NCBI RefSeq assembly: GCF_007556705.1
Contig: NZ_VJOL01000001.1
Location: 1 to 64,000 of the forward strand
Reading direction: 5' to 3'
Source of the DNA: Tepidimonas thermarum
GTDB lineage: Bacteria; Pseudomonadota; Gammaproteobacteria; Burkholderiales; Burkholderiaceae_C
Length of the DNA: 64,000 nt
The position numbers were made by a program, and so were the translations under genes. A model generated the notes under the pieces. It did no database searches. It had not been told where the DNA came from and saw only the letters and a program-made list of their open reading frames with translations. This document shows, piece by piece, positions 1 to 64,000 of this stretch (the stretch's first letter is position 1; each line of letters begins with the position of its first letter).

Positions 1-202
1 TGTTGGCTTTGACTCGTTTCCACGCTTGCCGCAGGTTCTCTCTCGCCAGGACAGCTTGCAGCAGTCCCAGCCCTGTGTTCTCGGTGTCCTGTCGCGGGCT
101 GGACGCTTCGTCGCTGACAGGATCACGCCCAGCTTCACCGTGCGCTATGCCCGCCCGCTCTGCTTGCGCAGACTTCTGACGCCTTGCTTCCAACATCGAC
201 AT
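1..202 (-). CDS. ltrA: Group II intron reverse transcriptase/maturase, N-terminal fragment
   Basis: Only the first 67 codons are inside the window. The frame opens with ATG at 202 (a second in-frame ATG lies at 196) and has no stop to base 2. The start is variable and polar. Residues 46-67 then read GLLQAVLARENLRQAWKRVK and onward, the conserved N-terminal motif that precedes the reverse transcriptase domain of intron-encoded proteins. Family members are multifunctional: reverse transcriptase, RNA maturase and sometimes endonuclease, and they drive splicing and retrohoming of their own intron. Whether this copy is intact cannot be judged. A degraded C-terminus would leave the same fragment. 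Confidence 0.85.
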   Translation of the reverse strand, partial: MSMLEARRQKSAQAERAGIAHGEAGRDPVSDEASSPRQDTENTGLGLLQAVLARENLRQAWKRVKAN

Positions 203-580
203 GGTCTCGAACACTTCTCCTCGTTCGGCCCTTCGCCCCAAACTGGCAGCTACTATGGCCTCTGCTGACTTCTCGCTCCGGCACAGGCCGTCGCCCTTTC
301 AGGCATAAGGCGAGATCTCCCCGGGTAAGAACGCACTCCTTCGCTGCACAACCGCCGGATTTACGCCACTTCGCCTTGATCACAAGAGCTTCGCGAATTC
401 ATGCCCGCTCGCCCTGCTCCGCAGCGCCTTCTATCCGGTTCTTGTCCATCGGCTCGCAGCTTCGCTCCACGCTTCCTCCCCACAATCGGTCACCCTCTTG
501 CAGTTGCGCTTCGCTTCGTTCGCTGTGATCAACTTACGGGAGGACTTTCACCTCCAAGAGTGCGCCCGTGCCGGGCGCAC
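1..580 (-). mobile_element. Group II intron, 5' part (cut by window edge)
   Basis: Read on the minus strand, the element opens at base 580 with GTGCGCCCGGCACGGGCGCA, the typical 5' end of a bacterial group II intron with a short hairpin. About 380 bases of structured non-coding RNA follow, including the GGAGGTGAAAGTCCTCC hairpin just after the 5' end. The reading frame of the intron-encoded reverse transcriptase opens at base 202 and runs off the window. The 3' intron end, domains V/VI and most of the protein lie outside. The insertion point is seven bases after the stem of the guaB terminator, in the same orientation as guaB. Insertion behind terminators is the habit of class IIC introns, but the class is not proven here. 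Confidence 0.85.
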
Positions 581-608
581 ATGCAAAGGGCCGCCGATGC
601 GGCGGCCC
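581..608 (-). terminator. guaB intrinsic terminator, interrupted by the intron
   Basis: The 8-bp perfect stem GGGCCGCC/GGCGGCCC (588-595 with 601-608) has a 5-base loop and sits 16 bases after the guaB stop. On the minus strand it is followed by only TTTGCAT before the intron begins at 580. The T-tract expected of an intrinsic terminator is short, which fits insertion into its 3' flank. Confidence 0.7.
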
Positions 609-624
609 CAGGTGGCGGGCGGGA

Positions 625-2115
<1,491 letters not shown>

Positions 2116-2117
2116 CT

Positions 2118-2123
2118 ATTGTA
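2118..2123 (-). promoter_or_regulatory. Candidate guaB promoter (-10 TACAAT)
   Basis: TACAAT on the minus strand lies 20 bases before the guaB ATG and would start transcription near 2111. I see no good -35. The same hexamer recurs before tRNA-Pro, SRP RNA, ratA, smpB and ftsH in this window. Confidence 0.5.
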
Positions 2124-2161
2124 CGCGCCCGCTCCCATGGGAGCGCTGCGGCAGCGTGCGT

Positions 2162-2497
2162 TTACGGCGATCGGCCACCGGGCCGCCGCGCAAACAGACC
2201 CGCCGCCCGCGCGCCCTGCCGCGCAAACCGCTGGCGCCGTGCGACTTTGGGATCGACGCGCAGCGGGCGCGTGAGCTCCAGCCGATCCCCGTCGCGCAGC
2301 GCGGTGGTGGGCGACGCGCGCCGCCCCCAGATGCTCGCCGCCACGTCTGCATGGGGGTCGTCCACAGGGCCGACCACCCAGCCGGTGCGCGCCATCGCCT
2401 GCGCCACGGTCGCCCCGTCGGGCAGCTCCAACACCACCTCGTGCACGGTGCGCGGCGCGCTCGCCCAGACCACGGTCACCCGCACGTCATCCCCCAT
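2162..2497 (-). CDS. rnfH: RnfH family ubiquitin-like protein
   Basis: A small (111-residue) beta-grasp protein of the RnfH/UPF0125 family. The core runs from [17 protein letters not shown] to [18 protein letters not shown], with the family's RPL.VDPK ending, and a basic Arg-rich tail follows. The biochemical role of the family is not settled. It is named after rnf operons but travels with ratA in many proteobacteria, as here. I place the start at 2497 because that ATG lies inside the end of ratA (11-base overlap), which suggests translational coupling. A longer frame from 2527 would run deep into ratA. No Rnf complex genes are in the window. Confidence 0.85.
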
Positions 2498-2936
2498 ACA
2501 CCTGATCGGCGCGTTTGACAAAGGCATCCACCAGCGTGTCGGCGATGCGGTCGAACACCGGGCCCACCAGCGCGGCCAGCACGCTGCTGGAAAAGCCGTA
2601 GGTCATCGTGAAGTCGATGCGGCAGGCACGCTGCGCGTCGCCGCCCACGGGGGTGAAAGTCCAATCGCCTTCGAGCTGGGAAAACGGCCCCTCGACCAGT
2701 TGCAGGTGGATACGGCGGTCGGGCTCGTGGACGTTGCGCGTGGTAAAGCTTTTGCGCACACCGCCAAAGGCCATGCCGATCGAGGCCACCATGCCGTCGG
2801 CGGTGCGCTCGAGCACCTGGCCGGAGGCGCACCAGGGCAGGAACTCCGGGTAACGTTGCACGTCGCTGACGAGCTCGAACATCTCGTGCGGGCTGTGCCA
2901 GACGAGCACGGACTTGCGGACGGTTTTCGGTTTCAT
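2487..2936 (-). CDS. ratA: RatA-like START/Coq10-domain protein
   Basis: A 149-residue single-domain protein of the polyketide cyclase/START fold. The N-terminal signature [13 protein letters not shown] and the closing helix [18 protein letters not shown] are typical of RatA/Coq10-type proteins. E. coli RatA was described as a toxin that blocks 70S ribosome assembly; relatives act as ubiquinone-binding chaperones, so the cellular role here is uncertain. The ATG at 2936 begins [10 protein letters not shown]; a longer frame upstream only reads antisense through smpB. The gene is divergent from smpB across 33 bases and overlaps rnfH downstream. Confidence 0.88.
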
Positions 2937-2963
2937 ACAATCGTCGGCCCTGCCCCGATTGTA
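2936..2963. promoter_or_regulatory. Overlapping divergent promoters of ratA and smpB
   Basis: Two TACAAT hexamers face away from each other in the 33-base gap. One is on the plus strand at 2936-2941 (smpB, leader about 20 bases). One is on the minus strand at 2963-2958 (ratA, leader about 15 bases). No convincing -35 elements are visible. Confidence 0.45.
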
Positions 2964-2969
2964 GGTCCC

Positions 2970-3452
2970 ATGTCGTCCAACACGTCCAAAACCCCCGCCG
3001 ACAGCCGAATCGCCGAGAACAAAAAAGCGTTCTTCAACTACCACATCGAGGAACGCTACGAGGCCGGTGTCGTGCTGCAAGGGTGGGAGGTCAAAGCCAT
3101 CCGTGAGGGCAAGGTGCAAATCACCGAAGGCTACGTCGTCGTGCGCGAGGGCGAGCTGTTTCTGATCGGCTGTCTGATCCACCCGCTGCGCAGCACGTCC
3201 ACGCACATCCGCGCCGATGCCGACCGCACGCGCAAGCTGCTCATGCACAAGGCCGAGATCCGGCGTCTGATCGGCAAGGTGGAGCAAAAAGGCTACACGC
3301 TGGTGCCGCTCAACCTGCACTGGAAAAACGGCCGCGTCAAGTGCGACATCGCCCTGGCGCGCGGCAAGGCGCAGCACGACAAACGCGACACCATCAAGGA
3401 GCGCGAGGGCAAACGCGAGGTCGAGCGCGCCATGAAGCAGCGCCTGCGCTGA
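2970..3452 (+). CDS. smpB: SsrA-binding protein SmpB
   Basis: Binds tmRNA and brings it to stalled ribosomes for trans-translation. At 160 residues it has normal length. The OB-fold core is clear ([20 protein letters not shown], then [14 protein letters not shown] and [21 protein letters not shown]). The basic C-terminal tail ([20 protein letters not shown]) is the part that enters the decoding centre. The ATG at 2970 gives a short polar N-terminus as in other SmpB proteins. The gene stands alone on the plus strand. The tmRNA gene is not in the window. Confidence 0.97.
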
Positions 3453-3544
3453 ACCACCCGCCCCTGCCCTGTATCGCCGGGCGGGCGTGTGTGCGGCCCG
3501 GGCAGGCGCCGGCATGCGTCGCCGCCCCGCGTGTCAGCGCACCA

Positions 3545-4675
3545 TCAACGCAAATCGCGCAGCGGATGGGCGTGCGCCGGCCACGGGCTGGCAAAAAACG
3601 GCTCGACCATGGCCGTGGTCACGTCGTCGATGCGTGCGGGGTTCCAGCGCGGGGCGTGGTCTTTGTCCACCGCCAGCGCGCGTATGCCTTCGACGGTTTC
3701 GCTCTGCGCCGGGGTGCGCCCCAGATGGTGCGGGTGAAAGCAGTGCCGCACCAGGTCGCGCTCCATGCGCAGCACGTCGGCCAGCGCCATGCCGCGCGCG
3801 CGCCGGATTTGCGCCAGCACGACGTGCAGCATCAACGGGCTGCGCTGGTGCAGCAGCGCCAGGGTTTGCGTGGCAGCTTCGGTGCCGGCGCGGTCCAGCG
3901 CGGCCACGATGGCAGGCACGGTGTCGGCCGCAAAGGCCGCGTCGAGCTCCGGCGCCAACGGGGCCACCGTGCGCGCCTGCGCGTGCTGCCAGCCGGCGCG
4001 GCGTGTCCATTCAGCCCACGCCGCCTCGAACGCGGCGGGGCTGTTCGCGCTCAGCGTACCCAGCGCCTCCCAGGCGCGCGGCAGATCGGCAGATGGCGCG
4101 GCCACGTCGGCCAGTCCCCACGACAGCGCCGCGTGCGCGCCGATCACGGTGCCCGTCAAGCCCAGGTATTCACCCACGTGCCCTGGGCAGCGGGCCAGGA
4201 AGTGACCCCCGCCCACGTCGGGGAAGAGCCCGATGTTGGTCTCGGGCATGGCCATCTTGGTGCGCTCGGTGACGATGCGGCAACGCCCGCCCTGGCTGAT
4301 GCCCATGCCGCCGCCCATCACCACCCCGTCCATGAACGCGAGGTACGGTTTGGGGTAGGTGTAGATGAGGTGGTTGAGGGCGTATTCCTCGGTAAAAAAG
4401 TCCTCCAGACGCGCATCGCCCGCCAGCGCCGCCTGGTGGAAGAAGCGGATGTCGCCGCCGGCGCAAAACGCGCCGAAGGGCCCGTCCTTGCCCATGCCGC
4501 GCACCGCCACCGCCACCACGGTGGGGTCGTCACGCCAGGCCCGCAACGCCTCGGTGAGCGCGCGCACCATGCCCAGGTCCAGCGCATTGAGGGCCTTGGG
4601 CCGCTCCAGCGTGATGCGCCCAACGCCATTGGGCGTGCGTTCGATGCGGACGAAATCGCTCCAGGGTGAGGTCAT
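3545..4675 (-). CDS. 3-hydroxyisobutyryl-CoA hydrolase-like enoyl-CoA hydratase/isomerase family protein
   Basis: A 376-residue member of the ECH_2 branch of the crotonase superfamily. The oxyanion-hole region GAFCAGGDIR and the signature GGGMGISQGGR followed by AMPETNIGLFPDVGG are characteristic of 3-hydroxyisobutyryl-CoA hydrolase, which frees 3-hydroxyisobutyrate in valine breakdown. The length is also that of hydrolases rather than of hydratases (about 260). I start at 4675 because GGAG lies 8 bases upstream; an ATG at 4705 adds 10 residues inside the preceding gene. The gene is the last of a long operon, 11 bases after the DMT transporter. No other valine genes are nearby, so the substrate is inferred from motif only. 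Confidence 0.85.
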   Translation of the reverse strand: MTSPWSDFVRIERTPNGVGRITLERPKALNALDLGMVRALTEALRAWRDDPTVVAVAVRGMGKDGPFGAFCAGGDIRFFHQAALAGDARLEDFFTEEYALNHLIYTYPKPYLAFMDGVVMGGGMGISQGGRCRIVTERTKMAMPETNIGLFPDVGGGHFLARCPGHVGEYLGLTGTVIGAHAALSWGLADVAAPSADLPRAWEALGTLSANSPAAFEAAWAEWTRRAGWQHAQARTVAPLAPELDAAFAADTVPAIVAALDRAGTEAATQTLALLHQRSPLMLHVVLAQIRRARGMALADVLRMERDLVRHCFHPHHLGRTPAQSETVEGIRALAVDKDHAPRWNPARIDDVTTAMVEPFFASPWPAHAHPLRDLR

Positions 4676-4686
4676 GGATGTGTCTC

Positions 4687-5550
4687 CTACCGATAGGTCA
4701 ACCACAGATGGGTCAGCAATGCCCCCAGCACGAGGGCGCCGCCTTGCCAGACGGCTGGCGTGGGCACCTCACCGGCGCCGAGCCAGGCCAGCACGATGCC
4801 AAACAGGACTTCCAGCAACGCCAGCAGCGACACCTCCGCGGGCGGCAACGCGCGCGCGCACACGACGGCCAACACACACGGCACGGCCAGTTGCCACAGG
4901 CCCAGCCCGGCCAACCAGGCCACGTCGTGTGCGCTCGCGCGCAGCGGCCACGCCAGGGGCAGGGTTAGGGCGGCGGACAGCAACGCGCCGATCAACACCG
5001 CCGGCACCAAGTCCACGCCGCGGCCCTGCCGCTGGCTGCGCTGCACCAGGTTCCAATTGAAGGCACCGCCCAACGGCGCGCCCAGCGCCACCAGGCTGCC
5101 CAGCCAGCCGCCCTCCCCCAGCTGGCGCGCAAACATCCAGGCGATGCCCGCCCCTGCCACCCCAATGGCACCCCACGTCGACCGTGCCAGCCGCTGTCCA
5201 AAGAACAGGCGCGAAACCAAGGCGGTCAACAACGGGCCGGCGGCCAGCGTGATCAGCACATTGGCCACGCTGGTCAGCGCCAGCGCAACCATGAACGCCG
5301 TGAACATGACCGCCCAGCACACGCCCGAGACCCACAGCGTGCGCCCAACGCTGGCGATGCGCCGCCACACGCCCCAGCCTTGCCACGCGGGCAGGATCAG
5401 CGCCAGCGACAACGCGGTAAACGCGCTGCGCCAAAAGGTGATTTCAAACGCCTGCGCCTGCTCGAGCTGCCGGGTGACGACGCCCGCCGTCGCCCACAAC
5501 AGCGTCACCACCACCATGAGGGCGACGGCCTGCCCGTGGCGCAGCGTCAT
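4687..5550 (-). CDS. EamA/DMT-family transporter
   Basis: A 287-residue inner-membrane protein with about ten hydrophobic segments arranged as two EamA repeats, the layout of drug/metabolite exporters. The N-terminal repeat opens with VALMVVVTLLWATAGVVTRQ, the usual EamA start with a WA.. motif. The C-terminal repeat ends in ALVLGALLTHL. Substrate cannot be read from sequence. Its ATG overlaps the typA stop by four bases (ATGA), so it is translated as part of the rimP-to-typA operon. Confidence 0.88.
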   Translation of the reverse strand: MTLRHGQAVALMVVVTLLWATAGVVTRQLEQAQAFEITFWRSAFTALSLALILPAWQGWGVWRRIASVGRTLWVSGVCWAVMFTAFMVALALTSVANVLITLAAGPLLTALVSRLFFGQRLARSTWGAIGVAGAGIAWMFARQLGEGGWLGSLVALGAPLGGAFNWNLVQRSQRQGRGVDLVPAVLIGALLSAALTLPLAWPLRASAHDVAWLAGLGLWQLAVPCVLAVVCARALPPAEVSLLALLEVLFGIVLAWLGAGEVPTPAVWQGGALVLGALLTHLWLTYR

Positions 5551-7376
5551 GCGCCTTCCCGGGCAGCGCGTTTGCGCTCGTGCTCTTTGAGGTGGCGCTT
5601 GCGCAACCGGATGCTCTTGGGCGTGATTTCCACCAGCTCATCGTCCTCGATGAACTCGACCGCGAATTCCAGCGTCAGCTCGATCGGGGGCGTGAGCTTG
5701 ATCGCTTCGTCCTTGCCGCTGGCGCGGAAGTTGGTCAGCTGCTTGGTGCGCACCGGGTTGACGACGAGGTCGTTGTCGCGGCTGTGGATGCCCACGATCA
5801 TCCCCTCGTACACCGGATCGCCGGGTTTGACGAACATGCGGCCGCGATCGTCGAGCTTGCCCAGCGCGTAGGCGACGATCTCGCCATCATCCTGGCTGAT
5901 GAGCACGCCATTTTTGCGGCTGGCGATTTCGCCCTTGTACGGCTCATAGCCGTCAAAGATGTTGGACATCAGCCCGGTGCCGCGCGTGAGGTTGAGAAAT
6001 TCGGTCTGAAAACCGATCAGCCCGCGCGCGGGGATGCGGTACTCCAGGCGCACCCGACCGCGGCCGTCGGGCTCCATGTTGACGAGCTCGCCCTTGCGCT
6101 CGCCCAGCGCCTGCATCACCGCGCCCTGGTGTTGCTCTTCGACATCGACGGTGAGCAGCTCGATGGGCTCGTGGCGCACGCCGTCGATCTCCTGCCACAC
6201 CACGCGCGGCTTGGACACCGCCAGCTCGTAGCCCTCACGGCGCATGTTTTCCAGCAGGATCGTCAGGTGCAGCTCGCCACGGCCGCTGACCTCGAAGACA
6301 CCGTCTTCCGCCGTCTCGCGCACGCGTAACGCGACGTTGCTTTGCAGCTCGCGCTGCAGCCGGTCCCAAATCTGGCGGCTGGTGACGAACTTGCCCTCAC
6401 GCCCCGCCAACGGCGAGGTGTTGACGCAAAAATTCATCGTCAGCGTCGGCTCGTCCACCTTGAGCATGGGCAGCGGCTGCGGCTGCAGCGGATCGCACAC
6501 GGTCACGCCGATGCCGATGTCTTCGATGCCGTTGATGAGCACGATGTCACCGGGGCCGGCGCTGTCGGCCAGCACGCGCTCCAGGCCCTGGAAGGTCAGG
6601 ACCTGGTTGATGCGACCTTTGCGGCGCGGGCCCTCGGCCCCTTCGCACACCAACACCTCCATGCCGGGGCGGAGGGTGCCGGCGTTGATGCGGCCTACGC
6701 CGATGCGACCGACATAGGACGAGTAGTCCAACGAGGATATTTGCAGCTGCAGCGGCGCGCTTGCGTCGCCCTGGTGCGCGGGCACGTGGCGCAGGATGGT
6801 CTCGAACAGCGGCGCCATGTCGGTGCCCCAGGCCTGGCCCGGCTCCCCCTCGGTCAGCGACGCCCAGCCGTTGAGGCCCGAGGCGTAGACCACCGGAAAA
6901 TCCAGCTGCTCGTCGGTGGCGCCCAGCTTGTCAAACAGGTCGAAGGCGGCGTTGATGACGTAGTCGGGCCGTGCGCCGGGCTTGTCCACCTTGTTGACGA
7001 CGACGATGGGCTTGAGGCCCAACGCCAGCGCCTTCTTGGTCACAAAGCGCGTCTGTGGCATCGGCCCCTCCTGGGCGTCGATGAGCAGCAGCACGCCGTC
7101 GACCATCGACAGCGCGCGCTCGACCTCGCCGCCAAAGTCGGCGTGTCCCGGCGTGTCGACGATGTTGATGTGGGTGCCCTGCCAGCGCACCGCGCAGTTC
7201 TTGGCCAGGATGGTGATGCCGCGCTCGCGCTCGAGGTCGTTGCTGTCCATCACCCGCTCGCCGACCGCCTGATTTTCGCGGAAGGTGCCGGATTGGCGCA
7301 GCAACTGATCCACCAGGGTGGTTTTGCCGTGGTCGACGTGGGCGATGATGGCGATGTTGCGGATGGCTCGGGTCAT
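5547..7376 (-). CDS. typA: Translational GTPase TypA/BipA
   Basis: A ribosome-associated GTPase of the EF-G family needed for 50S assembly and stress or low-temperature growth. It has 609 residues, close to the usual length. The GTP-binding motifs are G1 HVDHGKTT (13-20), G3 DTPGHADF and G4 NKVDKPGA. The EF-G-like domains III and V and the BipA-specific C-terminal domain follow, ending in a Lys/Arg-rich tail. The start at 7376 ([10 protein letters not shown]) overlaps the truB stop by four bases. A much longer open frame upstream is an antisense artefact of GC-rich coding DNA. Confidence 0.97.
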
Positions 7377-8332
7377 GATGCCGTTTGTTGGAGATATTGG
7401 GAAATTTCGGTCGGTGCCAGCAGCCGCAGGGGGATCAGCTCGCCCCTCACGCAGCGCGCCGTGCCCAACAGCGCCCGCGGGCGCTGCGCAAAGACGGCCA
7501 CCAGTGGCGCGGGCGGCCACGGTCCGCGTCGGCGCAGCCCACTCAAAAAGCGGCCCGCCTCGCGCTCGTCGAGCTGCACCTGCGGCACACCTGGCAACAG
7601 CGCCTCGGGTGGCAGCAGTACGCGCAGCCGCTGCGCGGGCGACAGGGCTTGCAACCCCTCCAGCGTGATGGCCTGCGCCAGCGACAGTCCGCCGGTGTCC
7701 GTGCGCCGCAGCGCGGTCAAATGCGCCCCGCAGCCCAGCGCCGCACCGATGTCCTCGGCCAGGGTGCGCACGTAGGTGCCCTTGCTGCAGCGCACCTGCA
7801 ACCGCAGCGCGGTGGGGTCGTCCGCCACGGGCGCCAGCGTCAACGCGTGGATGGTCACCTGGCGCGGTGCGCGCTCGACCACCACGCCGGCGCGTGCGTA
7901 CTCGTAGAGCGCCCTGCCCTCTTTTTTGAGGGCGCTGTGCATGGGTGGGATCTGCTCGATCACGCCGGTAAAGCGCTGCGCCAGCGCCGCCAGCCGCTGC
8001 GGGCACAGCGCGTCGGGGTCCACGGCGGCGGTGGCGACGACCTCGCCCTCGGCATCGCCGGTGGTCGTGCGCACGCCTAGGCGCAGCGTGGCGTCGTAGG
8101 CTTTGTCGGCGTCGAGCTGCAGTTGGGCAAATTTGGTGGCCGCGCCCAAGCAGACCGGCAGCAGGCCGCTGGCCAGCGGGTCGAGCGTGCCGGTATGCCC
8201 AGCCTTTTCGGCGGCCAGCAGCCACTTGACCTTGGACACCGCCGCCTGCGCCGACAGGCCCACGGGCTTGTCCAACAGCAGCACCCCATGCACGGGGCGC
8301 CGCGGCACCCGTGCACGGGGCTCGGCCGTCAT
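7373..8332 (-). CDS. truB: tRNA pseudouridine-55 synthase TruB
   Basis: Converts U55 of the tRNA T-loop to pseudouridine. It has 319 residues. The catalytic motif [19 protein letters not shown] places the active Asp at residue 51, and a C-terminal PUA-like region follows. It is chained by ATGA overlaps to rbfA upstream and typA downstream, so the three are almost certainly translated from one message. The combination infB-rbfA-truB is conserved across proteobacteria. Confidence 0.97.
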
Positions 8333-8709
8333 GTCGCGTCCTCGTCCTTGCCGCGCGAGGCGATGGCTTTGGCGATCAGCGCGTTCATGTCAGCGGCGCG
8401 CTCGATCGAGCGGTCGTAGATGAAGTGCAGCGTCGGCACGGTGTGGATGTGCAGCCGCTTGAACAGCGCATTGCGCAAAAAGCCCGCGCCTTGGTTGAGC
8501 GCTTCTTCCGTTTGCTGGGGATCGCCCACCAGCACGCTGAAGTACACCCTGGCGTGCGCGTAGTCGGGCGTGACCTCCACGGCCTGGATGGTGACCATCC
8601 CCACGCGCGGGTCCTTGAGCTCGCGCGGGATCAGCTCGCTGAGGTCGCGCTGGATTTGGTCGGCCACTTTCAAGCCGCGGTTGGGGCCTTTTTTGGGCGC
8701 CATGGCCAC
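8329..8709 (-). CDS. rbfA: 30S ribosome-binding factor A
   Basis: A small (126-residue) KH-fold cold-shock protein that binds the 30S subunit and assists maturation of the 16S rRNA 5' end. Typical features are the N-terminal basic helix ([18 protein letters not shown]), the motif [27 protein letters not shown]-like core, and the THFIYD-type strand seen here as LHFIYDRS. It starts three bases after the infB stop and overlaps truB by four bases. Confidence 0.96.
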
Positions 8710-8712
8710 TCC

Positions 8713-11583
8713 TTACAGCGTGCGCGCGACTTCCTTGATCTCGAAGAACTCCAGCATATCGCCTTCCTTGATGTCGCTGTAGTTCTTGAGCTTGATGCCG
8801 CACTCGAAGCCTTCCTTGACCTCGCGCACGTCGTCCTTGAAGCGCTTGAGCGATTCGAGCTCGCCCGTGTAGACGACCACGTTGTCGCGGATGAGGCGGA
8901 AATGCGCGCTGCGCGTGACGTAACCCTGCGTGACCATGCAGCCGGCCACGGTACCAATCTTGGACGCCACGAACACGCTGCGGATTTCGGCCATGCCGAT
9001 GACTTCCTCGCGCTTTTCCGGCGAGAGCAGACCGGCCATCGCGGCTTTGAGGTCGTCGACCGCGTCGTAGATGATGTTGTAGTAGCGGATCTCGACGTCG
9101 GCCGCCTCGGCCGCTTTGCGCGCGTTGGCGTCGGCGCGCACGTTGAAGCCGATGATGATCGCCTTGGAGGCGATTGCCAGGTTGACGTCGGACTCGCTGA
9201 TGCCGCCCACGCCCGCATAGACGAGCTGCACGCGCACTTCGTCGGTGGAGAGCTTGAGCAGCGCGGCCGAGAGCGCCTCCTGCGAGCCCTGCACGTCGGC
9301 CTTGATGATGATGGGCAGGGTCTTGACCTCGCCCGCCGTCATCTCGGCAAACATGTTTTCCAGCTTGGCCGCCTGCTGCTTGGCCAGCTTGGTGCTGCGG
9401 TACTTGCCGGCGCGGTAGGTGGCGATTTCGCGCGCACGGCGCTCGTCGGCCATGACCATGAACTCATCGCCCGCCAGCGGCACCTCGGCCAAGCCCTGGA
9501 TTTCCACCGGAATGGAGGGACCGGCCTCCTTGACCGGACGGCCGTTTTCGTCGAGCATGGCGCGCACGCGGCCGTAGGTCTGGCCCGCCAGCACCACATC
9601 CCCGACGCGCAGCGTGCCCGACTGCACCAGGGCGGTGGCCACCGGACCGCGCCCCTTGTCCAGCCGTGCCTCGATCACCAGGCCCTTGGCCTTGGCGTCG
9701 ACCGGCGCCTTGAGCTCCAGCACCTCGGCTTGCAGCAGCACGTTTTCCAGCAGCTCGTCGATGCCTTGACCGGTCTTGGACGACACGCCAATGAACGGCG
9801 AGTCGCCACCGTACTCCTCGGGCACCACTTCTTCGGCGACCAGCTCCTGCTTGACTTTCTCGGGGTTGGCGTCGGGCTTGTCGATTTTGGTCAGCGCCAC
9901 CACGATCGGCACCCCGGCCGCCTTGGCGTGCTTGATGGCTTCGCGCGTTTGCGGCATGACGCCGTCGTCCGCCGCCACCACCAGGATGACGATGTCGGTG
10001 GCCTGCGCGCCGCGGGCACGCATCGCGGTGAAGGCCTCGTGACCCGGTGTGTCCAGGAACGTGACGACACCGCGCGGCGTCTCCACGTGGTAGGCGCCGA
10101 TGTGCTGGGTGATGCCGCCCGCCTCGCCCGCGGCCACCTTGGCGCGACGGATGTAGTCGAGCAGCGAGGTCTTGCCGTGGTCCACGTGGCCCATGACGGT
10201 GACCACGGGCGGGCGCGGCACGGGCTCGCCCTGGTAGAGCACCGCTTCGTCTTCCGAAAACGCCTCGGGGTCGTCCAGGGCCGCCGCCACCGCCTTGTGG
10301 CCCAACTCCTCGACGACGATCATGGCCGTGTCCTGGTCCAGCGACTGGTTGATGGTGACCATCTGGCCCAGTTTCATCAGCACCTTGATGACTTCCGAGG
10401 CTTTGACCGCCATCTTGTGCGCAAGCTCGGCCACGGTGATGGTCTCGGGCACATGCACCTCGAGCGCGCGCTGCTCCACCGCCGGTGCGGCCGATGCGCG
10501 ATCGTCCCGGTCCGAGCGGCCCGGTTTGCCCTTGGGGCCAGCACGCCAGCCGCCAGCGCCCCGCGCCCCCGCGGCGTCACCACGGGTCTTGAGCTCTTTT
10601 TTCTTGCCCGCCTCGTCCTTCCACGACGACGACAGCGCCTCGGACTTGACTTCCTTCTTGGCCGTGGGCGCAGCGCCGCCCGCGCTGCGCGCAGGGGTGC
10701 CCGCCGGTTTGTGCAGCGTGCCCTTGATGGCCGGCTTGGCTTCGGCGGCGGGCTTGGGCTCCTCCGGCTTTTTGGCCACGAGCACCTTGCGCGGCTGTGC
10801 CATCATGGCGCGAATCGCTTCCGCTTCCGCCAGTGCCTTGCGGCGGCGCTCTTCCAGCTCGCGGGCGCGCGCTTCCTCGGCGGCGCGCTCGGCAGCCAGC
10901 CGTGCTTGCTCTTCGGCCCGGCGCTGGGCGGCTTCATCAGCCGCCGGCGCTGACGGGGTGGTGGGTGTTTCGTTGGCGGGCGTCTGCGCAGCCGGCGTGT
11001 CGGTAGCCGGCTGGGCCGCTTGGGCATCGGCCTGGCGGGCTGCTGCGGCTTCGCGCTCGGCGCGCTCGCGCGCGGCCGCCTCGCGCGCCAGGCGCGCTTC
11101 TTCGGCGGCGCGCGCTTCGGCTTCCTCGCGTTCGCGGCGTTTGCGCGCCAGCGCCTCCTCTTCTTGGCGCAGCCGCTCGGCTTGCAGGCGCGCTTCTTCC
11201 TCGCGCCGCGCCAGCTCCGCAGCACGCGCCGCTTCCTCGGCCTCTTCCTGCGCCGCCACCGCCGGGGCCGCCACGCCTTCATCGTCGCGTTTGACGAACG
11301 TGCGCTTCTTTCGCACCTCCACCTGGATAGTGCGCGCACGCCCGGTGGCGTCGGCCTGTTTGATTTCCGTCGTCGAGCGCTTGGTCAGCGTGATCTTGCG
11401 CCGCTCTTGCCCCGCGTGGCCATGCGCTGCCTTGAGGTACGCGAGCAGGGCCTGCTTGTCCCCTTCGGTGACAGGATCGGCGCCCCCCCGCTTGTGCACG
11501 CCGGCGGCGGCCAGCTGCTCCAGCAGCAGGGAGACGGGTTTGTTCAATTCAGCGGCAAATTCGGCGACAGTGTTACTCGACAT
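8713..11583 (-). CDS. infB: Translation initiation factor IF-2
   Basis: A GTPase that places fMet-tRNA on the 30S subunit. The 956 residues are long but normal for Burkholderiales. An IF2 N-terminal domain (about 5-50) is followed by a highly charged Ala/Glu/Arg-rich stretch (about 105-260, predicted long helix) and a flexible Pro/Lys linker. A second IF2_N domain lies at about 375-425. The G domain has G1 GHVDHGKT at 465-472, G3 DTPGHEAF and G4 TKIDKPDA. Domains II-IV complete the protein. The gene lies 28 bases after nusA and 3 before rbfA. Confidence 0.98.
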
Positions 11584-11611
11584 ACGGTGTCCTTCTCCTC
11601 GGCAGGGCTGC

Positions 11612-13114
11612 TCACGAACGCGCGGGTGACGATGCGTCGTCAGCGAACCAGTGTTCGCGCGCCTTCATGATCAGGGCCGTCGCTTCTTCGCGGCTTTGTC
11701 CCGTGATTTCCATCAATTCGTCGACGGCCAAATCGGCCAGATCGTCGAGCGTGTGCACGCCGGCTTCGGCGAGCTTGGCGATCAGGTCGGTGGTCAAACC
11801 GTCGAGCTCGCGCAGATCCTGCGAGACCTCTTCGACGCTTTCTTCCTTGGCGATTTCCAGCGTCAGCAGCGCGTCCTTGGCACGCGCGCGCAGTTCGTTG
11901 ACGGTGTCCTCGTCGAAGGCCTCGATGTCGAGCATTTCCTGCAGCGGCACATAGGCCACTTCCTCGAGGCTGGTAAAGCCCTCCTCGATCAGGATGTCGG
12001 CGATTTCCTCGTCGACGTCGAGCTTGCTCATGAACAGCTCGCGCAGCGCCTGGCGCTCCTGCGCCTGCTTGGCCGCCGACTCCTCGGCCGTCATGATGTT
12101 GATCTTCCAGCCCGTCAGCTCGGAGGCCAGCCGCACGTTTTGGCCACCGCGGCCGATGGCGATGGCGAGGTTTTCCTCATCGACGACCACGTCCATGGCG
12201 TGCCGTTCTTCGTCGACGACGATGGACTGCACGTTGGCCGGGGCCAGCGCGCCAATGACAAACTGCGCCGGGTCGTCGCTCCACAGCACGATGTCCACCC
12301 GCTCGCCCGAGAGCTCGTTGGTGACGGCATTGACGCGCGAGCCGCGCACGCCCACACAGGTGCCGATGGGGTCGATGCGGCGGTCGTGCGAGAGCACCGC
12401 GATCTTGGCGCGGCTGCCGGGATCGCGCGCGCATGCCTTGATCTCCAGCAGCCCCTGCTCGATCTCCGGGACCTCTTGGCGAAACAGCTCGATCATGAAA
12501 GCCGGCGCGGCGCGCGAGAGCAAAATCGGCGCACCCCGCAGGGTGGGATCGACCTCGATGATGAGCGCGCGCACACGATCGCCCGAGCGGAAGTTTTCCT
12601 TCGGGATCATCTCGCTACGCTTGAGCCGCCCTTCGACGCGACCGCTTTCGACGATCACATCGCCCTTGTCCAGCCGCTTGACGGTGCCCACGAAAATCTT
12701 GTCGCCACGCGACAGAAAGTCGTTGAGCAGCATTTCGCGCTCGGCGTCGCGGATTTTTTGCAGGATGACCTGCTTGGCCGCCATGGCGCCGATGCGGCCA
12801 ATGGGCACGCTCTCGATGCGTTTTTCGATGTAGTCGCCGACCTGTATGCCCGGGTGGTCCTCGACCGCGTCGGAGTACAGCTCCTCGGCATCCGGGTTTT
12901 GCAGGCCGGCCTCATCGGGCACCACCTTCCAGCGCTGGAAGGTTTCGTAGGCACCGGTATCCGGGTCGATCGACACGCGCACGTCCACCTCGCCGCCAAG
13001 CAACTTTTTGGTCGCCGACGCGAGGGCCGATTCCACCGCGCCCAACACGACGCGCGGCTCCACGTTCTTCTCGCGCGAGATGGCATCGATCAACATCAAC
13101 ATTTCGCGGTTCAT
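11612..13114 (-). CDS. nusA: Transcription termination/antitermination factor NusA
   Basis: Binds RNA polymerase and nascent RNA to control pausing, termination and antitermination. It has 500 residues: an N-terminal polymerase-binding domain, an S1 domain near 135-200 ([17 protein letters not shown]), two KH domains (the second with [18 protein letters not shown]), and two C-terminal acidic repeats ([22 protein letters not shown] and [18 protein letters not shown]). The repeats match those that bind the alpha subunit and N protein in E. coli. Its position between rimP and infB is the classical order. NusA may act on the hairpin in its own operon leader. Confidence 0.98.
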
Positions 13115-13149
13115 TGCTTTGGCCTGCCTTTCACTGCCTGCGTACTCTT

Positions 13150-13731
13150 TTATGCGTTGTCGGCGGCGTCGCGCGGGCGACGCCCCTTGAAATCCACGAT
13201 CGGGGCCAGACGCGCCTCGCGCACCTCGTCGAGCGTAAAACCCAGCACCTGCACCACCTGCGGCTCAGCCCGCCGGCGCGGCGCGCCGCGCTGCGGCTGG
13301 GCGGGCGCGTCCTCGACCCACTCCAGCCGCCAGGTGCCGGGCGCATCGCCCTGGCGCAACACGCCACGAAACTTCTTGCGCGACGGCGCCACGGCCCCCT
13401 GCCCGGCCGCGCCGATAGGCGCGCGCAGCGTCAGGTCCACCACCTCGCCCACGAAGCGCTGGTAGTCGCGCGCATGGCGCAGCGGCCGGTCGATGCCGGG
13501 CGAGCCGACTTCCAGCCGCTTGTAGTCCACGCCCTCGACCTCCAGCACGTACTGGAGCTGCCGGGTGACGCGCTCGCAGTCCTCCACGGTGATGAAGCGC
13601 TCTTGCGGCAGCCCCGGCTCCCAGGGCCAATCGATGGTCACGCGCAGCAAACCACCGGCGGACCGCTCCAGATCCACCAACTCATACCCGAGCCCGACCA
13701 CCGTCTGCTCTACCGCTTGCTGCCAGCCCAT
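13150..13731 (-). CDS. rimP: Ribosome maturation factor RimP
   Basis: Needed for 30S subunit maturation. It has 193 residues, longer than the roughly 150 of E. coli; the extra part is a loop rich in Pro/Gln/Arg near 150-163. The signature [21 protein letters not shown]... is seen as [22 protein letters not shown] start at 13731 because AAAGGA precedes that ATG. An in-frame ATG at 13857 would read through the leader terminator. First gene of the operon. Confidence 0.95.
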
Positions 13732-13826
13732 GTGTCCTTTCGTCGCCCCTGCGTCACCTGCTTGCCACCGCGCCCACCGCGGCACGCGGCCGCCCGGCCC
13801 CGTGCACGCCCCCAACGCGTTCGACC

Positions 13827-13858
13827 AAAAAAAATGGGCCGGTATGCACCCGCCCATT
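13827..13858 (-). terminator. Terminator-like hairpin in the rimP-nusA-infB leader (possible attenuator)
   Basis: On the minus strand a 7-bp stem AATGGGC/GCCCATT (13858-13852 with 13839-13833), with an inner GGGT/ACC extension, is followed at once by eight T (13834-13827). It reads in the operon direction between the candidate -10 and rimP, about 100 bases before the start codon. No minus-strand gene lies upstream that it could serve, since gst is divergent. It therefore looks like an attenuator. Confidence 0.75.
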
Positions 13859-13874
13859 CGGTCGTGACTGGTCT

Positions 13875-13880
13875 ATTCTA
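13875..13880 (-). promoter_or_regulatory. Candidate promoter of the rimP operon (-10 TAGAAT)
   Basis: TAGAAT on the minus strand would start transcription near 13868, just before the leader hairpin. No good -35 is visible, so the assignment is tentative. Confidence 0.4.
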
Positions 13881-13929
13881 GCACTTTGGGTGAGAATGCG
13901 CATCCCACCCACGTCTTGCCACACCCGCC

Positions 13930-14631
13930 ATGATCGACGTTTATACCTGGCCCACGCCCAATGGACACAAAGTTCACATCGCGCTGGAGGAGTGCGGCCT
14001 GCGTCTGGGGCGGGACTGGCGCGTGCACCCTATCGACATCGGCAAGGGCGACCAGTTCAGCCCGGCGTTTTTGCGCATCAGCCCCAACAACAAAATCCCC
14101 GCCATCGTCGACCCCGACGGCCCCGATGGCAAGCCGATCGCGATGTTCGAATCGGGGGCGATCCTGCTGTACCTGGCCAGCAAAACCGGCAAACTGTTGC
14201 CCCGGGGTGAGCGCCAGCGCTGGGAGGTGCTGCAGTGGCTGATGTTCCAGATGGGCGGGGTGGGGCCGATGCTGGGGCAGGCGCACCATTTTCGGCTCTA
14301 TGCGCCCCAGAAGATCGACTACGCCATCGAACGCTACACACGCGAGGCGCAGCGCCTCTACGGCGTGATGGAGCGCCGCCTGCAAGCCAGCCCCTGGCTG
14401 GGCGGGCGCAGCTACAGCGTCGCCGACGTGGCCACGTTCCCCTGGGTGCGGTCGTGGCAGAACCAGGGGGTGAACCTGTCCGACTACCCAGCGGTGCAGG
14501 CGTGGTTCGAGCGCATTGCCGCGCGCCCTGCCGTCCAGCGCGGGCTGCAGGTGCTGGCCGATGCGCGCAAGCCCCTGGACGACCGCGCGCGGGCGGTGCT
14601 GTTTGGCAACGACGGTCGCGCCCAGGGGTAA
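13930..14631 (+). CDS. yfcG: YfcG-like glutathione S-transferase / disulfide-bond oxidoreductase
   Basis: A 233-residue cytosolic GST-fold protein. The N-terminal thioredoxin-like domain opens YTWPTPNGHKVHIALEE, and RISPNNKIPAIVD then FESGAILLYLA give the glutathione site. This is the pattern of E. coli YfcG/Ure2p-type enzymes, which reduce disulfides with glutathione rather than conjugating xenobiotics. The helical C-terminal domain contains GRSYSVADVATFPWV. The gene is monocistronic in appearance, divergent from the rimP operon and upstream of two tRNA genes. Confidence 0.88.
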   Translation: MIDVYTWPTPNGHKVHIALEECGLRLGRDWRVHPIDIGKGDQFSPAFLRISPNNKIPAIVDPDGPDGKPIAMFESGAILLYLASKTGKLLPRGERQRWEVLQWLMFQMGGVGPMLGQAHHFRLYAPQKIDYAIERYTREAQRLYGVMERRLQASPWLGGRSYSVADVATFPWVRSWQNQGVNLSDYPAVQAWFERIAARPAVQRGLQVLADARKPLDDRARAVLFGNDGRAQG

Positions 14632-14657
14632 CGCCGGCAGGCCGGCGGGCAAGCCGG

Positions 14658-14663
14658 TACAAT
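14658..14663 (+). promoter_or_regulatory. Candidate tRNA promoter (-10 TACAAT)
   Basis: TACAAT lies 15 bases before the tRNA-Pro 5' end, placing the start near 14670. A GC-rich inverted repeat (GCCGGC around 14633-14646) sits between gst and this hexamer but has no T-tract. Confidence 0.5.
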
Positions 14664-14678
14664 GCGGCTGTCGGACGT

Positions 14679-14755
14679 CGGAGCGTAGCGCAGTCTGGTA
14701 GCGCATCTGCTTTGGGAGCAGAGGGTCGAAGGTTCGAATCCTTTCGCTCCGACCA
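14679..14755 (+). tRNA. tRNA-Pro (anticodon TGG)
   Basis: A 77-base cloverleaf with acceptor stem CGGAGCG/CGCTCCG, a D-arm beginning TAGCGCAG, anticodon loop TTTGGGA giving TGG, T-loop TTCGAAT and an encoded ACCA end. Confidence 0.97.
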
Positions 14756-14774
14756 CCCTTACACACAACCCCTG

Positions 14775-14851
<77 letters not shown>

Positions 14852-14874
14852 GCCACACGCACACCATTCACGAC

Positions 14875-15705
14875 ATGACCGTCACCATCAAGGACGCCGC
14901 AGGCATCGAAGGCATGCGCATCGCCGGCCGGCTGGCGGCCGAGGTGCTGGACTACCTGACGCCGTTTGTCCGCCCCGGCGTCACCACCAACGAGCTCGAC
15001 CGCCTGGCGCACGACTACATCGTGCAGGTGCAAGGCGCGGTGCCGGCCCCGCTCAACTACGCACCCAACGGCTACACGCCCTACCCCAAAAGCATTTGCA
15101 CCTCGGTCAACCACGTGGTGTGTCATGGCATCCCCAACGACAAACCGCTCAAAAAAGGCGACATCGTCAACATCGACGTCACCGTGATCAAGGACGGCTG
15201 GCACGGCGACACCAGCCGCATGTTTTTGGTGGGAGACGTGCCGCCGCACGCACGCCGGCTGTGCCAAATCACGTACGAAGCGATGTGGAAAGGCATCCAG
15301 CTGGTGCGCCCCGGCGTGCGCTTGGGCGACATCGGCCACGCCATTCAGACCTACGCCGAGGGTGCCGGCTACAGCGTCGTGCGTGAGTTTTGCGGCCATG
15401 GCATTGGCCGGCGCTTCCACGAGGACCCGCAGGTTTTGCACTATGGACGACCCGGCACGGGCATGGAGCTGCGGCCGGGCATGACCTTCACCATCGAGCC
15501 CATGATCAACCAGGGCCGGCGCGACATCCGCGAGCTGGGCGACGGTTGGACCATCGTCACCAAAGACCGCTCGCTGTCCGCGCAGTGGGAGCACACCGTG
15601 CTGTGCACCGACGACGGCTACGAGGTGCTGACCTGCTCGGCCGGCACACCGGCACCGCCTGCATTCGTCGCCGCAGCGCCCGCCGCCCCGCCGACGCCGG
15701 CCTGA
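14875..15705 (+). CDS. map: Type I methionine aminopeptidase
   Basis: Removes the initiator methionine from new proteins. It has 276 residues. The five metal ligands of the pita-bread fold can be placed at D101, D112 (GWHGDTS), H175 ([10 protein letters not shown]), E208 (FTIEP) and E239 (QWEHT). The substrate histidine of VCHGIPN is His84. A short Ala/Pro-rich tail ends the protein. It directly follows two tRNA genes and probably shares their transcript. glnD begins 37 bases downstream, a common pairing in betaproteobacteria. Confidence 0.97.
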
Positions 15706-15742
15706 TCGGCGGGACGGCACGGTTCTTGCAAGTGGCGGTGCC

Positions 15743-18427
15743 ATGCGTGTGCCAGCCCCAACCCCCATTCCCCAGTCTGACGACATCGCCGCGCTGCGGC
15801 AGCGCTACCGCGACGACAAACAGGCCCTGCTGCAAGCCATCGCCGGGCTCAGCGGCCGTGCCCGCAGCGTTGCCCCCTTGCTGCGGCGCCTGAGCCGGCT
15901 GACCGACCGCACCCTCAGAACGCTGTGGCGTCGCGCTGGCCTGCCAGCGTCGCTCACGCTGGTGGCGGTGGGGGGCTACGGCCGCGGCGAGCTGTTTCCG
16001 TTTTCCGACATCGACGTGCTCGTCCTGTTGCCCGATGACGCCAAGCCCGAGGCCGACGCAGGACTGCGACAGGCGGTGGAGCGCTTCATCGGGCACTGCT
16101 GGGACGTCGGGCTGGAGCTGGGCTCGAGCGTGCGCACGGTGGCCGAGTGCCTGCGGGAGGCCGGTGCCGACATTTCGGTGCAAACCGCTTTGCTCGAGAG
16201 CCGCTGGCTCGCCGGTGACCGCCACCGCTTCGTTGTCCTGGGGCAGGCGCTGGCGGACCAAATCGACCCGCTGGCCTTTTGCCGCGCCAAGCAGTTCGAG
16301 ATGCAGCAGCGCCACCAGCGCTACGAAAACACCCCGTACGCGCTCGAGCCCAACTGCAAGGAGTCGCCCGGGGGCTTGCGCGACCTGCAGGTGATTCTGT
16401 GGGTCGCCAAGGCCGCCGGTCTGGGCCACACCTGGGACGAACTGGCGCAGCGCGGGCTGGCCACCGCGCACGAGGTGCGGCAGCTCAAGAGCAACGAGGC
16501 GCTGCTGAGCCTGATTCGCGCGCGCTTGCACGTGCTGGCGCGGCGGCGTGAAGACCGGTTGGTGTTCGATCTGCAAACGCCGCTGGCAGCCGCGTTTGGC
16601 ATCGAGGCGCCAGCGCCGGCGGGCAACGGCCGCGAACACTCGGCGCGGCGCGCGCGCATGGCCAGTGAGCGGCTCATGCGCCGCTACTACTGGGCCGCCA
16701 AGGCCGTCACCCAGCTCAACCAGGTGCTGCTGCTCAACATTCAGGAGCGGCTCGAAGGCGACGCACACCGCCTCGACCCGCCCCGGCCGATCAACGCGCG
16801 CTTTGGGGACAAAGGCGGCTTGCTGGAGGTGGCCCACGACGACCTGTACTGGCGGCACCCCCAAGCCATCCTCGAAACCTTTTTGCTCTACCAACAAGTC
16901 CCCGGCATCAAGGGCCTGTCGGCGCGCACGCTGCGCGCACTCTACAACGCCCGGCCGGTCATGAACGCCGCCTTTCGGCGCGATCCGGTCAACCGCCGCA
17001 CCTTCTTGCAAATCCTGCAACAGCCGCAGGGCATCACGCACGCCTTTCGGCTCATGAACCAAACGTCCGTGCTCGGGCGCTACCTGTGGCCGTTTCGCAA
17101 TGCGGTGGGCCAAATGCAGCACGACCTGTTCCACGTCTACACGGTGGATCAGCACATCCTGATGGTGCTGCGCAACATGCGCCGCTTCTTCATGCCCGAG
17201 CATGCGCATGAGTACCCGTTTTGTTCGCAGCTGGCGGCCGGCTGGGACAAACCCTGGGTGCTGTACGTGGCGGCGCTGTTTCACGACATCGGCAAGGGGC
17301 GCGGGGGCGACCATTCGCTGCTGGGCGCGCGCGACGTGCTGACCTTTGCCCGTCAGCACGGCATCGCCCGCGAGGATGCGGCGCTGATTCACTTTCTGGT
17401 CGAGCAACACCTCACCATGAGCCAGGTCGCGCAAAAGCAAGACCTCAGCGACCCGGCGGTGATCCAGGCGTTTGCCGAACGGGTGCGCGATGAGCGGCGC
17501 CTGACCGGCTTGTACCTGCTGACCGTGGCCGACATCCGGGGCACCAGCCCCAAGGTCTGGAACGGTTGGAAAGCCAAGCTGCTCGAGGACCTCTACCGCG
17601 CCACCGCGCGCGTGCTCGGCGGCAGCGCGCCCGACCCGCACGCCGAGGTGGAAGCGCGCAAGCGCGAAGCGCTGGCGCTGCTGGCGCTGCACGCCCTGCC
17701 CCATCAGGCCCACCAGGCGCTGTGGTCGCGCTTGGACGTGGGCTATTTCATGCGGCACAGCGCCGATGAAATCGCCTGGCACACCCGCCACCTGTCGCGC
17801 GCGCTGGCCCAGGCCGCCCCGGATGCGCCGGTCACGCTGGTGCGTGCCCGCCCCTCGCCAGCAGGCGAGGGGTTGCAGGTGCTGGTCTACACGCCGGACC
17901 GCTCCGACCTGTTTGCGCGCATCTGCGGCTTCTTCGACCGTTCGGGGTTTTCCATCCTCGACGCCAAGATTCACACCACCGCGGATGGCCACGCGCTCGA
18001 CACCTTCCAGGTGGCCACCGAAACGCCGACCGAGCACCACCGCGAACTGGTCGGCCTGGTCGAAAGCGGCCTGCCCCCCGCCCTCGATTCGGCCGCGCCG
18101 CTGCCACCGCCGGGCAGCGGGCGCGTCTCGCGCCGCGTGCGCAGCTTTCCGGTCGTCCCGCGCGTGCAGCTGCAGCCGGATGAACGCGGTCAGCGGTGGC
18201 TGCTCAGCCTCTCGGCCAGCGACCGCCGGGGGCTGCTCTACCGCATTGCCGCGGTCTTCGCCCGCCACCAGGTGCAGCTGCAGTTGGCCAAGGTCACCAC
18301 CCTGGGCGAGCGGGTCGAAGACACCTTCCTCATCACCGGCCCCACCCTGCACGTGGCACGCGAGCAGGCACAGCTGACGCAGGATTTGCTGGCGGTTCTG
18401 GACGACACCCCGCACAACGGCGTATAG
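15743..18427 (+). CDS. glnD: [Protein-PII] uridylyltransferase / uridylyl-removing enzyme
   Basis: The nitrogen sensor that uridylylates PII when glutamine is low and reverses this when it is high. At 894 residues it has the usual size. The nucleotidyltransferase motif [16 protein letters not shown] is at 77-92. The HD domain has HVYTVDQH and [12 protein letters not shown]. Two C-terminal ACT domains bind glutamine (near [21 protein letters not shown] and [20 protein letters not shown]). The ATG at 15743 is not preceded by a strong Shine-Dalgarno. PII (glnB) is not in the window. Confidence 0.96.
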
Positions 18428-18498
18428 TGGGATGGCCGCTACGCGGCGGATGGCCGCGGGTGGCAACCCCATGGACCGTTCAAGGGAGCGCGACGACC

Positions 18499-22059
<3,561 letters not shown>

Positions 22060-22246
22060 CCCTGTCGTTCCCTGTGACGGGCCCGCCGGCCGGTGGGCCT
22101 CGGTGTGCAGGGTATGTCGCCCAGGCACGCGTGCCCATCCGGTCCAGCCCCAACAGGGATCGCCCTTACACGTTTACCACGACCCGCCCCGCCACGCGTG
22201 GTGGGCCGCGTCGCATCGCTACGGGGCTGCGGGGTGTCCCGGGATG

Positions 22247-22846
22247 CTAGCGGCGGTCGGCCAAGGCGTGCGCGATGGTGCCCAGGTCCACGTATTCGAG
22301 CTCGCTGCCCACGGGCACCCCCCGGGCCAGCCGCGTGACCTTCAGGCCCAGCGCCTGCGCCAGCCGGCTGATGATGTGCGCGGTTGCTTCACCCTCGGCC
22401 GTGAAGCTGGTGGCCAGGATCACCTCCTGCACGGCCGGCGTGGCCTGCAGGCGCTGCAGCAGGGGGTGTACGCCGATGTCATCCGGCCCGATCCCGTCGA
22501 GCGGACTCAACCGCCCCATGAGCACGAAATAGCGCCCCCGGTAGCTGCCGGTGCGCTCGATCGCGGCCTGGTCCGCCGGGGTCTCGACGATGCACAGCTG
22601 CGCGGGATCGCGCGCCGGATCGGCGCAGGTGGGGCAGACATCCTCTTCGGCAAAGGTGTGGCACAGCCGGCAGTGCCGGATGCCCTCGGCCGCCGCCTGC
22701 AGCGCGTGGGCGAGCTGCAGCGCGCCGTCGCGGTCGTGCTGCAACAGGTGGTAGGCCATGCGCGAGGCCGAGCGCTGACCGACGCCGGGCAGGCGCTGCA
22801 ACGCCTGCACGAGTTGATCGAGCCGCCGCGAGGCTGGAGGTGCCAT
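22247..22846 (-). CDS. recR: Recombination mediator protein RecR
   Basis: Works with RecFO to load RecA on gapped DNA. It has 199 residues: a helix-hairpin-helix ([20 protein letters not shown]), a Cys4 zinc finger ([16 protein letters not shown]) and a Toprim domain ([26 protein letters not shown] split over 87-120, with [12 protein letters not shown]). The closing [16 protein letters not shown] motif is diagnostic. It follows ebfC by 27 bases in the conserved dnaX-ebfC-recR operon. Confidence 0.97.
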
Positions 22847-22873
22847 GGCCGCTGATCGGGCGGACAGCGCCGC

Positions 22874-23206
22874 TCAGAACGGAAACTTCATGCCGCCCGG
22901 CAGGCCGGGCATGCCCGCCGTGACCTTGGCCATGCGCTCCTGCGTCGTCTCCTCGACCTTGCGCACGGCGGCGTTGAAGGCCGCCGCGACCAGATCCTCG
23001 AGCATGTCCTTGTCATCGGCAAGCAGCGACGGGTCGATGGTGACGCGCTTGACGTCGTGCTTGCCGGTCATGACCACCTTGACCAGCCCAGCGCCGGACT
23101 CGCCGGTGACCTCGAGCTGCGCGAGTTCCTCCTGCGCGCGCTTGAGGTTTTCCTGCATGGCCTGGGCCTGCTTCATCAGACCCGCGAGTTGTCCTTTGTT
23201 GAACAT
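22874..23206 (-). CDS. ebfC: YbaB/EbfC family nucleoid-associated protein
   Basis: A 110-residue DNA-binding protein of the YbaB/EbfC family. The N-terminal amphipathic helix is [20 protein letters not shown], the family core is [20 protein letters not shown], and the Gly/Pro/Met-rich tail ([13 protein letters not shown]) is typical. E. coli YbaB binds DNA as a dimer; its precise role is unclear. I place the start at 23206 (MFNKGQL), the usual family start. It lies between dnaX and recR, the conserved arrangement. Confidence 0.95.
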
Positions 23207-23241
23207 GGATGCGACTTTCTTGCAATGCAACGGGAGAGGGT

Positions 23242-24903
23242 TCACGCGGCTGGGGAGCCGTCGACGGGCTGGATGCTACCAGGGACGATGGTGGCGCCGT
23301 ACTCGCGCATCAGCGTCTGCACCAGGGGGTCGGCGCGTATCGCCGCCTCGGCCTCGGCCTGGCGCGCACGCTGGCGCGCCGCGCGGCGCTCGGCGGGTGA
23401 GTCCGGCGCCGGCCCCACCTCGACCGACAGGCGCCAGCCCTCTGGCAGCCCCAGGTGGGCGGCCATGGCAGCCTCCAGCCGCTCGCGCGGGCCGTCCTGG
23501 GCCAGGGTTTGCCGGGGCACGCGCAAGCGCCAGGCCCCGTCACGGCGCTCGACCAGCACACCCTGCAGCGCCAGCTCGCGCGCCAGGGCCTGCAGGCGAC
23601 CCGCCGCTTCAAGCGCATCGACGATGCGCTCCCAGTCGTCCGCCAGGTCCACGGCTGGCGGCAGTGCGGATGTCTCAGACGGCGCTGCGGGTGTCGGTGC
23701 CGGTGTCGGTGCCACCGGGGGCGTCAGCGGTGTTTTTTTTTCCGTGGCTTGCGGCGCGGCGGACGCCGTCGGCGGCATCGGCGCGCCAACGGCGGCCGCC
23801 ACCACGACCGGCTGCGCATCGGGCATGAAGGTCAGCGCGCGCAGCAACACCATGGTCAGCGCCGCGTACTCGTCGGGGGCCAGCCCCAGCTCCGCGCGGC
23901 CGTGCAGGCACAGGCTGTAGAGCAGCTGCGTGACGTCGGCAGGCAATGCGGCCGCCAGGGTTACCAGCGCCGGCTCATCGGGCGACCCCTCGCCCGTCCA
24001 CTGCACCACGGCCAGGCGTTGCAGGACGGCGGTGAGCTCTTCCAGCGTGGCGCCCGGTGCCACCCCATGCGCGCGCATGTCGTCGATGGTGGCCACCAGG
24101 GCGCGCGCGTCGCCAGCGGCCAGCGCGTGCAACAGCGCATACACCGGCGCCCTGTCCACCACCCCGAGCATCTGGCGCACGCCCGACTCCTCCAGGCGCC
24201 CGCCGCCAAAGGCGATCGCCTGGTCGGTCAGGCTCAGCGCATCGCGCATCGAACCGCGTGCGGCGCGCGCCAACAGGCGGATCGCGCCGTCATCGGCGAC
24301 CACACCTTCGACGTCGAGCACCCGCCGCAGGTGCATGGCCACGGTCTCGGGCGCCATGGGGCGCAGGTTGAACTGCAGACAGCGGCTCAACACCGTCACC
24401 GGCACTTTTTGCGGATCGGTGGTGGCCAGCACGAACTTGAGGTACTCGGGGGGCTCTTCCAGCGTCTTCAACATCGCGTTGAAGGCGGTGTTGGTCAGCA
24501 TGTGCACTTCGTCGATCATGAAGACCTTGAAGCGCCCCTGCACCGGTTTGTAGATGGCCTGCTCGAGCAGCGTTTGCACCTCGTCCACGCCCCGGTTGGA
24601 GGCCGCGTCGAGCTCGGTGTAGTCGACGAAGCGGCCCGCATCGATCTCGCGACAGGCGTCGCACACGCCGCACGGCGTGTCGGTGATGTAGCCTTGGCCA
24701 TCCGGCCCGGTGCAGTTGAGCGACTTGGCCAAAATGCGCGAGACGGTGGTCTTGCCCACCCCGCGGGTGCCCGTAAACAGGTAGGCGTGATGCAAGCGGC
24801 GCGCGCGCAACGCGTTGCCCAGCGCCTGCACCACGTGTTCCTGCCCGACCATCTCGGCAAACGTCTTGGGACGGTATTTGCGGGCCAGAACCAGATAGGA
24901 CAT
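23242..24903 (-). CDS. dnaX: DNA polymerase III subunits tau/gamma
   Basis: The clamp-loader ATPase that assembles the beta clamp and tethers polymerase cores. The full frame is 553 residues. Walker [10 protein letters not shown] is at about 45-53. The zinc-binding Cys cluster lies near 64-83 ([11 protein letters not shown]). The DExx box is seen as MIDEVH, and the sensor motif [15 protein letters not shown] is present. Domain III ends near residue 365. A Pro/Thr/Ala-rich linker and the tau-specific part then follow. Nine A residues at codons 388-391 could cause slippage and yield a shorter gamma-like product; see the separate entry. Confidence 0.97.
23731..23743 (-). other. A9 slippage tract in dnaX (candidate tau/gamma switch)
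   Basis: The plus strand has nine T at 23733-23741, so the message reads GG-AAAAAAAAA-CACC. In frame this is GAA AAA AAA ACA (E388 K389 K390 T391). Slipping by -1, or one extra A, gives 19 more codons and a stop at 23675, a product of about 409 residues. Losing one A gives KKHR then TGA. Both out-of-frame readings stop soon, as in Thermus dnaX, where an A9 tract is used for transcriptional slippage. Confidence 0.65.
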
Positions 24904-24924
24904 GCGCCCATTCTAGCGGTGGCA

Positions 24925-24930
24925 TACAAT
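24925..24930 (+). promoter_or_regulatory. Candidate SRP RNA promoter (-10 TACAAT)
   Basis: TACAAT ends four bases before the predicted 5' end of the SRP RNA and 22 bases beyond the divergent dnaX start. No clear -35 is visible. Confidence 0.5.
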
Positions 24931-24934
24931 GGCA

Positions 24935-25034
24935 GGTGACGGGCCTTCCCGCATGGTGAAGCGGCCAACCGGGTCAGGTGGGGAACCAAGCAGCCCTAAC
25001 CGTGTAGCCAGTGCCGGGGTCAAGGCTCGTCACC
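24935..25034 (+). ncRNA. ffs: Small signal recognition particle RNA (4.5S)
   Basis: A 100-base hairpin RNA that binds Ffh and guides membrane proteins to FtsY. The ends pair, GGTGACGGGCCTT with AAGGCTCGTCACC, with one G-U-type exception. The apical part carries the conserved SRP domain IV pattern GGTCAGGTGGGGAACC then AAGCAGCCC. A T-rich run (TTCG, seven T, G, four T) follows at 25035-25050 and would act as terminator with the closing stem. It lies between dnaX and trxA. Confidence 0.93.
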
Positions 25035-25071
25035 TTCGTTTTTTTGTTTTGCCACCCTTGCACGCACCACC

Positions 25072-25404
25072 ATGGCCAGTGACCTCATCAAACATGTGAC
25101 CGACGCCACCTTCGACGCCGATGTGCTGCAGTCCAGCACGCCGGTGCTGGTGGACTTCTGGGCCGAATGGTGCGGACCGTGCCGCATGATCGCCCCCATC
25201 CTGGACGAAGTGGCCAGCGCGTACCAGGGCAAGCTGCAAATCGCCAAGGTCAACGTGGACGAAAACCGCTCGGTGCCGGCGCAGTATGGCATCCGCGGCA
25301 TCCCCACGCTGATGCTGTTCAAAAACGGCCAGCTCGCGGCCACCAAGGTGGGCGCGCTGAGCAAGGCGCAACTGACGGCGTTCGTCGAGCCGTACCTGGC
25401 ATGA
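25072..25404 (+). CDS. trxA: Thioredoxin
   Basis: A 110-residue cytoplasmic disulfide reductase. The active site WCGPC sits at 33-37 in [18 protein letters not shown]. The cis-proline is in [12 protein letters not shown], and the buried Asp is in VDFW. Typical length and no signal peptide. It follows the SRP RNA and precedes rho, the common trxA-rho order of proteobacteria. Confidence 0.98.
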
Positions 25405-25655
25405 TGCCGGCGGCCCGCGCGGCCCATCGCCGGCCGTCGGCGCGCGCCGATGCCCGGCAACCCCTGGTTTTGGTGTCATAATCACACCGCCGGACGCAAC
25501 GCATCCGTTGCCGTCCCGTCCCGGCCGGTCCCGTCACCGGCTGAGTGGGCACTGACCGCCGACGTACCGGCTCCCACACGTTTGATTTGTCTTGCAGCGG
25601 CTGGCACCCGGCCGCAGGCAGCCAATGCCACACTCCCCCTCCGGAGTCGATTCCC
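25405..25655 (+). promoter_or_regulatory. rho leader region with candidate -10 (CATAAT at 25477-25482)
   Basis: This 251-base gap holds no convincing gene. TCATAAT at 25476-25482 is the best -10 and would give a leader of about 165 bases. Long untranslated leaders subject to autogenous Rho termination are known for rho in E. coli. A short frame at 25450-25665 starts before this -10, overlaps the rho start and looks like chance. Confidence 0.4.
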
Positions 25656-26921
25656 ATGCACCTGAATGAACTCAAGGCCCTGCACGTTTCCGAACTGCTC
25701 AAAATGGCCGAGGCGCTCGAAATCGAGAACACCGGCCGCATGCGCAAGCAGGAGCTGATGTTTGCCATCATCAAAAAGCGCGCCAAGGCCGGCGAGCAGG
25801 TGTTTGCCGATGGTGTGCTCGAAGTGCTGCCGGACGGCTTCGGGTTTTTGCGCGATCCCAGCGCCAGCTACACCGCCAGCACCGACGACATCTACATCTC
25901 GCCCAGCCAGATCCGGCGCTTCAACCTGCACACGGGCGACATGATCGAGGGCGATGTGCGCATCCCCAAGGATGGCGAGCGCTACTTTGCCCTCAACAAG
26001 CTCGACAAGATCAATGGCCTGCCCCCGGAGCAGAACAAGCACAAGATCATGTTCGAGAACCTCACGCCGCTGTTCCCGAAGGAGCAGATGAAGCTCGAGC
26101 GCGAGGGCCTCAAGAGCGAAGAAAACATCACCGGGCGCATCATCGACATCATCGCGCCGATCGGCAAGGGCCAGCGCGCGCTCATCGTCGCGCCGCCCAA
26201 GAGCGGCAAGACGGTCATGATGCAGCACATCGCGCACGCCATCACCGCCAACTACCCCGAGGTGATCCTGATGGTGCTGCTGGTGGACGAGCGCCCCGAG
26301 GAGGTCACCGAAATGCAGCGTACCGTGCGCGGCGAGGTGATCGCCTCCACCTTCGACGAACCGGCGGCGCGCCATGTGCACGTCGCCGAGATGGTCATCG
26401 AGCGCGCCAAGCGGCTGGTCGAGCTCAAAAAAGACGTCGTCATCCTGCTCGACTCCATCACCCGGCTGGCGCGCGCCTACAACAACGTGCTGCCCTCCAG
26501 TGGCAAGGTGCTCACCGGCGGCGTGGACGCCAACGCGCTGCAGCGGCCCAAGCGCTTCTTTGGTGCCGCACGCAACGTCGAGGAAGGCGGCAGCCTCACC
26601 ATCATCGCCACCGCGCTGGTGGACACCGGCAGCCGCATGGATGAGGTCATTTTTGAAGAATTCAAAGGCACCGGCAACTGCGAGCTGCACCTGGATCGCC
26701 GCTTGTACGAAAAGCGCGTCTTCCCCTCGATCCAACTCAGCCGCAGCGGCACCCGACGCGAGGAATTGCTGCTGCCGCCCGAAATCCTGCAAAAGACCCG
26801 CATCCTGCGCCAATTCTTCTACAACATGGACGAGATCGAGGCCATGGAGATGGTGCTCAAGAGCATGAAGCAAACGAAGAACAACCAGGAGTTCTTCGAG
26901 CTCATGCGCCGGGGGGGGTGA
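25656..26921 (+). CDS. rho: Transcription termination factor Rho
   Basis: A hexameric RNA-dependent ATPase that ends transcription. It has 421 residues, near the E. coli length. It has an N-terminal helical domain ([19 protein letters not shown]), a cold-shock-like RNA-binding domain (GFGFLRD near 61-67, with [12 protein letters not shown]), Walker A PPKSGKT at 180-186, Walker B ([11 protein letters not shown]), the Q-loop region ([13 protein letters not shown]) and the R-loop ([11 protein letters not shown]). The ATG at 25656 gives the conserved N-terminus; an upstream in-frame ATG at 25545 is in the leader. Confidence 0.98.
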
Positions 26922-26946
26922 TTCGCCGCCGGACACGTGCGCCGGC

Positions 26947-26976
26947 GGGACAGCCTCTGGACGACACCGTTATAAT
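26947..26976 (+). promoter_or_regulatory. rpmE promoter
   Basis: A perfect TATAAT at 26971-26976 with GGGACA at 26947-26952 as a fair -35 (18-base spacing) lies between rho and rpmE. It is the best sigma-70 match in the window and gives a leader of about 55 bases. Confidence 0.65.
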
Positions 26977-27038
26977 TTGGGATTTTGCAGCAAGTGCGCC
27001 GGATGGGCCGGCTGTGGCTACTGCAGCAGGAAGCGACC

Positions 27039-27293
27039 ATGAAAGAAGGCATTCACCCGAACTACCGCGAAGTGTGCTTCGTGGACCTGTCCAACGGCGC
27101 GCAGTTCATCATCCGCTCGTGCGCCCCGACCAAAGAAACCATCAAGCTCGACGACGGCCGCGAGCTGCCGCTGTTCAAGCTGGAGACGTCGAGCGAATCG
27201 CACCCCTTCTACACCGGCACGCAAAAGAGCGTGGACACCATGGGTGGCCGGGTGGAGAAGTTTCGCAACCGCTACGCGCGCGCTGGCAAGTAA
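27039..27293 (+). CDS. rpmE: 50S ribosomal protein L31
   Basis: An 84-residue ribosomal protein. The N-terminus [20 protein letters not shown] and the closing [26 protein letters not shown] are the L31 pattern. The zinc-binding CxxC pair of the C+ type is absent, and spacing is closer to the type B (RpmE2/YkgM) form, although single Cys residues remain. The gene has its own promoter after rho and a strong terminator behind it. Confidence 0.93.
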
Positions 27294-27315
27294 GCGCCTG
27301 CCTGCGTCCCACCCC

Positions 27316-27339
27316 AAGCAGCCGCGCGGCTGCTTTTTT
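27316..27339 (+). terminator. rpmE intrinsic terminator
   Basis: Stem AAGCAGCC/GGCTGCTT around a GCGC loop, followed by a run of T to 27339. It begins 22 bases after the rpmE stop. Confidence 0.9.
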
Positions 27340-27420
27340 ATTGCCCACCCGATGGTGTAGGCTTGCGTGCCGCGCCACCGCTGTCCGTTGCGCCCAGTGT
27401 TGCATCCCACCCCTGCCCTC

Positions 27421-29118
27421 GTGACCGCCGACGCCGCCCGGCGCCTGCCGCGCTGGGTGCCCTGGTTGCTGATGATCGCCTATGTGCTGCCCGGCTTCGT
27501 CGGGCGCGATCCTTGGCGGGGGGACGACCTGAACGCGTTTGCTGTGATGCTGGACATGGCCCACGGCGGGCCGTGGTGGACGCCGCAGGTGCTGGGGGAA
27601 GCCGCCAAGACCTTGGCTTGGTTGCCGTATTGGCTCGGCGCCTGGGCCATGCAAGCGCTGCCGCTGCCGGGTGCCCTGGCGGCGCGCGTGCCGTTCATTG
27701 CCCTGCTCGGGTTGACGTTGGCGGCAACCTGGTACGCCACGTACCGCCTGGCCTGCCATCCTGGGGCGCAGCCGCTGCGCCCTGCTTTCGGCGACGATGT
27801 TCCCCCAGGCGACTACGCCCGCGCCCTGGCCGACGGCGCCCTGCTGGGGCTGGTGGCCACCCTGGGGCTGGCGCGGCTGGCGCATGAAATCGCTCCCTCG
27901 GCCGCGCAGCTGGCCTTTGGCGCGGGATTGTTTTACGCGGTCAGCCTGGGCCTGCGCGCGCAGGCGCCGCAGCCCGCGCGTGCCGCCTGGGAGCCACTGG
28001 CGCTGTGGTGGCTGAGCGCGTGGGGCTGGGCCCTGTCGGGCGCACCGGGCTTGATGGCGCTGGTCAGTTGCGCCGGGCTCGTGTGGTGGCGGCGCGCTGG
28101 CGTGCCTTGGCCGCGGCTGTGGATCGCCGCGCTGGGCAGCATCGCCGCAGCCCTGGCGGTGTGGCTGCTGGCCGCGGCGGCCGAACGCGCCACCGACCTG
28201 TGGCGCCCGTACTGGCATGTCTGGGGCAACGCCACGGCGTGGGTGGATGGGCTGCGACAGCTGGCCTGGTTTTGGTGGCCCACGGCGCCATTTGCCCTTT
28301 GGACGCTGTGGCGCTGGCGGGGGCGCTGGCGCGAGGCGCACATCGGCTGGCCCGCCACCGTGGTGGCGTTGGTGTTGCTGGTCACGCTGCACGACGGGGG
28401 CGACGAGCGCACGCTGTTGCACGCCCTGCCGCCGCTGGCCACCTTGGCAGCCTTTGCCCTGCCGACGCTGCGCCGTGGTGTCAACGCGCTGATCGATTGG
28501 TTCGCGGTGCTGTTTTTCACGGGCGCCGCGGTGCTCATTTGGCTGATTTGGGTGGCCATGCAAACCGGCGTCCCCCCCAAGCCCGCCGCCAACGTCGCGC
28601 GGTTGGTGCCCGGGTTCGAGCCCACGGTCGAGGTGGCGTTGCTGCTGCCGGCCATGGCGATGAGCGCCGCCTGGCTGGGGGTGGTGCTCTGGCGCCTGGG
28701 GCGCCATGCGCCGGCGCTGTGGAAGGGACTGGTGTTGTCGGCATCGGGTGTCACGCTCAACTGGGTATTGCTCATGACCCTGTGGCTGCCGCTGCTCGAT
28801 TGGGGCCTGGGGCAAGCCCCCGTGTCGCGGCGCATCGCCGCGCTCATCCCGGCGGGCGACTGCGTGTTGGTGCATGGGTTGGATGCCGCGCGCATTGCCG
28901 GGCTGCAGTATCACGGCGGCCTGACCGTGCGACGGGTGACGCATCCGGACGCCGACGCCTGCCGCTGGTTGGTGGCCAATCCGGCGGATTTTCCGGGGTT
29001 GGCGCGCGCCATCGATTTGGCGGGCTGGCAGTTGCGCACCGAGGTGCCGCGCCTGCGCGAAAACCGCGAGAAATGGCTGGTCTTCGAGCGCGTCGAGCGC
29101 GCGGATGCGGCCCTTTAG
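27421..29118 (+). CDS. Large polytopic membrane protein, possible GT39/ArnT-like glycosyltransferase
   Basis: About 565 residues with many hydrophobic segments. The first membrane segment is followed by GFVGRDPWRGDDLNAF, an acidic loop placed like the catalytic Asp loop of polyprenyl-phosphate glycosyltransferases (PMT/ArnT group). The C-terminal 90 residues form a soluble domain (RRIAALIPAGDCVLVHGLD through EVPRLRENREKWLVFERVE), as in such enzymes. No donor or acceptor can be named. Two GTG starts are possible, at 27367 and 27421; I prefer 27421 because it leads straight into the first membrane helix. The 3' end overlaps phoR by four bases tail to tail. Confidence 0.6.
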   Translation: MTADAARRLPRWVPWLLMIAYVLPGFVGRDPWRGDDLNAFAVMLDMAHGGPWWTPQVLGEAAKTLAWLPYWLGAWAMQALPLPGALAARVPFIALLGLTLAATWYATYRLACHPGAQPLRPAFGDDVPPGDYARALADGALLGLVATLGLARLAHEIAPSAAQLAFGAGLFYAVSLGLRAQAPQPARAAWEPLALWWLSAWGWALSGAPGLMALVSCAGLVWWRRAGVPWPRLWIAALGSIAAALAVWLLAAAAERATDLWRPYWHVWGNATAWVDGLRQLAWFWWPTAPFALWTLWRWRGRWREAHIGWPATVVALVLLVTLHDGGDERTLLHALPPLATLAAFALPTLRRGVNALIDWFAVLFFTGAAVLIWLIWVAMQTGVPPKPAANVARLVPGFEPTVEVALLLPAMAMSAAWLGVVLWRLGRHAPALWKGLVLSASGVTLNWVLLMTLWLPLLDWGLGQAPVSRRIAALIPAGDCVLVHGLDAARIAGLQYHGGLTVRRVTHPDADACRWLVANPADFPGLARAIDLAGWQLRTEVPRLRENREKWLVFERVERADAAL

Positions 29119-30434
29119 CCCGCCGGCCCGACACACACGCGCGCGGGCGGCAAGCGCAGCCGGAAGGTTGACCCCACCCCAACCTGGCTGTCGATCAGCA
29201 ACTGGCCACCGTGCCGTTGCGCGACGTGCTTGACGATGGCCAGGCCCAGCCCTGTGCCGCCACTTTCGCGGGAGCGGCTGCGATCGACGCGGTAAAAACG
29301 CTCGGTCAGGCGCGGCAGGTGTTCGGGGGCGATACCGGGGCCGTTGTCGGTGACATAGAACTCCACACCCTCGTCGGGCAGCAGGCGCCAGCCAACCTCG
29401 ATGCGGCCGTGCGCTGGGGTGTAGCGCACGGCGTTGGAGAGCAAATTGCTCAAGGCGCTGAGCAGCTCGTTGCGCGCCCCGGCCACGTCCAGGGCCGGGC
29501 CCGGCTGCAGCACGAGGGACTGCTCGCCACCGTGCAAGACCTTCGACAGCGCCTGCGCCTGGGCCACGGCCTCGAGCAGCAGCTCATTGGCCGCCACCCA
29601 CTGCGCGTCGTCCGGCGCGGGGCTTCCCTCCAAGCGCGACAGGGTCAACAAATCGTCCACCAGCGTGTGCAGGCGCTGCGCCTGTTGGGCGATCAGGTCC
29701 AGAAAGTGGGCGCGTTCGGCGTCGCTGAGGTTGAGCGTTTGCAGCGTTTCGACAAAGCCCGAGATGACCGTCAGCGGGCTGCGGATTTCGTGCGAGACAT
29801 TGGCCACGAAGTCGCGCCGCATGGCCTCGGCCAGCTCAATCGCGGTGATGTCGCGGGTCAGCATGAGGCGCCGCCCCTTGGCGTAGGGAAAAATCTGCAC
29901 GGCGATGCGCTGCGGATGCCCGGGGCGCGCATGGCGGCCGTCGATTTCGACGGGACGGCTGAAGTCGCGCTGGTTGAGGTAGGTGATGAACGCCGGGTCA
30001 CGCACCAGGTTGCGGATGCGCTGCCCCAGATCCCGCTTGGCGTCGAAGCCGAGATGCTCACCCGCCATGAGATTGCACCACTCGATGGTGCCCTCTTTGC
30101 TGAGCAGCACCACCCCGTTGGGCGAGGCCTGCAACGCCGCCAGAAACTCCTGCAACCGTGCCTGGCTTTTGCGCGCCTTGCGGTTGCGCGCCTTGAGCTC
30201 GCGCCGCGCGCGATCGACCACGGCCCCCCAGACCGACCCCACCTCGGGTGGCGGCTGGCCGCCGGGGTCGCGCAACCAGGCCAGCACCCGCTGAGCGCGG
30301 CGATCGTCGATCACAGCCCACGCGACGGCGCCGACCACGGTGCCCGCCAACGCCCAGCCCAGATGGCCCCACAGCAAAGGCAACAGCGCGCCAGCGGCCA
30401 TGCTGGCCAAAAGCTCGAACGTGCGTGGGATCAT
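29115..30434 (-). CDS. phoR: Phosphate regulon sensor histidine kinase PhoR
   Basis: The membrane kinase that phosphorylates PhoB when the Pst system reports low phosphate. It has 439 residues: two short N-terminal membrane segments (about 8-42), a charged region, a PAS domain (about 95-190, LQASPNGVVLLSKEGTIEWCN) and the H-box FVANVSHEIRSPL with His215. The N box (NLLSNAVRYTP), G1 (VTDNGPGI) and G2 (GGTGLGLAIVK) complete it. The ATG at 30434 gives the usual short cytoplasmic start. It lies 57 bases after phoB as last gene of the pst-pho operon. Confidence 0.96.
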   Translation of the reverse strand: MIPRTFELLASMAAGALLPLLWGHLGWALAGTVVGAVAWAVIDDRRAQRVLAWLRDPGGQPPPEVGSVWGAVVDRARRELKARNRKARKSQARLQEFLAALQASPNGVVLLSKEGTIEWCNLMAGEHLGFDAKRDLGQRIRNLVRDPAFITYLNQRDFSRPVEIDGRHARPGHPQRIAVQIFPYAKGRRLMLTRDITAIELAEAMRRDFVANVSHEIRSPLTVISGFVETLQTLNLSDAERAHFLDLIAQQAQRLHTLVDDLLTLSRLEGSPAPDDAQWVAANELLLEAVAQAQALSKVLHGGEQSLVLQPGPALDVAGARNELLSALSNLLSNAVRYTPAHGRIEVGWRLLPDEGVEFYVTDNGPGIAPEHLPRLTERFYRVDRSRSRESGGTGLGLAIVKHVAQRHGGQLLIDSQVGVGSTFRLRLPPARVCVGPAG

Positions 30435-30491
30435 GACACCGGCATCATAGCCAAGCGCCGACGGCCGGCGCACCACGCGTGCCGCGCAGCA

Positions 30492-31211
30492 TCACGCCGA
30501 GCGCGCGTCGGCCTCAGACGCCAAGGCCCGCGGCGAGAAGCGGTAGCCCGCGCCGCGCACCGTCTCAATCATGACCGCGGCCGGCCCCAGCGCCTCGCGC
30601 AGGCGCTTGATGTGCACGTCCACCGTGCGCTCCTCGATGAAGACGTGATCGCCCCAGATGCGATCGAGCAGCGTGGTGCGGCTGTGCACGCGCTCGGGGT
30701 GCTTCATCAAAAAATGCAGCAGGCGAAACTCGGTCGGCCCGATCTTGAGCTCACGGCCCTCCCAGGTCAGCCGGTGTGCGACGGCGTCGAGCACGAGCGC
30801 GCCCGCTTGGACGGTATCGGGGACGGACTCGGGCGCGCGGCGGCGCAACACGGCGCGGATGCGCGCGAGCAGCTCCTGCGTCGAAAACGGCTTGGTGATG
30901 TAGTCGTCCGCGCCGGCGTCCAGCCCTTGCACCTTGTCGGACTCCTCGGCGCGGGCGGTAAGCATGATGATCGGCACCGCTTTGGTGCGGTCGTCCAAGC
31001 GCCACGCACGTGCCAGCTGCACGCCGCTGCGCCCCGGCAACATCCAGTCGAGCAGAATCACATCCGGCAGCACGGCGTCAAGCTCGCGCTGGGCCGCTTC
31101 GGCGTCGAAGACGACGATCGGCGCAAACCCGTTGTGCCGCAGGTTGACGGCGATCAGCTCGGCAATCGAGGGCTCGTCCTCGACCACCAGCACACGCGGC
31201 AACTTTCTCAT
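30492..31211 (-). CDS. phoB: Phosphate regulon response regulator PhoB
   Basis: An OmpR-type DNA-binding regulator that, when phosphorylated, binds PHO boxes. It has 239 residues. The receiver domain shows VVEDEPSIAE (acidic pocket), the phosphorylated Asp55 (VILLDWMLPG) and Lys in ITKPFS. The winged-helix effector domain follows (TPTEFRLLHFLMKHPERVHSR-like region, then HIKRLREALGP and GAGYRFS). Its ATG overlaps the phoU stop by four bases. It is the expected regulator for all PHO-box-like sites listed in this window. Confidence 0.97.
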   Translation of the reverse strand: MRKLPRVLVVEDEPSIAELIAVNLRHNGFAPIVVFDAEAAQRELDAVLPDVILLDWMLPGRSGVQLARAWRLDDRTKAVPIIMLTARAEESDKVQGLDAGADDYITKPFSTQELLARIRAVLRRRAPESVPDTVQAGALVLDAVAHRLTWEGRELKIGPTEFRLLHFLMKHPERVHSRTTLLDRIWGDHVFIEERTVDVHIKRLREALGPAAVMIETVRGAGYRFSPRALASEADARSA

Positions 31212-31906
31212 CGCAGCGCCGTCTCCACTTGCTCCAGGGCCGCGTGGCGCACGTCCAGCCCCTTGACGATGTAGATGATGATTTCGCCGATGTTCTTGGC
31301 GTGGTCGCCGATGCGCTCGATGGCCTTGGCCACGAACAGCAGATCCAGGCTGGGGGAGATGGTGCGCGCGTCTTCCATCATGTAGGTGACGAGCTTGCGC
31401 ACGAAGCCGTTGAACTCGACGTCGATGCGGTCGTCCTCGCGCATGATGGCCACGGCTTCCTCCACGTCCAGCCGCGCCAGCGCATCCAGCGCGCGGCGCA
31501 ACAGGCCCGCCGCCAAGTCCGCTGCCAGACGCAACTCGCCCACCGGCAAGCGCCGCCCCTGCCCGCTTTGCATGATGGAGCCCGCCATGCGCGCGATGCG
31601 CGCCGCCTCATCGCCCGCACGCTCCAGGTTGCCCAGCGTTTTGGAAATGCCGATCAGAAAGCGCAGGTCGCGCGCGGTTGGCTGGCGCCGCGCAATCGTG
31701 GTGGAGAGGTCGGCGTCGACCGCGAGCTCGACCTCGTTGATGGTGCGCTCGGTCTCCAGCACACGCCGCACGAGCTCCTCGTCCTCTTCGAGCAGCGCCT
31801 GCACGGCCCACTGGATTTGGCGCTCCACCATTCCACCCATCTCCAACACGCGGGTGGAAATCGAGTTGAGCTCGGCGTCGAATTGACTGGAAATGTGTTT
31901 GTCCAT
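31208..31906 (-). CDS. phoU: Phosphate signalling protein PhoU
   Basis: A 232-residue all-helical cytoplasmic protein made of two three-helix PhoU repeats. It links the Pst transporter to PhoR and keeps the regulon off in high phosphate. The N-terminal signature HISSQFDAELNSISTRVLEMGG and the E.a.RiGDHAkNI motif (AIERIGDHAKNIGEIIIY) are plain. It is 50 bases after pstB and overlaps phoB by ATGA. Confidence 0.97.
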   Translation of the reverse strand: MDKHISSQFDAELNSISTRVLEMGGMVERQIQWAVQALLEEDEELVRRVLETERTINEVELAVDADLSTTIARRQPTARDLRFLIGISKTLGNLERAGDEAARIARMAGSIMQSGQGRRLPVGELRLAADLAAGLLRRALDALARLDVEEAVAIMREDDRIDVEFNGFVRKLVTYMMEDARTISPSLDLLFVAKAIERIGDHAKNIGEIIIYIVKGLDVRHAALEQVETALR

Positions 31907-31956
31907 GGCAAGGCTCCTTCTGCCGTCAGGATGGTGGCGCGGGCATCAACCCAAGA

Positions 31957-32787
31957 TCAACCAAAGCGCCCGGTGATGTAGTCCTCGGTTTCCTGCCGCC
32001 TGGGGCGGGTGAAGATGTTGTCCGTGGCGTCGTATTCGATCAGATCCCCCAGGTACATGTACGCCGTGTAGTCCGACACCCGGGCCGCCTGCTGCATGTT
32101 GTGGGTGACGATGACGATCGTGAAGCGCTCTTTGAGCTGGATGAGCAGCTCTTCGACCTTGGCCGTGGAAATCGGGTCCAGCGCCGAGCACGGTTCGTCG
32201 AGCAGCAGCACGTCCGGCTCGAGCGCGATGGCGCGTGCAATCACCAGGCGCTGCTGCTGACCACCCGAGAGGCTCAAACCGTTGGCGTCGAGGCGGTCCT
32301 TGACCTCGTCCCACAGCGCCGCACCACGCAGCGACTTTTCGACCACCTCGTCGAGGTGCGCCTTGTTGCGCACCCCCATCAAGCGCAAGCCGTAGGCCAC
32401 GTTCTCGTAGATGGACTTCGGGAACGGGTTGGGCTTTTGAAACACCATGCCGATGCGCCGCCGCAACTGGGCCACGTTGACGCTGCGGTCGTAGATGTTG
32501 ACGCCCTCGTGCAGGATTTCGCCTTCGATGCGGCAGTTGTCCACCAGGTCGTTCATGCGGTTGAAGCAGCGCAGCAGCGTGGACTTGCCACAGCCGCTCG
32601 GGCCAATGAACGCCACCACGCGCCCCTTGGGGATGCCCATGTTGATGTTGTGCAACGCGTGTTTGTCGCCGTACCAAAGGTTGAGGTTGTTGACCTCCAG
32701 CGCCTTGGGCAAGGACGCCAGCGGCGGCGCCTGATGAAAGGCGGCGTTGGTGTGGACAAAGGTGGTCTTTTCAGCGGATGCGGTCAT
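31957..32787 (-). CDS. pstB: Phosphate ABC transporter ATP-binding protein PstB
   Basis: The ATPase of the high-affinity phosphate importer. It has 276 residues: Walker [10 protein letters not shown] at 62-70, Q-loop, ABC signature LSGGQQQRL, Walker [14 protein letters not shown] and the switch His in VTHNMQQ. The N-terminal 30 residues are an extra unstructured lead. It sits in the operon between pstA and phoU. Confidence 0.98.
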
Positions 32788-32844
32788 ACGGCTAGCCTGC
32801 CTTGGGGCCGCGTGGCCCCGGAAATGAAATCGGGGATATCGTGC

Positions 32845-34497
32845 TCAAACGCTTTCCAAACCGCGGTATTTCTCGCGCAAGTGGTTGCGCAGCTTGATGG
32901 CGGCCAGGTTGAGCACCATGATCAGGATCACCAGCAGCAGCGCCGTCGCGTAAACCAACGGGCGCGCGGCCTCGACGTTGGGGCTTTGAAAGCCCACGTC
33001 GTAGATGTGAAAGCCCAGGTGCATGAACTTGCGGTCCAGGTGCACGAAGGGCGCATTCATGTCGATGGGCAGCGACGGCGCGAGCTTGACCACGCCCACC
33101 AGCATGAGCGGGGCTACCTCGCCCGCGGCGCGCGCCACCGCCAGGATCAGCCCCGTCATCATCGCCGGGCTGGCCATCGGCAGCACGGTGCGGATCAGCG
33201 TCTCGGCCTTCGTTGCTCCCAGCGCCAGGCTACCCTCGCGCACCGAGCGCGGCACGCGCGCCAGCCCTTCCTCGGTCGCGACGATGACCACCGGCAGGGT
33301 CAAGATGGCCAGCGTCAGCGAGGCCCACAGCAGACCCGGCGTGCCAAACGTGGGGGCCGGCAGCGCCTCCGGGTAGAACAAGCGGTCGATGTTGCCCCCC
33401 AGCAGATAGACGAAAAAGCCCAGGCCAAACACCCCGTACACGATCGACGGCACACCCGCGAGGTTGTTGACCGAGATGCGAATGATGCGAATCAGCGGCC
33501 CCTGTTTGGCGTACTCACGCATGTACACCGCTGCCATGATGCCAAACGGCGTCACGATCACCGACATCACCAGCACCATGGTCACGGTGCCGAAAATGGC
33601 TGGGAAGATCCCCCCTTCGGTGTTGGCCTCGCGCGGATCGTCGGTCAAGAACTCCCAGAATTTGCGCAGGTAGTGGCCGATTTTTTGTCCCGTGCTCATC
33701 GCGTTGGCCTGGTACACGTCGGCGACCTTGGCCAGGGGCACCTCAACCGACTGACCATCGGCGACCTCGGCGATCAAGCTGTCACGCGCAATGTCGGTGC
33801 GCAGGGCCTGCAGCTTTTCCTGGAGCTGCGCAAACTGCGCATCCAGCGCCTCGCGCTGGCGCTGCAAATCGGCTTTGAGGGCGTCGTCGAGCTCTCCCTT
33901 GAGCTGCGCCCTGCGCTCGCGCAGACGCAGTTGCTCGATGCGGTAGTTGACCTTGCCGATATCGTCCTTTTCGATGCGCAAAATGGTGCGAAACAGCGCT
34001 TGCGCGCGCTGCACGCGCGCCTGCAACTCGGGCCACGCCTGGGGCCCTTCGGCCACCACGCGATCGCCCTCTTTGACCGCCTTGAGGTGCCCGTAAAAGT
34101 TGCCCCATTCGTGCCGCTCCACCGTCAGGAGGTCGGCCGGATAGGTCAACTCGCCCAACAGCGGCACGGGATACCAACGGAAATCCTGCCCCGTCACATC
34201 GCGGTTGCCCATTTTGATGAGCACCCGCTCCACGAACGCTTCGCTCGACTCGATCTTGAAGCCCGCCTCTTGCAGGCGGCGCACGGCAACCTCCTCGCGG
34301 TCGCGCACTTCGCCAATGACGCGCACGCGCTGATCGCCCTCCAGAAAGGTCGTCTCGGCAACGGCCTTGGGCCAAAAGTGCGTCAACCCGCGCGCCGCCG
34401 TCATCCACAGCACGAACAGCACCGCCAACACCGACAGCGCCACGGCACCGGCGGTCATCCAAATCCAGGGCGAACCCGTCTTGATCCAATCTTTCAT
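32845..34497 (-). CDS. pstA: Phosphate ABC transporter permease PstA (long form)
   Basis: An inner-membrane permease subunit of about 550 residues, nearly twice the E. coli length. The extra part is a soluble, partly coiled-coil region (about residues 35-285, with the helix RIEQLRLRERRAQLKGELDD) between the first membrane segment and the permease core, and it should face the periplasm. The core carries the permease-ATPase contact motif EGSLALGATKAETLIRTVLP. The start at 34497 (MKDWIKTGSPW) is 26 bases after pstC. Confidence 0.94.
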   Translation of the reverse strand: MKDWIKTGSPWIWMTAGAVALSVLAVLFVLWMTAARGLTHFWPKAVAETTFLEGDQRVRVIGEVRDREEVAVRRLQEAGFKIESSEAFVERVLIKMGNRDVTGQDFRWYPVPLLGELTYPADLLTVERHEWGNFYGHLKAVKEGDRVVAEGPQAWPELQARVQRAQALFRTILRIEKDDIGKVNYRIEQLRLRERRAQLKGELDDALKADLQRQREALDAQFAQLQEKLQALRTDIARDSLIAEVADGQSVEVPLAKVADVYQANAMSTGQKIGHYLRKFWEFLTDDPREANTEGGIFPAIFGTVTMVLVMSVIVTPFGIMAAVYMREYAKQGPLIRIIRISVNNLAGVPSIVYGVFGLGFFVYLLGGNIDRLFYPEALPAPTFGTPGLLWASLTLAILTLPVVIVATEEGLARVPRSVREGSLALGATKAETLIRTVLPMASPAMMTGLILAVARAAGEVAPLMLVGVVKLAPSLPIDMNAPFVHLDRKFMHLGFHIYDVGFQSPNVEAARPLVYATALLLVILIMVLNLAAIKLRNHLREKYRGLESV

Positions 34498-34523
34498 TTG
34501 GCAAAACCCTCCAGCGTCGGCGC

Positions 34524-36809
34524 TCAAATGGTTTGATAGCGCTGGCGCAGCCGCTGGCGCACCAGTTCGGCGATGGTGTTGACCACAAAGGTGAACCCAA
34601 ACAACACCAGGGCGGACAGGAACAGCAGCCGGTAGTGCGTCTCGCCCACCCCGGCTTCGGGCATTTCCACGCCAATGTTGGCCGACAGCGTGCGAAAACC
34701 GGTAAAGATGCTGAAGTCCATCACCGCGGTGTTGCCCGTGGCCATGAGCACGATCATGGTCTCGCCCACGGCGCGGCCCAGGCCAATCATCACGGCCGAA
34801 AAAATCCCGGGGCTGGCGGTCAGCAGCACCACGCGCGTCAGCGTCTGCCAGGGCGTCGCGCCCAGCGCCAACGAGCCAGTGGTCAGGTGCTTGGGCACCG
34901 AAAAGACCGCGTCTTCGGCGATCGAAAAAATCGTTGGCGTGACCGCAAACCCCATGGCAATGCCGACCACCAGCGAGTTGCGCTGCTCGAACTTGATGCC
35001 CGCCACGTTGCTGAGCCAGTTGGGCATGTCACCGCCAAAGAACGTCGCCTCGATCGGGTGCCCCACCGCCAGACACAGCGCAATCTGCACCACCAGCACC
35101 GGGAGCAGCAGCGCCGCCTCCCAGCCATCGGGCACGCGCTGACGCACAGCCGTCGGCAGCAGCGCGAACAACCAGGCCGCGACAAAAAACGTCAGCGGGA
35201 AGGTGGCAATCGTCAGCAGCACGCCCGCCAGGTTGTTTTCGACGAAAGGTGCCAGCCACAAGCCCGCCAGGAAGCCCAGGATCACCGTGGGCAGCGCCTC
35301 CATCACCTCGATGGTGGGCTTGACGATGCCACGGACCTTGGGCGACATGAAGTACGCGGTGTAGATCGCCCCCAACAGCGCCAAGGGCACTGCCACCAAC
35401 ATGGCGTAGAAAGCCGCTTTGAGCGTGCCATACGTCAGCGGTGCGAGGCTGAACTTGGGCTCGAAGTCCGCGTTGGCGGCCGCCGACTGCCACACATAGG
35501 CCGGCTCCTCGTAGCTTTCGTACCACACCTTTTGCCAGGTGGCGTAAAACGACACCTCGGGGTAGTCGTTTTCCACGTGCGCCACGTGCAGGCGCCCGGC
35601 CGCATCCTGCGCCAGGTAGCCATTGCCACGCGGCGGATAGCCCATGAGCACGATGGGCTGATCCGACAGTTGCCGCACGAACAGCAGCCGCTTGGAGGTG
35701 GCAAAGTAGCTGCCCACATGCCCGCTGGCGTCCCCAGCCATGAAGCCCTTGCGGTGGTATTCCGGCTCCAGCGCCGTGATGGCCGCCGGCATGGGCTTGA
35801 AGTCGCGGATGTGTGTCAGGCGGAAGTTCGTCCCCTCGGTGCGCACGGGAAACCACTGGCTGAGATGGCCGCGCTCCGTTCCCACGATGATCGAAAAGCC
35901 CCCCGAGAGCATGGTCAGCGCCGTGACCCGCTCGCCCGCCGGCGCCAGCGCCACCTTTTCCAAGAGCGTGGGCGCTGACGGGTTGCTGATGTCGTAGCGC
36001 CACAGCTCCCGATTGCCCGACAGCACATACAGCTCGCGCTGCTTGAACTCGATGAGGATGTCGCGCACCTCCGGCGGCACCGGCTCGATGGTGCCGTTTT
36101 GGCTCTCGAGCGTCGCCTCGCCGGTGATGGGGTTGCGCTGCACCGACACGCCGCTGATCCGCAGCCGCCCGTCTTCGGTCAGCGCGGCCAGCGTGGTGCC
36201 GTCGGTGCCGGACTGCACCGCCAGGCGCACCAGCGCGGCACCCTCAGGATCGACCACCACCGGGGCCTGCCCGATGGGATACTCGATATTCGGCTCGATG
36301 ATGCGGCGCGCTTGTTCGTCAAACCGTGTGCTGAACCCCACTTTGGCCACCACGGCCCGCCCGTCCTGCAAGCCCAGCGCCACGGTGCTGGTGCTGCGAT
36401 CGGCCGCCGCCTGGCTGCGCACGGGCACCCCTTGGGGCAGCGCAAGCCCGACGGTGGCCTTGGGTTGACCGGAAAAATAATCGGCAAACACCACCTGGCC
36501 GTCGGCTTGCACCCGCACCAGCGCCTCCAGTCGCTCGTCGGACTGCAACAGCACCGACGCCGTGCGCGCCTCTCCCGGCACGGCGTACTGACCGGTTTGG
36601 TGCACGCTGGGGGGCAAAAACAGCGGCACGACCACACTGGCCAGGTAGAAAAAGATGGCGGAAATCGCCACGATCACGCCCAACCCACCTGCGGTCATCA
36701 GGTGTTTGAAAAAACGATCGGTCCAGAGCCGGCCCGCCATGGCGCGGTCCAAGCTCTGCGCGGTCAGGCTGCGCTGTGGCGCAGCGTTGTTGGAGGTGCT
36801 GTGGTTCAT
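34524..36809 (-). CDS. pstC: Phosphate ABC transporter permease PstC (long form)
   Basis: The partner permease, 761 residues instead of about 320. After one N-terminal membrane helix (about 38-62) comes a periplasmic insertion of some 400 residues. Its repeated strand pattern (LVRLAVQSGTDGTTLAALTEDGRLRIS, LYVLSGNRELWRYD and similar) suggests a beta-propeller-like fold. The C-terminal permease core contains TGSLALGATPWQTLTRVVL, the ATPase contact loop. Long PstC/PstA pairs are known in Pseudomonas, Vibrio and many Burkholderiales; the insert's function is not established. Confidence 0.94.
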   Translation of the reverse strand: MNHSTSNNAAPQRSLTAQSLDRAMAGRLWTDRFFKHLMTAGGLGVIVAISAIFFYLASVVVPLFLPPSVHQTGQYAVPGEARTASVLLQSDERLEALVRVQADGQVVFADYFSGQPKATVGLALPQGVPVRSQAAADRSTSTVALGLQDGRAVVAKVGFSTRFDEQARRIIEPNIEYPIGQAPVVVDPEGAALVRLAVQSGTDGTTLAALTEDGRLRISGVSVQRNPITGEATLESQNGTIEPVPPEVRDILIEFKQRELYVLSGNRELWRYDISNPSAPTLLEKVALAPAGERVTALTMLSGGFSIIVGTERGHLSQWFPVRTEGTNFRLTHIRDFKPMPAAITALEPEYHRKGFMAGDASGHVGSYFATSKRLLFVRQLSDQPIVLMGYPPRGNGYLAQDAAGRLHVAHVENDYPEVSFYATWQKVWYESYEEPAYVWQSAAANADFEPKFSLAPLTYGTLKAAFYAMLVAVPLALLGAIYTAYFMSPKVRGIVKPTIEVMEALPTVILGFLAGLWLAPFVENNLAGVLLTIATFPLTFFVAAWLFALLPTAVRQRVPDGWEAALLLPVLVVQIALCLAVGHPIEATFFGGDMPNWLSNVAGIKFEQRNSLVVGIAMGFAVTPTIFSIAEDAVFSVPKHLTTGSLALGATPWQTLTRVVLLTASPGIFSAVMIGLGRAVGETMIVLMATGNTAVMDFSIFTGFRTLSANIGVEMPEAGVGETHYRLLFLSALVLFGFTFVVNTIAELVRQRLRQRYQTI

Positions 36810-36891
36810 GAACGCGGCGAAAATGACCTGTCAAAAGAACGGAGCGGGGGCAACGAGGCCGCCCGCCCCGAGTCAGCTAGAGCGAGCGGCG

Positions 36892-37527
36892 TCACTTGCC
36901 CGCGCGCAGCGCCTGGAAACGTTGCAACCGTTCGGTCGGCTTGCCCTTGGCGTAGCTGTTCTTGTCCATCACCCACACAAGGGTCGCGCCATTGGGCCCG
37001 GCGCCGATGTCGGTGTAGGAGTACGGCACCTCACCGTGCGAGGCAAATTCCAACAACGCCTTGAGGTCGTCGAACACGTAGTAGCGGCCGTTTTTGAACA
37101 CCTCGCCGTAAAACTGCGGCGCGGGCGGCAGCTTGCCATCGTAGGTTAGCTCGGCCGCGCTCGGCTTGCCGGCTTTGACATCGTCATTCGTGATGCCAAA
37201 GACGATGGTCTGCCCGTTGGGGCCGGCGCCGATGCGCGAGCGCGTCAACGCCACTTCGCCGTGCGCCAGAAAGTCTTGGTACAGCTTGGCGCTGCCAAAG
37301 GCGTAGTAGCGGCCGTCCTCCGGCAAGACGACAAAGAACTCCTGCGCCTGCACGGCCGCCGGGGCGGCGGCGGGCGCGGCGGCCGATGCAGCCGCTGGGG
37401 CCGCTGGGGCCGCGGCGGCAGACGTTGCGGCCGCCGGTGTCGAGGTCTGGGATCCGGTGGGCTGCGTGGCGCAGCCCACCAGCCACAGCGCTGCAGCGGC
37501 GACGGCGCTCCATTGCATGGGTCGCAT
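36892..37527 (-). CDS. Pst-operon lipoprotein with a duplicated module (no named family)
   Basis: I do not recognise this family. The ATG at 37527 has GGAG nine bases upstream; an ATG at 37536 abuts that GGAG. The product has 211 residues. A lipobox (LWLVGC) puts the lipidated Cys at residue 19. An Ala/Pro-rich linker (about 28-60) follows, then two copies of a module of about 58 residues (63-122 and 139-197). Both copies share GRYY, HGEV, IGAGPNG and A/KGKP in the same order. It lies 20 bases after pstS and before pstC, so it is expressed with the phosphate importer and probably sits at the membrane with PstS. Confidence 0.85.
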   Translation of the reverse strand: MRPMQWSAVAAAALWLVGCATQPTGSQTSTPAAATSAAAAPAAPAAASAAAPAAAPAAVQAQEFFVVLPEDGRYYAFGSAKLYQDFLAHGEVALTRSRIGAGPNGQTIVFGITNDDVKAGKPSAAELTYDGKLPPAPQFYGEVFKNGRYYVFDDLKALLEFASHGEVPYSYTDIGAGPNGATLVWVMDKNSYAKGKPTERLQRFQALRAGK

Positions 37528-37547
37528 GGTGGGCATCTCCGTCGGCG

Positions 37548-38528
37548 TTACTTGGTGAGCTCGTCGATGGCCTTCTTGGCCAGCGTCGCCGGCAGCGGCA
37601 CGAAGCCGTCCTTGATGACGACGTTTTGCCCTTGTTGCGACAGCACCATCTTGAAGAATTCACGCTCCAGCGGCGGCAGCGGCTGGTTGGGCTTTTTGTT
37701 CACGTAGACGTACAGAATGCGCGCCAGCGGGTAGCTGCCGTCAGCGGCGTGGGCGGGATCGGGTTCCACCAGCTCGCCACCTTTCTTCTTGGACAGCGGC
37801 AGCGCGCGCACGCCCGAGGTCTTGTAGCCGATGCCCGAGTAACCGATGGCGTTGAGCTGTGTAGCGACCGACTGCACCACCGACGCCGAGCCGGGCTGTT
37901 CGGCCACGTTGCGCTTGAAGTCGCCCTTGCACAGCGCATGCTCTTTGAAGTAGCCGTAGGTGCCCGACACCGAGTTGCGCGAATACAGCGCGATGTCGCG
38001 GTTGGCCCACTCACCCGTCAAGCCGACCTGACCCCACTTGGTGATGTCCGAGGGAAAGCCGCACTTGCGGGTGCTGGAAAAGATCGCATCGACTTCCTCG
38101 ATGCTCAGACCTTTGATCGGGTTGTCCTTGTGCACATAGACCGCCAGCGCGTCGATGGCCACGGGCACCGGCGTGGGCTTGTAGCCATGTTTTTTCTCGA
38201 AGCTCTCGACCTCTTTGGCGGTCATCAGGCGGCTCATCGGGCCGAAGTTGGAGGTGCCCTCGGTCAGGGCCGGCGGCGCCGTGGAGGAGCCCGCACCCTG
38301 GATTTGGATGTTGACATTGGGGTAGAGGCGCTTGAACTCCTCCGCCCACAGCGTCATGAGGTTGTTGAGCGTGTCCGAGCCGATGCTGGTGAAGTTGCCC
38401 GAGACCCCGGCGGCCTTGGTGTAGGTGGGCAGCGCAGGGTCCACTTTGACCGCCTGTGCCGCGGCATTGTGGGCGGTAAACCCCAGGGTAACCATGCCCA
38501 TGAGGGCCACGAGTGTTTTCAGTCGCAT
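37548..38528 (-). CDS. pstS: Phosphate-binding protein PstS
   Basis: The periplasmic phosphate receptor of the Pst importer. It has 326 residues with a cleavable signal peptide (hydrophobic core [20 protein letters not shown]). The phosphate-binding signatures are present: [10 protein letters not shown] near the N-terminus, [12 protein letters not shown], and the [12 protein letters not shown] loop. The start at 38528 has GGAGAG seven bases upstream. It is the first gene of the operon and has a PHO box with correct spacing to a -10. Confidence 0.97.
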
Positions 38529-38584
38529 GAATACTCTCCAATGTTGGCGGACGGCATGGCCGCTGCTTGACGACCACGCGTTGC

Positions 38585-38618
38585 ATGGTAGGTTGCAACT
38601 GTGACGGTTGTGTGACAA
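38585..38618 (-). promoter_or_regulatory. PHO box and -10 of the pst operon
   Basis: On the minus strand TTGTCAC-ACAA-CCGTCAC (38618-38601) matches the 7-4-7 direct repeat bound by PhoB. A -10 TACCAT (38590-38585) follows after exactly 10 bases, the spacing of E. coli PhoB-activated promoters, where the box replaces the -35. Confidence 0.85.
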
Positions 38619-38755
38619 ACCAATGCCCGCCCGCGGCGACGGGTGGCGCGGCCCTGCTGCGTCCGCTCAGCCCTGCGTCCGGCCGCGGCGCGGCCGCCCA
38701 ATGGCGTCTGGTATGCTGCTGACCGTCGCCCTTGTGGCGCTTGCACCCACTTTGC

Positions 38756-40240
38756 ATGCAAGACGGAACCCTGCTGGCCGCGCTGGATCTCGGCTCGAAC
38801 AGCTTTCGCCTGGAAATCGGCCGCTACCAAGCCGGCCACATCGAGCGTGTCGAATATTTGAAGGAAACGGTGCGCCTGGGCGCCGGACTGGACGAGCACA
38901 AAGTGCTCAGCGCCGCGGCCATGGAGCGCGGCTGGGCGTGCCTGGCCCGGTTTGGCGAGCGGTTGCGCACTTTCGAACGCCGCCAGGTGCGCGCGGTGGC
39001 CACGCAAACGCTGCGGGAGGCGCGCAACCGCGACCAATTTTTGTCGCGCGCCCAGCAGTTGCTGGGCTTCCCGATCGATGTCATCGCCGGGCACGAGGAG
39101 GCGCGGCTGATCTACCAAGGGGTCACGCACCTGTTGCCACACTCGGACGAGCGCCGGCTGGTGGTCGACATCGGGGGGCGCTCGACCGAAATCATCCTCG
39201 GTCAAGGGTACCGTCCGCAGCGCATGGAGTCCTATGGCTTGGGCAGCGTGGCCTGGTCGACACGCTACTTTCCGGGCGGACGGGTCACCCCAACCGCGAT
39301 GCGGCAGGCGGTCGTGGCGGCCACCGCGGTGCTGGACGAAGCACTCGAGGTGTTCGTGCCGGGCAGCTGGGACACGGTGTACGCGTCCTCGGGCACCGCG
39401 GGCGCCTTGGCCGATATGCTGGGATTGGCGGGTTACCCGCCCGGGGTCATCACGCGCGAAGGCATCGACTGGATAGCCGACCGCCTGGTGCGCGCGGGGC
39501 ACGTGGACGCGGTGCGGCTGGAGGGGCTCAAGGACGACCGGCGCCCCGTGCTCGCAGGCGGTCTGAGCGTGATGTTGGCGCTGTTCGAGCTCTTTGGCTG
39601 GCAGGTGGTGCACCGCGCGCAGGGCGCACTGCGCCAGGGAGCGCTCTACGACCTGATCGACCGCGCATCGGACCAGACCGACGTGCGCGAGCGCACCGTG
39701 CGCTGGCTGGCGCAGAAATTTGCCGTCGATGCCGCCCAGGCGCAGCGCGTGCAGCGCGTGGCCATTGCGTTGTTCGAGCAGGTGGCCACCCCCGACCCGC
39801 GCAACGGCCGCTATTCCCAAAAGCTGGCCTGGGCGGCACAACTGCACGAGATCGGTGCGCACATCTCGCACAGCAGCGCACACCGGCACGGTGCCTACAT
39901 TCTGGATCACGTCGATGCGCCGGGGTTTTCGCTGCCCGAGTTGCACCGCATGAGTTTGCTGGTGCTGGGCCAGCGCGGCAAACTGCGCAAGATGGAGCCG
40001 TATTTTGACGATGAACTCTTCGTCAAGCAGCTGCTGTGTCTGCGGCTGGCGGTGCTGCTGTGCCACGCGCGCAAGGACCCCGACATCGGTGCGCTGCGGC
40101 TGCAATACACGCCACGGCACTTCCGTTTGGTGACGGTGCCGGGTTGGGCCAACCAATACCCCCAGTCGGCCTGGCTGATCCAGGAGGAAGTGGACGCCTG
40201 GTCCAAAACCCCATGGCGTTTGAGCGCCAGTTTGCGCTGA
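38756..40240 (+). CDS. ppx: Exopolyphosphatase / GppA family phosphatase
   Basis: Removes terminal phosphates from polyphosphate (Ppx) or hydrolyses pppGpp (GppA); family members can do either. It has 494 residues. The ASKHA-fold signatures are ALDLGSNSFRLEI near the N-terminus, VDIGGRSTEIIL and the ASSGTAGALADML region, with a C-terminal HD-like helical domain (HEIGAHISHSSAHRHGAYIL). The ATG at 38756 (MQDGTLL) gives the usual start. It is divergent from pstS across 227 bases that hold the PHO box, and opposite ppk-sixA, so polyphosphate breakdown and synthesis genes flank each other. Confidence 0.94.
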   Translation: MQDGTLLAALDLGSNSFRLEIGRYQAGHIERVEYLKETVRLGAGLDEHKVLSAAAMERGWACLARFGERLRTFERRQVRAVATQTLREARNRDQFLSRAQQLLGFPIDVIAGHEEARLIYQGVTHLLPHSDERRLVVDIGGRSTEIILGQGYRPQRMESYGLGSVAWSTRYFPGGRVTPTAMRQAVVAATAVLDEALEVFVPGSWDTVYASSGTAGALADMLGLAGYPPGVITREGIDWIADRLVRAGHVDAVRLEGLKDDRRPVLAGGLSVMLALFELFGWQVVHRAQGALRQGALYDLIDRASDQTDVRERTVRWLAQKFAVDAAQAQRVQRVAIALFEQVATPDPRNGRYSQKLAWAAQLHEIGAHISHSSAHRHGAYILDHVDAPGFSLPELHRMSLLVLGQRGKLRKMEPYFDDELFVKQLLCLRLAVLLCHARKDPDIGALRLQYTPRHFRLVTVPGWANQYPQSAWLIQEEVDAWSKTPWRLSASLR

Positions 40241-40274
40241 CGCGTCGCCGGCAAACACCGGCTACAGCAGCCGG

Positions 40275-40748
40275 CTACAGCAGCTCGGGGGTTTGCACCG
40301 CCAGCAAGATGGTCTGCCAGGTGTCGTGGCGCTGGCGCCGTCGCAACCACCACACCGCCCCCTTGCGAACCGAACATTCGCCCGCGCGCATGCCCAACAG
40401 CTCGGCCACCACGCGCCCCAGCGTGGGTTGATGCCCCACCACCAAACTGGCGTGGCGCGCATCGGGCCACTGCACGACCTCGAGCAGCCCCTGGGGTGTG
40501 CCATCGGGCGCCAGATCCGGATGCAAGCGGTAGCGCCGCCCCAGCGCCAAGACCGTCTGCTCCGCGCGCACCGCGGGGCTGGACCAAATGCGCACACCAT
40601 CGGGCAGCATGCGGTCGAGCCAGGCGGCCATGCGCGCGGCCTGTTTTTCGCCGCGGGCGGTCAGGCGGCGCGAGAGGTCATCGCCCCCGCCCTCATCGGT
40701 TTCCTGCCAATCTTCGGCCTCGGCATGCCGCCACAGGATCAGGTCCAT
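40275..40748 (-). CDS. sixA: SixA-like phosphohistidine phosphatase
   Basis: A 157-residue histidine phosphatase of the SixA branch, with the catalytic RHA motif at residues 7-9 (LILWRHAEAED) and the second active-site His in VVGHQPTLG. E. coli SixA removes phosphate from phosphohistidine on phosphotransfer proteins. The start at 40748 removes an unconserved seven-residue lead. It follows ppk by four bases and is surely cotranscribed with it. PPK1 itself is autophosphorylated on His, which makes the pairing suggestive but unproven. Confidence 0.9.
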   Translation of the reverse strand: MDLILWRHAEAEDWQETDEGGGDDLSRRLTARGEKQAARMAAWLDRMLPDGVRIWSSPAVRAEQTVLALGRRYRLHPDLAPDGTPQGLLEVVQWPDARHASLVVGHQPTLGRVVAELLGMRAGECSVRKGAVWWLRRRQRHDTWQTILLAVQTPELL

Positions 40749-40752
40749 CGTC

Positions 40753-42834
40753 CTAGCCTTTCGTGCCATAGCGCGCCATCAGCGTCGCCTGCGCCGACGG
40801 CAGCGTGCCGTGGCGTGTGCCCTTGCCGACCAGCGACGCGGCCTTGACGTATTGGCCGTCGGGCTGCAACAGCCACGCGTCGCGCTGATCGGCCAAATAA
40901 AGATGCAGACATTCGTCCATGATGCGCGCGCGCAGCGCCGGGTCGGTGACCGGCCAGGCCAGCTCCACCCGGCGCAGCATGTTGCGGTTCATCCAGTCGG
41001 CGCTGGACAGCCACAGCTCCTCCTCCTCGCCGCGCCGGAAGTAAAACACCCGCGAATGTTCCAAAAAGCGCCCGATCACGGAGCGGATGCGCACCTGCTC
41101 GGTGTAGCCCGGCACACCTGCGGGCAATATGCACGCGCCGCGCACGATGACATCGATGCGCACCCCCGCCTGCGAGGCCTGCACCAGCGCGCGCGCCAGG
41201 GGCTCATCGGTGAGTGCGTTCATCTTGAGCACGATCTGGGCCGGCAGGCCCGCCTTGACCGCGGCGACAGCCGCCTCGATGCGCTCGAGCATGCCCTTTT
41301 GCAAATGAAACGGCGCCATGAGCACTTTGTGCAGCCTGGGCAGCCGGTTTTGGCTGGCCAGGTGGCCAAAGATGTGGTCCACGTCGGCGGTCATGGCCTC
41401 GTCGGCCGTCAGGTAGCTCAGGTCGGTGTAGAGCTTGGCCGTGCCGGGGTTGTAGTTGCCGGTGGAGACGTGGGCATAGCGCACCAGGCGCCCGTCTTCG
41501 CGCCGGGTGATCAGCATCATCTTGGCATGCGTCTTGAGGCCAACGATGCCGTAGACCACTTGCGCGCCCACCGACTCCAGCCGCTCGGCGTGGTTGATGT
41601 TGGCCTCCTCGTCGAAGCGGGCTTTGAGTTCGACCACCGCGGTCACTTCCTTGCCACGGCGCACGGCTTCGCGCAGCAGCTCGGTCATCTCGCCGCGCGC
41701 ACCGGTGCGGTAGATGGTCTGCTTGATGGCCAGCACGTTGGGGTCTTCGACCGCCTCGCGCAAAAAGGCCAGCACGGCGTCGAAACTCTCGTAGGGCTGG
41801 TGGATGAGCACGTCACCCTGTTTGAGGCGTTCGAAGAACGACTGGCCCGGCACCAACCCCACCGGCCAGCCGGGGACGAAGCGCTCGAAGCGCAGCGCCG
41901 GCGCGTCGATCTGGTCGATGAGCTGGTTGAGGCGCACCAGATTGACCGGCCCCGGCACGCGAAAGAGGCTCTCGGGCGGCAGGTTGAACTGTTCGAGCAA
42001 GAAGTTGGCCAAAAAGTCCGAACAACCCACCGAGACCTCCAAGCGCAGCGCCTGCCCATAGTGGCGTTTTTGCAGCCCCAGGCGCAAGGCGGTGCGCAGG
42101 TTTTTGACCTCTTCCTCATCCAACGCCAGATCGGAGTGGCGCGTGACGCGGAACTGGGAGAACTCCAGCACCGTGCGGCCCGGAAACAGGTCGGGCAGAT
42201 GCGAGCGGATGATGCTGGAGATGGAGACAAAGTGCAGCTGCTTGGAGCCTTTGACCGCCGGCATCTGCACAAAGCGCTTGAGCGCGCGCGGCACCTTGAC
42301 GATGGCGATTTCGTTTTCGCGCCCAAAGGCATCGCGCCCGCCCAGCCGCACGATGAAGTTGAGCGACTTGTTGGCCACCTGCGGAAACGGGTGCGACGGA
42401 TCCAACCCCACGGGCAGCAGCAGCGGCTGCACCTCGTTGACGAAGTACTCGCGCACCCAGCGCCGCTGGCGCGGGTTGCGCTCGCCGTGGACGACGATGC
42501 GGATGCCGCGCTTTTCCAGCGCCGGCATGAGCTCATCGTTGTAGATGGCGTACTGGCGCTGCACCAGCGCGTGCACGCGCTCCACCAGAGCACGGTAGGT
42601 TTCGACCGTGGCCACGCCGCGCTGCTCGTTGGTCAGCCGCGCGGTGTGGTGGGGCGCAAAGCGCACCTCGAAAAATTCGTCCAGGTTGGACGACACGATG
42701 GCGAGAAAGCGCAGCCGCTCCAGCAGCGGCACATCGGCGCGGCAGGCCCAGTCGAGCACGCGCTCGTTGAAGGCAAGAATGCTTTGATCGCGATCGAGAA
42801 AGGCGTGTCGCGGGGAGGCAGCGGGATTCGTCAT
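40753..42834 (-). CDS. ppk: Polyphosphate kinase 1
   Basis: Polymerises the gamma-phosphate of ATP into polyphosphate. It has 693 residues, the usual length. The N-terminal helical domain (FLDRDQSILAFNERVLDWA), the head domain, and two phospholipase D-like catalytic domains are present. The catalytic His is in the motif THAKMMLITRR, and the second His lies near IGRFLEHSRVFYF. A PHO-box-like repeat 73 bases upstream suggests induction by phosphate starvation together with pst. Confidence 0.97.
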   Translation of the reverse strand: MTNPAASPRHAFLDRDQSILAFNERVLDWACRADVPLLERLRFLAIVSSNLDEFFEVRFAPHHTARLTNEQRGVATVETYRALVERVHALVQRQYAIYNDELMPALEKRGIRIVVHGERNPRQRRWVREYFVNEVQPLLLPVGLDPSHPFPQVANKSLNFIVRLGGRDAFGRENEIAIVKVPRALKRFVQMPAVKGSKQLHFVSISSIIRSHLPDLFPGRTVLEFSQFRVTRHSDLALDEEEVKNLRTALRLGLQKRHYGQALRLEVSVGCSDFLANFLLEQFNLPPESLFRVPGPVNLVRLNQLIDQIDAPALRFERFVPGWPVGLVPGQSFFERLKQGDVLIHQPYESFDAVLAFLREAVEDPNVLAIKQTIYRTGARGEMTELLREAVRRGKEVTAVVELKARFDEEANINHAERLESVGAQVVYGIVGLKTHAKMMLITRREDGRLVRYAHVSTGNYNPGTAKLYTDLSYLTADEAMTADVDHIFGHLASQNRLPRLHKVLMAPFHLQKGMLERIEAAVAAVKAGLPAQIVLKMNALTDEPLARALVQASQAGVRIDVIVRGACILPAGVPGYTEQVRIRSVIGRFLEHSRVFYFRRGEEEELWLSSADWMNRNMLRRVELAWPVTDPALRARIMDECLHLYLADQRDAWLLQPDGQYVKAASLVGKGTRHGTLPSAQATLMARYGTKG

Positions 42835-42906
42835 GGTCGTGATGGCGGCGCTGATGGCGGGTCGGTGCGCAAACCCCCGATTATTTCGGCACTGGGCGCT
42901 GCGATG

Positions 42907-42924
42907 ATGACATTTTCATGACGC
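42907..42924 (-). promoter_or_regulatory. PHO-box-like site upstream of ppk
   Basis: GCGTCAT-GAAA-ATGTCAT on the minus strand (42924-42907) is a very good PhoB direct repeat with an AT-rich centre. The expected -10 position, 10 bases on, holds a poor CCCAGT; a better AATAAT lies at 42885-42880, too far for the standard geometry. Confidence 0.65.
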
Positions 42925-42929
42925 CCCCG

Positions 42930-43835
42930 TTACCCCTGCGGGGCTGTGGTGCGCGCACGAAACGCCTCCTGCACGGACGGTGTGGGCTGCCCCCAGTGGA
43001 CCAGCTCCAGCCGCCCGTCGGCGTGCTCGACCAGGGCGCTCAGGCTCTCCACCCAGTCCCCATCGTTGCAATAGAGCACGCCATCGATCACCCGCAGGGT
43101 CGGGCGGTGGATGTGGCCGCACACCACGCCATCCAGCCCACGCCGGCGCGCCTCGCCGGCCAACGCCTCCTCGAACCGGGAGATGAAATTGACCGCCGAT
43201 TTGACCCGGTGTTTGAGGTACTGCGACAACGACCAATACGGCAGGCCCAGGCGCGCGCGCCAGGAGTTGAGGTGGCGGTTGAAGCGCAGCGCCCATTCGT
43301 ACAGGGTGTCCCCCAAATACGCCAGCCATTTGGCGTACTGAATCACCCCGTCGTACAAGTCCCCGTGGGTGACCCACAGGCGACGCCCGTCGGCGGTGAC
43401 ATGCACGGCTTCCTCCACCACCTCCACCCCGCCGAAGTGGTGACCGCTGAAATGCCGCACAAACTCGTCGTGGTTGCCGGGAATGTAGAACACGCGCCCA
43501 CCCTTGCGCACGCGGCGCAGGATTTTTTGCACCACGTCGGTGTGGCTCTGCGGCCAGTACCAGCGCCGGCGCAACTGCCAGCCGTCGATGATGTCGCCCA
43601 CCAGGTACAGCCGATCGCTTGGGTGTGCCTTGAGAAAGGCGAGCAACGCCTTGGCTTGGCAGCCGGGTGTGCCCAGGTGCACGTCGGAGATGAACACCGC
43701 CCGCAGCCGCTCGCGCCCAAGGGGCAGCGCCTCATCTTCATCCAGGTCGGCGACCCCGGGCCCGCGCATGGCAGCGCCATCCGCGGCTGCGGCTGCCGCC
43801 ACCGCCTTGGCCATCCACGGTGCACGCACGCTCAC
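42930..43835 (-). CDS. plcP: PlcP-like metallophosphoesterase (phospholipase C / LpxH-like family)
   Basis: A 301-residue binuclear metallophosphoesterase. Metal-site motifs occur in order: FISDVHLGT, LVGDIIDGW, PGNHDEF, THGDLYD and CGHIHRP. The stretch YWPQSHTDVVQKILRRVRKG and the FGGVEVVE segment resemble the PlcP proteins of rhizobia and marine bacteria, which remove phospholipid headgroups under phosphate starvation. The same family is often labelled UDP-2,3-diacylglucosamine hydrolase, so that alternative stays open. The GTG start at 43835 overlaps the olsB stop (GTGA). Pairing with an OlsB-like gene and a nearby GT4 gene favours the PlcP reading. Confidence 0.75.
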   Translation of the reverse strand: MSVRAPWMAKAVAAAAAADGAAMRGPGVADLDEDEALPLGRERLRAVFISDVHLGTPGCQAKALLAFLKAHPSDRLYLVGDIIDGWQLRRRWYWPQSHTDVVQKILRRVRKGGRVFYIPGNHDEFVRHFSGHHFGGVEVVEEAVHVTADGRRLWVTHGDLYDGVIQYAKWLAYLGDTLYEWALRFNRHLNSWRARLGLPYWSLSQYLKHRVKSAVNFISRFEEALAGEARRRGLDGVVCGHIHRPTLRVIDGVLYCNDGDWVESLSALVEHADGRLELVHWGQPTPSVQEAFRARTTAPQG

Positions 43836-44689
43836 CCCCCCAGCAGGTGGCGCCGGTAGCGCGCGGGCAGATCGGCCAGCCGCATCATCATCGGCAGGTC
43901 CGCGGTGTTGAAGTCGGGGTCCCACGCGGGCGCACCCATCACTTTGGCGCCCAGCCGCAGATAGCCCTTGACCAGCGCCGGTGGCTCCACCGGCAGCGTG
44001 TCGTCCAGCTCGTGCACCGGCAGCGGCAGGCGCGGCGTCACGTGGTACTCGACCGGCGCCAGGTGCCGCTCGCGCACCTGGCGCCAGATGCTGGCCGCTG
44101 CATGGCCACCGCCGGCCATGCCATGCGGCCCTTCGTGGTGCATGGGGATGCTGGCGCAGCCGATCATGACGTCCAGCCGGTTGCGCGCCATGAAATCGGC
44201 CAACGCGCCCCACAGCGCCATGATGACGCCGCCGTGGCGGTGCTGCGGATGCACGCAGGAGCGGCCCAGCTCCACCATCTGCTCGCGCAGCGCGCGCAGG
44301 CGGGTCAGGTCGAACTCGGTGTCGCTGTAGAAGCAGCCGACGCGCTTGGCCTGCGCCGGGGTGAGCACGCGGTAGGTGCCAATGACCTGGCCGCTGTCGG
44401 CCTCCCGCACCAGCAGGTGCTCGCAATAGTCGTCAAACAGGTCGATGTCGTGCCCCGGCAGCGGCGTGCGCAGGCGCGCGCCCAACTCCTCGGCAAACAC
44501 GGCATACCTCAGGCGCTGGGCGGCGCGCACGTCGTCGAGGTGGCGCGCCCACGCCACGTCCAGGCGCGCCACCGGCGCAGGGGCAGGGTCGGCCAGGCGC
44601 GCTGGAAGCAACCTCCCGGCCGTGCGGCCCGGGGTTTGCCCCCCAACCAGCGTGGACAGGTGCAGCGTGGGCGTCGGAAGCTCTTTCAT
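43832..44689 (-). CDS. olsB: OlsB-like ornithine N-acyltransferase (GNAT)
   Basis: A 285-residue acyltransferase of the hemolysin/OlsB type GNAT group. OlsB joins a 3-hydroxyacyl chain to ornithine, the first step to phosphorus-free ornithine lipids. The core shows RLRYAVFAEELGARL, HLLVREADSGQVIGTYRVL, VELGRSCVHPQHRHGGVIMALW and GCASIPMH, in the family order. Its start at 44689 has GGAG ten bases upstream. plcP overlaps its end by four bases. No olsA acyltransferase is in the window; a separate enzyme must supply the second step if ornithine lipid is the product. Confidence 0.8.
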   Translation of the reverse strand: MKELPTPTLHLSTLVGGQTPGRTAGRLLPARLADPAPAPVARLDVAWARHLDDVRAAQRLRYAVFAEELGARLRTPLPGHDIDLFDDYCEHLLVREADSGQVIGTYRVLTPAQAKRVGCFYSDTEFDLTRLRALREQMVELGRSCVHPQHRHGGVIMALWGALADFMARNRLDVMIGCASIPMHHEGPHGMAGGGHAAASIWRQVRERHLAPVEYHVTPRLPLPVHELDDTLPVEPPALVKGYLRLGAKVMGAPAWDPDFNTADLPMMMRLADLPARYRRHLLGG

Positions 44690-44782
44690 CGGGCGTCATC
44701 TCCGCTTGGGTGGCGGGCGACACCGTGGTCGCCCACGGTCGGGCATTCTGGACACGGGGTGTGACGCCGGCTTGGCGGTTCC

Positions 44783-44800
44783 ATGTCAACGGCATGACAT
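44783..44800 (-). promoter_or_regulatory. PHO-box-like site upstream of olsB-plcP
   Basis: ATGTCAT-GCCG-TTGACAT on the minus strand (44800-44783), with first half-site very good and the second 5 of 7. It also reads as an inverted repeat ATGTCA/TGACAT. No good -10 stands 10 bases downstream, so the site is weaker evidence than those of pstS and the aminotransferase. Confidence 0.45.
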
Positions 44801-44818
44801 CGCGCGCTGCGCAGCGCG

Positions 44819-44836
44819 CCTTCACGCGCCTGTCAC
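44819..44836 (+). promoter_or_regulatory. Weak PHO-box-like site upstream of lplT
   Basis: CCTTCAC-GCGC-CTGTCAC on the plus strand; the second half-site is perfect, the first 5 of 7. It ends 25 bases before the lplT ATG. The hexamer at the -10 position (CAGAGT) is poor and would make the message nearly leaderless. Confidence 0.3.
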
Positions 44837-44861
44837 GCAGTGCAGTCAGAGTGTGGACCCC

Positions 44862-46109
44862 ATGCCGGCAGGTTTTTTCTGGTTGCTCACGGCGCAGTTC
44901 TGCTCCGGACTGGCCGACCACGCGGTGCTGATCATCGCCATCGCCTATTTGCAGGAGCAGCATCACCCCCTGTGGTGGGCACCGCTGCTCAAGTTCGCGT
45001 TTACCTGGAGCTACGTGCTGCTGGGGCCCGTCGCGGGTGCTTGGGCCGACGCGGTACGCAAAAACACGTTGATGGGATGCATGAATGCGCTCAAGGCCTT
45101 GGCGGTGGTAGGCTTGGTGGCGGGCGCGCATCCACTGGCGGCATTTGCCGTGCTGGGGCTGGCGGCGGCGCTGTACGCGCCGGCCAAGTACGGTTGGATC
45201 ACCGAATCGACTCCCGGGAGCGACCTCGTGGCGGCCAACGGCTGGGTGGAGGTGTCGGTGGTGCTGTCGGTGCTGCTGGGTACGGCGCTGGGCGGCTGGT
45301 GGGTCTCGCCGCTGTGGCAGGCGCCGCACGCGCAGGCGATGCTGGGTCTGCACGGTTGGATCCCGAGCACGGCGCTGCTGCCAGCGTTCGCGGCGGTGCT
45401 GACGCTGTATGGGCTGGCGGCATGGTGCAACCGCCACATCCCTTCGCGTCCGGCGCGGCGCGCGCAATCCCTGCGCGACTGGCCGGCGCTGTGGCCGCGC
45501 TTTTGGCGCGACAACGCCCGGCTGTGGCGTGACCCGCTCGGCGGCCTGTCGCTGGCCGTGACCAGCTGGTTTTGGGGTTTTGCGGCCCTGATGCAGATGG
45601 CCGTGCTGCGCTGGGCCGAGCTGCGGCTGGACCTGCCCTTGTCCCAAGCCGCGTATCTGCAGGCCACGGTCGCGCTGGGCGTGGTGGGCGGCGCGCTGTG
45701 GGTGGCCCGGCGGGTGGCGCTGCGCCAGGCCTGGCGGGTGTTGCCGCTGGGCGTGCTGCTCGGGGCGCTGCTGGCGCTGGCGGTGCATACCCGCGACCTG
45801 GGCGTGGCCGTGCTGGGGCTGGTGGCGATCGGTGCCCTGGGCGGCATGTTGGTGGTGCCCATGAACGCCTTGCTCCAGTACCGCGGTCACCGGCTGCTGC
45901 AGCCGGGGCAGTCGATCGCCATTCAGGGTTTCAACGAGAACGCCAGCGTGCTGGTGATGGTGGGCGGGCTGGCGCTGGCCATGCGCGCCGACTGGCCCCT
46001 GGTGCCGCTGCTGTCCGCGCTGGGGCTGACCATGGCGTTGGGGCTGGCGCTGCTGTGGCGCATCACGCGCCGGTGGCAGGCAGACCGTCCCACCACGGCG
46101 ACGACTTGA
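44862..46109 (+). CDS. lplT: Lysophospholipid transporter LplT
   Basis: A 415-residue major facilitator with about twelve membrane segments. E. coli LplT flips lysophosphatidylethanolamine to the inner leaflet for re-acylation by Aas. The N-terminal FFWLLTAQFCSGLADHAVLI, the AALYAPAKYGWITE motif, and GGMLVVPMNALLQYRGH with QGFNENASV are strongly LplT-like. Here it stands alone, without aas, next to phospholipid-degrading and ornithine-lipid genes. Its 3' end overlaps the GT4 gene by 47 bases tail to tail. Confidence 0.92.
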   Translation: MPAGFFWLLTAQFCSGLADHAVLIIAIAYLQEQHHPLWWAPLLKFAFTWSYVLLGPVAGAWADAVRKNTLMGCMNALKALAVVGLVAGAHPLAAFAVLGLAAALYAPAKYGWITESTPGSDLVAANGWVEVSVVLSVLLGTALGGWWVSPLWQAPHAQAMLGLHGWIPSTALLPAFAAVLTLYGLAAWCNRHIPSRPARRAQSLRDWPALWPRFWRDNARLWRDPLGGLSLAVTSWFWGFAALMQMAVLRWAELRLDLPLSQAAYLQATVALGVVGGALWVARRVALRQAWRVLPLGVLLGALLALAVHTRDLGVAVLGLVAIGALGGMLVVPMNALLQYRGHRLLQPGQSIAIQGFNENASVLVMVGGLALAMRADWPLVPLLSALGLTMALGLALLWRITRRWQADRPTTATT

Positions 46110-47313
46110 CCACCGTTGGGCCCGCAGCGTGGGCCGCGAGCAGGCGCAGCCAGACCGCTTCCGTGCGCTCGATGATGTGCTCCCACCCCCGGTGTTGCAC
46201 GGCGTGCACCGCGCCGGCACGCAAACGCTGCAGCAGCGCGTCGTCGCGCGCCACCGCACGCGCCAGGGCCACGTAGGCGTCGGTGTCCCCCACCGGCGCC
46301 AGCAGGCCGCTGTCGCCGTGCCGCACCACCTCGGCCGCGGCAGCGTAATCAAAGGCCAGCACGGGCAACCCGCTGGCCAGCGCCTCCAGCGTCACGTTGC
46401 CAAAGGTCTCGGTCAGGCTGGGGAAGAGGAGCAAATCGCTGCTGGCGTAGGCCTGCGCCAACGCCTTGCCCACCAATGTGCCCAACAGCACGGCGTGCGG
46501 GCAGCGCTGGGACAGCCAGGCGCGCTGGGGACCGTCGCCCACGACCACCAAGCGCCAGGTGGGTTGCACGGCGCACATGGCGTCGAACGCCGTGGCCAGG
46601 AGCGCCAGGTTTTTTTCCGCGGCCAGCCGACCGACGTAGAGCAGCACCCGCTGGTCGGGCTGGATGCCCCACACCGTGCGCAGTGTGGGGTTGCGCAAGG
46701 CGGGCGTGAAGCGGTCGATGTCCACGCCCCGCTGCACCACGATCAAGCGTTCAAAGCCGGCGGCGCGCAGCTGCTGGCGCAAACCCTCGGTCGGCACCAG
46801 GGTGCAGTCGGCCTGGTTATGAAACCGCCGAAGATACGCCTGCACCGAGCGGCGCAGCCAGCCCACGCCGTAGTGGGCGCTGTAGGCGTCGAAATGGGTG
46901 CGAAAGTCCGTGCTCACGGGCAAGCGCAGCTTGCGCGCGGTGCGCAGCGCCGACCACCCCAGCGGCCCTTCGGTGGCGATGTGCACGATGTCGGGGCGGC
47001 GCCGCATCCACAACGCCTGCAGCGCGCGCTGTGCCGGCAGCCCCATGCGCAGCTGCGGGTAACGCGGGATGGGCACGCCGCGCGTGAGCACCTGCTCCAA
47101 CCCCAGGCGGCTGCCGTCGTGGTCGTAGGCGTCGGCGCCCTGTCGCGGCCGCACCACCTGCACGTCATGGTCGCGTCGCTGCAGGCCCTGGACCATGCGC
47201 TCCATGGTCGTGGCCACGCCGTTGACCTCGGGCGGGAAGGTTTCGGTAACCACCGAAACGCGCAGCAGCGCACGGCGGGGCGGGTAGCTCTCGATCATCA
47301 GGCGTGCATCCAT
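46063..47313 (-). CDS. GT4 glycosyltransferase, candidate lipid glycosyltransferase (Agt-like)
   Basis: A 416-residue GT-B glycosyltransferase of family 4. The acceptor-side N-terminus VSVVTETFPPEVNGVATTMERM and the donor motif ETFGNVTLEALASGLPVLAFD, preceded by VGRLAAEKNL, are typical of enzymes that glycosylate diacylglycerol or phosphatidylinositol, including Agt partners of PlcP. If PlcP frees diacylglycerol, this enzyme could turn it into a phosphorus-free glycolipid; that step is inference. The start is unclear: ATG codons at 47313 and 47298 both lack a Shine-Dalgarno. A PHO-box-like site lies just upstream. Confidence 0.75.
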   Translation of the reverse strand: MDARLMIESYPPRRALLRVSVVTETFPPEVNGVATTMERMVQGLQRRDHDVQVVRPRQGADAYDHDGSRLGLEQVLTRGVPIPRYPQLRMGLPAQRALQALWMRRRPDIVHIATEGPLGWSALRTARKLRLPVSTDFRTHFDAYSAHYGVGWLRRSVQAYLRRFHNQADCTLVPTEGLRQQLRAAGFERLIVVQRGVDIDRFTPALRNPTLRTVWGIQPDQRVLLYVGRLAAEKNLALLATAFDAMCAVQPTWRLVVVGDGPQRAWLSQRCPHAVLLGTLVGKALAQAYASSDLLLFPSLTETFGNVTLEALASGLPVLAFDYAAAAEVVRHGDSGLLAPVGDTDAYVALARAVARDDALLQRLRAGAVHAVQHRGWEHIIERTEAVWLRLLAAHAAGPTVVKSSPWWDGLPATGA

Positions 47314-47336
47314 GCAGGCAAGCATGGCCGCGGCGT

Positions 47337-47354
47337 GCGACACGCGTGTGACAA
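47337..47354 (-). promoter_or_regulatory. PHO-box-like site upstream of the GT4 gene
   Basis: TTGTCAC-ACGC-GTGTCGC on the minus strand (47354-47337). First half-site good, second fair. The hexamer 10 bases on is CATGCT, and the start codon at 47313 would then lie at the transcription start. Confidence 0.45.
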
Positions 47355-47372
47355 CCCGGGTTGCGCACGCGG

Positions 47373-47390
47373 GCGTCACCGTCGCGTCAC
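47373..47390 (+). promoter_or_regulatory. PHO-box-like site upstream of the Mpo1-like gene
   Basis: GCGTCAC-CGTC-GCGTCAC on the plus strand, an exact 7-base direct repeat with a 4-base spacer. The hexamer 10 bases on (GAAGAT) is weak; the gene starts 110 bases further. Confidence 0.5.
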
Positions 47391-47499
47391 ACGATGTCCG
47401 GAAGATGACGGCGGCCCGGGTGAGCCACCTGCAAGTCGCTGCCGACGGCCACCTGGCCCCCGCTCCCGCAACTCCCTCACCCTGCAACGAGGACCACCG

Positions 47500-48111
47500 A
47501 TGATGCTGCAACGCTTCATGCAAACGCTGCGCGAGCAGCGCTGGGATGACCACCGCTACTACCACCAAAGCCGCATCAACCAAACGCTGCACCTGATCAG
47601 TGCGATCAGCTTTGTGATCGCCTACGTCTGGCTGTTCAAGGACCCGGCCACCGCAGCCCTGATCGCCTGGGGCATTTCGATGGTGACGCGCCAATCGGGG
47701 CATTTCTTCTTCGAGCCCAAGGGTTACGACCACGTCAACCAGGTCTCGCACGAATACAAGGAGGCGGTCAAGGTCGGCTACAACCTCAAGCGCAAGGTGG
47801 TGCTGATGGGGATCTGGGCAGCCTCGCCCCTGCTGCTGCTGTGGGATCCGACGGCCTTGGGTTGGCTCGAACCCCATACCGATTGGGTGGGGTTTTGGCA
47901 CAACGTGGGCTGGCTGTGGTTGGCCATTGGCGTCGGCGGCCTGCTGGTGCGCGTGCTGCAGCTGTGGGTCGAAAAAGACCTCTACACCGGCGTGGTGTGG
48001 GTGACCAAAATCCTCACCGATCCTTTCCACGACATCAAGCTGTACCACCGCGCACCGCTGTACCTGTTGCGCGGGCAACTGCTCGACCCGGGTCACCCGC
48101 GCGCAGGGTGA
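47500..48111 (+). CDS. Mpo1/DUF962-like small membrane protein
   Basis: A 203-residue protein with about four hydrophobic segments (near 30-47, 50-66, 98-115 and 128-150). Histidine motifs YYHQSRINQTLH before the first segment and RQSGHFFFEPKGYDH after the second recall the Mpo1-like (DUF962) family, whose yeast member is an iron dioxygenase of 2-hydroxy fatty acid oxidation. The match is by eye and loose. Shine-Dalgarno GAGGA precedes the ATG at 47500. The location inside a lipid cluster, with a PHO-box-like repeat upstream, supports a lipid role. Confidence 0.55.
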   Translation: MMLQRFMQTLREQRWDDHRYYHQSRINQTLHLISAISFVIAYVWLFKDPATAALIAWGISMVTRQSGHFFFEPKGYDHVNQVSHEYKEAVKVGYNLKRKVVLMGIWAASPLLLLWDPTALGWLEPHTDWVGFWHNVGWLWLAIGVGGLLVRVLQLWVEKDLYTGVVWVTKILTDPFHDIKLYHRAPLYLLRGQLLDPGHPRAG

Positions 48112-48145
48112 GCGCCACCAGGCCGGTGGCGCGCCGCGCGGCGCG

Positions 48146-49831
48146 TTAGTCGGGCGTGCGAGCGCCCGCGCAGCGCGCCTGCCACCACGCCTGCAGGGTC
48201 TCGCGCAGCAGGCTGCGGCGCACGCGCTGGGCCCAGGCGTCGGCTGGCAGCGTCTCGTCGCGCCACCACCAACCGTCGGCCTGCATGCGCTGGCAGGCCG
48301 CCACGAAGCGCTGCAGGGCCTCCTCGAACGCCGTATCCTCCAGCGCGATCGGGAAGATCAAGCGGCCCGTGCCCACCCAACTCAGCGCCAGGCCGGCGTC
48401 GCGCAGGTAATACTGCAGCAGCCAGTGGTAGCGCCCGGGCTGGGTGTAGAGCACGGTCCAAATAGACGACAGCGCCGCCACCCGCACCGGTACGCCGGCT
48501 TGTGCCAGCGCCGCGTTGAAGCGTTGCTCGCGCGCCTGCCAGCGCGCGTCCAGCCCATCGTAAGCGGCGCGCACCGCCGGCGTGTCCAGCGCGCGCAAAT
48601 ACGCGTTCATCGCCCCCATGACATACGGGTGGGCATTGAAGGTGCCACGCGCCAGGCACAGGTCGGCTGGGCGCTGCGGGCGGTAGCGCTCCATCCAGTG
48701 CCGCTTGCCGCACACCACCCCCACCGGCAACCCGCCCCCCAGCGTCTTGCCGTAGCACACCAAATCCGCTTGCACGCCAAAGTAGGCCTGCGCACCGCCC
48801 GATGCGAGCCGAAACCCGACGAAGACCTCGTCGAAAATCAAGGCGATGCCGGCTTGGGTGCAAACCTCGCGCAGCCGCTGCAGCCACCGGGTGTAGGCGG
48901 CCCGGTCGAACCCCGCTTGGCGGGTGCCACCCACCAGGGTGGAGTCGCTCGGTGCGGCACGGTTGGGATGCAGCGCCTGCAGCGGATTGACCAATACGCA
49001 CGCGATGTCGCGGCGCGTGCGCAGCACGGCCAGGGTGGCCTCGCTCATCTCGGCCAGGGTGTAGGTCTCGCGCGGTGGCAAGGGGTTGCCGGGGCCCGGC
49101 TGCACGTCTTCCCACCAGCCGTGGTAGGCGCCGGCAAAGCGCACCACGTAGCGCCGTCCTGTGTGGTAGCGCGCCAAGCGCACGGCCTGCATCACCGCTT
49201 CGGTGCCGGACATGTGAAAGGTCACATCGTCCATGCCACTGATGGCCCGCAAGCGCGCGACATTGTCCGCCACGCAGGGGTGCAGCCCGCCCAGCACCGG
49301 GCCAAGCGCAGCGCCCAGGTGCGCACCCGCTTCTATCGTGCCCTTGTAAAAATCCAGCCCCAGCACATTGACACCGTAGGAGCCGGTCAGGTCCAGAAAG
49401 CGGTTGTCGTCGAGGTCGATCAACCAGGGCCCTTCGCTGCGCGCCCAAAAGGCACCGATGGGCAATTCCCGCGCCAGCTCGGCAAACGCATAGGGCACGC
49501 GGTAGCGGCCGGTCAGGCGCAAGTCGGGCATGCCCTCGCGCGCCTGCGCGGTCAGCGCCAGCGTGCACGGCGCCGCTGCGCGCAGCCGCTCCCCCAGCGC
49601 GCGCCAGCCCGCCTGGCGCAGCTGTAACACGGCAGGCGGTGCGCCGTCGCAGGCAAAGGCCTGCGGGGCGTGCAGTGCGTAGCCCGGCAGCCAGCGCGCC
49701 AGGCGCTTGGCCCAGCGTTGGTGCCCTGCCAGTGACGGGTGTTTGGCGCGCGACAGTCGCAAACGCTGCCACCCCAGGGGGATGGCAGCCAGCGCGGCGC
49801 CGGCCATCCAACCCAGCGCGTTGTCCACCAT
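48146..49831 (-). CDS. Class III PLP-dependent aminotransferase with N-terminal extension
   Basis: A 561-residue fold-type I enzyme related to glutamate-1-semialdehyde aminomutase and class III aminotransferases. The PLP core shows LTGSYGVNVLG, FHMSGTEAVMQAVRLAR, FAGAYHGWWEDV, IFDEVFVGFR and the PLP lysine in YGKTLGGGLPVGVV. Usual members have about 430 residues; here about 95 extra residues at the N-terminus begin with a hydrophobic, possibly membrane-bound segment (NALGWMAGAALAAIPLGW). It is not the housekeeping HemL by context: it is divergent from psd across 39 bases and has a well-spaced PHO box. Shine-Dalgarno AAGGAT precedes the ATG. Substrate unknown. Confidence 0.75.
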   Translation of the reverse strand: MVDNALGWMAGAALAAIPLGWQRLRLSRAKHPSLAGHQRWAKRLARWLPGYALHAPQAFACDGAPPAVLQLRQAGWRALGERLRAAAPCTLALTAQAREGMPDLRLTGRYRVPYAFAELARELPIGAFWARSEGPWLIDLDDNRFLDLTGSYGVNVLGLDFYKGTIEAGAHLGAALGPVLGGLHPCVADNVARLRAISGMDDVTFHMSGTEAVMQAVRLARYHTGRRYVVRFAGAYHGWWEDVQPGPGNPLPPRETYTLAEMSEATLAVLRTRRDIACVLVNPLQALHPNRAAPSDSTLVGGTRQAGFDRAAYTRWLQRLREVCTQAGIALIFDEVFVGFRLASGGAQAYFGVQADLVCYGKTLGGGLPVGVVCGKRHWMERYRPQRPADLCLARGTFNAHPYVMGAMNAYLRALDTPAVRAAYDGLDARWQAREQRFNAALAQAGVPVRVAALSSIWTVLYTQPGRYHWLLQYYLRDAGLALSWVGTGRLIFPIALEDTAFEEALQRFVAACQRMQADGWWWRDETLPADAWAQRVRRSLLRETLQAWWQARCAGARTPD

Positions 49832-49847
49832 GTCACGATCCTTTCAA
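49830..49847 (+). promoter_or_regulatory. Weak PHO-box-like site upstream of psd
   Basis: ATGTCAC-GATC-CTTTCAA on the plus strand; second half-site 5 of 7. The hexamer 10 bases on is GAAAGT, and psd would be leaderless. Low weight alone. Confidence 0.3.
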
Positions 49848-49861
49848 GTGCCGATGCGAAA

Positions 49862-49895
49862 GTTGTACGCATGGCCCTTGACACCCCTGTGACGA
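49862..49895 (-). promoter_or_regulatory. PHO box and -10 of the aminotransferase gene
   Basis: TCGTCAC-AGGG-GTGTCAA on the minus strand (49895-49878), then exactly 10 bases, then TACAAC (49867-49862). The layout equals that of pstS. The box overlaps the first codons of the divergent psd gene. Confidence 0.6.
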
Positions 49896-50776
49896 ACGCC
49901 TCTGGCCGCCGTGGTTGGCGCCGCTGGCGCGACCGCTTGTGGGCGCACGATACGCTCAACTATTGGCTGTCGCGCCATGTGCCGCGTGCGGCGTTGACGC
50001 ACCTGATGGGCTGGTACAGCCGCATCGACAATCCCGTGCTGACGCGGCTGGCGCTGGCGCTGTGGCGGCGCTGCGCCGACCTCGACCTGAGCGAGGCGGC
50101 ACCGGCCGAATACCGCAGCCTGCGCGATGTCTTCACCCGCGCCCTGCGCCCGGGTGCGCGCCCGTTCGACCCCGATCCCACGGTGCTGTGCAGCCCCTGT
50201 GACGCCATCGTTGGCGCCTGTGGCGACGTGCACGGCACCACCGTTTGGCAGGCCAAGGGCATGCCCTACCGGCTGGAAGAGCTGATGGGCGCAGACGCCG
50301 CGGCGCGGCACGCCAACGGCCGTTACGTGACGCTGCGCCTGACACCGACCATGTACCACCGCTTTCACGCCCCGGCCGATTGGCATGTGCACCGGGTTCG
50401 CTACGTCAGCGGCGATGTCTTCAATGTCAACCCGCCGGCGCTGCGCCGCATCCCCCGGCTGTTTTGCCGCAACGAGCGCGCCCTGATCGAAGGGACGTTG
50501 ACCGACGGCAGTCCCATCGCGCTGGTGCCGGTGGCGGCGATCCTGGTGGCCAGCATCCGGCTGCATTTTTTGGACGTGACGCTGCACCTGCGCTGGCGCG
50601 GCGCGCACGAGCTGCCGTGTGATGCACACCTGCCGCGCGGGCAAGAGCTGGGGTGGTTCGAGCACGGCTCGACGATCTTGTTTTTCGTGCCGGCCCACTG
50701 GCGGCTGGCCGACGGCATCGAGCCGGGGCACACCATCCGTGCCGGGCAGGCGCTGTGGCGCCGAGCGGCCGCCTAA
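49871..50776 (+). CDS. psd: Phosphatidylserine decarboxylase
   Basis: Makes phosphatidylethanolamine from phosphatidylserine at the inner membrane. It has 301 residues. The autocatalytic cleavage motif GST occurs in [11 protein letters not shown] near the C-terminus, the site that generates the pyruvoyl group. [17 protein letters not shown] and the [14 protein letters not shown] region are family signatures. Start at 49871 (MALDTPV) without a clear Shine-Dalgarno. It is divergent from the aminotransferase and overlaps the glmM end by four bases tail to tail. pssA is not in the window. Confidence 0.93.
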
Positions 50777-52110
50777 GCCCCCGCCCCAGCCGCTTCGGCC
50801 AACCGCGCGGCCCAGCGCTCGGCGTCCGCGGCGCGGCGGGCCTCGACCATCACGCGCAGCACCGGCTCTGTGCCGCTGGCGCGGATCAGCACCCGGCCAT
50901 CGTCGCCCAGCGCCGCCTCGGCGTCCCGCTGGGCCTGCTGCAACACGATGTTGGAGCGCCAGTCGGCCCCCGGGGCCAGGCGCACGTTGCGCAGCACCTG
51001 GGGAAAGCGCTCCACCCCGTGCAGCACCTCGGCCAGCGTGCGTTGCTGGCGCAGGCAGGCCTGCAGCACCTGCAGGGCCGAGACGATGCCGTCGCCCGTG
51101 GTTTGCTTGTCCAGGATGATGAGGTGGCCCGAGCCCTCCCCGCCCAGCAGCCAGTGGTGGCGGTGCAGTTCCTCCAACACATAGCGGTCGCCCACCTTGG
51201 CGCGCACCAGCCGCACGCCGCGTGCGGCCAGCGCCTGCTCGATGGCCATGTTGGTCATCAGCGTGCCGACGACGCCGGGCACCACCTCGTCGCGCCCCAA
51301 GCGGTCGTCGGCCAACACATAAAGCAGCTCGTCGCCGTCAAAAAGCCGGCCACTGGCGTCCACGATCTGCACGCGGTCGGCGTCGCCATCGAGCGCGATG
51401 CCCAAATCGGCCTCGTGCGCGCGCACCGCGGCGATCAGGGTCTGGGGGTGCGTGGCGCCGACGCCGTCGTTGATGTTGCGGCCGTTGGGGCTGCAGCCGA
51501 TGGGCACTACGTCGGCGCCCAGCTCGTGGAACACCGCCGGCGCGATCTGGTAGGCCGCACCGTGGGCCGCGTCCACCACGATCTTGAGACCGCGCAAGCT
51601 GAGGTCGGGCGCAAACGTGCTCTTGCAAAACTCGACGTAACGACCGGCCGCATCGTTGAGGCGTCGCGCTGCGCCCAGCGCCGCCGACTCCACCCACACC
51701 GGCGGCTGCGCCAGTGCCGCTTCCACCGCCAGCTCCCACGCGTCGGGCAGCTTGGTGCCCTGGGCGCTGAAAAATTTGATGCCGTTGTCCGGATAGGGGT
51801 TGTGGCTGGCGCTGATGACCACCCCCAGGCTGGCCCGCTGCGCACGCGTGAGGTAGGCCACGGCAGGCGTTGGCACCGGCCCGAGCAGCACCACGTCCAC
51901 CCCGGCGGAATTGAAGCCCGACTCCAGCGCCGACTCCAGCATGTAGCCGGAAATGCGCGTGTCCTTGCCGATGAGCACGGTGGGCCGCGCCTCGGTGCGC
52001 TTGAGCACCTGCCCCACCGCGTGCGCCAGCCGCAACACGAAGTCCGGAGTGATGGGCACATGCCCCACCGTGCCGCGGATGCCGTCGGTACCAAAGTATT
52101 GTCGTGTCAT
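50773..52110 (-). CDS. glmM: Phosphoglucosamine mutase
   Basis: Interconverts glucosamine-6- and -1-phosphate for peptidoglycan and LPS precursors. It has 445 residues. The phosphoserine loop [14 protein letters not shown] holds Ser102. The metal loop is ALDGDADRV, the sugar loop GGEGSGH and the phosphate loop [12 protein letters not shown]. The start at 52110 ([13 protein letters not shown]) is the conserved one. It follows folP by 32 bases, the conserved folP-glmM pair. Confidence 0.98.
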
Positions 52111-52142
52111 GTTGGGTATTGACCAATGAACCCGCGTGTCGA

Positions 52143-53024
52143 TCAGGCCCGAGCGCACGCGTCGCTGTCGTGCAACGCCTGCCAGACCTTGAGCGCCTGC
52201 ACGGTGGCCGCCACGTCGTGCACCCGCACGATGCGCGCCCCCCGCTCCACGGCCAACAAGGCCGCCGCCAGGCTAGCGGCCACCCGATCGGCCGCCACAT
52301 CCTGCCCGGTGATGCGCCCCAGGGTCGATTTGCGCGACCAGCCCGCCAGCAACGGATAACCCAGGGCAAGCAGCTCGTGCTGGCGGGCGAGCAACGCCAG
52401 ATTTTGCGCCACCGTTTTGCCAAAGCCGATGCCGTAGTCGAGCACGATGCGCTCGCGCGCGACGCCGCGTGCCTGCAGCGTCGCCGCCCGTGCTGCCAAA
52501 AAGTCGCGCACCTGCGGCACGGCGTCGCCCTGCATCGGCTGCACCTGCATGTCTTGGGGCTGGCGGTGCATGTGCATCAGCACCACGCCGCACGCCGGGT
52601 GCTGGGCCACCACCGCCTCGGCGCTGCGGCCGTCCGCGCCAACGCGGCGCAGCGCCCAGACGTCGTTGACGATATCGGCACCCAGCGCCAGGCACTCGGC
52701 CATGACCTCGGGCTTGTAGGTATCGATACTGATCGGCACCCCCCAGCGCACCGCCTCGCGCACCACCGGCAGCACACGGGCCAACTCTTCCTGCAGCGGC
52801 ACCGGGGGGGCGCCGGGCCGGGTCGATTCACCGCCGATGTCCAGGATATTGGCGCCTTGCGCGAGCAGCGACTCGGCGTGACGCAGACCACTGGCGGGAT
52901 CGCCGTGTGCGCCGCCGTCGGAAAACGAGTCCGGCGTGACGTTGACGATGCCCATGACCAAAGGATGGCGCAGGTCCAGCGCAAAGCGCGCGGTGCGCCA
53001 CAGCAAAGCGGGGGCTTGGATCAT
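52143..53024 (-). CDS. folP: Dihydropteroate synthase
   Basis: Joins p-aminobenzoate to the pterin pyrophosphate in folate synthesis and is the sulfonamide target. It has 293 residues. Signature loops are [14 protein letters not shown] (loop 1), [11 protein letters not shown] (loop 2), [10 protein letters not shown] and the C-terminal RVHDVAAT. The ATG at 53024 (MIQAPALLW) is the plausible start. It precedes glmM and follows ftsH after a strong hairpin, so it may have its own promoter. Confidence 0.97.
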
Positions 53025-53080
53025 GCCCGCTATTGTGCGCGAGGTCGGCACCCTGCCAGCCCGGTGAGCGCCCAAAAGCG

Positions 53081-53109
53081 AGGCCCCGAACGTCTGTCGT
53101 TCGGGGCCT
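53081..53109 (-). terminator. ftsH intrinsic terminator
   Basis: A perfect 12-bp stem AGGCCCCGAACG/CGTTCGGGGCCT with a 5-base loop, followed on the minus strand by CGCTTTT. It lies 31 bases after the ftsH stop and before folP, so it splits a group usually read as one operon. Confidence 0.8.
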
Positions 53110-53139
53110 GGAAGCTGCCGGGCTCAACCCCGCGCGGGA

Positions 53140-55068
53140 TCACGCGGCGCTGGGCGCCTGCGGTGCGGGATCACCCTTGGCAACGGCGGCCGATCCACCG
53201 GAATCCCCTCCACCCGGGGTGGGGCTGGACGGCGACATGTCCTTGGGTGGCCGCGGTGGCCGGCCTGCCATGATGTCATCGATCTGGTCGGCGTCGATGG
53301 TCTCCCACTCCAACAAGGCCTTGGCCAGCGCGTGCATTTTGTCTTTGTTGTCTTCGATCAGACGGCGCGCCAGCGCGTACTGCTCGTCGATGATGCGCCG
53401 CACCTCGGCATCGACCTGGCGCATCGTTTCTTCGCTCATGTGCGTGGTCTTGGTGATCGAGCGGCCCAGGAACACCTCACCCTCGTTTTCGGCATACACC
53501 ATGGGGCCGAGTTTTTCCGACATGCCGTAGCGCATCACCATGTCGCGCGCGATTTGCGTGGCCCGCTCGAAGTCGTTGCTCGCGCCGGTGGTCATCTGGT
53601 TCATGAAGACTTCTTCGGCGATGCGGCCGCCAAACAGCATGGCGATCTGGTTGAGCATGTACTCCTTGTCGTAGGAGTAGCGGTCGCGCTCCGGCAGGCT
53701 CATGGTCACCCCCAGCGCGCGCCCGCGCGGGATGATGGTGACCTTGTGCACCGGGTCGCACTTGGGCAGCAGCTTGCCGATCAGGGCATGGCCGGCCTCG
53801 TGATAGGCGGTGTTGCGCCGCTCTTCCTCGGGCATGACCATGGACTTGCGCTCGGGGCCCATCAGGATTTTGTCCTTGGCGCGCTCGAAGTCCTGCATCT
53901 CCACCACGCGGGCGTTGCGGCGTGCCGCCATCAGCGCGGCTTCGTTGCAGAGGTTGGCCAGGTCGGCCCCACTCATGCCCGGCGTGCCGCGCGCGATCAC
54001 CTCGGGGCTGACGTCCGGCCCGATGGGGATCTTGCGCATGTGCACCTTCAGGATCTGCTCGCGGCCGCGGATGTCGGGCAGCGTCACGTACACCTGGCGG
54101 TCGAACCGCCCCGGGCGCAGCAGGGCCGCGTCCAGAATGTCCGGTCGGTTGGTCGCCGCGATGACGATGACCCCCAGGCTGGTTTCGAAGCCGTCCATCT
54201 CGACCAGCATCTGGTTGAGGGTTTGCTCACGCTCGTCATTACCACCGCCCAGGCCCGCGCCGCGCTGGCGGCCCACGGCGTCGATTTCGTCGATGAAGAT
54301 GATGCACGGCGCGTTCTTTTTGGCCTGCTCGAACATGTCGCGCACCCGCGCCGCACCCACACCGACGAACATTTCGACGAAGTCCGAGCCCGAGATGCTG
54401 AAGAACGGCACCTTGGCCTCACCCGCGATGGCCTTGGCCAGCAGCGTCTTGCCGGTGCCAGGCGGCCCCACCAGCAGCAAGCCGCGCGGAATGCGCCCGC
54501 CCAGCTTTTGGAATTTTTGCGGGTCCTTCAGGAAGTCGACGACCTCCTTGACCTCCTCCTTGGCCTCGTCGCAGCCCGCGACGTCGGCAAAGGTGACGGT
54601 GTTGGCGTTTTCGTCGAGCATGCGCGCGCGGCTCTTGCCAAAGCTAAACGCCCCACCACGGCCACCGCCTTGCATCTGGCGCATGAAATAAATCCACACG
54701 CCGATGAGCAACAGCATCGGCCCCCAGCTCACCAGCAGGGTCATCAGCAGCGAGCCTTCCTCGCGCGGACGCACGTCGAACTTGACGTCGTTGGCCAGCA
54801 AGTCGCCCACCAGTCCGCGGTCGAGGTAGGTGGCGTTGGTGCGCACGCGCCGGTCGTCGGTGGTGATGGCGATGATTTCGGTGCCGTTGGCGCCCTCCTG
54901 GATGGTGGCGCTCTTGATGCGCTGCGCCTTGACCTCGTTGAGGAAGTCCGAATACGCCATGTAGCCGGCGCCCTGCACCGCACGGCCGTCAAATTGCTTG
55001 AAGACCGTGAACAGAACCATGGCGATCACCATCCAGATCGCCACCTTGGAAAACCACTGGTTATTCAA
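53140..55068 (-). CDS. ftsH: ATP-dependent zinc metalloprotease FtsH
   Basis: A membrane-bound AAA+ protease that degrades misfolded membrane proteins, LpxC and sigma-32 in relatives. It has 642 residues: two membrane helices (about 9-24 and 107-129) flanking a periplasmic domain, Walker A GPPGTGKT at 201-208, Walker B IIFIDEID, the SRH region [18 protein letters not shown], and the zinc motif HEAGH at 423-427. The C-terminal tail is Pro/Gly/Ser-rich. A candidate promoter with TACAAT lies at 55154-55149. It follows rlmE. Confidence 0.98.
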
Positions 55069-55148
55069 CGAACGCTCCTACCGTAGTGGGATGACACACC
55101 GGCCACGCCGCGCCAGCGCCGGCCCTTGGTACTCACCCATGTGAAGCC

Positions 55149-55154
55149 ATTGTA
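55149..55154 (-). promoter_or_regulatory. Candidate ftsH promoter (-10 TACAAT)
   Basis: TACAAT on the minus strand, 80 bases before ftsH. CTTGATAAGG just upstream recalls a heat-shock -35 but has no matching -10 at the right distance. Confidence 0.35.
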
Positions 55155-55182
55155 GGCCTTATCAAGCCCGCACCCACTTGAC

Positions 55183-55218
55183 AAAAGCGAAACCCTTTTG
55201 ATCACTGGGATAGGGTTT
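55183..55218 (-). terminator. Possible terminator between rlmE and ftsH
   Basis: Inverted repeat AAACCCT/AGGGTTT (55218-55212 with 55196-55190) with a 15-base loop, followed on the minus strand by CGCTTTTG. The long loop makes it a modest candidate. Confidence 0.45.
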
Positions 55219-55252
55219 GCGCTATCGCGGGGAGGGCGGCACGCCGCTCGCG

Positions 55253-55936
55253 CTAGGCCTTCAGACCCCGGCCGACCAGGAAGGTTTCCGCCGATTGCGG
55301 CCGCGACGCCTTGGGCTTGTGCACCTTGACCGTGCGAAAGTGCGCGCGAAACAGCCGCACCGCCGCGTCGTACGCACCGCCATGGAACACCTTGGCGACC
55401 AAGGCCCCCTCAGGCTTGAGGTGCTCGACCGCAAACGCCACGGCCAGCTCGATGAGGTGCTCGATGCGCGCCGCATCCACCTCCTCCACCCCGCAGAGGT
55501 TGGGCGCCATGTCCGACACCACGAGGTCGAGCCGGTGCGCCGCATCGCCGCCCAGCGCCTCGGTCAGTGCCGCCTGCAACGCCGCCAGCGTCGCCTCCTC
55601 ACGAAAGTCGCCCTGGATGAAGCGCACGCCCTCGACGGGCTCCATGGGCAACAGGTCCACCCCGATGATGACCCCGCGCGTTTGTGGCTGGCCGTTGGGG
55701 CCCGGCGTGGTGCCCATGCGACGGCGCAGATACTGGCACCAGGCACCCGGCGCGCACCCCAGATCGACCACGGCAAACCCGGGCCGCACCAGGTGAAACG
55801 TCTCATCCAGCTCCTGCAGTTTGTAGGCGGCGCGCGCGCGGTAACCCTCTTGTTGCGCGCGCCGCACCCATGGGTCGGTGACGTGCTGGTTGAGCCACGC
55901 CTTGTTGACCTTCTTGCTTTGCGTTTTGACTTTCAT
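55253..55936 (-). CDS. rlmE: 23S rRNA 2'-O-ribose U2552 methyltransferase
   Basis: Methylates U2552 in the 50S A-loop (also called FtsJ/RrmJ). It has 227 residues. The SAM motif VVDLGCAPGAWCQYL and the K-D-K-E tetrad can be placed in RARAAYKLQE, VVSDMAPN, LVAKVFHGG and the Glu of QSAETFLVGRG. The ATG at 55936 begins MKVKTQSKKVNKAWL, a basic N-terminus that is normal here. A TATAGT hexamer ends only eight bases before the ATG, so the message may be leaderless. It is divergent from yhbY. Confidence 0.96.
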   Translation of the reverse strand: MKVKTQSKKVNKAWLNQHVTDPWVRRAQQEGYRARAAYKLQELDETFHLVRPGFAVVDLGCAPGAWCQYLRRRMGTTPGPNGQPQTRGVIIGVDLLPMEPVEGVRFIQGDFREEATLAALQAALTEALGGDAAHRLDLVVSDMAPNLCGVEEVDAARIEHLIELAVAFAVEHLKPEGALVAKVFHGGAYDAAVRLFRAHFRTVKVHKPKASRPQSAETFLVGRGLKA

Positions 55937-55944
55937 GACCCCGC

Positions 55945-56012
55945 ACTATAGGCCCGTGCGGGCACGCGCGGCGCCCAACGGCGACGCCCCCAACCCACAT
56001 ATCCCGGATAAT
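55945..56012. promoter_or_regulatory. Divergent promoters of rlmE and yhbY, both close to the start codon
   Basis: On the minus strand TATAGT at 55950-55945 ends eight bases before the rlmE ATG. On the plus strand GATAAT at 56007-56012 ends seven bases before the yhbY ATG. Both spacings predict transcription starts at or beside the A of ATG. Confidence 0.5.
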
Positions 56013-56019
56013 CGCCCCC

Positions 56020-56499
56020 ATGCCCCAGATCACCCTCACCCCCGCCGAGCGCGCCCAGCACCGCGGCGCGGCTCACCACCTCGAGCCGGTTGTCATGATC
56101 GGCGCCGACGGTCTCACCGATGCCGTCAAGGCCGAGGTCGATGCCGCGCTGACCGCCCACGGCCTGATCAAGGTCCGCGTGCTGGGTGACGACCGCGCCC
56201 AACGCGAAGCCTGGCTGCAAACGCTGGCCGACGAGCTCCATGCCGCGCCGGTGCAGCACATCGGCAAGCTGCTGGTGCTGTGGCGGCCGATCCCACCCAA
56301 GGCCAAACGCGTCGACGAAGACCGCAAGCCCGGTCCGCGCGAATACAAGGTCGTCAAGTACAGTGCCAAAGGCGGCCAGCGCCCGGAGATCAAGACCGTC
56401 AAGGTCCTGGGCAACCAGCGCCTGACACCGGGCGGGCTGGTCAAAAAGGCCAAGCGGCGGCAAAAAAGCGCCAAGAAATCCGCATCGGCTGCTGGCTGA
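56020..56499 (+). CDS. yhbY: YhbY-type CRM-domain RNA-binding protein with basic tail
   Basis: The first 95 residues form a CRM domain (LTPAERAQHRGAAHHLEPVVMIGADGLTD onward, then HIGKLLVLWRP), which in E. coli YhbY associates with pre-50S particles. The protein has 159 residues; the extra 60 are a Lys/Arg-rich tail ending VKKAKRRQKSAKKSAS, which may bind rRNA. Beside rlmE this is the common yhbY-rlmE divergent pair, both acting on the large subunit. Confidence 0.92.
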   Translation: MPQITLTPAERAQHRGAAHHLEPVVMIGADGLTDAVKAEVDAALTAHGLIKVRVLGDDRAQREAWLQTLADELHAAPVQHIGKLLVLWRPIPPKAKRVDEDRKPGPREYKVVKYSAKGGQRPEIKTVKVLGNQRLTPGGLVKKAKRRQKSAKKSASAAG

Positions 56500-56547
56500 T
56501 CGGGGCGCGCCGGCGCGGCACGGCGCGTTCCATGGCATGCTTGCGGC

Positions 56548-58608
56548 ATGAACGACCGCATCGACCCTGCCCTGCTCGACAACCCACTGCTCGACTTCGA
56601 CGGCCTGCCGCGCTTTGACGCGGTGCAACCCGCGCACATCGAGCCCGCCATCGACGCGTTGCTGCAACGCGCCAACGCCGCGCTGCAGCAGGTCACGGCC
56701 CCCGACTTCCCCGCCGACTGGAATGCGCTGGCAGCCGTCCTGGACGTGGCCACCGAGCGCCTGGGACGCGCGTGGGGCGTGGTCAGCCACCTCAACGCCG
56801 TGGCCGACACGCCGGCGCTGCGCGCCGCCTACAACGCCATGCTGCCGCGCGTCACGGACTTCTGGACCCGCCTGGGCGCCGACGAGCGGCTCTACGCCAA
56901 ATACAAGGCCATCGATGCGACACGGCTCAACGCGGCGCAGCGGCGTGCACGCGACAACGCCCTGCGCGATTTCGTGCTCGGCGGCGCCGAGCTGCAAGGC
57001 GAGGCCAAGGCACGCTTTGCCGCCATCCAGGAGCGCCTGGCCGAGCTGACGCAAAAATTCAGCGAAAACGTGCTCGACGCCACCGACGCCTACCACGACG
57101 ACGTCACCGACGCGGAGCTGGCCGGGGTGCCCGAGGACGTGCGCGCCGCCACGCGCAAAGCTGCCCAGGACGCCGGCCACGATGGCCACCGCCTGAGCCT
57201 CAAACTGCCCGTCTATCTGCCGGTGATGCAGTTTGCGCACGACCGTGCGCTGCGCGAGCGCCTCTACCGCGCTTACGGCACGCGCGCCAGCGACCAGGCC
57301 GAAGGCGATGCCACACGTTTTGACAACAGCGCCATCCTGCGCGAGATCCTGGCGCTGCGCGCCGAGGAAGCGCGCTTGCTGGGCTACCCCAGCTTTGCCC
57401 ACGTGTCGCTGGTGCCCAAGATGGCCGAGTCGCCCGAGCAGGTGCTGGGGTTTTTGCGCGATCTGGCGCGCCGCGCCCGCCCCTACGCCGAGCGCGACGT
57501 GGCCGACATGCGGGCGTTTGCGCGCGACGCCCTGGGGCTGGACGACCCGCAGCCCTGGGACTGGCCCTACATCGCCGAGCGGTTGCGCCAGGCACGCTAT
57601 GCCTACAGCGAACAAGAGGTCAAGCCCTATTTCCCGCTGCCTCGCGTGCTCCACGGGTTGTTTCGCATCATCGAGACGCTGTTCGAGGTGCGCATCCGCC
57701 CCGACCACGCGCCGGTGTGGCATCCGTCGGTCTCGTTCTACCGCATCGAGCGCGACGGCCGACTGATCGGCCAGTTCTACCTCGACCCCTCGGCACGCGC
57801 GGGCAAGCGCGGTGGGGCGTGGATGGACGATGTGCGCGGGCGTTGGCGCCGACCGGACACGGCGGACGTGCAAACGCCGGTGGCCCATTTGGTGTGCAAC
57901 TTTGCCGAGGGCGTGGACGGCAAGCCGGCCCTGCTCACGCACGACGACGTGATCACCCTGTTCCACGAATGCGGCCACGGCCTGCACCACCTGCTGACCC
58001 AGGTCGACGAGCACGACGTGGCTGGCATCAGCGGCGTGGAGTGGGACGCGGTCGAGCTGCCCAGCCAGTTCATGGAAAACTTTTGCTGGGAATGGTCGGT
58101 GCTGCAAGGCTTGACCGCGCACGTGGACACGGGCGAGCCGCTGCCGCGCGCGCTGTTTGACAAGATGCAGGCGGCGCGCCACTTCCAAAGCGGGTTGCAG
58201 CTGTTGCGCCAGGTGGAATACGCGCTGTTCGATATGCGATTGCACCTGGAAGGCGCCCCCAACGGGGACGTCATGGCCCTGCTGCAACAGGTGCGCGACG
58301 AGGTGGCCGTGCTGCAGCCGCCCGCCTGGCACCGCATGCCCCATAGCTTTAGCCACATTTTTGCGGGCGGCTATGCGGCGGGGTATTACAGCTACCTGTG
58401 GGCCGAGGTGCTCAGCGCCGACGCCTACGCCGCCTTCGAAGAAGCCGCCGCCCAGCGCGGCACGCCGCTGGATGTGGAAGTGGGGCGGCGCTACCGGCAG
58501 CAGATCCTGGAAGTGGGTGGCAGCCGGCCGGCGCTGGCGTCGTTTCGCGCCTTTCGCGGCCGCGACCCGCAGATCGACGCCCTGCTGCGCCACCAGGGCA
58601 TGGCCTAA
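56548..58608 (+). CDS. prlC: Oligopeptidase A (M3 family)
   Basis: A cytoplasmic zinc metallopeptidase that degrades signal peptides and other oligopeptides. It has 686 residues, the usual size. The zinc motif FHECGHGLHH places the two His at 473 and 477, and the third ligand Glu lies in SGVEWDAVELPSQFMEN. The substrate Tyr and Gly loop is AGGYAAGYYSYLWAEV near the C-terminus. It lies 48 bases after yhbY on the same strand and ends 30 bases from the convergent rpiA. Confidence 0.97.
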   Translation: MNDRIDPALLDNPLLDFDGLPRFDAVQPAHIEPAIDALLQRANAALQQVTAPDFPADWNALAAVLDVATERLGRAWGVVSHLNAVADTPALRAAYNAMLPRVTDFWTRLGADERLYAKYKAIDATRLNAAQRRARDNALRDFVLGGAELQGEAKARFAAIQERLAELTQKFSENVLDATDAYHDDVTDAELAGVPEDVRAATRKAAQDAGHDGHRLSLKLPVYLPVMQFAHDRALRERLYRAYGTRASDQAEGDATRFDNSAILREILALRAEEARLLGYPSFAHVSLVPKMAESPEQVLGFLRDLARRARPYAERDVADMRAFARDALGLDDPQPWDWPYIAERLRQARYAYSEQEVKPYFPLPRVLHGLFRIIETLFEVRIRPDHAPVWHPSVSFYRIERDGRLIGQFYLDPSARAGKRGGAWMDDVRGRWRRPDTADVQTPVAHLVCNFAEGVDGKPALLTHDDVITLFHECGHGLHHLLTQVDEHDVAGISGVEWDAVELPSQFMENFCWEWSVLQGLTAHVDTGEPLPRALFDKMQAARHFQSGLQLLRQVEYALFDMRLHLEGAPNGDVMALLQQVRDEVAVLQPPAWHRMPHSFSHIFAGGYAAGYYSYLWAEVLSADAYAAFEEAAAQRGTPLDVEVGRRYRQQILEVGGSRPALASFRAFRGRDPQIDALLRHQGMA

Positions 58609-58638
58609 CACGTTACGCCTCAGGGTGCGCAGGCGCCA

Positions 58639-59337
58639 TCAAAACGTGATGGTGCGCACCCCCTCGGGCGTGCCCAGCAGGCACACGTGCGCGCGCTGGT
58701 GGGCAAAAACGCCGACGGTCACCACACCCGGCCAGTCGTTGACCATGCTTTCAAACGCGGGCGGGTCGCTGATCTGCAAGCCCGTAACGTCCAGGATGTG
58801 CTGGCCATTGTCCGTGACCAGTGGCGCCCCATCGCGCAAGCGCACGCGCGCCTGCGCGCCCAGCGCCGCAAACTGACGGATGAGGCGCTGCGTGGCCATC
58901 GGGATCACCTCCACCGGCAGTGGAAAGCGCCCCAGCGTGCCCACCCACTTGGACTGATCGGCGATGCACACAAAGCGCCGCGCCTGCGCGGCAACGATCT
59001 TTTCCCGCGTCAAGGCCGCTCCGCCGCCTTTGATCATGTAGCCACGCGGGTCGATTTCGTCGGCACCGTCGATATAGACCGCCAAGTCCCCGACGTCGTT
59101 GGCATCGAACACCGGGATGCCGTGTGCGCGCAGGCGCTGCGTCGACGCCTCGGAGCTGGACACCGCGCCTGCGATGCGCTCGCGCATGCCCGCCAGCGCA
59201 TCGATGAAGCAGTTGACCGTCGAACCAGTGCCCACCCCGATGATCTGGCCGGGCTCGACGTAGTCCAGGGCGGCACGGCCCACCAGGGCCTTGAGTTCGT
59301 CTTGGGACATGACCGGGGTGGCAGGCGTGGTGCTCAT
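58639..59337 (-). CDS. rpiA: Ribose-5-phosphate isomerase A
   Basis: Interconverts ribose-5-phosphate and ribulose-5-phosphate in the pentose phosphate pathway. It has 232 residues from ATG 59337; an ATG at 59310 (MSQDELK) is a shorter alternative that begins at the conserved part. Signatures are [24 protein letters not shown] (catalytic Asp) and [16 protein letters not shown]. It is divergent from pyrD. A longer frame upstream reads antisense through pyrD. Confidence 0.97.
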
Positions 59338-59438
59338 CGTGTGGATTCCAGGCTCGGGCGTGGTGGATGGCGATGCGACAATCGGCAGTTTCGGCCCCCA
59401 GCCGACACCACCGACCTCTGCGACGCTTGGATTATCCA

Positions 59439-60506
59439 ATGGCCTGGATCCCTTATGCACCGGCGCGTGCCCTGCTTTTTCGCCTCGATGCCGAAGCGGC
59501 GCACGAGTGGACGCTGCGCACCCTGGAGCATCTGCAACACTCGGCACTGGTCGGTTTGATACGGCAGCCGCGCATCGACGACCCGGTCGAACTCGCGGGT
59601 CTGCGCTTTCCCAACCGCGTGGGGCTGGCCGCCGGGCTGGACAAGAACGCGCGCTGCATCGACGCCTGGGCCGTGATGGGTTTTGGCTTCGTCGAAGTGG
59701 GCACGGTCACCCCGCGGCCGCAGCCGGGCAATCCCCGCCCACGGCTGTTTCGCCTGCCGCAGGCGCAGGCGCTCATCAACCGCTTCGGCTTCAACAACGA
59801 GGGGCTCGACGCCTTCGTCGAGCACGTGCGCCGCTCCCACGTGCACCAGGCGGCACCGGGCACGCAGCCGTTGGTGCTGGGGCTCAACATTGGCAAAAAC
59901 GCCAGCACGCCCATCGAGCGCGCCACCGACGACTACCTGCTCGGCTTGGAAGGGGTGTACCCCCACGCGGACTATGTCACGGTCAACATCTCCAGCCCCA
60001 ACACGCAGCATCTGCGGCAGCTCCAGGGCGATGCCGCGCTGGACGGGCTGTTGCAGGCGCTGGCGCAGCGGCGCGCGCAATTGGCCGACCGCTTGGGGGT
60101 GCGGCGGCCGATCTTCGTCAAAATCGCGCCCGACCTGGACGATGACCAGATCGCCGTCATCGCCGACGCCCTGCAGCGGCATAGCATGGACGGCGTGATC
60201 GCCACCAACACGACGCTGGCACGCGACGCGGTGCAGGGCCTGCCCCACGCGCAAGAGGCCGGGGGGCTGTCCGGCCAGCCGCTGGCCGCGGCCAGCAACC
60301 GGGTGATTGCCGCGCTGCGCGCGCGCCTGGGCCCAGGCTTTCCGATCATCGGCGTGGGCGGGGTGATGGACGAGGCCTCGGCACGGGCCAAGCTGGCGGC
60401 CGGGGCCGATCTCGTGCAGCTCTACACGGGCCTGATCTACCGCGGCCCGGCCCTGGTGCCCGCTGTGGCCCGGGCGCTGCGCGACAGCCGGAGGGTCGCC
60501 GCATGA
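59439..60506 (+). CDS. pyrD: Dihydroorotate dehydrogenase (quinone), class 2
   Basis: Oxidises dihydroorotate to orotate at the membrane, passing electrons to ubiquinone. It has 355 residues. The N-terminal helical extension ([20 protein letters not shown]) that reaches the quinone marks class 2. FMN and substrate motifs are [40 protein letters not shown] split by the loop, NISSPNT, and IGVGGVMD with [11 protein letters not shown]. Start ATG at 59439 ([14 protein letters not shown]). It overlaps the LysE-type gene by ATGA. Confidence 0.97.
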
Positions 60507-61129
60507 TCGACACCAGCGTGGCCTTGGCCTTCTTTGGCGCGGCGGTGCTGCTGGCGCTCAGCCCCGGGCCGGACAATCTGTTTGTGCTGATGCAGTCGGC
60601 CACACATGGCCGGCGCGCCGGCTTGCTGGTGACGCTGGGCCTGTGCACCGGGCTGCTGGGCCACACCGCAGCCGTCGCGCTTGGCCTGGCAGCGGTTCTG
60701 GCCGCCTCTCCATGGGCATTTGGGGTCCTCAAACTGCTGGGCGCCGCCTACCTGCTGTATCTGGCCTGGGGTGCCTGGCGCGCACCCGCAGGCCCCATCG
60801 ACGCGGCGCGCGTGCCGCCGCTGCAACCGTTGGCGGCCTACGGGCGCGGCATCGTCATGAACCTGACCAACCCCAAAGTGGCGCTGTTCTTTTTGGCGTT
60901 TTTGCCCCAATTCGCCGATCCGTCGCGGGGCGCCGTTGCGCTGCAGATGCTGCAGCTTGGCGCGCTGTTCATGGTGGCGACGCTGCTGACCTTTGGGTCG
61001 TTTGCCGTCTTTGCGGGCTGGATCGGTGCGGCGCTGCGGCGCTCGGCACGGGCGCAACGGTGGCTCAACCGCGCTGCGGCGGTGGTTTTTGCGGGGCTGG
61101 CAGCCCGGCTGGCCCTGACGACGCGCTAG
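60503..61129 (+). CDS. LysE/RhtB family exporter
   Basis: A 208-residue inner-membrane protein with about six hydrophobic segments. The N-terminal signature [29 protein letters not shown] (here split at the Gly-rich turn) and [18 protein letters not shown] are diagnostic of amino acid exporters of the LysE/RhtB group. Substrate cannot be named. It is translationally coupled to pyrD by a four-base overlap and meets the universal stress gene tail to tail with a four-base overlap. Confidence 0.92.
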
Positions 61130-62052
61130 GCCAACGCACGCGCCGGTGAGACCAGCACGTCGCAGCGCGACTCCGCCAACACGTGCGCGGTCACGCTGCC
61201 CAGCAGCAGCTCTTCGGCGGCGCTTTGCCCGTGCTTGCCAATGACGACGAGGTCGCATTCAAGGCGCTGCACGGCGTGCACGATGCCGGGTGCCGCGTCG
61301 CCTTCGTGCAGCAGCGTGGCATAGCGCGTACTCGACCAGCCCTGCTGCCGCGCCAGCGCATGCAAATGGGTCACCGCCTGCTGACGTGCTTTTTCGCGGT
61401 ACAGGGCAATGGTGTCGTCGTCCACGCCGGCAAAGCGCAGTTTTTCCTCGAACGGCACGGTGTAGGCATGCAGCAGCTCCACCACCGCATGGGGGGCAAT
61501 GGCATCGACCAGCGCCAGGGCCGGCGCCGACCAGGGCGAAAAGTCCACCGGCACCAGCACGCGGCGATACCCCTGCGTCGCGGGCTGACGCACCACCAGC
61601 AGCGGGTTCATCGCCTTGCGCGCCAGGCGTTCGGCCGTGGTGCCCAACAGCACGTGACGCAGCGTGCTGCGGCCGTGGGCGCCCACCACCACCCAGCGCG
61701 GCGCGCAGCGTTGCGCCACCTCCACGCTGGTCTGCACCGGATGCCCCTGCACCAGCAGGGGATGGATAAGCCCCTCCAGCGCCGCCTGCAGCCCGTGCAC
61801 TTCGGCTTGCAGCAACGCCTGGGCGTCGGCGACGATACGCTGCGACGCGCGCTCGACCCCCAGCCATGCCTGCAAGGCCGCCACCCAGTCGGTGGGCAGC
61901 ACGTGCAGCAACACCAGCGGCAACCCGTGCTCACGCGCCAGGCGGGCGGCGCGCTGCTGCGCCAGGCGCGCGGCGTCGGAAAAATCGGTGGCCACCAGCA
62001 CCCCGCCGGTGGGCAGCTGCGCGGGAATGGTGGCCAGGTCAACATGGCTCAT
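61126..62052 (-). CDS. Tandem universal stress protein (two UspA domains)
   Basis: A 308-residue protein with two Usp domains (about 14-155 and 160-305). Each begins with a VLVATDFS or VLVPVDFS strand and has a nucleotide-binding G-2x-G-9x-G(S/T) type loop: GAHGRSTLRHVLLGTTAE in the first, GKHGQSAAEELLLGSVTA in the second. Such proteins bind ATP or related nucleotides and aid survival under stress. Its ATG overlaps the antiporter stop by four bases, so it may report on or regulate that transporter. Confidence 0.93.
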   Translation of the reverse strand: MSHVDLATIPAQLPTGGVLVATDFSDAARLAQQRAARLAREHGLPLVLLHVLPTDWVAALQAWLGVERASQRIVADAQALLQAEVHGLQAALEGLIHPLLVQGHPVQTSVEVAQRCAPRWVVVGAHGRSTLRHVLLGTTAERLARKAMNPLLVVRQPATQGYRRVLVPVDFSPWSAPALALVDAIAPHAVVELLHAYTVPFEEKLRFAGVDDDTIALYREKARQQAVTHLHALARQQGWSSTRYATLLHEGDAAPGIVHAVQRLECDLVVIGKHGQSAAEELLLGSVTAHVLAESRCDVLVSPARALA

Positions 62053-63725
62053 GGACGAGCTCCTGTAACGGCAGGCGCCGCCGCCAGCACACCCACCAGG
62101 TGCTCGGCGGCGTGCAAAGCGGCATCGCGAAACGGCAGATAGATATGCTGCACATCGAGCTGCTGCAGCTCTTGCAGCGCGGCTTCGTCGCGCGCGGTAA
62201 CGGCAATGGCGCCGGTGTAGCCCGCGCTGCGCAGGCCGTGCACCACGGCACGGATCGACGACGCCAAGGGCAGTGTCACCACCACCCAGCGGGTCGCCTG
62301 CAAGGGCAGCGACTCCAGGAAGTCTGGGTTTTCGCCGTCCCCGTAATGCACGGGCAAACGTTCGCGCTTGAGGTCGCGCACGGCTTCCGGGTCGTGGTCG
62401 ATGCCCGCCACCGTCACCCCCTGGCGGCACAGCTCGCGCAGCAACCGGCTGCCATAGCGCCCCAGGCCAAAGACCAGCACCGCGGCCTCGTCGCTGCGCG
62501 GCGGGTGGCGGTCCACCGCCAGCTCCCGGTACGGGCGCCGCCGCTCAAAGATGCCCAGCCACGGCGCCAGCCGCTCGTACAGCGGTTGCGAATACAGAAT
62601 CATGTACGTGGACAGCGTAATCGTGATCAGCCCCACCAGCGTCGTCAGGCCCAGCGCCCGCACGTCCACGTGCCCCAGGGTAATGCCCATGGCCACGAAC
62701 ACGATCGAGAACTCGCTGATTTGCGCCACCGTCAGGCCTGCCAGGAAGCCGGTGCGCTTGCGATACCCCATGTAGCCCATGATCGCCATCACGATGAGCG
62801 GGTTGCCGATGAGCACGAACACCGCCAACACCAGCGCCGGCCACAACTCGTGCCCCAGGGTGGACAGATCCAACTCGGCCCCCAGGTGGATGAAGAAAAA
62901 CAGCAGCAAAAAGTCCCGCACCCCGCCCAGACGGGCGTTGATCGCCTCACGAAAGTGCGTGGAGGCCAGCGTAAAGCCCGCCACGAACGCACCGGCCTCC
63001 ATCGAAAACCCGGCCCACGCCCCCAGGGCCGCCAGCCCCACGCCCCAGGCCAGCGCAAAGACCAGCAGCAGTTCTTGCGAGCGGGCCATGACCGCGACCA
63101 CGCGCGGCAGGACCCAACGCATCAGCACCGCGATCAGCAGCACCGCCAACACGATGCGCCCCACCAGCGACGCCGCCACGGCCCAGCCGCTGCCGGCCAC
63201 GCCGGACTCGGGCGTGCGCAGCGCGCTCATGGCCATCATGGCCAGCACCACCGCCAGGTCCTGCACGATCAAAAACCCGACGGCGATACGGCCGTGCAGC
63301 GAGTCCAGCTCGCGCTTGTCGGTCAACAGCTTGACGATGATGATGGTGCTGGAAAACGTCAAGGCCACCGCCACGTACAGCGCGGTCATCACATCCTTGC
63401 CCAGCGCCAGGATCAGGACGAAGCCACCCGCAATCGTGAAGCCAAGCTGCCCCAAGCCGGTGGCCAGCGCCACGGGACCGATGTGGCGCACGTGGTGCCA
63501 ATCGAGCTTGAGGCCGACGATGAACAGCAGCACCGTCACGCCAATTTGTGCCAACAGCGCCACCTGATCATGGGCCTTGACCCAGCCCAAACCGGCGGGC
63601 CCGAGCGCGATGCCCACCACGATATAGGCAATGAGCACCGGCTGGCGCAAGCGCACGAACACGGCGCCCGCGGCAGCGGCCACCAGCAGCAGGATGGCAA
63701 ATTCGGCAAACGGTGTCATGGCCAT
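62049..63725 (-). CDS. Kef/YbaL-type cation:proton antiporter (CPA2) with TrkA-N domain
   Basis: About 558 residues. The first 380 form a CPA2 membrane domain with a dozen hydrophobic segments, including LTFSSTIIIVKLLTDKREL and the GFLIVQDLAVV loop with the conserved QD. The last part is a RCK/TrkA-N nucleotide-binding domain (VLVFGLGRYGSRLLREL, then AGIDHDPEAV). Potassium or sodium for proton exchange is likely; ion preference is unknown. ATG codons at 63725 and 63719 are the natural starts. Another at 63779 overlaps the upstream stop as TGATG and would add 18 charged residues. Confidence 0.92.
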   Translation of the reverse strand: MAMTPFAEFAILLLVAAAAGAVFVRLRQPVLIAYIVVGIALGPAGLGWVKAHDQVALLAQIGVTVLLFIVGLKLDWHHVRHIGPVALATGLGQLGFTIAGGFVLILALGKDVMTALYVAVALTFSSTIIIVKLLTDKRELDSLHGRIAVGFLIVQDLAVVLAMMAMSALRTPESGVAGSGWAVAASLVGRIVLAVLLIAVLMRWVLPRVVAVMARSQELLLVFALAWGVGLAALGAWAGFSMEAGAFVAGFTLASTHFREAINARLGGVRDFLLLFFFIHLGAELDLSTLGHELWPALVLAVFVLIGNPLIVMAIMGYMGYRKRTGFLAGLTVAQISEFSIVFVAMGITLGHVDVRALGLTTLVGLITITLSTYMILYSQPLYERLAPWLGIFERRRPYRELAVDRHPPRSDEAAVLVFGLGRYGSRLLRELCRQGVTVAGIDHDPEAVRDLKRERLPVHYGDGENPDFLESLPLQATRWVVVTLPLASSIRAVVHGLRSAGYTGAIAVTARDEAALQELQQLDVQHIYLPFRDAALHAAEHLVGVLAAAPAVTGARP

Positions 63726-63778
63726 GCTGGCCAGTGTGTCACGCGGCGCCAAACGTTCCCGCGTATGCTTGATCTGCA

Positions 63779-64000
63779 TCAACAGGCGAGCGCGCCAGCC
63801 ACCGCCTCGCCCACGGCCAGTGCACTGGTCAAGCCCGGCGACTCGAACCCCAGCAGGTGCACCAAGCCGGCCCACCCGTGTTCGGCAGGCCCCTCCAGGC
63901 GAAAGTCCGGCGCCGGCTCGCCCGGTCCATGGATTTTGGGCCGCACCCCGCTGTAGGCTGGCTGCAGGGCGCCGTCGGGCAGCCCGGGCCAGTAGCGGCG
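63779..64000 (-). CDS. FAD-dependent oxidoreductase (DAO/LhgO-like), C-terminal fragment
   Basis: The last 73 codons of a minus-strand gene that enters from the right edge. The closing pattern [38 protein letters not shown] and [15 protein letters not shown] matches the C-terminus of D-amino acid oxidase-type flavoenzymes, closest to L-2-hydroxyglutarate dehydrogenase LhgO and relatives. The FAD-binding N-terminus is outside the window, so the substrate cannot be settled. The stop overlaps a possible start of the antiporter gene. Confidence 0.85.

Follow-up and report, generated by a model that had tools for sequence, protein, structure and literature searches.

The Psd–PmtA route converts phosphatidylserine to phosphatidylethanolamine and then to phosphatidylcholine. 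Lipid remodeling by PlcP and Agt under phosphate shortage is likewise known (passages of PMC4796936 and PMC9239053). The locus described here, from Tepidimonas thermarum, resembles each of these systems in part. Within the window (the whole stretch of DNA that was analyzed, 64,000 nucleotides), a divergent aminotransferase–psd pair is the center of a conserved cassette of GT4, MPO, AT, and PSD2, which is apparently induced by phosphate shortage and probably makes a membrane lipid. The first-pass annotation of the window had assigned the pair to no known pathway, and the open-access PMC literature, among the matches listed, gave no description of the cassette or its lipid. The features discussed below are:

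42930–43823, minus strand: calcineurin-type phosphoesterase, PlcP/LpxH-like, below both LpxH cut-offs
43832–44689, minus strand: OlsB-like ornithine N-acyltransferase, scoring 159.1 bits against a cut-off of 350
44862–46109, plus strand: lysophospholipid transporter lplT (NF008397, 399.4 versus 297 bits)
46063–47310, minus strand: GT4, a family 4 glycosyltransferase, start codon approximate
47411–47394 (11/14) and 47354–47337 (10/14), minus strand: two PhoB-box-like sites upstream of GT4
47500–48111, plus strand: MPO, a PF06127-like membrane protein, candidate Fe(II) dioxygenase, and constant partner of AT
48146–49831, minus strand: AT, a class III PLP aminotransferase forming a separate clade, intact ORF of 561 aa
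49862–49867, minus strand: −10-like TACAAC, 10 bases below the AT box
49871–50776, plus strand, ATG start: PSD2, a second phosphatidylserine-decarboxylase paralogue (PF02666, TIGR00163)
49878–49895, minus strand: PhoB-like 7-4-7 box of AT, overlapping the first psd codons

AT and psd lie divergently across 39 bases, as first annotated, but "pair" understates the arrangement: at least three partners are constant (MPO–AT–PSD2), joined in betaproteobacterial loci by GT4. We confirmed 564 AT relatives at a loose limit that may admit other class III enzymes, and read the best 80 of their loci, counting a gene as present near AT when tblastn gave a hit of at least 70 bits. PSD2 and MPO were each found in 79/80 loci and GT4 in 77/80. 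Every missing gene of the three corresponded to a locus at a contig end, and GT4 was present in all of the 80 loci that extend far enough to include its position. Twelve loci have AT flipped in place with unchanged neighbors. The named-strain genera represented are Tepidimonas, Tepidicella, Malikia, Variovorax, Roseateles, Polynucleobacter, and Sphingomonas.

The same association held at the level of whole genomes. Of 200 genomes from the order, 22 carry AT, 23 MPO, and 23 PSD2; the sets coincide except for one genome with MPO and PSD2 but no intact AT, which has a truncated one. Fisher tests gave P = 2e-28 both for AT versus MPO and for AT versus PSD2; the genomes are not independent, and the values overstate the association because of kinship among the loci and the double retrieval of some of them. 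Within the genus, AT and MPO were both present in the same 9/11 genomes and both absent from the other two. As far as sequence can tell, the expected conservation of the neighborhood and co-occurrence with psd were borne out, and chance adjacency was rejected on the order-wide co-occurrence together with the neighborhood conserved in the 80 loci.

Other neighbors are less regular. The lplT gene is frequent rather than constant (38/80 loci), and OlsB, put forward initially as a marker to track with AT, was near it in only 15/80 loci and was discarded as a constant partner. Context provides the basis for the putative PlcP assignment of the phosphoesterase. In one relative (L131), GT4 is fused to a 519-residue N-terminal stretch that matched no Pfam family at E values up to 1 and that appears, by eye only, putatively PHP-like. 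Like the PlcP–Agt system, the cassette neighborhood combines Pho boxes with a PlcP-like phosphoesterase and a glycosyltransferase of the GT4 family. It differs in that its constants are AT, MPO, and PSD2, which go unmentioned in the cited passages of PMC4796936 and PMC9239053, and in that a PlcP-like gene lies within 10 kb of AT in only 39/80 loci; orthology to PlcP and to Agt is putative.

PSD2 is a well-supported Psd (PF02666, E = 1.9e-54; TIGR00163, 169.5 bits against a cut-off of 111.75). It is an extra copy: the same genome carries another psd, so the idea of a sole copy was dropped. In a sample of 150 genomes, 9/11 AT-bearing genomes have two or more psd genes; a single psd is recorded in the AT-bearing G303 and G333, each an assembly of about 230 contigs. 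Fourteen genomes without AT also have two. Among 127 PSD2 rows, which include repeats of the same locus and the PSD2 of the window more than once, His144 and His147 are present in 127/127 and the GST cleavage site in 125, with two rows gapped there; the five commonest motifs around Asp90 (116 rows) all retain Asp.

PSD2 differs at two positions that contact the lipid phosphate in E. coli Psd. In E. coli Psd, the side chains of Tyr137 and Ser166 touch the lipid phosphate, position 137 is Tyr in 85% of the family and Arg in 15%, and S166A by itself left activity unchanged (passages of PMC7952604). PSD2 has neither contact side chain: Arg137 and Asn166 (E. coli numbering) occur in 127/127 rows. 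Tyr137 and Ser166 were found in 29/30 other psd loci, these being the 30 best PF02666 matches rather than a random draw, and the remaining locus (L170) was unreadable by the search pattern. In 12 further psd regions, the motif was seen in five, all with Arg137 and Ser166 (read by eye). Given the 15% of Arg in the family and the silence of S166A alone, as reported in those passages, the Arg137/Asn166 combination bears on substrate more than on membership. The changed residues suggest a new substrate, but Arg137 could hold phosphate as well as Tyr does.

The 14 alphaproteobacterial-type (alpha-type) loci, a class that we infer for L116–L128, all add a PmtA-like methyltransferase gene. The closest solved match of this protein is a phosphatidylethanolamine N-methyltransferase, a PmtA (E = 4.6e-40), and the PmtA model NF045882 is still the best model for the L011 methyltransferase at 136.4 bits, below the cut-off of 390. 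In 5/14 of these loci, no GT4 turned up beside the cassette. The cassette thus resembles the Psd–PmtA route in pairing a Psd of intact catalytic residues with a PmtA-like methyltransferase in alpha-type loci; it departs from that route in that the Psd is a second copy with other residues at the phosphate-contact positions, associated with both an aminotransferase and a protein resembling Mpo1, and in that the methyltransferase falls below the PmtA cut-off. On a Sphingomonas plasmid, the cassette has spt-like, acp, N-acetyltransferase, and lptFG genes a few kb away. A sphingolipid role drawn from these neighbors was rejected because tblastn found none of those genes in 20 other distant loci.

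Phosphate control, proposed in the first-pass annotation, is supported by predicted PhoB-type sites. Upstream of AT, TCGTCAC-AGGG-GTGTCAA, 10 bases, and TACAAC reproduce the layout of the pstS promoter (TTGTCAC-ACAA-CCGTCAC, 10 bases, TACCAT). By itself this box is weak, matching 9/14 consensus positions, a score reached by 257 sites on both strands of the window. It is convincing because the genus and its close relatives (L012–L018, L021, L022) retain it with minor differences and because boxes are enriched across relatives. With gene starts in the relatives' loci set by a scripted rule, boxes of at least 11/14 were found upstream of GT4 in 57/77 loci, of MPO in 28/78, and of AT in 19/80, versus 1.4–2.2% in shuffles. 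In alpha-type loci, the AT box reached that score in 9/14, eight of the nine coming from one genus, versus 0.7% in shuffles; MPO had a box in 0/14 and the methyltransferase in 2/14. Boxes were rare in L129–L132 and at the PlcP-like gene (2/38), and matches upstream of PSD2 (12/79) were mostly the AT start codon read backwards.

Mpo1, a yeast 2-hydroxy fatty acid dioxygenase with relatives known to use 2-hydroxy acids as substrates, is the nearest described counterpart of MPO. The apparent likeness lies in weak PF06127 matches and in histidine motifs: the MPO of the window scores 19.1 bits against a gathering cut-off of 24, and 39/39 members match at E values up to 0.1 (best 1.9e-5). Four histidines (H18, H22, H31, H68) are invariant in 39/39, as are N27, G67, and E72, and the motifs YH...N..H and GH..FE may correspond to Mpo1's own, with putative metal binding. 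MPO differs from Mpo1 in its weak scores, a longer C-terminal half, and constant bacterial partner genes. Of 45 Foldseek matches to an MPO model, not one reached E = 0.001, and searching solved structures with an MPO profile gave a single match, at E = 1.

AT is a class III PLP aminotransferase, as annotated: it matches PF00202 in two stretches (E = 3.4e-32; 112.1 bits against a gathering cut-off of 30.5), and K362 (YGKTLGGG) and D334 (IFDEVF), which we take to be the catalytic Lys and Asp, are invariant in 39/39 aligned sequences. It also carries the N-terminal extension first described as 95 residues and partly hydrophobic. The extension stands, at about 115–125 residues relative to solved homologues, and its hydrophobicity here is mild. 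This domain of about 120 residues begins with a helix whose best 19-residue mean is 1.28; a mean of at least 1.6 is reached in 55/135 rows of the AT family. The domain matched no Pfam family, and a PDB search gave three matches at E values of about 0.6. In the phylogeny against HemL and other class III enzymes, the 34 AT rows formed one clade (support 100/99) with HemL apart (7/42 rows flagged long-branched), after one class III row of the source genome (C38, first copy), a hit in the wrong frame, had been dropped. The nearest branch to the clade is a PKS aminotransferase domain (88/71).

We consider a Pho-controlled lipid pathway that builds an amine-bearing membrane lipid the best explanation, with a probability of roughly 0.45. 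The lipid head-group context originally proposed for AT is supported. We infer what the cassette does chemically (whether it makes or recycles an amino head group) and what lipid results, and the sequence of steps is a guess drawn from the substrates known for each family. At low phosphate, GT4 would supply a polar-headed lipid, often with a PlcP-like phospholipase freeing diacylglycerol; MPO, as an Mpo1-type Fe(II) dioxygenase, would oxidize the lipid head to a carbonyl; membrane-tethered AT would aminate this carbonyl to a serine-like head; PSD2 would decarboxylate it to an ethanolamine-like head; and the PmtA-like enzyme, in loci having it, would N-methylate the result. Such a pathway would yield a membrane lipid carrying an amine, probably a phosphate-sparing substitute for phosphatidylethanolamine or phosphatidylcholine.

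The fully specified version is possible but rather doubtful: that several proteobacterial lineages, when short of phosphate, make a phosphorus-free stand-in for phosphatidylethanolamine (for phosphatidylcholine with the PmtA-like enzyme) by a new route, in which an Mpo1-like dioxygenase would oxidize the lipid-borne head, a membrane transaminase would add the amine, and a Psd no longer tuned to phosphate would remove the carboxyl group. Several points weigh against the amine-lipid pathway as a whole. Mpo1 itself is reported to shorten 2-hydroxy acids rather than to make keto acids, and the nearest relatives of AT act on beta-keto or aldehyde substrates, not alpha-keto lipids. The apparent likeness of MPO to Mpo1 is weak, the putative methyltransferase scores below the PmtA cut-off, and another Psd type has Arg137 while retaining Ser166. 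The unchanged activity of S166A, the alpha-type loci without GT4, the absent or rare boxes in alpha-type loci and in L129–L132, and the 14 AT-free genomes with two psd genes count the same way.

The opposite direction, removal of a head group, seems unlikely to us. PSD2 would make phosphatidylethanolamine from phosphatidylserine, AT would remove the amine as a transaminase or phospho-lyase, MPO would oxidize the rest, and the freed lipid would become a GT4 glycolipid precursor, saving phosphate and nitrogen. Some class III aminotransferase-family enzymes do act on phosphoethanolamine, and Pho control, the adjoining GT4, and the PlcP-like gene in 39/80 loci fit such stripping. However, the PmtA-like methyltransferase of alpha-type loci suggests build-up, an extra Psd with changed phosphate-contact residues suggests a new substrate, and AT is nearest to HemL and MycA types among the enzymes that were compared directly.

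An acyl-chain role is distinctly improbable. AT would act like MycA, turning beta-ketoacyl-carrier protein into beta-aminoacyl chains for an amino-fatty-acid lipid whose other parts PSD2 and MPO would serve. The MycA aminotransferase domain, of the type found in hybrid PKS/NRPS, is the closest solved relative of AT both in sequence (E = 1.1e-45) and in fold (E = 2.5e-26), ahead of HemL; the PKS domain branch in the tree points the same way, and the family of MPO acts on hydroxylated fatty acids. AT is nevertheless a free-standing protein that has an N-terminal domain of its own and sits among lipid genes, and no carrier protein or ketosynthase was recognized among genes common to distant loci, in a clustering of ORFs of at least 90 aa. 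Such a role would also fail to account for the constant presence of PSD2 and for the PmtA-like partner.

AT shares the class III fold with HemL (glutamate-1-semialdehyde aminomutase), with 31–35% identity over the catalytic part, and HemL models give its top NCBIfam scores (174.5 and 167.6 bits). That it serves tetrapyrrole synthesis as a second HemL, lying beside psd by chance, is barely credible on the sequence evidence: its 167.6 bits fall far below the 527.3-bit cut-off of the hemL equivalog TIGR00713, the genome's own HemL lies elsewhere at 586.4 bits—the lack of another hemL had been named at the outset as part of a refuting condition—and AT has an extra N-terminal domain, a separate clade, and PSD2 beside it in 79/80 loci.

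Lipids that spare phosphate shape how bacteria live where water or soil is nutrient-poor. For some lipids detected by mass spectrometry no genes are known, and the cassette could tie one of them to genes; because the gene set is compact and the inducing condition predicted, one growth experiment could make that link. The PSD2 subfamily, differing at both side-chain phosphate contacts, offers a route to the substrate range of pyruvoyl decarboxylases.

The aminotransferase and psd genes that the first-pass annotation paired are both genuine and uninterrupted, and 39 bases separate them:

48146-49831, minus strand: AT, the class III aminotransferase, intact ORF of 561 aa
49871-50776, plus strand: psd (PSD2, a second phosphatidylserine decarboxylase paralogue), intact

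A phosphate locus (phoR, phoB, phoU, pstBACS, ppx and ppk; ORFs read by eye) adjoins. Past it the gene order is a PlcP/LpxH-like phosphoesterase, an OlsB-like acyltransferase, LplT, a family 4 glycosyltransferase (GT4), an Mpo1-like membrane protein (MPO), AT and psd, with glmM, folP and ftsH beyond (also read by eye). The nearest AT relatives among the matches listed are from Tepidimonas (87–88% identity).

An AT-query scan of GTDB genomes confirmed at least 564 stretches at a loose limit, and the best 80 were used as loci. Across these 80, the AT–psd adjacency holds, and the supposed pair is really a cassette that includes MPO and GT4: PSD2 occurs in 79, MPO in 79 and GT4 in 77, and each missing gene lies on a side where only 2 to 859 bases of contig remain beyond AT. 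The neighborhood is thus conserved in relatives; of the two genes proposed for co-occurrence tracking, psd and olsB, psd alone is a constant partner, as OlsB (15/80), like LplT (38) and a PlcP-like gene (39), is an optional neighbor. AT is inverted in place in 12/80 loci, making MPO, AT and PSD2 co-directional within the same gene order.

In distant genomes, MPO, AT and PSD2 stand together in 21/21 loci read. An extra methyltransferase is present in all 14 alpha-type loci (class inferred; L116–L128 and L011), AT, a fused GT4, PSD2 and MPO are all co-directional in L129–L132, and L133–L135 resemble the betaproteobacterial layout. The GT4 fusion (L131:2344-5022, L130:3674-6355, L132:6107-8983) adds an N-terminal stretch of ~500 residues, for which a Pfam search with L131 found nothing at E up to 1; its HCHD and GG(T/S)DDH motifs resemble, by eye, a metal-dependent PHP-type phosphoesterase. 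Immediately downstream of one such cassette lies a true OlsF ornithine lipid synthase (L130:8101-9858; 816.1 bits against a cut-off of 620). L011:1-9208 belongs to a 385-kb Sphingomonas parapaucimobilis plasmid (NZ_CP155753), which carries, a few kb from the cassette, an acyl carrier protein, a class I/II aminotransferase (Spt-like by context), lptF, lptG, a desaturase and an N-acetyltransferase—what looks like a sphingolipid gene set.

Among 200 genomes of the order, AT was found in 22, MPO in 23 and PSD2 in 23 (E up to 1e-60, 1e-10 and 1e-55, respectively), and all 22 AT genomes fall within the 23 (Fisher's test, 2e-28, kinship ignored). The 23rd, G074, holds the sole broken cassette seen among these 23: an AT remnant of ~120 residues runs into a shortened MPO (L140:6022-6954), as if by genuine deletion or assembly error. 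Within the genus, AT occurs at high identity in 9/11 genomes and MPO in the identical nine; in a phylum sample, 25/398 genomes carry AT. This distribution is patchy, and one alpha-type set (six rows) nests in a supported, otherwise betaproteobacterial group of the AT tree, a pattern suggesting transfer between lineages.

AT is distinct from HemL. With the hemL model it reaches 167.6 bits (cut-off 527.3), a proper HemL (586.4 bits) lies on another contig of the same genome, and the 34 AT rows form a single maximum-likelihood clade (100/99) with HemL outside, in a tree with seven long-branched rows; we therefore rejected a HemL assignment. The nearest branch, with moderate support (88/71), is a PKS aminotransferase domain, 28% identical to AT, from a PKS/NRPS cluster on a Variovorax sp. 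WDL1 plasmid (NZ_LR594691; L151:8431-15387). The MycA aminotransferase domain is the best solved match both by sequence (E 1.1e-45) and by predicted fold (Foldseek E 2.5e-26; AlphaFold2 model, mean pLDDT 82.6). For the first ~120 residues, a Pfam search gave no family and PDB matches were at chance level.

PF06127 matches every one of the 39 aligned MPO proteins at E 0.1 or better (best 1.9e-5); the window MPO falls under the gathering score. Invariant residues include H18, H22, N27, H31, H68 and E72, a His/Asn/Glu layout apparently like that of Mpo1, an Fe(II)-dependent dioxygenase whose substrates are 2-hydroxy acids. MPO is modeled as a helical protein with high confidence (pLDDT 89.8); neither a profile search of solved structures nor Foldseek found a solved relative.

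PSD2 is an altered second Psd, 38% identical to the genome's other psd on contig C66. In a sample of 150, 9/11 AT-bearing genomes list two or more psd genes. Two are likewise listed for 14 genomes that lack AT, so having a second copy is not peculiar to the cassette. A structural study of E. coli Psd describes lipid-phosphate contacts by Tyr137 and the Val167 backbone, with Ser166 joining them in one structure of the two; Y137F retains about half of the activity, S166A alone causes no significant loss, the double change a much greater one, and His144 is essential (PMC7952604). His144 and His147 never vary across 127 PSD2 rows, 125 of which show GST at the cleavage site (the other two have a gap at that point); the Asp90 motif survives in its five most frequent forms, which account for 116 rows. 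Residue 137 is always Arg and residue 166 always Asn (127/127 each). Other psd loci have Tyr and Ser in 29 of 30 (one unreadable), and five loci of another Psd type (L182–L185, L190; motif RLCP.DYHRYH; two copies in genome G214) pair Arg137 with Ser166, so Asn166 was seen in cassette Psd alone and in none of 34 other readable ones. These residues point to a head group differing near the phosphate; they do not prove a phosphate-free substrate.

Psd, a PmtA-like methyltransferase and LplT together point to a cassette that acts on lipids. The methyltransferase has phosphatidylethanolamine N-methyltransferase as its nearest solved protein (E 4.6e-40) and scores below the curated PmtA cut-off; for GT4, the nearest curated model is GlcNAc-phosphatidylglycerol synthase and the third glucosyl-diacylglycerol synthase, both far below cut-off. 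The simplest chain fitting the known substrate type of each family, and the likeliest reading, would run from MPO through AT and PSD2 to the methyltransferase: GT4 would prepare the lipid, MPO oxidize, AT aminate and PSD2 decarboxylate, with methylation by the PmtA-like enzyme in alpha-type loci only. The product would be a GT4-prepared lipid with an ethanolamine- or choline-like head. That the enzymes instead run in reverse, stripping a head group, seems unlikely. A role for AT on acyl chains is a slightly fainter prospect still.

For phosphate control, we scored PhoB-like boxes up to 200 bases upstream (11 or more of 14 positions of the PhoB-box consensus), with shuffles following dinucleotide make-up as the control. 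Boxes precede GT4 in 57/77 loci (shuffles 2.2%), MPO in 28/78 (1.7%) and AT in 19/80 (1.4%), with enrichment also at LplT (9/38) and OlsB (7/14) and scarcely any at the PlcP-like gene (2/38); an earlier variant with 130 bases and a random-window control gave a like outcome for betaproteobacterial loci. The box of the PhoB-type AT promoter first proposed is weak by itself (9/14); its site and -10-like hexamer are nonetheless retained, with small changes, in near relatives (L012–L018, L021, L022). Further sites lie nearby:

44783-44836, both strands: PhoB-box-like sites (10-11/14) between the OlsB-like gene and lplT

Because of these sites, the OlsB-like gene and lplT may also belong to the Pho regulon. 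In alpha-type loci, AT boxes occur in 9/14 (shuffles 0.7%), all scoring 12 or more (for example, CTGTCATGAATCTGTCAG); one genus gives eight and the Sphingomonas plasmid the ninth. GT4 (2/9) and the methyltransferase (2/14) also have boxes there, and none was found in the 200 bases upstream of MPO (0/14) or PSD2 (0/14). For L129–L132, AT (1/4) and MPO (1/4) have boxes, and GT4 and PSD2 have none in the four loci scored, a thin case for Pho control.

Among described systems, PlcP–Agt remodeling is the nearest (PMC4796936, PMC9239053). The text of a 2024 review of bacterial aminolipids (PMC11631085) has zero occurrences of "aminotransferase," "decarboxylase" or "plcP," and we found no description of an aminotransferase–psd–Mpo1 cassette among the open-access matches listed. 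We therefore regard the cassette as a form of phosphate-controlled lipid remodeling that is known in kind and itself new, with a lipid product that is possibly new as well.
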